IMG/VR virus record: IMGVR_UViG_3300026268_000226 | Location: 1 to 24,520 of that record | Direction: 5' to 3' (one strand) | Length of the DNA: 24,520 bases | Origin: a virus | Part shown: positions 1 to 24,520 of the stretch, in pieces | Numbering within the stretch: the first letter of the stretch is position 1 | How the letters are laid out: each line of letters begins with the position of its first letter | The notes under the pieces: model-generated | What the model was told of the DNA's origin: nothing | Seen by the model: only the letters and a program-made list of their open reading frames with translations | Database searches by the model: none | Made by a program: the position numbers and the translations under genes

Positions 1-173
1 ATATAAGCAACGCAGTAGTCTGGCTCCCAATCTTCTATTCTTACTCTATATGGTGATTTACTATATAACGCCTTTTGACAATAGACGATAAAGTCTACGT
101 CAGCAAAGCAGTGACTATGATGGCTTGATGATATGATGATTTTGTTTTTAGATGGTACGTCTGTAATAAGCAC
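1..173 (-). CDS. Hypothetical protein, partial (5' end only)
   Basis: An open frame on the minus strand starts at a GTG (complement of 171-173) and continues past the left edge, so only the first 57 residues are visible. The start is supported by an AGAAGG ribosome binding site (complement of 179-184) five bases upstream, and by a minus-strand late promoter box and a sigma70-like promoter just above it. The visible protein begins with a hydrophobic strand (LITDV), then a Ser/His-rich stretch (SSSHHSHC) and several Tyr and Cys residues. I do not recognise the family. It is divergent from everything up to 6161 and marks a transcription boundary. Confidence 0.6.
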   Translation of the reverse strand, partial: MLITDVPSKNKIIISSSHHSHCFADVDFIVYCQKALYSKSPYRVRIEDWEPDYCVAY

Positions 174-191
174 TTTAACCTTCTAAAGTTA

Positions 192-199
192 TATTTATA
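192..199 (-). promoter_or_regulatory. T4-type late promoter box, minus strand
   Basis: The plus strand reads TATTTATA, the exact complement of the T4-family late promoter box TATAAATA. It lies 19 bases before the GTG start of the leftward gene, leaving a leader that holds the AGAAGG ribosome binding site. Known biology: the box is read by the phage late sigma factor (gp55 type). Its use here is inferred. Confidence 0.6.
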
Positions 200-225
200 A
201 TAACAGGTAAATGGCTATTTGTCAA
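197..225 (-). promoter_or_regulatory. Sigma70-like promoter, minus strand
   Basis: Read on the minus strand there is a perfect TTGACA (complement of 220-225), a 17-base spacer and TATTAT (complement of 197-202). It overlaps the late box at 192-199, so the leftward gene could be read both early by the host polymerase and late. The spacing is ideal, but AT-rich DNA gives chance matches. Confidence 0.45.
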
Positions 226-294
226 CTCTAAAATTTTTGCGAATCTTCTGAATGTCTTAAAGTTTGGGCGTGGCGCAGACTTGACTTTTGCTCT

Positions 295-302
295 TATAAA
301 TA
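295..302 (+). promoter_or_regulatory. T4-type late promoter box
   Basis: Exact TATAAATA, followed by TAGTATTATAGGAGATTATG, which carries an AGGAG ribosome binding site for the 28-residue ORF starting at 323. It is the first copy of a duplicated 32-base promoter-leader unit (second copy at 405-436). Confidence 0.65.
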
Positions 303-326
303 GTATTATAGGAGATTATGATATGA
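295..326 (+). repeat. 32-bp direct repeat, copy 1 (promoter + leader + start codon)
   Basis: This 32-base segment is identical to 405-436. It runs from the late box TATAAATA through the AGGAG ribosome binding site to the ATG and one more base. The two copies are exactly 110 bases apart. Confidence 0.9.
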
Positions 327-409
327 ATAAAATGTTAATAGAATATCTTTATATTTTTGTGTTTGCTATTATAATATTGGCATTAGCATACTGTACGGTT
401 AGCATATAA
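323..409 (+). CDS. Small membrane peptide, 28 residues
   Basis: A short frame with its own late promoter (295-302) and a good AGGAG site encodes a 28-residue peptide: a polar start (MNKMLIEY) followed by one hydrophobic helix rich in Ile, Phe, Leu and Ala, ending TVSI. It is predicted to be a single-pass inner-membrane peptide. Its stop codon lies inside the next copy of the promoter box. Function is unknown; a short lysis-related or membrane-remodelling peptide is possible, but nothing in the sequence shows that. The main support for its being real is the dedicated promoter and ribosome binding site identical to those of the following gene. Confidence 0.5.
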   Translation: MNKMLIEYLYIFVFAIIILALAYCTVSI

Positions 410-412
410 ATA
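405..412 (+). promoter_or_regulatory. T4-type late promoter box
   Basis: Exact TATAAATA overlapping the stop codon of the 28-residue ORF. It drives the gene at 433 and probably the chain of overlapping genes down to 5282, because no further exact late box is seen on the plus strand until 5345. Confidence 0.65.
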
Positions 413-436
413 GTATTATAGGAGATTATGATATGA
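405..436 (+). repeat. 32-bp direct repeat, copy 2 (promoter + leader + start codon)
   Basis: Identical to 295-326. It carries the same late box, ribosome binding site and start codon, here for the gene at 433. Confidence 0.9.
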
Positions 437-852
437 GTAAATTAAATATGGAGACCTTTGCACAAAAAATAGCGCAAAAGGAAGATAGTGGTATCTACGG
501 TGCCACTTATGATTTTAATATGAGTCCCAAAGATTCCTTTTTAGATGATATCGCAAACAATACACCCAATTCGGGTATGTTTGATTCAGTCAAGAAAAAA
601 TCAAAGAAACTAAAACATCAAGTTATTAACTTAAATAACTATGAACGATATTGGGACAATTCAACACCCACAGGACACCAGATAAGAATAATAAGTCAAG
701 ATGATTCAACATTAACTTTAAATTTGAATTGGCCAAAAGGTTACAATCCACGAATACACGATATAGACGAAAGGACACAATATGGCGGAATTAAAAGCAA
801 ATCACAAAGACTTAAAAAGAAAAGTAAATCTACAAGAAGAGGTAAGAAATAA
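433..852 (+). CDS. Hypothetical protein, 139 residues, basic C-terminus
   Basis: Starts at an ATG eight bases after AGGAG in a promoter-leader unit shared with the gene before it. The protein has an acidic/polar N-terminal part, a central YERYWDN segment and a strongly basic tail of Lys, Arg and Ser (residues 117-139). I do not recognise a family. The basic tail is encoded in the stretch that overlaps the next gene by 71 bases, so its composition may partly reflect the constraint of the other frame. The tail would suit binding to nucleic acid, which is only an inference. Confidence 0.65.
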   Translation: MSKLNMETFAQKIAQKEDSGIYGATYDFNMSPKDSFLDDIANNTPNSGMFDSVKKKSKKLKHQVINLNNYERYWDNSTPTGHQIRIISQDDSTLTLNLNWPKGYNPRIHDIDERTQYGGIKSKSQRLKKKSKSTRRGKK

Positions 853-976
853 CGATAGAACATTTACGTCTTGGAGAGAACTCAAAGACTTGAAGAAAAT
901 GAAGTTATTATTAAAAGATAAATTATTGAAAAGTAAAAATAATGAAAGACGCAACAAAACGATTTCTAAAGTATAG
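782..976 (+). CDS. Small helical protein resembling DUF465/YdcH
   Basis: A 64-residue, highly charged, all-helical protein. The centre reads ELKDLKKMKLLLKDKL, close to the conserved LKK-(E/R)KL-x-LKD core of the DUF465 (YdcH/SlyX-like) family of small coiled-coil proteins, which has no settled molecular function. The ATG is preceded by AAGGA at 771-775, six bases away. It overlaps the preceding frame by 71 bases and the following one by 35, long overlaps even for a phage. The family match and the ribosome binding site are the reasons for accepting it. Confidence 0.55.
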   Translation: MAELKANHKDLKRKVNLQEEVRNNDRTFTSWRELKDLKKMKLLLKDKLLKSKNNERRNKTISKV

Positions 977-1382
977 ACCTAACGCACAATACATAGAAAA
1001 GGTTGAACATAGACCGAATATTAATTACAAACAAAGAGAATGCGTTTCTATGACACTTATGGAAGCAAAAAACTTTGGAAGTGAATTTATATCAGGTTGG
1101 TTGATTGATGAATATAGAGCAGACATAGAGGCAACACCTATCATACATCATTGTTGGAATATAGAAAAAAACGGCACCCATTACGATACGATACCTATTA
1201 TAGAAAAAAAGTATGATTACGTTTCGGATCCAGATGTTAATAAACCTTATAAGTATAAAGATAAGTTTTATTGGTCGCCTGTAATATACTTTAATGATAA
1301 ACTAAAGATAATTATACCAGGTGGTAAACAAGCAACGATTACAAAAGAAGAACACAAAAGATTTATTAATGAACATCAATAA
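942..1382 (+). CDS. Conserved-looking hypothetical phage protein, 146 residues
   Basis: The protein has an aromatic, polar central region (FISGWLIDEYRADIEATP, then HHCWN and HYDTIP) that looks like a compact folded domain and recalls uncharacterised small proteins of other phages. I cannot name a family. There are no membrane segments or signal peptide. No strong ribosome binding site precedes the ATG, and the start lies 35 bases inside the previous frame, so translational coupling is likely. A later start is possible. Confidence 0.65.
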   Translation: MKDATKRFLKYRPNAQYIEKVEHRPNINYKQRECVSMTLMEAKNFGSEFISGWLIDEYRADIEATPIIHHCWNIEKNGTHYDTIPIIEKKYDYVSDPDVNKPYKYKDKFYWSPVIYFNDKLKIIIPGGKQATITKEEHKRFINEHQ

Positions 1383-1503
1383 GAAATTAAACAAAGAATA
1401 TCCTAAATTCTTAAAAGCAATTCCCAAATTAAGTAATAAGGATATTTTAAAACATAAAGTAATGAAACTATTAGAGGAGCTAAAACAATGTATGATGAAA
1501 TGA
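1369..1503 (+). CDS. Small basic protein, 44 residues
   Basis: A 44-residue, Lys-rich (about a third), predicted helical protein starting MNINKKLNKEYP. It overlaps the preceding gene by 14 bases and the following one by 16. The ATG at 1369 lies inside the end of the previous gene, as at many junctions in this phage; an in-frame extension upstream to 1321 would overlap that gene by 62 bases and is less likely. The family is not recognised. Evidence is limited to packing between two better-supported genes. Confidence 0.45.
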   Translation: MNINKKLNKEYPKFLKAIPKLSNKDILKHKVMKLLEELKQCMMK

Positions 1504-1670
1504 ACGGAGTACAAGTGTTATGGCATTTATTAACAAACTGGGAAGAAGGAAAGGGATTATATTTTATAATGGCGTTAGCTATGATTGCAATATGTTTTTC
1601 TATATGGACAGATAGACAATTTGACAATGAACATAAAACTAAACCAGATGAATATAATTATTGGATATAA
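1488..1670 (+). CDS. Single-pass membrane protein, 60 residues
   Basis: The ATG is preceded by GAGGAG at 1473-1478. The protein has an aromatic N-terminal part, one clear transmembrane helix of roughly 20 residues (YFIMALAMIAICFSIW, about residues 25-40) and a charged C-terminal tail. The family is not recognised. The stop codon shares bases with the start of the next gene (TAATG), so it is part of the coupled operon running into the oxygenase and heme genes. Confidence 0.6.
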   Translation: MYDEMNGVQVLWHLLTNWEEGKGLYFIMALAMIAICFSIWTDRQFDNEHKTKPDEYNYWI

Positions 1671-2410
1671 TGACAGATAAAAAATATACTGATGTTAAAG
1701 AAATAGATATAATGAGAGGTGGCAATTTAAATTTTGGTCCTTTTGTATCAAACTATAAAGTTCACGAAGAATTATTAGACGGACTTTTACAAAGAGGTGA
1801 AAAGTGTAGACCTGGTTCAGGCAATAGTAACTTGGCAGGTATAATGGAAGACCAAAGAGGATATTCGCAAGAAGATAAGAAATGGTTTATAGAACACTTC
1901 CAACCTTACATAACTAGTTATGTTGAAGACTCAGCAAGATATAGTGGTCAAGTAATGGATTATAGAGATGGTAAATTTTCAACTTCATTTACTCTTATAG
2001 ATTTATGGATTAATTATATGAAAGAGAACGAACAAAATCCAGAACACTCACACGGTGGTATGTTATCTTGGGTTATCTTTTTAAAAGTTCCTGATTTAGA
2101 AGAAGAACGAAAAAATTATAAAGGTAAGAGTTATGGACCAGGTGGAGTTACGTTTCATTATGGTGAACAGCAAAATCCAACTTGGGCACAACACTCATAT
2201 GGTTATTTTCCAGAAGTTGCTGGTATGTGGATATTTCCTGCACAATTAAGACATCACGTAATGTCTTATAAAACACCAGGCGAAAGAATAAGTGTGTCAG
2301 GTAATTTATATTTTAATCCTCCTAATGTACCTTCAAAGACATATGAAGCAGAAAACTTACAAAGACAAAATATGGACTTTGCAAGAAAAGTAGCGTCTGA
2401 AATAAAGTAA
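1670..2410 (+). CDS. Fe(II)/2-oxoglutarate-dependent oxygenase-like protein
   Basis: A 246-residue protein with the double-stranded beta-helix signature of 2OG-Fe(II) oxygenases: EHSHGGMLSWVIFLKVP around residues 125-141 (His126 and His128 as candidate iron ligands), GGVTFHYG near 158-165, GMWIFPAQLRHHV at 185-197 (distal His195/His196) and GERISVSGNLYF at 204-215 (Arg206 as candidate 2-oxoglutarate anchor). The layout matches the putative 2OG oxygenase families common in T4-like marine phages. The substrate is unknown. I chose the ATG at 1670, which overlaps the previous stop as TAATG, over an in-frame TTG nine bases upstream. It is the first gene of the heme cassette and overlaps hemF by one base. 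Confidence 0.75.
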   Translation: MTDKKYTDVKEIDIMRGGNLNFGPFVSNYKVHEELLDGLLQRGEKCRPGSGNSNLAGIMEDQRGYSQEDKKWFIEHFQPYITSYVEDSARYSGQVMDYRDGKFSTSFTLIDLWINYMKENEQNPEHSHGGMLSWVIFLKVPDLEEERKNYKGKSYGPGGVTFHYGEQQNPTWAQHSYGYFPEVAGMWIFPAQLRHHVMSYKTPGERISVSGNLYFNPPNVPSKTYEAENLQRQNMDFARKVASEIK

Positions 2411-3189
2411 TGAAACAAGAATCGTTGCAATGGTTTATGGAGTTGCAAAAGTTAATTTGTCAAACACTAGAAGATTTAGAACCTAAAGCAAAATTTAAAG
2501 ATAACAAATGGAAGTTTGGTAACTTTAAAACAATTAAAGGCGATGTGATTGAAAAGGGAGGTGTCGCCTTTAGTAATGTCATAGGTAAGTTTCCAAAAGA
2601 CTTCGCAAAAGAAATCCCTGGTACAAAACATAGTAGAAACTTCTGGTCAACAGGAGTATCAGTAGTATTACATCCAAAGAATCCTAAAGTACCTGCAATA
2701 CATTTTAATACAAGATATATTGAAACAGAAAAAAGTTGGTTTGGTGGTGGTGCAGATATGACACCGTGTTTGAAAGATGATATAGAAAGAACTTTATGGC
2801 ATTACAGATTAAAACAATTATGTGATAGACATAATAAACTTTATTACAAAACATATAAGAAATGGTGTGATGAGTATTTTTATTTACCCCATAGAGAAGA
2901 AATAAGAGGTGTAGGTGGTATCTTCTTTGATTACAAATATGGTGATAAACATTTTGAATTTGTTAAAGATGTTGGTAGAACCTTTTGTCAATTACTTAAA
3001 GAGATTATAACACCAAAGATGAAATTAAAATATACGAAGCAAGATAAGTATACACAACTATTAAAACGTGGACGATACGTTGAATTTAATTTAATGTATG
3101 ATAGAGGAACAAAATTTGGATTACAAAGTGGAGGTAATCCTAAAGCAATATTAATGTCTATGCCACCAGGTGCGATATGGGAAGAATAA
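2410..3189 (+). CDS. hemF: Oxygen-dependent coproporphyrinogen III oxidase (HemF)
   Basis: Converts coproporphyrinogen III to protoporphyrinogen IX with O2, a late step of heme synthesis. The HemF family pattern is clear along the whole 259 residues: NFWSTGVSVVLHP (78-89), HFNTRY (98-103), WFGGGADMTP (110-119), KKWCDEYFYLPHREEIRGVG (150-169), GRYVEFNLMYDRGTKFGLQS (221-240) and ILMSMPPG (247-254). The four conserved His residues (His88, His98, His131, His161) are present in the expected spacing. The protein ends right after the conserved ILMSMPP-x4-WE segment and lacks the roughly 30-40 residue C-terminal tail of bacterial HemF; no remnant of that tail is seen in other frames beyond the stop. 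It overlaps its neighbours by 1 and 13 bases, so it is translated within the operon. Cytosolic enzyme. Confidence 0.93.
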   Translation: MKQESLQWFMELQKLICQTLEDLEPKAKFKDNKWKFGNFKTIKGDVIEKGGVAFSNVIGKFPKDFAKEIPGTKHSRNFWSTGVSVVLHPKNPKVPAIHFNTRYIETEKSWFGGGADMTPCLKDDIERTLWHYRLKQLCDRHNKLYYKTYKKWCDEYFYLPHREEIRGVGGIFFDYKYGDKHFEFVKDVGRTFCQLLKEIITPKMKLKYTKQDKYTQLLKRGRYVEFNLMYDRGTKFGLQSGGNPKAILMSMPPGAIWEE

Positions 3190-4016
3190 TATCTTGTTCA
3201 GCAAGAAAACAATGGGATGTACATATCAAAGCATTTTTAGATAGACACATACAACACGCAGAAGAATACTCTAACTTTTCTTTTAGATATGAAGATATAG
3301 ATTCTGTATTTGGGCAAACTGAATATAATTGTCCTTTATATGGTGGACGTCCTGCACAAATGCCAGAAATGTTTAAAAAAGATATTGAATGGATTTATGA
3401 TAAGGGTATTGGTCTTAAACTTACTTTACAGAATAAATTTATAACAGATGAGAAGTATAAAGAAAGTAAACCGTTTTTAAAAGAATATCATAGAAAAGGA
3501 AATGCAGTTATTACAGCAACTGATAAGTTAGCTGAATATATTAGAAATGATTTTCCTGATTATAAAATAGAAGCAAGTTGCATACAAGATATTACAGATA
3601 ATGAACATTATGAAAAAGTTGTTGCAAAGAATTTATATGATACGATTGTTTTACCTATACATAGTAATGATGATTTAAAATTTATAGAAAGTATTAAACG
3701 AAAAGATTTATTAAGATTGTTTATGAATATAGAGTGTTCTTATAATTGTCCTAGTAAAGTTTGTTATGGTACAACTTCTAAAATAAATAGAAGTGAAAGA
3801 AAAGGAATGAGATGTAGTTTAATTCATTTAGGTATGGAACGTACTTTTTATAATGATGATATAACGTGGAGCCAATTTTATTTTGATTTACCTAAATATG
3901 AACAAATGGGTATATCTAAATTTAAATTAGTAGCACCACACGAAGAACAACAACGAACAGCATTGATGTATAAAAGAAACCATCAAATGTTAGCAAATTC
4001 AGCAAAAGGAGATTGA
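3177..4016 (+). CDS. Peptidase U32-like protein with four-Cys cluster
   Basis: A 279-residue soluble protein. Strand-turn segments (GLKLTLQNKFIT at 79-90, NAVITATDKLAEYI at 109-122, YDTIVLPIHSNDDLKFIESI at 154-173, LLRLFMNIECSYNCP at 178-192) suggest a TIM-like barrel resembling the U32 peptidase family. That family includes iron-sulfur proteins acting in ubiquinone hydroxylation (UbiU/UbiV) and RNA hydroxylation. Cys187, Cys191, Cys196 and Cys213 form a plausible Fe-S or zinc site; Cys52 and Cys135 lie outside it. I recognise the family only moderately, and no catalytic role can be read off. It starts inside the end of hemF and ends one base before the next ATG. Its position between hemF and hemB suggests a related redox or tetrapyrrole role. 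Confidence 0.5.
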   Translation: MGRIISCSARKQWDVHIKAFLDRHIQHAEEYSNFSFRYEDIDSVFGQTEYNCPLYGGRPAQMPEMFKKDIEWIYDKGIGLKLTLQNKFITDEKYKESKPFLKEYHRKGNAVITATDKLAEYIRNDFPDYKIEASCIQDITDNEHYEKVVAKNLYDTIVLPIHSNDDLKFIESIKRKDLLRLFMNIECSYNCPSKVCYGTTSKINRSERKGMRCSLIHLGMERTFYNDDITWSQFYFDLPKYEQMGISKFKLVAPHEEQQRTALMYKRNHQMLANSAKGD

Positions 4017-4017
4017 T

Positions 4018-4434
4018 ATGAATTTAAAAAAATATTTTTATATGACAATAGGATTTATTTGTATAGGACTTGCCTATATAGGTGTAGTAACTCCAGGTAT
4101 ACCTTTCAGTATATTTTTAGTGATTGCCGCTTGGGCATTTGCTAAATCATCTAAAAAATGGCACGATTGGTTATACAATCACAAATACTTTGGACCGTTT
4201 CTAACAGGTTGGACAAAGTATAAAGTATTTCCTCAATACGCAAAATATTCAATGGTACTTGTTATGGCAAGTTCATTAGCAATACTTTGGCATAGTACAC
4301 ATAATCTTAATGCATTATTATGGTCAAGTGGTTTTATGTTTCTATGTGCTGTATGGGCGTGGAGATATCCTGCAACAAAAGAAATTGCAGATAAAAGAAT
4401 TGCAGACGGCAAAAGAGTTGCTTGGTTAAAATGA
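4018..4434 (+). CDS. DUF454 (YbaN-like) inner-membrane protein
   Basis: A 138-residue membrane protein. The N-terminal half has the DUF454 signature: a hydrophobic segment with GLAYIGVVTPGIPFSIFLVI (about 17-36), then AAWAFAKSSKKWHDWLYNHK (37-56) and FGPFLTGW (58-65), corresponding to the family's LPxxPF, FAxSS and WLxxHxxFGP motifs. Two further hydrophobic segments lie at about 78-92 and 103-118. Family members such as E. coli YbaN have no established biochemical function. A strong ribosome binding site (AAAGGAG at 4006-4012) precedes the ATG. The stop overlaps the hemB start (ATGA). Finding it between heme enzymes hints at a role linked to porphyrin or iron at the membrane, which is inference. 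Confidence 0.8.
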   Translation: MNLKKYFYMTIGFICIGLAYIGVVTPGIPFSIFLVIAAWAFAKSSKKWHDWLYNHKYFGPFLTGWTKYKVFPQYAKYSMVLVMASSLAILWHSTHNLNALLWSSGFMFLCAVWAWRYPATKEIADKRIADGKRVAWLK

Positions 4435-5282
4435 GATTAATTCAACCGATATTCGCTAGTTATTCTACAAGAGAAACTGGACTTGGAGAAGATAATAAAA
4501 TCTTTAATGCGTGGAAAGAAGTTAATGAACGTGTTAAGAAAGATATGGATTTAGGTGTAAAAGAATTTCTTTTATTTTATATACCAGAATTTAAGTTAGG
4601 AGAGAAAGCAGATACACATAGAGGCAACGAAGGTATTGATTCACATAAGTTTGACCAAGTATGTGTAACTGCTGCTAGTCTTTCAAGAGATATACAACCA
4701 AAATGTAGATTGATTGTAGATTTATGTTTATGTTCATACACGCAAGATGGACATTGTTGTATTATAGGTGACCAAGAAAAAACAGATAAATTATTAGCAC
4801 AAACAGCAAAAGATATTTACACAGCGTCAGGTGCTACAATAGCACCAAGTGATTGTCAAGATAATACAGTTAAGAATATTAAATCTTTAAAAGATGGTAA
4901 TATAGAAGTTATGAGTTATAGTACAAAATTTCGTTCTACATTTTATAGAGATTGGAGAAGTGCTATGAAGATAGCAAAAGGTATTCATAGACCATATCAA
5001 TTAGATGTTGATGATAGAGAAGGTGCAATTGCAAGGTCAGTAAAATATTCAAATGATGGTGCAGATGAATTAATGGTTAAACCAGGTATGACAAGTTTAG
5101 ACTTAATTAAACCTATTAAAGAAGCAACTGGTAAACCTTGTGGTGCATATCAAACATCTGGAGAATGGTTAGGTATAGGTGCTCCTGGTAGTTTAGAAGA
5201 AACATATCAAATATTCAAAAGAGCAGGTTGTGATTATATGATTACTTACGGAGCTAGACGTTTAGCAAAAAATCACTCATAA
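4431..5282 (+). CDS. hemB: Porphobilinogen synthase / 5-aminolevulinate dehydratase (HemB)
   Basis: Condenses two 5-aminolevulinate molecules into porphobilinogen, the first common step of tetrapyrrole synthesis. Catalytic features are intact: VDLCLCSYTQDGHC (96-109) with the three zinc-binding Cys (99, 101, 109); IAPSDCQD (137-144); MSYSTKFRSTFY (161-172) with substrate Lys166; ADELMVKPGMTSLD (211-224) with Schiff-base Lys217; and CGAYQTSGEW (237-246). The family normally has about 320-340 residues; this one has 283 and begins almost at the barrel, so the N-terminal arm that holds the usual octamer together appears to be missing. I chose the ATG at 4431, overlapping the DUF454 stop as ATGA, over an in-frame TTG at 4422. 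Last gene of the coupled heme cassette. Confidence 0.9.
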   Translation: MRLIQPIFASYSTRETGLGEDNKIFNAWKEVNERVKKDMDLGVKEFLLFYIPEFKLGEKADTHRGNEGIDSHKFDQVCVTAASLSRDIQPKCRLIVDLCLCSYTQDGHCCIIGDQEKTDKLLAQTAKDIYTASGATIAPSDCQDNTVKNIKSLKDGNIEVMSYSTKFRSTFYRDWRSAMKIAKGIHRPYQLDVDDREGAIARSVKYSNDGADELMVKPGMTSLDLIKPIKEATGKPCGAYQTSGEWLGIGAPGSLEETYQIFKRAGCDYMITYGARRLAKNHS

Positions 5283-5292
5283 ATAGTAGATT

Positions 5293-5326
5293 GATTTGAA
5301 TCAATTGTTCTAAATCAAATCTTTTT
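5293..5326 (+). terminator. Possible weak rho-independent terminator after hemB
   Basis: GATTTGA at 5293-5299 can pair with TCAAATC at 5315-5321 across a 15-base loop, directly followed by five T (5322-5326). The stem is short and AT-rich, so termination would be weak. Its place, 10 bases after the hemB stop and before the next late promoter, fits a transcription boundary. Confidence 0.35.
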
Positions 5327-5344
5327 GGTAATGAGCAATATCAC

Positions 5345-5352
5345 TATAAATA
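5345..5352 (+). promoter_or_regulatory. T4-type late promoter box
   Basis: Exact TATAAATA, 17 bases before the ATG at 5369, with a strong AGGAGG ribosome binding site in between (5358-5363). It drives the two-gene unit at 5369-6161 independently of the heme operon. Confidence 0.65.
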
Positions 5353-5368
5353 TCCATAGGAGGTAATA

Positions 5369-5584
5369 ATGAAATCAATTGATAAGTTACCTAAATTTAA
5401 AAAAGGAAAATATAGTTTTTGCAGGGAAAAACGCTGTGAACTACAAGAGAAGTTGCGTGATGGAGACCCAGCTCACCAGGAATGTTGGTTATGTATTGTA
5501 GACCATTATTCCAAAAGTCCAAAACTTTCTGATTTAAAGAATACAAATCAAATAATACAATTACGAAAGACCAAAAATGAGTAA
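5369..5584 (+). CDS. Small Cys-containing protein, 71 residues
   Basis: A basic 71-residue protein with four Cys arranged as CREKRC (18 and 23) and CWLC (39 and 42), which could form a zinc or metal site. It has a dedicated late promoter and a near-perfect ribosome binding site, so it is probably highly expressed late in infection. It overlaps the following oxygenase gene by eight bases. The family is not recognised. The CxxC pair resembles a zinc-knuckle half, but the spacing C-x4-C-x15-C-x2-C matches nothing I can name. Confidence 0.65.
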   Translation: MKSIDKLPKFKKGKYSFCREKRCELQEKLRDGDPAHQECWLCIVDHYSKSPKLSDLKNTNQIIQLRKTKNE

Positions 5585-6161
5585 ATACTACCAAACGGTA
5601 GAAGACCTAGATGTTAATTTAGAGGAGCTAATAGCTTGTTATGAACATTTTAAAGAATCAAAAGGTTTTTCTACAGACAATCCTGATAATATAGACTTCA
5701 ACGCAATATGCGTGAATAGAATACCTGGTGATCCAAATTCTTTAGTTGGACCTAAAGTAAGAGGTCTATATTGGACCTATCCAGATGATTCAGGTAAAGA
5801 AGAACAAAGACTTGAAAAAGTTGAAGAAGAGAAATACACCCAAATTTGTCCAGAATTTAAAGGCACGTATGTTGAGACTCTTTACGATTATTTAACATTA
5901 AGATTTAAGTTAGGTCGTGTTCGTTTTCTAATGAAACCACCTAGAAGTTGTTTAAGTTGGCACCGTGATCCAGAAAAGAGATTACATATACCAATGATAA
6001 CAAATGGTGGTAGTAGAATGGTTATTGAAGGCGATAGTTTTCATATGCCAGCTAATGGAAATGGTTATATTACCGATAATACGAAATATCACAACTTTTT
6101 TAATGGTGGTGAGACTCAAAGAGTTCACCTAGTTGCGACTTTATTAGATTCTATTGATTAG
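5577..6161 (+). CDS. Aspartyl/asparaginyl beta-hydroxylase-like oxygenase
   Basis: A 194-residue protein whose C-terminal half has the Asp/Asn beta-hydroxylase cupin motifs: LSWHRDPEKRLHIPMITNGG (126-145) with the iron-binding pair His129-x-Asp131, the conserved RxHIP segment, distal His172 (KYHNFFNGGE) and 2-oxoglutarate-binding Arg182 in RVHLVATL. Such enzymes use Fe(II), O2 and 2-oxoglutarate to hydroxylate Asp or Asn side chains, and related proteins occur in T4-like marine phages. The substrate is unknown here. It overlaps the upstream Cys-containing gene and converges with the minus-strand gene at 6158 (stops overlap by four bases). Confidence 0.75.
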   Translation: MSKYYQTVEDLDVNLEELIACYEHFKESKGFSTDNPDNIDFNAICVNRIPGDPNSLVGPKVRGLYWTYPDDSGKEEQRLEKVEEEKYTQICPEFKGTYVETLYDYLTLRFKLGRVRFLMKPPRSCLSWHRDPEKRLHIPMITNGGSRMVIEGDSFHMPANGNGYITDNTKYHNFFNGGETQRVHLVATLLDSID

Positions 6162-6364
6162 TCTTGTTCAGAATACAACGTTTGCGAGTATAGTGCTAAA
6201 ATAAACATAGCAAATCCTAACAAAGACAAAGTACCACATAAAAACCAATTATCGTTCATAGGAATTCCGTGATAACCTCCGTCAATTGCACCGACAGCGC
6301 CGATTAGACAGAAAGTTCCTCCTATTGATAAAATAATAGTTAAATATTCAAGTATTTTTTTCAT
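6158..6364 (-). CDS. Two-helix membrane protein, 68 residues, minus strand
   Basis: The only complete gene called on the minus strand. It encodes 68 residues with two hydrophobic helices (about 7-27 and 40-60) joined by a short Gly-rich loop, and a short polar C-terminus. On its own strand an AAGGAGAA ribosome binding site lies just before the ATG and a sigma70-like promoter (TTGACT, 17 bases, TATATT) sits further upstream. It therefore looks like an independently transcribed, early gene in a late region, similar to the moron pattern. The family is not recognised; a role in membrane modification or superinfection exclusion would fit but is not shown. Confidence 0.7.
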   Translation of the reverse strand: MKKILEYLTIILSIGGTFCLIGAVGAIDGGYHGIPMNDNWFLCGTLSLLGFAMFILALYSQTLYSEQD

Positions 6365-6392
6365 AATGTTCTCCTTTTCAACTTATACGATA

Positions 6393-6421
6393 AATATATA
6401 CTAAAAATTCAAGAAAGTCAA
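6393..6421 (-). promoter_or_regulatory. Sigma70-like promoter for the minus-strand gene
   Basis: Read on the minus strand: TTGACT (complement of 6416-6421), 17-base spacer, TATATT (complement of 6393-6398), followed by an AAGGAGAA ribosome binding site and the ATG at 6364. Near-consensus elements, ideal spacing and the correct position before a gene make this the best early-promoter candidate in the window. Confidence 0.55.
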
Positions 6422-6437
6422 GGGAAAAATTCAAAAA

Positions 6438-6629
6438 ATGTTAAAAAAATTCAAGAAAATCAATACTTTTTTACTTTTTTGTTCTCTTTTTGTTCTAATT
6501 TCTTGCGGAAATCTTAAAAATTGCAAAGTGGCACCCGATTATGAACGAATCGGCGAATCAGCAATTGAAAATTCAGAAAATTTAAAAGAAACAAACGTTA
6601 GAAGTGCTATAGCTCATTGTAATTTCTAA
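6438..6629 (+). CDS. Small predicted lipoprotein, 63 residues
   Basis: The N-terminus has a bacterial lipoprotein signal: basic MLKKFKK, a hydrophobic core of Leu/Phe/Val and the lipobox LISC, with Cys23 as predicted lipid-attachment site. The mature part is about 41 residues, polar, with two more Cys (29 and 61). Small phage lipoproteins include outer spanins (Rz1-like) and superinfection-blocking proteins, but this one is not proline-rich like Rz1 and I see no inner-spanin partner beside it. The ribosome binding site is weak (AGGG at 6421-6424). A one-mismatch late box, GATAAATA, lies at 6389-6396. It is divergent from the minus-strand membrane gene and shares its intergenic region. Confidence 0.6.
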   Translation: MLKKFKKINTFLLFCSLFVLISCGNLKNCKVAPDYERIGESAIENSENLKETNVRSAIAHCNF

Positions 6630-6637
6630 TATAAATA
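6630..6637 (+). promoter_or_regulatory. T4-type late promoter box
   Basis: Exact TATAAATA starting just after the lipoprotein stop codon and only seven bases before the next ATG at 6645. It is likely to drive the Cys-rich gene and the downstream genes through bL12. The start codon would lie almost at the transcription start. Confidence 0.6.
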
Positions 6638-6644
6638 TAACACT

Positions 6645-6806
6645 ATGACTTATTGCAATAATTGTGGTAGGGAATCCCATTGTGGAGAACCTAAATTTGA
6701 AATGATGGAAGCTAGAAAAATAGAAATCTGTAAATATTGCAGATGTGATGATAAAAAATGTAAAAGAAAGTTGAGCAAACAGAATGTCAAAAGAAAGAAC
6801 GTTTAA
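6645..6806 (+). CDS. Small Cys-rich, zinc-ribbon-like protein, 53 residues
   Basis: A 53-residue frame immediately after a late promoter box. It contains CNNC (4 and 7), Cys13, then CKYCRC (29, 32, 34) and Cys39, followed by a very basic tail. The two CxxC pairs 22 residues apart look like a zinc ribbon, typical of small nucleic-acid-binding or transcription-modifying proteins. I cannot assign a family. No Shine-Dalgarno sequence separates the promoter from the ATG, so translation may be near-leaderless. It overlaps the next gene by 23 bases. Confidence 0.6.
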   Translation: MTYCNNCGRESHCGEPKFEMMEARKIEICKYCRCDDKKCKRKLSKQNVKRKNV

Positions 6807-6990
6807 ATTTACTGATAATAAAGAAATTAATGAAGAAGTAACTGCTATGAGTTGGAAAAAGGCAGTTAAATCTTTTCAAAACAAAGTAAAAAGTAAATTA
6901 ATCTATATTGAATGGATTAGTAAAAAGGGTATAGAGATGACAAAGTGGCAAAAACTACCTATTGGTAGAAAAGATAAGTTAGGAAAATAA
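6784..6990 (+). CDS. Hypothetical protein, 68 residues
   Basis: A basic 68-residue protein with alternating strand and helix character: ERTFKFTD, MSWKKAVKSFQNKV, SKLIYIEWISKKG, EMTKWQKLP. It resembles short uncharacterised proteins of T4-like phages in having the SWKKAVKSFQ and TKWQKLP segments, but I cannot name a family. It starts inside the end of the Cys-rich gene and ends one base before the bL12 start codon, so the three are probably co-translated. Confidence 0.65.
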   Translation: MSKERTFKFTDNKEINEEVTAMSWKKAVKSFQNKVKSKLIYIEWISKKGIEMTKWQKLPIGRKDKLGK

Positions 6991-6991
6991 T

Positions 6992-7366
6992 ATGTCAAAT
7001 ATTGATACATTAATAGAACAATTAGGAAAATTAACAGTAGTTGAAGCAGGTGAATTAGCAAAAAAATTAGAGAAAACTTGGAATTTAGATTTAGCTAAAT
7101 TACAAGGTAGCGCAGTTGCACCTGTAGAAGAAAAAGCAGAAGCAAGTTTATTCAATGTTAATTTAATTGGATTTGACGCAGGTAAGAAAATCGGTGTCAT
7201 TAAAGCAATTAGAGCTTTTAAAGATATGGGATTACTTGAAGCAAAGAATTTTGTAGAAGAATGCATAGAGAAACCTAAAGAAATTAAATCAGACCTAGAT
7301 AAAACAGAAGCAGAAAAAATTAAAGCAGACATAGAGTCCGCTGGAGGAAAGGTAGAGTTAAAATGA
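6992..7366 (+). CDS. rplL: Ribosomal protein bL12 (L7/L12) homologue
   Basis: A 124-residue protein matching bacterial bL12 over its full length. Residues 1-30 give the N-terminal dimerisation and stalk-binding helices (LIEQLGKLTVVEAGELAKKL), 31-52 the flexible Ala/Glu-rich hinge, and 53-124 the C-terminal translation-factor-binding domain, with KKIGVIKAIRA (65-75), GLLEAKNFVEE (80-90) and EAEKIKADIESAGGKVELK (106-124). In cells bL12 forms the ribosomal stalk that recruits and activates translation GTPases. Length is normal and both functional domains are intact, so it could replace the host protein on ribosomes. Virus-encoded bL12 has been reported from aquatic phages. AGGA at 6980-6983 is the ribosome binding site. 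Confidence 0.92.
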   Translation: MSNIDTLIEQLGKLTVVEAGELAKKLEKTWNLDLAKLQGSAVAPVEEKAEASLFNVNLIGFDAGKKIGVIKAIRAFKDMGLLEAKNFVEECIEKPKEIKSDLDKTEAEKIKADIESAGGKVELK

Positions 7367-7467
7367 TAGATATGATAGACGTACAATCAATTAAAAATTG
7401 GTTAAATAAAAAAGATATACCTAATTGGGCAGCAGTAGTAATCGTTGTTCTTTGGATTTTGGTATAA
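7363..7467 (+). CDS. Small membrane peptide, 34 residues
   Basis: A 34-residue peptide whose ATG overlaps the bL12 stop codon (ATGA) and whose stop overlaps the next ATG (TAATG). It has a polar N-terminal half with an amphipathic segment (IKNWLNKKDIPNW) and a C-terminal hydrophobic helix (AAVVIVVLWILV). It is predicted to be a tail-anchored membrane peptide. A second in-frame ATG at 7372 is an alternative start. The family is unknown; the double stop/start overlap is the main support that it is translated. Confidence 0.5.
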   Translation: MIDMIDVQSIKNWLNKKDIPNWAAVVIVVLWILV

Positions 7468-7766
7468 TGCCAAAGCTTTGTAGAGATTTAGATTTAGGAG
7501 CAACTGGTCACGGTTGTGATACTGTTATAGGTGTTAAAGCAACACAATATACAGTTAGAGCAAATAATAAACCAGTTGCTAGACTTAATGATCCTACATT
7601 ACCACATACCATACCATCACTAATACCACCGTGTATTCCACATATGGGTAAAGTTAACATAGGGTCCTCTACAGTTAGAGCTGAAAATAAACCTGTCGCA
7701 AGAGTTGGAGATTCTTATGATATGGGAGCAATGATTGATGGATCAAATAACGTAAGAGCGGGATAA
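7467..7766 (+). CDS. PAAR-domain tail spike tip protein
   Basis: A 99-residue PAAR-like protein that would cap the central baseplate spike and sharpen it for piercing the cell envelope, as T4 gp5.4 does. It has the family's repeated short strand pattern: VIGVKATQYTVRANNKPVAR (20-39) and then NIGSSTVRAENKPVARVGD (64-82) with VRAENKPVARVGD echoing VRANNKPVARLND. Candidate zinc ligands of the tip are His15, Cys17, His47, Cys56 and His59. I chose the ATG at 7467, which overlaps the previous stop, rather than an in-frame start at 7425 that would add 14 unrelated residues. It lies directly upstream of gp25, within the baseplate module. Confidence 0.85.
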   Translation: MPKLCRDLDLGATGHGCDTVIGVKATQYTVRANNKPVARLNDPTLPHTIPSLIPPCIPHMGKVNIGSSTVRAENKPVARVGDSYDMGAMIDGSNNVRAG

Positions 7767-7788
7767 CTGTTATAAATATTACAGTTAT
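7763..7788. repeat. Inverted repeat around the gp25 late promoter
   Basis: ATAACTGT at 7763-7770 is the perfect reverse complement of ACAGTTAT at 7781-7788, separated by the 10 bases TATAAATATT that contain the late box. The right arm includes the first two bases of the gp25 start codon, and the left arm overlaps the PAAR stop. Confidence 0.8.
7771..7778 (+). promoter_or_regulatory. T4-type late promoter box for gp25
   Basis: Exact TATAAATA only nine bases before the ATG at 7787, in the loop of an inverted repeat. By the usual T4 late spacing, transcription would begin about three bases before the start codon, giving an almost leaderless message; no Shine-Dalgarno sequence is present. Confidence 0.65.
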
Positions 7789-8296
7789 GGCACAAACCAA
7801 TAAAGCATTTTTAGACGATTATACAAAACACGTTAAAAGTTCTAGTAAAAGACAGTCTAGGAAGTTTAGAGATATAGATTTAGACTTCGGAAGACATCCA
7901 GTTACTAATGATATTAATGTAGTTGAAGACGCAATAGCAATAAAAAGGTCTGTAAGGAATTTAGTACAAACAAATTTCTATGAACGTGCTATGCATCCAG
8001 AATTAGGTTGTGGTATAAGAGAAATGTTATTTGAAAATTACAATCCAGTAATTTCAATATATATTAAAAGAAAAATAGAAGAAGTTTTAATTAATAACGA
8101 ACCAAGAATTAAACTGACTGGTATTACAATAAATGGAGATGATTTTAATAATGGGGTACGAATAGAAGATAATGACGCAACTCATTTTGGTTCAAATGAG
8201 ATTGACCAAAATAGATTAGTTGTAGATATTTTTTTTGATATTATAGGAGTTCCAACACCACAAACAGTTTCAATAAATTTACATAGGTTAAGATAA
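7787..8296 (+). CDS. 25: Baseplate wedge protein gp25
   Basis: A 169-residue protein of the gp25/GpW-family baseplate wedge type, homologous to T4 gp25 and to sheath-initiator subunits of other contractile systems. Conserved features are DIDLDFGRHPVTNDI (29-43), AIAIKRSVRNLVQTNFYERA (48-67), HPELGCGIREMLFEN (69-83) and a following helix ISIYIKRKIEEVLI. It joins the wedge to the tail tube/sheath initiation complex. It is somewhat longer than T4 gp25 (132 residues), mainly through an N-terminal extension of about 25 residues. It is followed after one base by gp6, the classic 25-6 order. Confidence 0.9.
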   Translation: MAQTNKAFLDDYTKHVKSSSKRQSRKFRDIDLDFGRHPVTNDINVVEDAIAIKRSVRNLVQTNFYERAMHPELGCGIREMLFENYNPVISIYIKRKIEEVLINNEPRIKLTGITINGDDFNNGVRIEDNDATHFGSNEIDQNRLVVDIFFDIIGVPTPQTVSINLHRLR

Positions 8297-8297
8297 G

Positions 8298-10151
8298 ATG
8301 TCGCAACATAAATTAGAAATATCAGAATTAGATTTTGACAAGATAAAAGATAATTTAAAAACTTTTTTATCAAGTCAAACACAATTTCAAGATTATGATT
8401 TTGAAGGTTCAAGTTTAAATATTTTATTAGATGTTCTATCTTATAATACTCACTATATGTCTTACATTGCAAATATGTCCACAAACGAAATGTATTTGGA
8501 TAGTGCAGACATAAGAAAAAATATTGTTTCATTAGCAAAGATGTTAGGATATACTCCTACATCTCCTAGAACACCAAGAGCACAAATTGATGTTGTTGTT
8601 AATAACGCAACAGGTTCGTCTGTAACTATGCAGAAGGGAACAGTTTTTACAACTACAGTTGATAAAACAGATTATGAATATGTAACTAACGCAGATATAA
8701 CAATCACACCAGAAAATGGAGTTTATAAATTTGAAAACGTACCTCTTTATGAAGGTACATTGGTTACATTTAAATATACATATGACGCAAATGATCCTGA
8801 CCAAAAATTTGAAATACCTAGCGATAGAGCAGATACTTCAACATTAAAAGTTACCGTTCAAAATAGTAATACAGATACAACACAAAAAGTTTATTCTTTA
8901 GTTGGTGGTTATAATAGTGTTGCAAGTGATTCAAAAGTTTATTTCATACAAGAAGGTCCAAGTAATAAGTATGAAGTATATTTTGGTGATGGTGTAACAG
9001 GTAATAAATTAGAAGATGGTAATGTTATTATATTAGAATACATTGTATCTAATACAACAAAATCAAATGGTGCTTCAAAATTTTCATTATCAGGAAACAT
9101 TGGTGGTTTTACAAGTGTAACTATAACAACTGATTCAAATTCATCAGGTGGTGCAATTTCAGAAACAAATGATTCAATAAAATTTAATGCACCTTTACAA
9201 TACGCTGCTCAAGATAGAGCAGTTACAGCAACTGATTATGAAACTTTAGTTAAATCAATTTATCCAAATGCAAATTCAGTAAGTGCGTGGGGTGGTGAAG
9301 ATGATGAAACTCCACAATATGGTGTTGTAAATATTTCAATTAAAGGAAAATCAGGAACAGTATTATCAGATACATCAAAAGCAGATATTGTAACTCAATT
9401 AAAACCATATAACGTTGCTTCAGTAAGACCAGTTATAAAAGATCCAGAAACAACTTCTGTATTAATTACTTCAAATGTTAAGTATGACGCAAAGGCAACA
9501 GCAAAAACTTCTGATACTATAAAGGCAGATGTTATTGATAAGTTAACAACTTATAATGCTTCTACTTTACAAAAGTTTGACGCAGTATTCAGATATTCAA
9601 AAGTTACAGGTTTGATTGATGGTGCAGATGACAGTATTTTATCAAACATTACAACTGTTAAAATAAGAAAAGATTTCCAACCAATAATTAGTACATCTTC
9701 AAAATATAATATCTATTTTAGAAATGCATTATATAATCCACATTCTGGTCATATGTCAAGTTCAGGTGGAATATTAAGTTCATCAGGATTTAAAGTAGAT
9801 GGTAATGCTAACGAATGCTTTTTTGATGATGATGGCGCAGGTAATGTAAGATTATATTATTTGTCAGGTGGAGTAAAAACATATTTAAATTCAACACAAG
9901 GTACTATTGATTATTCAACAGGTGCATTAACACTTAATTCAATGAACATTGTTAGTATATCAAATATAAGAGGTGCAGTTTCAACTGTAATTGAATTAAC
10001 AGTAACACCAAGTTCTAATGATGTTGTTCCAGTTAGAGACCAAATTGTTGAAATGGATATTGCAAATTCAAAAATAACAGTTACCGCTGATAGTTTTGTA
10101 GGAGGAAGTGCTGAGGCAGGTGTCGGATACACAACTACTTCCAGCTACTAA
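8298..10151 (+). CDS. 6: Baseplate wedge protein gp6
   Basis: A 617-residue protein of the gp6/baseplate J family, which forms the ring of wedges in the contractile baseplate. The N-terminal region carries the conserved YDFEGSSLNILLDVLSYN (about 34-51) and THYMSYIANMSTNEMYLDSA (52-71), followed by AKMLGYTPTSPRTPRA (80-95). The middle has AAQDRAVTATDYETLVKSIY (310-329) and PNANSVSAWGGED, typical of baseplate J-like proteins. It is close to T4 gp6 in length (660). AGGTTAAG serves as ribosome binding site. No membrane segments; a virion component. Confidence 0.9.
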   Translation: MSQHKLEISELDFDKIKDNLKTFLSSQTQFQDYDFEGSSLNILLDVLSYNTHYMSYIANMSTNEMYLDSADIRKNIVSLAKMLGYTPTSPRTPRAQIDVVVNNATGSSVTMQKGTVFTTTVDKTDYEYVTNADITITPENGVYKFENVPLYEGTLVTFKYTYDANDPDQKFEIPSDRADTSTLKVTVQNSNTDTTQKVYSLVGGYNSVASDSKVYFIQEGPSNKYEVYFGDGVTGNKLEDGNVIILEYIVSNTTKSNGASKFSLSGNIGGFTSVTITTDSNSSGGAISETNDSIKFNAPLQYAAQDRAVTATDYETLVKSIYPNANSVSAWGGEDDETPQYGVVNISIKGKSGTVLSDTSKADIVTQLKPYNVASVRPVIKDPETTSVLITSNVKYDAKATAKTSDTIKADVIDKLTTYNASTLQKFDAVFRYSKVTGLIDGADDSILSNITTVKIRKDFQPIISTSSKYNIYFRNALYNPHSGHMSSSGGILSSSGFKVDGNANECFFDDDGAGNVRLYYLSGGVKTYLNSTQGTIDYSTGALTLNSMNIVSISNIRGAVSTVIELTVTPSSNDVVPVRDQIVEMDIANSKITVTADSFVGGSAEAGVGYTTTSSY

Positions 10152-10157
10152 TGACTA

Positions 10158-12734
10158 ATGGCAAAATTTACTGATAAAATTTCAACAATAATTTCGGGTC
10201 AACTACCTGAATTCATAATTAGCGAACACCCAAAGTTTGCTGAATTTCTTAAAGTCTATTACCAATTATTAGAGTCTGCTGAATTATCAGTAACTTCTAT
10301 TAAATCAACAGAAGGTATCTTACTAGAAACAGAAACTAATCAAGCAAATAATTTAGTATTAAACGCAAGTGCTAAAGGTAGTGCAAGAACATCACTTGAC
10401 GCAGGTGATAAAATTATTTTTGAAAAATATTCTGGTACTGAATATGGTAAATTTACTAGAGGTGAAACAGTTACAGGACAAACTTCTAACGCAACTGCTG
10501 TTGTATTATCAGAAGATTTAGATAGTGGACGTTTATTCATAACTGCTAACAGTAAATTTTTAGATGGTGAAACAATTGTAGGTGGTCAGTCAAATGCTTA
10601 TGCAGTAATAAGTGATTATAAACCTAATCCAGTAAATAATATTGCCGACCTAGTTAACTTTAGAGATCCAGATAATGTAATTAGTAATTTCTTATCAAAT
10701 TTTAGAGATGAGTTTCTTGCAACACTACCAGATAAATTAGCTAACGAAGTTGATAAAAGAAATCTTATAAAAAATGTTAAATCTCTTTATCGTTCTAAAG
10801 GTACTAATAAAGGACACGAAATATTTTTTAGAATATTATTTAATGAAGAATCACAAACATTTTATCCAAGAGAGAATTTATTAAGAGTATCAGATGGTAA
10901 GTATGATACATTAAAAGTATTAAGAGCAATTGCTGATACTGGCGATACAGCACAATTAGTTGGAAGAACAATAACAGGTTCAACTAGTAATGCATATGCA
11001 ATTATTGAAAATGTTAATAAGTATCAAATTGGTTCAGATACAGTTACAGAATTTATTTTAAATAATGATTCTATGCAAGGTACATTTCAAATTGGTGAAC
11101 AAATAGTAGGTACTGCTTCAGATGAAGACGATTGGTATATTAAAGCAACTGTAACAGGAATACCAGGAACAAAAGTACTTACAAATGATGGAACATTAAA
11201 TGAACCTGGTGATGTAATTAAAGTTATCGCAGGTGGTGTTGGTGCTATATTTAGCATTGATGAAGTTGGTTCAGGTGAATTAACAGAAATTGTAATTACT
11301 AACAAAGGCGCAAACTATTCAGTTGGTGATAAATTAGTATTTGATAATAGTGGAACTAACGGAAGGGATGCCGCTGGATTTGTAAGAGTTATTAATGGTG
11401 GTGTTGCTGCTGAAGATTCTGACCAAATAGTTTTAGAAGATGGTACTATGGCAGGTGACCTATATTTTGGTAATAGTATTATGCAAGAAAAAGATACAGG
11501 CAATGGAACAATTGAAAAAATATTTTTAACTTATAATGGTACAGGATATACTTCTTTACCTACTGTAACTATAAACTCATCAACAGGTTCAACTGGAACT
11601 GTAAATGCGTGGGGTAATGAGATTGGAAGAATTGTTAAATTAAAAACAGTTGAATTAGGAAAAAATTATCAAGACGCTCCTACTCCTCCAACATTGGCAT
11701 TTTATAATAGTGCTATATTATCAGGTGCAACAGGAAACTTTACAGTAGGACAATCTTGTACAACATCTAGTGGACAAGGAACAATTGTTGCCTATAACCC
11801 TAATACAAATGTATTAAGAATAAAAGATATTACAGGTACATTTACAGAAGGACAATTATTATCAGCAGATTCAGGTGGTTCAGGAACTATTGCAAAAAAT
11901 GATCCTGCTTCAGCAACAATTAATGTAGTTTCAGTTGCAGATACAGATGGAATTTTTATTAATGAAGATGGTAAGTTATCTGAAAGTACAATGAAAGTAC
12001 AAGATAGTTTATACTATCAAGATTTTTCTTATGTATTGAAAGTTGCTAGTTCTATTGCAGTATGGCGGGATGCATTTAAAAAGACAATGCATACAGCAGG
12101 ATTTTATTTTACAGGTCAAGTAGATATTACAAATAGAATAGACGCCAGAGGATCATTACCAATGATTGGTGCTGTTTCAGGTAGACAAGAAGTTGAAATA
12201 CCATTAATTGCAATTCTTAATACTTTATTCTCTACAATATTTGGTAGAAGATTAGGAACAGTAGATGATGGAACATCTTTAAGAGCAAATGCTCTTGAAT
12301 CAGGAACAATTGATTTAGACCCACAAACAAATGAACATTTTGGTCCTAATCAAAGGGATGTAACTTTAAATAGAGCTGGAATAGACTTTGATTATTTAAG
12401 TAGAAAAAGAGCAACAATCGGTAATCAATTTGTTAAATCTGGTCACGCATATGCAGGACCACGTTGGGGAACACTTAACAAATACGCAACTACTGTATTT
12501 GCAAATGATTCAGGATATACATTTAGAGCATTCAATGAATTAAAAGTATTTGGAACAAGGACTAGTTTAGATGGACAAAGTGGAATATTCTTAATGTCTT
12601 CTGACCCTAATGGTAAAAATGTTAAGATGATGACTGCTTTTCCTTCGGTAATTACATTTAACCAAAATGACTTCAGTAATACAGTTGTAAGGTGGGATGA
12701 TGAAGGACCACTTTTTGATGATACAACACCGTAA
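10158..12734 (+). CDS. Large virion structural protein (baseplate/tail), 858 residues
   Basis: It follows gp6 with a 6-base gap and begins with a segment characteristic of T4-like marine phages (ISGQLPEFIISEHPKFAEFL, 11-30). The middle is built of short beta modules of the type F-x-x-GE-x-V-x-G-x-T-SNA, seen near residues 95-115, 135-150, 270-285, 308-320 and 528-585, interleaved with units ending in G-x-GY. The C-terminal 250 residues (from about 610) are unlike the modules, with FSYVLKVASSIAVWRDAFKK and later GHAYAGPRWGTLNKY. Its place between gp6 and the fibre/gp8 genes suggests a peripheral wedge part, in the position T4 uses for gp7, but I see no clear gp7 similarity. No good ribosome binding site precedes the ATG, so coupling to gp6 is likely. 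Confidence 0.8.
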   Translation: MAKFTDKISTIISGQLPEFIISEHPKFAEFLKVYYQLLESAELSVTSIKSTEGILLETETNQANNLVLNASAKGSARTSLDAGDKIIFEKYSGTEYGKFTRGETVTGQTSNATAVVLSEDLDSGRLFITANSKFLDGETIVGGQSNAYAVISDYKPNPVNNIADLVNFRDPDNVISNFLSNFRDEFLATLPDKLANEVDKRNLIKNVKSLYRSKGTNKGHEIFFRILFNEESQTFYPRENLLRVSDGKYDTLKVLRAIADTGDTAQLVGRTITGSTSNAYAIIENVNKYQIGSDTVTEFILNNDSMQGTFQIGEQIVGTASDEDDWYIKATVTGIPGTKVLTNDGTLNEPGDVIKVIAGGVGAIFSIDEVGSGELTEIVITNKGANYSVGDKLVFDNSGTNGRDAAGFVRVINGGVAAEDSDQIVLEDGTMAGDLYFGNSIMQEKDTGNGTIEKIFLTYNGTGYTSLPTVTINSSTGSTGTVNAWGNEIGRIVKLKTVELGKNYQDAPTPPTLAFYNSAILSGATGNFTVGQSCTTSSGQGTIVAYNPNTNVLRIKDITGTFTEGQLLSADSGGSGTIAKNDPASATINVVSVADTDGIFINEDGKLSESTMKVQDSLYYQDFSYVLKVASSIAVWRDAFKKTMHTAGFYFTGQVDITNRIDARGSLPMIGAVSGRQEVEIPLIAILNTLFSTIFGRRLGTVDDGTSLRANALESGTIDLDPQTNEHFGPNQRDVTLNRAGIDFDYLSRKRATIGNQFVKSGHAYAGPRWGTLNKYATTVFANDSGYTFRAFNELKVFGTRTSLDGQSGIFLMSSDPNGKNVKMMTAFPSVITFNQNDFSNTVVRWDDEGPLFDDTTP

Positions 12735-12739
12735 AAGAT

Positions 12740-12747
12740 TATAAATA
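12740..12747 (+). promoter_or_regulatory. T4-type late promoter box
   Basis: Exact TATAAATA in the gap after the 858-residue protein, 22 bases before the next ATG, with AAGGAAG at 12761-12767 as ribosome binding site. Confidence 0.65.
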
Positions 12748-12769
12748 GTAAAGTAATTTAAAGGAAGAA

Positions 12770-14773
12770 ATGGCTAAACAATCAATATTTTTAGGAACAG
12801 TATCCAATGATGGAACAGGTACTAACCTGCGTGGTGGTGGTAGTATCATAAATCAAAATTTTGACGAAATCTATACAGCGATTGGTGATGGTAGTAATCT
12901 AACAGGTTATATTACTATTGAAGATACAAGTTCTACAGTAGATACAGTAAATCTTGGTGAAAAATTACAGTTCATTGGTGCTAATGGTATTACAACAACC
13001 GTTGGTAATAACGAAGTTCAAATAGCAATAGACGGTACAGTTCTTACAGAAACATCAGCAGATACATTAACTAATAAATCAATAGCTTTAGGTGTTAATA
13101 CAATTACAGGAACCGTAGCAGAATTTAATACTGCTTTGACAGATGATGATTTTGCGACAATTGCTGGTACAGAAACCCTTACAAACAAGACATTAACAAG
13201 TCCAGTTATAAACACACCAACAGGTGATGTTGCAACTAAAGATGGAACACAAACTTTAACAAACAAGACATTAACAAGTCCAGTTATCAACACACCAACA
13301 GGTGATGTTGCAACTAAAGATGGAACACAAACTTTAACAAATAAAACAATAGATACTGGATCAAACTCAATTACAGGTACGTTATTTACTTTTGCTGATG
13401 ATACATCATCAATTAATACTATAGTACAAGGTGATACTTTAAAATTTTCTGGTGGTAACGGTATACAAACAACTTTAAGTGGAGATTTAATTGAAATTAA
13501 AGCTTCAGGAATTACAACTACAGAATTAGACGCAAGTGCTGGGATTGTAAATACACAATTAGCAAATAATTCAGTTACTATTGGTTATACAGCAGTTGAA
13601 TTAGGATCAAGTGCAACGCAAGTAAGTGGATTATCAATAACTGGTTCTGCTTACATAACAATTAACGGACAAGGATCAGCAATAAGATTTAATCATCCTA
13701 ACCTTGCTAGTTTTCCTACAGCAGCAACTTATTCAGGTTCGCCTGCTTTAGATGAAGCAACACTTAAACCTTATATCGCTTCAGCGTCAGGTTGGATAAA
13801 TTTATTAACAGAAAATGATGGTGTTGATAGACACTCAAATGTTAATATAACAGGAATTGCAAATGGTGAGGGACTTGTATGGAATGCTTCAACAACAAGA
13901 TTTGAAGCAGGTTCACTTGGTGGAACAATTGGTAGATACGAAGACGCTTCAGCAAGATTTGCAGTAACTTATAATAGTACAACTTCATATAGATTTACTT
14001 CACACTATGGAACAGTTGATAATCCAAAAATTTTTATAAAACAAGGTACAACTTTTGCTTTTGATTTATCTGCTTTATCAGGATCACATCCTTTTGCTAT
14101 ACAAACTTCAAGTGGTGCTTTCAATTCATCAAATAGAATTTCAACAGGATTAACACACGTTGCTTCAGATGGAACAGTTACAACAGGATTAAATGCTCAA
14201 GAAAAAACAAACGGTGTATTATACTTTGATGTACCACACGACCAATCTGGACCTATATATTACGTATGTACTGCTCATCCAGCTATGGCAGGTACAATAG
14301 AAGTTAATACAAAAGGATCAGGAAAAGTTTTACAACAAGTTAATACTCAAACAGGTGCTGTTAATACAGGAACAACAATATTTCCAGAAGACGACACAAT
14401 TCCTCAAAATACTGAAGGAGATGAGTATATGACTTTAGCAATAACTCCTAAATCTGCTACAAGTACATTAATGATTGAAGCACAAATATTTTATTCACAA
14501 TCAGCAGGTACTAGAGGTGGTGCAGGAATATATAAAGATACAGGCGCAGACGCATTAGCATTTACATCTAACTTTATAAAAGACGCTACAAGTATGGGTA
14601 ATATGACAGTTATGTATTCAGAAACATCTGGAAATACTACTGCTAGAACATATAAAGTAAGATGTGGAAGTATTGCAACAGCAGGAACATTTACATTTAA
14701 TGGTCAAGCAGGTTCAAGAATGTTTGGTGGAACAGTTTTAAGTACAATTAGAATTATAGAAATAGAAGCGTAG
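12770..14773 (+). CDS. Tail-fibre-like protein with a cupredoxin-like domain
   Basis: A 667-residue virion protein. The N-terminus (FLGTVSNDGTGTNLRGGGSI, residues 7-26) is of the type used to attach phage fibres. Residues 136-195 contain repeats built on LTNKTLTSPVINTPTGDV, common in fibres. Residues about 395-512 look like a cupredoxin: SGSHPFAIQT with His440, and YYVCTAHPAMAGTIEV with Cys500, His503 and Met506 spaced as in the amicyanin type-1 copper site (C-x2-H-x2-M). Residues 520-667 resemble C-terminal receptor-binding or trimerisation domains of marine phage fibres (DEYMTLAITPKSATSTLMIE). It has its own late promoter, so it is probably abundant. A role in host contact is inferred; copper binding is a prediction. 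Confidence 0.8.
   Translation: MAKQSIFLGTVSNDGTGTNLRGGGSIINQNFDEIYTAIGDGSNLTGYITIEDTSSTVDTVNLGEKLQFIGANGITTTVGNNEVQIAIDGTVLTETSADTLTNKSIALGVNTITGTVAEFNTALTDDDFATIAGTETLTNKTLTSPVINTPTGDVATKDGTQTLTNKTLTSPVINTPTGDVATKDGTQTLTNKTIDTGSNSITGTLFTFADDTSSINTIVQGDTLKFSGGNGIQTTLSGDLIEIKASGITTTELDASAGIVNTQLANNSVTIGYTAVELGSSATQVSGLSITGSAYITINGQGSAIRFNHPNLASFPTAATYSGSPALDEATLKPYIASASGWINLLTENDGVDRHSNVNITGIANGEGLVWNASTTRFEAGSLGGTIGRYEDASARFAVTYNSTTSYRFTSHYGTVDNPKIFIKQGTTFAFDLSALSGSHPFAIQTSSGAFNSSNRISTGLTHVASDGTVTTGLNAQEKTNGVLYFDVPHDQSGPIYYVCTAHPAMAGTIEVNTKGSGKVLQQVNTQTGAVNTGTTIFPEDDTIPQNTEGDEYMTLAITPKSATSTLMIEAQIFYSQSAGTRGGAGIYKDTGADALAFTSNFIKDATSMGNMTVMYSETSGNTTARTYKVRCGSIATAGTFTFNGQAGSRMFGGTVLSTIRIIEIEA
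13181..13336 (+). repeat. Tandem 78-bp direct repeat, two copies
   Basis: Two head-to-tail 78-base units (13181-13258 and 13259-13336), nearly identical (one mismatch noticed, TTATAAAC versus TTATCAAC), encode 26-residue copies of TNKTLTSPVINTPTGDVATK and its flank. A third, diverged start of the unit follows at 13337. Confidence 0.9.
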
Positions 14774-14782
14774 AATAACTTG

Positions 14783-14790
14783 TATAAATA
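14783..14790 (+). promoter_or_regulatory. T4-type late promoter box for gp8
   Basis: Exact TATAAATA between the fibre gene and gp8, 17 bases before the ATG, with AAAGGAAA at 14796-14803 as ribosome binding site. Confidence 0.65.
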
Positions 14791-14807
14791 TAGATAAAGG
14801 AAAATAA

Positions 14808-16268
14808 ATGCCAGCGATTATAACAAATAAATTCAGAATACACAACTCGGAACAGTTCCAAGAAGCGTTTTCTGAAGCTTCAGGAAATACTTTTTATTTA
14901 GGAATAGGAAGACCTCAAGGATTTACTACTTCAACAAGAGGAGATGGTAGAACAAATAACGAGGGTACAGATTTATTACCTGTAACTCCTCCTGATAATG
15001 AAAACACACAAAATTTTACATACGATAGTATGCTTGCTTGTAAAAAAATTGCAAGTACAAATGCTGGATTTGTAGTTCCTAGAAGAAATTGGATAACTGG
15101 TACAGTTTATGATTATTACAGACACGATTACGGTGGATATATAACAGGTGGAACAACAGCACAAACTTCAAATAGTGGTGCTGCTACTTTGTATGACGCA
15201 ACTTTTTATGTTTTAACTACTGCTAGAAACGTATATAAATGTTTAGATAATAATAATAATGCAACTTCAACTGTAGAACCTACAGGAACATCAACAACAA
15301 TATTAACAACTGCTGACGGATATAAGTGGAAGTATATGTACACTTTAACTGCTTCTCAACAAGCAGATTTCTTATCTGTAGATTTTATGGCAGTTGGTAC
15401 AAATGCAACAGTTAGTTCGGCTGCTGTAAATGGTGCAGTTAATATAATTAAAATTAAAACAGCAGGTTCAGCTGGTACAGATGGAACACATACAGGTGTT
15501 GCAATACGAGGAGATGGATCAGGTGGAGTTTGTTCAGTAACTATTGCTTCAGGTGCAGTTACAGGTGTAACCGTAACTACTCCAGGAACAGGATACACAT
15601 ACGGATATATTAAACTTACAGATATTAATGCCGCTGGTGGTGGATCATTAATCAGTACAGAATTAGATGTAATAATTGAACCAAACGGTGGACACGGATA
15701 CAACGCAGTACAAGAGTTAGGTGGTTTCTTTGTTATGTTAAATACAAGTTTAGAAGGAACTGAATCAGCAAATTCAGGTGACGTAACTGTTGCAAATGAC
15801 TTTAGACAAGTAAGTTTGATAAGAGACCCAAAAGCAGGTGGAGTTGCCGCTACGGCTACTACACTACGAGCAACTTCAGCAGTTGTTGGTTCTGGAAACA
15901 CAGGAACATTTTCTGTAGATGAAAAAATTTCACAAGCAAGTACAGGTGCAATTGGTAAAGTTGTAGAATGGGATCCATCAAATAAAATATTATATTATAT
16001 TCAAACAAGACACAATGATGAGGGAGTAGATAGCAACGGTAATCAAACAGCGTTTAGTGGCACAAATATTATTACAGGTGCAGATACATCAGCGACTTTA
16101 ACACCTGCAACAACAACAGGTACAGTTAATAGTCAAGTATTTGCAAATGGATATTCTAGTTCAGAAATTGACCACGGTTCAGGTGAAATAGTCTATGTAG
16201 AAAATAGAGCACCAATCACTAGAGCTGCTGACCAAACCGAGAATATCAAACTGATTATAGAATTTTAG
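14808..16268 (+). CDS. 8: Baseplate wedge protein gp8
   Basis: A 486-residue protein homologous to T4 gp8, which forms the wedge with gp6, gp7, gp10 and gp53. The N-terminus AIITNKFRIHNSEQF (3-17) parallels T4's AIVTSKFR segment; PRRNWITG (91-98) and TTADGYKWKYMYTL (165-178) match conserved positions; and the C-terminus FRQVSLIRDPKAG, then HGSGEIVYVENRAPI and DQTENIKLIIEF, follows T4 gp8 closely. It is about 150 residues longer than T4 gp8 (334): there are extra beta-rich insertions at about 205-285 and 350-440, the latter containing the FSVDEKISQASTGAIGKVV module also present in the neighbouring structural proteins. Confidence 0.87.
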   Translation: MPAIITNKFRIHNSEQFQEAFSEASGNTFYLGIGRPQGFTTSTRGDGRTNNEGTDLLPVTPPDNENTQNFTYDSMLACKKIASTNAGFVVPRRNWITGTVYDYYRHDYGGYITGGTTAQTSNSGAATLYDATFYVLTTARNVYKCLDNNNNATSTVEPTGTSTTILTTADGYKWKYMYTLTASQQADFLSVDFMAVGTNATVSSAAVNGAVNIIKIKTAGSAGTDGTHTGVAIRGDGSGGVCSVTIASGAVTGVTVTTPGTGYTYGYIKLTDINAAGGGSLISTELDVIIEPNGGHGYNAVQELGGFFVMLNTSLEGTESANSGDVTVANDFRQVSLIRDPKAGGVAATATTLRATSAVVGSGNTGTFSVDEKISQASTGAIGKVVEWDPSNKILYYIQTRHNDEGVDSNGNQTAFSGTNIITGADTSATLTPATTTGTVNSQVFANGYSSSEIDHGSGEIVYVENRAPITRAADQTENIKLIIEF

Positions 16269-16277
16269 GAGAGATAA

Positions 16278-19200
16278 ATGCCAAGTCCAACAGATTTTAA
16301 TTTATCGCCCTATTATGATGACTTTGACGAAAGTAAAAAGTTTCATAGAGTTCTTTTTAGACCAGCATTTGCTGTACAGGCGAGAGAATTAACACAATCA
16401 CAAACTCAACTTCAAAATCAAGTAGAGAGGGTATCAGACCATCTATTTGAAAAAGGTGCTATGGTTATACCTGGAGAAATCGGGTACGACTTAAATTTAA
16501 CTTCAGTAAAACTTTCAGCAAAATCAAACTCAACTTTAGCAGATTATAAAGGTGTAACTTTAACAGGTGCAACTTCAGGACTTGTTGCAAAAGTTATAGA
16601 TGTTGCAGTTGCAGATGGAACTGATCCAGATACATTATATGTAAAATATTCAACAAGTGGATCAAATAATACATCAACTGCTTTTTCTGATTCAGAAACT
16701 TTAAATTGTACAATCAATAGTTTAGCTGCTACAGCAACTGTTGATTCAACACATATAGGTTGTGCTGCTGAAGTTCAAAAAGGAGTTTATTATATTAATG
16801 GATATCACGTTGAAGTATTAGGACAAACTGTTGTTCTTGACAAATATACAAACACACCTTCTTATAGAGTAGGTTTAACAGTTACAGAATCTTTTGTAAC
16901 TCCAAATGAAGACGCAAGTTTAAATGATAATGCTCAAGGATCATCAAATCAAAATGCTCCTGGTGCTCATAGATTTAAAATTGATTTAACATTAACAAAA
17001 TTATCTATAGCTTCAACAGCAGATAAAAACTTTTTAGAATTATTAAGATTAAAAAATGGTATTTTACAAAATAGAGTTAGAAATACAGAATACGGAGTAT
17101 TAGAAGATACTTTTGCTCGTAGAACGTTTGACGAATCAGGTGATTATATTACTAAAGGGTTTGAGATAGATATTAGAGAACATTTACTATCAGGAAATAA
17201 TAGAGGTATTTACGCTTCAGGTTCAGGTGGTGATTCATCTAAATTTGCAATAGGTTTATCTCCAGGTAAAGCATATGTTAAAGGTTATGAAATAGAAAAA
17301 TTAGGAACAACTTTTGTTGATGTAAATAAATCAAGAGATTTTGATACACAATCAAATTTAAAAACTAGATATGATGTAGGTAATTATTTAAATGTAACTA
17401 ATGTTTATGGTTCGCCAGATGTTGGTTTCGTTTCAGGTGATATAGAATCATATAAAGGACTTTCTTTATATAAATCAGCAACTGCTGTTAGAGGAACTGC
17501 TAACGCTGGAAGTCTTTCAGGTATTAGTACAATAGGAAGAGCTAAATCAAGAGGTTTTGAATATTCAACTGGTACTGCTACAAATAATATTTTTTCAAGT
17601 TTAGGTTTAAATAGTTCAGTTTTTAAACATTACATATTTGATTTAGAATTATTTACTCACTTAAATATTAGAGAAGCAACAACATTTACAACTGGCGAAA
17701 CTGTAACAGGAGGTACTTCAGGTGCTACTGGTATAGTTCAATCAGTTGGAACAGGAGAAACAGTTACTATTAATAATATAACTCAATCAAATCCTGCAGA
17801 AGTTCAAATTGCAACTGCTCATCAATTACAAGATGGACAACAAATAACAATTGCAGGTGTTGGAAGTTCTTGGGCAATTGATTCAGTTATAACTACTGGT
17901 GGAATATTTACAGTTAGAGATAAGGGTGGAACAAATTGGTATCTGTATAAAGAAGATGGAACAACTCCTGTTAATTGTACAAATCCTGGTACAGGTGGTA
18001 CGGCAACTCACGGAGTTGTAGTACTTTCAAATGTACAAGGTTCTTTTGCTCAAAATGAAACAATCACAGGTGGAACATCAAGTAATACAGGAACTATACA
18101 AGCAGATAGACTAGGAAGAAAAGGAGTAAGAGCTTTTGGAACAGATGACATTAAACAAGTTGCAATGGCAGGTTCTCCTACGTATACTTCGGATGTATTA
18201 TCTGATAATGTTAATTTGACAGGTACGATATCTGTAACAGGTGCAGGAAAAACAATCAATGGATTTGGTACAAGATTTACAGATGAATTAAGACCTGGAG
18301 ATAAAATTACATATACAACTGATACTCCTCTTTCTGAAACAAATGAAGTTGCTTATGTTATTAATGATACAAGTTTTGCAGTAACTACTGGTGCAGGTGC
18401 AAACGTAACTAAATCATCTTTTACTAGAGGACGTGGTGAAGTTAAAGAAGCAAGTAAAAATATTTCTATCTTTAAAATGCCACACGAAACTATTAAGACA
18501 TTAAAGACAACTAATAATTCTGGTATAACAGATACAAATTTTGCAGTTAGAAGAAATTTTACAGCAACACTATCAGGAAATGGTGACGCTTCAATTACAG
18601 CAGGAACAAATGAAACATTTACTGGATTAGCAGAAAAAGATTTTTCTGTATCTATTATGGCAACTGGTGGGGGTGGTTCTGGTGCTGTGGGAGATGTATT
18701 AAGTTTAGAAGGTACTAACCATTTAGCACAAACAATATTTTCATTAGGTGGTTCTCCAACTGGTAAAACTTTAACATTGAATTTTGGTACTAGTTATGCA
18801 GGACATAAAATAAAAATTTTAGCAACAGTTAATAGAAGTGTTGCAGGTTCTAAATCTAAAACTTTAAATAGTTCGCAAACAGTAGCAATTTCTTCTCAAG
18901 CAATTATAGAAAGTGGAATAATCGGTTTAGCTAAAGCAGATGTTTATAAAGTAGATAGTGTTCATATGGCTGCTGACTTTAGTACAGTTGCAACTACAAG
19001 TGATACAAATATTACAGATAGATTTAATGTAGATACAGGACAAAGAGATAACTTCTATGATGTTGGAAGATTAAGATTAAAAACAGGTGCATTAACACCT
19101 ACAGGAAGATTATTAGTTACATTTAGTTATTTCTCACACGGTTCGGGAGATTACTTTGATGTAGACTCTTATGCAGGTGTTGTTAATTATGAAGATATTC

Positions 19201-22200
19201 CATCATACGAATCAGCAACAACTGGTGAAAGATTTGAATTAAGAGATACTTTAGATTTTAGACCAAGAGTTAATGACTCTTCAACAATAAATTCAGGTAA
19301 TCAAGACCGTACTTATGACGGTACAGGTGCTTCAGAATTAGATATAATAAAATTTGGTACAGATATTACTTCTGACTTTGAATATTATTTACAAAGAGTT
19401 GATAAAATATTTTTAGACTCAAATGGAAAATTTCAAGTATTAAGTGGTGCAAGTTCATCAACACCAGATATTCCTGGTTCTTTAGATAATGCTATGCATA
19501 TGTACACTTTGTTTTTACCTAGTTATGGAATAAACACAGCAGACGTTAGTATAGAAACAGTTGACAACAGAAGATATACAATGAGAGATATTGGACATTT
19601 AGAAAGAAGATTAGAAAATGTTGAATATTATACTCAATTATCTTTATTAGAAGTTGCCGCTCAAACATTACAAATACAAGACGCAGATGGTTTTGATAGA
19701 TTTAAAAATGGATTTGTTGTAGATAATTTCACAGGACACTCAATAGGTGATCCAGGAAATGCAGATTATAAAGTTTCAATGGATATGGCAAAAGGTGAAA
19801 TGAGACCAACATTTAATGAGGATGCTATTCAACTTATTGAAAGTGATGGTGATGGTACAGCTATTCTTGCCGCTGATAGAACAGCTGGACAATATCAAAA
19901 AACAGGAGATTTAATTACACTACCTTATAGTGAAAATGCTTTAATAACTCAACCTTATGCAAGTAAATCAATTAATGTTAACCCATTTGGAATATTTACT
20001 TGGATAGGTTCAATTGCATTAACACCAGCAAATGATGAATGGAAAGAAACAGAAAGAGCGCCAGAATTAACAATTACAAATGATGATGGTTCTTGGGATA
20101 CTTTAGTTAAGGATTCTGGTAATCCAAATCTTCAATCTGTAGAATTAGGAACAGTTTGGAACGAGTGGACAAATAATTGGACTGGACAACAAACAACTAA
20201 TAGTACAGAACAATTTGAACAAAGAGGTGGTCACGGTTGGAGAGTTATGGAAAGAGATATCCAAACAACTACATCAACTGGTACAAGAACAAGAACAGGA
20301 ATTAGACAAGTATTAGTTCCAAAAACAGTTACTACAAATATCGGTGATAGAATTATAAGTGTAGCGTTTGTTCCATTTATTAGAAGTAGAACAGTATCAT
20401 TTACAGCTACAAGAATGAGACCAAATACAAGAGTTTATGCTTTCTTTGATAGTGATGATGTATCTACTTACATAACACCAAATGGTGGTTCTTTAGGTGG
20501 TAATCTTGTCACGGATACTAACGGTTCTGTAACGGGAACTTTTGCAATACCTGATCCTAAAGTAGATTCAAATCCAAGATGGAGAACAGGTCAAAGAATT
20601 TTTAGATTAACAAGTTCATCTACAAATGTTTTAACACAAGCGCCAGATACGGCTGCTAATGCTGAATATATTGCCAGAGGAATTATAGAAACAGTACAAA
20701 ATACAATTATCTCTACAAGAACAGCGGGTGTTGAATTTAGAGCAACTAACGAAACAGAAAATATTACAAGAACAGATGTCCAACGAGGGGCAGCTAGACA
20801 AGTTGGTTATCACGATCCATTAGCACAAACATTTATGATTGATGACGCTGGAGGTGTTTTCTTAACATCTATAGATTTATTTTTCAGTTCTAAAGACGCT
20901 AATATACCTTTAACTTTACAAATTAGAAATACAGTAAACGGTTATCCAGGACAAAATATATTACCATTTAGTGAATTGTCATTAAATCCAGCTGATGTTA
21001 ATGTAAGTACTGACGCAACAGTTAAAACTACATTTACGTTTCCAAGTCCTGTATATGTACAAGAAAATACAGAATATTCTTTTGTATTAATGGCTAACTC
21101 AACTGATTATAATTGTTATGTTGGAAGATTAGGAGAAACCGTAATAGGTTCAGATAGAACAATATCAGCACAACCATATGCTGGTGTAATGTTTAAATCA
21201 CAAAATGGTGTAACTTGGACAACTGAACAAAACGAAGATATTAAATTTACATTGAAGAGAGCAGAATTTGAAAATGTAACTGGAGATGTTCATTTAACAA
21301 ATGATACTTTACCAGCTAGAACACTTAAAAACAATCCAATTAGAACAACAAATGGTTCTGATATTGTTAGAGTTTATCATCCAAATCACGGAATGCACGG
21401 CACATCAAACAATGTGACCATTTCAGGAATACCAGCAGGAACATATAATGGATTAGCACATAGTTCAATTAATGGAACATATACGACTATATCAAACGTA
21501 ACTTTAGATAGTTATGATATACAAATACCAGGTTCTACAAATGCAAATACTTCAGGAGATATTGGAAGTAATGCTGTGACAGCAACACAAAATAGAAAAT
21601 ATGATGTATTAAATTTATCAGGTGTTCAAACAATGAAAGTACCTGATACAAGTATTGAATGGTATATTAGACCAACTACTGGACAATCAATGCACGGTTC
21701 AGAATCAGAATTTAGTTTAACTCCAGTTGCAAATAAAGTTGCTGTTGTTAATTCTGAAAATATACATTTTAATAGTCCAAAAGCTATAATGAGTGGAATA
21801 AATGAAACAAATGAAATGTCAGGTCAAAAATCATTTTTCTTAAATTTAAAACTTTTAACTACTAATACAAAAGTTTCACCAGTTTTAGATACACAAAGAA
21901 TGAGTGCTTTTGTAATTTCAAATAGATTAAATAATCCAACTTCTAGTAATACACCAGATTTTGTTGATGATATTGCTTCAACAGGTTCATCAACAGCTGC
22001 TGTTTATTTAACTAAACCTGTAGTGTTAGAAAATTCTTCAACATCTTTAGATGTTAGATTGACTTCAAATATTAGGTCAAGTTCAACTATACAAGTTTAT
22101 CATAGAACATTAAGTGCTGAAGGTGAAAGTAAAATTGAAGATTTATCTTGGACACCATTTAATACAGATGGTTCAGAAGATACATCAATAGCTCCTGCTG

Positions 22201-22349
22201 AAAATGATACAACATTTAAAGAATACAAATATTCTGTAGCAGGGTTGAATCAATTTACATCATTTCAAATTAAAATAGTAATGAAAGGGTCAATATCATC
22301 ATATCCTCCAATTGTAAGAGATATGAGAACGATAGCATTGGCGATATAA
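16278..22349 (+). CDS. Giant DUF4815-type virion structural protein, 2023 residues
   Basis: The N-terminal region (about 1-370) has the DUF4815 pattern of marine T4-like phages: FHRVLFRPAFAVQARELTQS (22-41), LQNQVERVSDHLFEKGAMVI (46-65), VQKGVYYINGYHVEV and later GLSPGKAYVKGYEIEKLGT. Residues about 465-620 hold beta modules of the FTTGETVTGGTSGAT and FAQNETITGGTSSNT type. From about 1512 a conserved domain begins with DPLAQTFMIDDAGGVFLTSI and continues IPLTLQIRNTVNGYPG, resembling a jelly-roll domain of large phage baseplate or fibre proteins. AGGAGA (16267-16272) is the ribosome binding site. At 6 kb it takes a quarter of the window. It probably forms a baseplate-peripheral or fibre-attachment structure; the exact role is unknown. 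Confidence 0.82.
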   Translation: MPSPTDFNLSPYYDDFDESKKFHRVLFRPAFAVQARELTQSQTQLQNQVERVSDHLFEKGAMVIPGEIGYDLNLTSVKLSAKSNSTLADYKGVTLTGATSGLVAKVIDVAVADGTDPDTLYVKYSTSGSNNTSTAFSDSETLNCTINSLAATATVDSTHIGCAAEVQKGVYYINGYHVEVLGQTVVLDKYTNTPSYRVGLTVTESFVTPNEDASLNDNAQGSSNQNAPGAHRFKIDLTLTKLSIASTADKNFLELLRLKNGILQNRVRNTEYGVLEDTFARRTFDESGDYITKGFEIDIREHLLSGNNRGIYASGSGGDSSKFAIGLSPGKAYVKGYEIEKLGTTFVDVNKSRDFDTQSNLKTRYDVGNYLNVTNVYGSPDVGFVSGDIESYKGLSLYKSATAVRGTANAGSLSGISTIGRAKSRGFEYSTGTATNNIFSSLGLNSSVFKHYIFDLELFTHLNIREATTFTTGETVTGGTSGATGIVQSVGTGETVTINNITQSNPAEVQIATAHQLQDGQQITIAGVGSSWAIDSVITTGGIFTVRDKGGTNWYLYKEDGTTPVNCTNPGTGGTATHGVVVLSNVQGSFAQNETITGGTSSNTGTIQADRLGRKGVRAFGTDDIKQVAMAGSPTYTSDVLSDNVNLTGTISVTGAGKTINGFGTRFTDELRPGDKITYTTDTPLSETNEVAYVINDTSFAVTTGAGANVTKSSFTRGRGEVKEASKNISIFKMPHETIKTLKTTNNSGITDTNFAVRRNFTATLSGNGDASITAGTNETFTGLAEKDFSVSIMATGGGGSGAVGDVLSLEGTNHLAQTIFSLGGSPTGKTLTLNFGTSYAGHKIKILATVNRSVAGSKSKTLNSSQTVAISSQAIIESGIIGLAKADVYKVDSVHMAADFSTVATTSDTNITDRFNVDTGQRDNFYDVGRLRLKTGALTPTGRLLVTFSYFSHGSGDYFDVDSYAGVVNYEDIPSYESATTGERFELRDTLDFRPRVNDSSTINSGNQDRTYDGTGASELDIIKFGTDITSDFEYYLQRVDKIFLDSNGKFQVLSGASSSTPDIPGSLDNAMHMYTLFLPSYGINTADVSIETVDNRRYTMRDIGHLERRLENVEYYTQLSLLEVAAQTLQIQDADGFDRFKNGFVVDNFTGHSIGDPGNADYKVSMDMAKGEMRPTFNEDAIQLIESDGDGTAILAADRTAGQYQKTGDLITLPYSENALITQPYASKSINVNPFGIFTWIGSIALTPANDEWKETERAPELTITNDDGSWDTLVKDSGNPNLQSVELGTVWNEWTNNWTGQQTTNSTEQFEQRGGHGWRVMERDIQTTTSTGTRTRTGIRQVLVPKTVTTNIGDRIISVAFVPFIRSRTVSFTATRMRPNTRVYAFFDSDDVSTYITPNGGSLGGNLVTDTNGSVTGTFAIPDPKVDSNPRWRTGQRIFRLTSSSTNVLTQAPDTAANAEYIARGIIETVQNTIISTRTAGVEFRATNETENITRTDVQRGAARQVGYHDPLAQTFMIDDAGGVFLTSIDLFFSSKDANIPLTLQIRNTVNGYPGQNILPFSELSLNPADVNVSTDATVKTTFTFPSPVYVQENTEYSFVLMANSTDYNCYVGRLGETVIGSDRTISAQPYAGVMFKSQNGVTWTTEQNEDIKFTLKRAEFENVTGDVHLTNDTLPARTLKNNPIRTTNGSDIVRVYHPNHGMHGTSNNVTISGIPAGTYNGLAHSSINGTYTTISNVTLDSYDIQIPGSTNANTSGDIGSNAVTATQNRKYDVLNLSGVQTMKVPDTSIEWYIRPTTGQSMHGSESEFSLTPVANKVAVVNSENIHFNSPKAIMSGINETNEMSGQKSFFLNLKLLTTNTKVSPVLDTQRMSAFVISNRLNNPTSSNTPDFVDDIASTGSSTAAVYLTKPVVLENSSTSLDVRLTSNIRSSSTIQVYHRTLSAEGESKIEDLSWTPFNTDGSEDTSIAPAENDTTFKEYKYSVAGLNQFTSFQIKIVMKGSISSYPPIVRDMRTIALAI

Positions 22350-22353
22350 GAAA

Positions 22354-22569
22354 ATGGGTATATTGAAAGTTGAAGGACACGCAGATTTAATTAGAGATGT
22401 TAAAACTAATGCAATAGTAAGAACAAGCAACGAATATGCTGTTTATATGAGAAGAGTAAGACAAAGAGAAGAGAACGCAGACAAATTAAGAGGTGTGTGT
22501 TCCGAGATAAATAATTTAAAGAAAGAATTAAGAGAAATAAAAGATTTAATTAAGAAGGTTGTAGAGTAA
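22354..22569 (+). CDS. Small coiled-coil protein of the tail module, 71 residues
   Basis: A 71-residue protein with an N-terminal beta-like segment (LKVEGHADLIRDVKTNAIVR, 4-23), a conserved-looking EYAVYMRRVRQREEN (27-41) and a charged helix to the end (LKKELREIKDLIKKVV) with Leu/Ile heptad spacing, suggesting a coiled coil. Similar small proteins with the DLVRDV and YMRRVRQREE elements are encoded among the tail genes of many T4-like phages; I cannot give a function. It sits four bases after the giant protein and one base before the next structural gene, and is probably a minor virion or assembly protein. Confidence 0.7.
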   Translation: MGILKVEGHADLIRDVKTNAIVRTSNEYAVYMRRVRQREENADKLRGVCSEINNLKKELREIKDLIKKVVE

Positions 22570-22570
22570 A

Positions 22571-23458
22571 ATGGCAGTAAGACAAATATTACCAGAACAA
22601 ACGTTAGAAACGTTAAGACTAGAGTTTAATGCTTTGGCGGCTGATGATTTTGGCGATATAGGAACGTTAGACTCTTCAATGTCAGCAACAACTGTTATTG
22701 GTGCAGTTAATGAATTAGCTGGTCAAATATTTTCTGCTGCTGGTTGGAAGATGGAAGACGCCACTTCAACTGTACAAACAGTTGGTGCAGGTCAAACAGC
22801 TAGATTTCTTGGAACATCAAACCAAATAAATGCTGTTGTATCTGTTCCAGATATATTAACAATGTCATTAACAGATGATGTATCTATTACAACTTCTGTA
22901 TCAGCTCCGACTGTAAATGCAGGTAATTTAACTTTATCAAGTGGTTATATTACAGACTCAAGTGGTTATGTAAACTTTGATAACGAAAATATACAAACAA
23001 CTGCTGAAGTATCTGGTGGTACAGGTACTTTTGGAACAGTTGTAGGTACAGGTGGAACTCATACATTAGGAACAATTCAAGTTTCTGGTAATCAAATTTC
23101 ATCTACAGATTCTACTGAATTAATTATTAATGATAGCTTACGAGTTTTAGGAAATATTTTAGTAAATCAAATTGGTACTTTATCAGGAGACCAAATTACT
23201 ATATCTAATTCTTTATTGATAGGTCAAAATAAATCTATCTTTTTTGAAGGTGCAACAAATGATAGTTTTGAAACAAATTTAACTGTAGTTGATCCAACAA
23301 GTGACCAAATAGTATCACTTCCTGACGCAACAGGAACAGTTGCTTTAACAAACACAACAGGATATGCGACTGGTAGTATTTTTACTGCTTCAGTATCTTT
23401 AGTAATATACAATTCAGCAGGGGTAGCGCAAAAGACGATTGTTGGTAGTGCGAGTTAG
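22571..23458 (+). CDS. Tail-fibre-like structural protein, 295 residues
   Basis: The N-terminal part (ILPEQTLETLRLEFNALAAD, residues 6-25, then MSATTVIGAVNELAGQIFSA at 38-57) is an attachment-type helix region seen in fibre proteins of T4-like marine phages. The rest is low-complexity, Thr/Ser/Gly/Val-rich beta structure, with SNSLLIGQNKSIFFEGATND and LPDATGTVALTNTTG near the end, typical of phage fibre shafts. No enzymatic motif is visible. It is probably a short tail fibre or part of one. AGTAAA is a poor ribosome binding site, so coupling to the preceding gene is likely. Confidence 0.72.
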   Translation: MAVRQILPEQTLETLRLEFNALAADDFGDIGTLDSSMSATTVIGAVNELAGQIFSAAGWKMEDATSTVQTVGAGQTARFLGTSNQINAVVSVPDILTMSLTDDVSITTSVSAPTVNAGNLTLSSGYITDSSGYVNFDNENIQTTAEVSGGTGTFGTVVGTGGTHTLGTIQVSGNQISSTDSTELIINDSLRVLGNILVNQIGTLSGDQITISNSLLIGQNKSIFFEGATNDSFETNLTVVDPTSDQIVSLPDATGTVALTNTTGYATGSIFTASVSLVIYNSAGVAQKTIVGSAS

Positions 23459-23469
23459 GGGTATTAATT

Positions 23470-24399
23470 ATGGCTATACGAGCTCCTCTATATTATAGCG
23501 CAGGCAATTTGAAAGAAATGACTTCTGCCGAAGTCAATGAAATTGTTTCACAATCAATCTATCAATATTCATTAGCGCCATCTGTTTCATTATCAGTAGT
23601 TAATTCTGGTGGTAATATAGGATCAATAACAGATACAAGACAACAAGCAGGTGTTGTGTCAACAGACGCTTCATCTTTTCCACCTGAATCAACAACAGCA
23701 GAACCTTCAACTGTAACTGTTACCTACGATAAAGTAAGTCAAACTGTAACCTCTGGTTCAGCGCCAACTGATTCAGGAAAAACTTGGCCTTGTTATAGAA
23801 CAGCAACTAATAATATTCAAGCAATGTCATTGCAAGATGTTAAAGATACTTTTATTCATCCTGCGATAGATTTATTAGTAAGTGCAAGTTTAGGAACAGA
23901 CCAAGGTGGAACGTATCATATTAATACTTCAAATAGTGTTGCAGGTTCTACTTTAGTTAATGGAACACCAATTTATGTAAATACTCAAGCAGATACTTCT
24001 CAATATTCAGCAGGAACAATTGGAGACCACGCATTGGATAATCCTACAACAATTCAAAATTATTATTTACATAGATTAGATGGTAATAATCAATCTACAC
24101 TAACACCACTTTACATTACTGCTGGAAATGATTTAAGAGAATATGTAATAGCAGATTTTAATACTTTAATAGGCAATGCTCTTAAAAATACAGCAGCTGC
24201 TTCAGTAGATGGATATAAAATAACTTACAGTTATTCATCAGGAACAAATAGAGGTTCTGGTATGGCAGATACAATCTTGACAGGTTCAGGAGATTATCAA
24301 CAAAGATATGTAAATACAGATGATTATAGAGCGCAAGAATTTCCAAATGGTTCTGCTTCAACAGCAAACACTTGGTTTTTGAAAATAAACAAGAGTTAA
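23470..24399 (+). CDS. Virion structural protein, 309 residues
   Basis: It begins MAIRAPLYYSAGNLKEMTSA, a short start common in structural proteins of T4-like marine phages. NNIQAMSLQDVKDTFIHPAI (about 117-136) and YLHRLDG (about 199-205) look like conserved ordered segments, and the C-terminus ends ASTANTWFLKINKS. No membrane segment or enzyme motif is seen. An AGGGG ribosome binding site (23457-23461) precedes the ATG. It follows the fibre-like gene and closes the tail module before the sugar-nucleotide gene, so a tail or fibre component is likely; the exact role is unknown. Confidence 0.7.
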   Translation: MAIRAPLYYSAGNLKEMTSAEVNEIVSQSIYQYSLAPSVSLSVVNSGGNIGSITDTRQQAGVVSTDASSFPPESTTAEPSTVTVTYDKVSQTVTSGSAPTDSGKTWPCYRTATNNIQAMSLQDVKDTFIHPAIDLLVSASLGTDQGGTYHINTSNSVAGSTLVNGTPIYVNTQADTSQYSAGTIGDHALDNPTTIQNYYLHRLDGNNQSTLTPLYITAGNDLREYVIADFNTLIGNALKNTAAASVDGYKITYSYSSGTNRGSGMADTILTGSGDYQQRYVNTDDYRAQEFPNGSASTANTWFLKINKS

Positions 24400-24415
24400 A
24401 CAATGAGAATTTATT

Positions 24416-24520
24416 ATGAAAATATTATTAACTGGTTCTGATGGATTTATAGGAAAAAATCTAAAGGCATATTTAGAAGTAAGACATCATACTATTATTG
24501 AGATAGACCGTAATAGTGGT
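24416..24520 (+). CDS. NAD-dependent epimerase/dehydratase, partial (5' end)
   Basis: The last 105 bases encode MKILLTGSDGFIGKNLKAYL and continue open to the end of the window. TGSDGFIGKNL is the Gly-rich nucleotide-binding loop (T-G-x-x-G-x-x-G) of extended short-chain dehydrogenases that act on nucleotide sugars (epimerases, dehydratases, reductases), and the acidic position after the second strand (IIEIDRN) fits NAD binding. Only 35 residues are visible, so the substrate cannot be assigned. It is placed after the fibre genes, where phages often carry sugar-modification genes. Confidence 0.75.
   Translation, partial: MKILLTGSDGFIGKNLKAYLEVRHHTIIEIDRNSG

Follow-up and report, generated by a model that had tools for sequence, protein, structure and literature searches.

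Phage tetrapyrrole genes are known mainly at the ends of the pathway, in ALA synthesis, in ferrochelatase and in the conversion of heme to bilins. Cassettes of AlaS, HemO and a bilin reductase (FDBR) have been published in pelagimyophages, together with the activity of phage AlaS and HemO (PMC11480375). These alaS-hemO-pcyA/X cassettes, from pelagimyophages and freshwater phages, resemble the locus described here in placing tetrapyrrole enzymes in T4-like SAR11-type phages, but they act in ALA formation and heme breakdown, and hemB and hemF are unnamed in the main text of that paper. Two heme-pathway genes, for coproporphyrinogen oxidase and porphobilinogen deaminase, were also reported as unique genes of the uncultured 'deep ecotype' pelagimyophage PMP-MAVG-4 (PMC7029224), although in one sentence, with HemB unnamed and with the enzymes, their origin and the cassette not analysed. 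In pelagipodophages, ferrochelatase adjoins a 2OG-Fe(II) oxygenase (PMC9599517), again joining a heme-pathway gene to a 2OG oxygenase in SAR11 phages, but in another phage family and at another pathway step. An earlier note on the present DNA knew of no hemB-hemF pair in a phage. The searchable literature, which includes few subscription papers, yielded no phage HemB, but the novelty was overstated in view of PMC7029224 and PMC11480375. The same literature describes neither the arm-less zinc type of HemB nor recurrent multi-gene modules, nor a link of DUF454 or Asp_Arg_Hydrox genes to tetrapyrroles. Matches to HemB and HemF in the GenBank phage collection were rejected as contaminating bacterial sequence (Listeria, Acinetobacter and similar).

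A heme gene chain beside T4-like virion genes

The stretch of DNA analysed here (the window) comes from IMG/VR, as a linear virus record that is 24,520 bases long and has a G+C content of ~31%. A T4-like baseplate and tail region begins at 7.4 kb, directly downstream of the heme region and in the same strand run, and comprises genes for a PAAR protein, gp25, gp6, Hc2/gp7-like and gp8-like proteins as well as tail genes. The window gp6 is 72% identical to that of Pelagibacter phage Mosig and 56% to that of HTVC008M, marking the source as a pelagimyophage. Judged by its sequence, the window is from a T4-like phage of SAR11, a bacterium of the ocean, and is most closely related to Pelagibacter phages; the virion genes and this kinship bear out the claim of the earlier note that the DNA is phage and not bacterial chromosome. 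Ahead of the virion region lie genes for a 2OG oxygenase, HemF, ORF279, DUF454, HemB, an Asp_Arg_Hydrox protein and bL12, with the following features:

405..412, plus strand: putative T4-type late promoter, TATAAATA, 28 nt 5' of orf433; the nearest box upstream of the heme genes
1670..2410, plus strand: 2OG-Fe(II) oxygenase, first in the overlapping chain (PF13759, 1.5e-12; phrog_81, 3.6e-27)
2410..3189, plus strand: hemF, oxygen-dependent coproporphyrinogen III oxidase, 259 aa (PF01218, 7.5e-89; PRK05330; four His)
3177..4016, plus strand: ORF279, conserved phage protein (no Pfam or PDB match; weak fold model)
4018..4434, plus strand: DUF454 (YbaN-type) small protein (PF04304, 1.2e-26)
4431..5282, plus strand: hemB, short arm-less zinc(Cys)-type porphobilinogen synthase, 283 aa (PF00490, 4.1e-50; AF2 model)
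5345..5352, plus strand: next putative late promoter, TATAAATA, just 3' of hemB, bounding the heme transcription unit
5577..6161, plus strand: Asp_Arg_Hydrox-type 2OG oxygenase (PF05118, 9e-8; 50-53% identity to the SAR11 hemB neighbour)

Between 1670 and 5282, five genes adjoin or overlap, through a TAATG overlap (2OG oxygenase/hemF), a 13-nt overlap (hemF/ORF279), a 1-nt gap (ORF279/DUF454) and an ATGA overlap (DUF454/hemB). This chain agrees with the proposal that hemF and hemB belong to one operon, with two further genes, ORF279 and DUF454, standing between them. The plus strand of the window has seven copies of TATAAATA (at 295, 405, 5345, 6630, 7771, 12740 and 14783), and six of them are followed by an annotated start codon at a distance of 15-30 nt, a placement found for 0 of the 55 other permutations of its letters. 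By analogy with T4 late promoters we take TATAAATA to be a T4-like late promoter box; the heme genes would then belong to a unit that starts at 405, with the next box at 5345, and would be expressed late. Scans of the window found no enrichment of the cyanophage-like CTAAATA motif and only chance-level matches to sigma-70 promoters. The phage-encoded ribosomal protein bL12 (6992-7366) keeps its position beside the heme island in relatives; a bL12 gene is known from some pelagimyophages.

HemF and its origin

The gene at 2410-3189 encodes HemF and is predicted to be catalytically active. Its product matches PF01218 over the full length (297.7 bits against a cut-off of 31.8; E 7.5e-89) and exceeds the cut-off of the NCBIfam equivalog PRK05330 (328.3 versus 297 bits). 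Four catalytic histidines had been claimed for it, and His88, His98, His131 and His161 are indeed invariant in an alignment of nine viral-contig HemFs; presumably these are the metal histidines of the E. coli enzyme. Relative to sister phages, dN/dS is 0.30 for hemF and 0.15-0.27 for hemB, and both genes are under purifying selection.

In the HemF tree, the window copy is nested within Pelagibacteraceae HemFs (support 98/91), separate from a larger viral HemF clade. A constraint joining it to the other viral HemFs was rejected (AU test p 4.6e-5), which indicates capture from SAR11 relatives at least twice. The phage HemF shares 63-67% identity with one SAR11 subgroup and sits inside the SAR11 clade, but the phage copies form a branch of their own. 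On this phylogeny, the window HemF is a capture from SAR11 independent of other phage HemFs.

HemB and its relatives

The gene at 4431-5282 encodes a divergent but clear porphobilinogen synthase (PBGS), which its residues and modelled fold predict to be catalytic. It matches PF00490 (E 4.1e-50; 171 bits against a cut-off of 24.6) but falls under the NCBIfam PRK09283 equivalog cut-off (160 versus 297 bits), placing it in a divergent PBGS subfamily. The best start is the ATG at 4431, in the ATGA overlap with the upstream stop, and the resulting 283-aa product matches the Lys166/Lys217 numbering given earlier. In a 286-aa numbering, all 14 phage HemBs compared share Cys102/104/112, Lys169 and Lys220, which correspond in alignment to the Zn triad and Schiff-base lysines of E. 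coli PBGS, so that the Cys triad and two lysines described before are in place. An AF2 model built from phage sequences alone (pLDDT 76) had only PBGS among its best Foldseek matches (best E 3e-17, TM 0.79).

Compared with E. coli and human zinc-type PBGS, the phage enzyme has the same fold, Cys triad and two active-site lysines, but is 283 aa long, lacks the N-terminal arm and is ~28-30% identical. The arm helps to hold the octamer together in known PBGS and belongs to the usual form of the enzyme rather than to its chemistry. SAR11 HemB has that usual form, with 330 aa, an N-terminal arm and an Ala-Asp-Asp (Mg-type) metal site. The arm motif of SAR11 HemBs is missing from the phage HemBs examined and from those of the genomes G026 and G032, and the phage metal site is Cys-Cys-Cys in 25 of 26 copies, the remaining copy being unscored by the motif test. 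In the tree, the 26 phage HemBs all fall in one clade (100/98). Its sister branch consists of the short Cys-type HemBs from two genomes, G026 and G032, in a set of 147 from the SAR11 order. This marks an old phage lineage and no recent copy from the usual host; phage HemB is of a type almost never used by the sampled SAR11 genomes.

G026 and G032 are small genomes in which the short Cys-type gene is the sole HemB match. In G026 (L170, L360) an arm-less zinc-type HemB lies in a compact operon, hemCD (fused)-hemB-hemE-hemH-hemF, and alaS lies close upstream on the opposite strand. As the sole HemB match and part of a heme operon, the short G026 gene indicates that a cell can probably manage with an arm-less HemB.

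Tetrapyrrole modules across viral contigs

The hemF and hemB pair recurs in eight further independent contigs, all of which also carry hemC, and is thus no assembly accident. In close relatives the island lies between orf1488 and bL12, with the 2OG oxygenase, hemF, ORF279 and DUF454 variably present around hemB. In 18 contigs hemB is followed by Asp_Arg_Hydrox; other contigs, among them all eight with hemF, have hemC in this position, and two relatives (L212, L221) carry hemE-hemB-hemC. One of the eight sisters, the 177-kb G561, combines hemF-hemB-hemC with alaS, hemO and a bilin reductase (FDBR), so that the published type of alaS-hemO-pcyA/X cassette (PMC11480375) co-occurs with the genes described here, and T4 neck and gp15 genes lie beside its tetrapyrrole genes.

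Other arrangements are found further afield. Another viral lineage has hemF-hemC-hemE-hemB in 12 contigs, one of them a 107-kb contig with alaS and hemO as well, and many other viral contigs carry hemE-hemF-hemC or hemF-hemC-hemE, among them G593 with hemE-hemF-hemC, where a gp6 homologue and a phage DNA polymerase are also encoded. Virion genes were absent from the ORFs sampled in the 107-kb contig and in an 82-kb contig, both IMG/VR-classed and with replication-type genes present. The HemC tree has long branches and few bacteria. Over all viral contigs the combined set comprises AlaS, HemB, HemC, HemE, HemF, HemJ, HemO and bilin reductase.

For HemD, PF02602 gave no convincing match in viral contigs, in a search that likewise failed to pick up the part of the G026 HemC fusion interpreted as HemD. 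Ferrochelatase matches came from two contigs only, one (L048) probably a bacterial fragment and the other with its match cut off at the contig end. Two viral contigs, G588 and G589 (L394), carry hemJ (protoporphyrinogen oxidase) ~1.5 kb from hemO, and hemE-hemF-hemC as well.

A proposed role in heme supply

We consider it probable that the window holds one cassette of a modular tetrapyrrole-supply island in T4-like SAR11 phages, which would sustain heme during infection. HemB and HemF, whose genes are probably transcribed from a late phage promoter along with those for the 2OG oxygenase, ORF279 and DUF454, would respectively turn two 5-aminolevulinates into porphobilinogen and decarboxylate coproporphyrinogen III to protoporphyrinogen IX. 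The phage would add extra copies of several pathway enzymes, in sets that differ between lineages, and host HemD and HemH would fill the remaining gaps. Flux would thereby rise and heme production be kept up in the infected, nutrient-limited host, to the benefit of the phage; some phages may make bilin too, via HemO and bilin reductase. As an AMG module, these genes lie beside virion genes in a phage genome, recur and are under purifying selection. Counted against such an island are the missing N-terminal arm of HemB and its score under the equivalog cut-off; the window also covers just 24.5 kb of the genome, and the AlaS and HemO evidence comes from relatives of the window phage. With relatives that have as much as most of the heme pathway, these phages seem to carry their own heme-making kit into infected cells, and the middle of the heme pathway now also appears as phage-carried, in several viral lineages. 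SAR11 are among the commonest marine bacteria, so phage-made heme would bear on the iron and energy use of infected cells.

Heme might instead serve mainly as substrate for phage HemO and bilin reductase, yielding phycoerythrobilin-type pigments. Both HemO and FDBR are encoded by the 177-kb hemF-hemB-hemC phage and by 27-30 of 80 viral alaS loci, and HemO also by the 107-kb hemF-hemC-hemE-hemB contig. Many hem-bearing contigs, however, show no HemO, though most are fragments, and we know of no bilin-binding partner, leaving this use of heme rather unlikely as the main one.

The earlier note suggested relief of two bottlenecks; on such a reading, the phage would supply just the two limiting steps of host heme synthesis, for cytochromes and respiration. 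HemF and HemB are indeed the only pathway enzymes visible within the window, but the window is a fragment, and in close sisters the island also includes hemC or hemE. With alaS, hemO and FDBR also joining in the same or linked loci of sisters, the selected unit is more likely whole-pathway flux, and the varied sets across lineages better fit whole-pathway supply from interchangeable parts. We therefore regard two singled-out steps as unlikely, whereas the broader proposal of the note, an effect on heme or porphyrin supply, is plausible from gene content.

It is highly improbable that the arm-less HemB has ceased to be a PBGS and acts as an ALA or metal binder, or as a decoy on host tetrapyrrole control: the absent arm, ~30% identity to host HemB and long branch would suit such a protein, but the triad, both lysines and other conserved motifs are intact, dN/dS is 0.15-0.27, and the nearest bacterial kin are the only HemB matches of G026 and G032, probably functional enzymes. 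That the window is a misclassified piece of bacterial chromosome, as its SAR11-derived HemF might hint, is already refuted and has next to no probability, given baseplate and tail genes in the strand run of the heme genes and the recurrence of this island in no fewer than 20 phage contigs that have gp25/gp6.

ALA formation in SAR11

Pelagibacteraceae are stated to use the Shemin route only (PMC11480375). Of 58 SAR11-order genomes, nearly all with HemB, five gave an ALA-synthase match at the cut-off of the model and none did so for glutamyl-tRNA reductase, a scarcity that, as far as profile searches go, is at odds with that statement. G040, a 1.38-Mb single-contig SAR11 genome, has HemB, HemC, HemE, HemF and HemH and gave no significant AlaS or GtrR match, though 5 kb of it is masked, where one gene could hide.

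Two AlaS-positive SAR11-order genomes have alaS between hemB and rpiB-glyA. In other SAR11 genomes this slot is filled by an Asp_Arg_Hydrox gene, which adjoins hemB in 22 of 30 SAR11-type hemB loci compared and also in G040, and which shares 50-53% identity with the phage copy. The SAR11 gene in this slot has a homologue among the genes reported as core in pelagimyophages. Within the flanks read, a close Asp_Arg_Hydrox copy was found in none of 80 viral alaS loci and none of five large AlaS contigs, and alaS in none of 80 loci of the Asp_Arg_Hydrox gene; nor was a copy present in the 31% read of the AlaS-positive genome G034.

As a tentative possibility, the Asp_Arg_Hydrox-type gene after hemB (5577-6161) is a candidate for an unrecognised ALA-forming enzyme. 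In most sampled SAR11 genomes, alaS and glutamyl-tRNA reductase are undetectable and a homologue occupies the alaS slot, and phages of these hosts carry it beside hemB, whereas the AlaS-bearing phage contigs examined have no close copy. Against this, the subgroup G003-G006 has no Asp_Arg_Hydrox gene next to hemB, and tests found no alaS in G003-G006 or G009; to our knowledge, no ALA-forming chemistry is described for this type of gene. Were the candidate correct, window phages would bring ALA formation along with HemB and HemF. The comparison exposes an apparent gap in the ALA formation of most SAR11, with a concrete candidate gene.

ORF279 and DUF454

ORF279 has six invariant Cys and is strongly conserved in phages, with no match in Pfam or PDB and no bacterial relatives among genome contigs or the 147 SAR11-order genomes. 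Its AF2 model has a pLDDT of 57, and the best fold-search E was 0.006. We rejected a UbiU/UbiV-like peptidase U32 (hhalign probability <1% against E. coli UbiU/UbiV) and a missing heme enzyme as identities for ORF279: no profile matched, and the protein also stands beside non-heme genes in other phages. Relatives of ORF279 (L021, L059-L067) lie beside heme genes in some phages and beside nrdA/nrdB or thyX-like genes, named by eye, in others. Homologues of DUF454 (YbaN family) occur in 44 of 80 viral alaS loci (L558-L637), mostly directly downstream of alaS, and this neighbourhood ties the family to tetrapyrrole genes.
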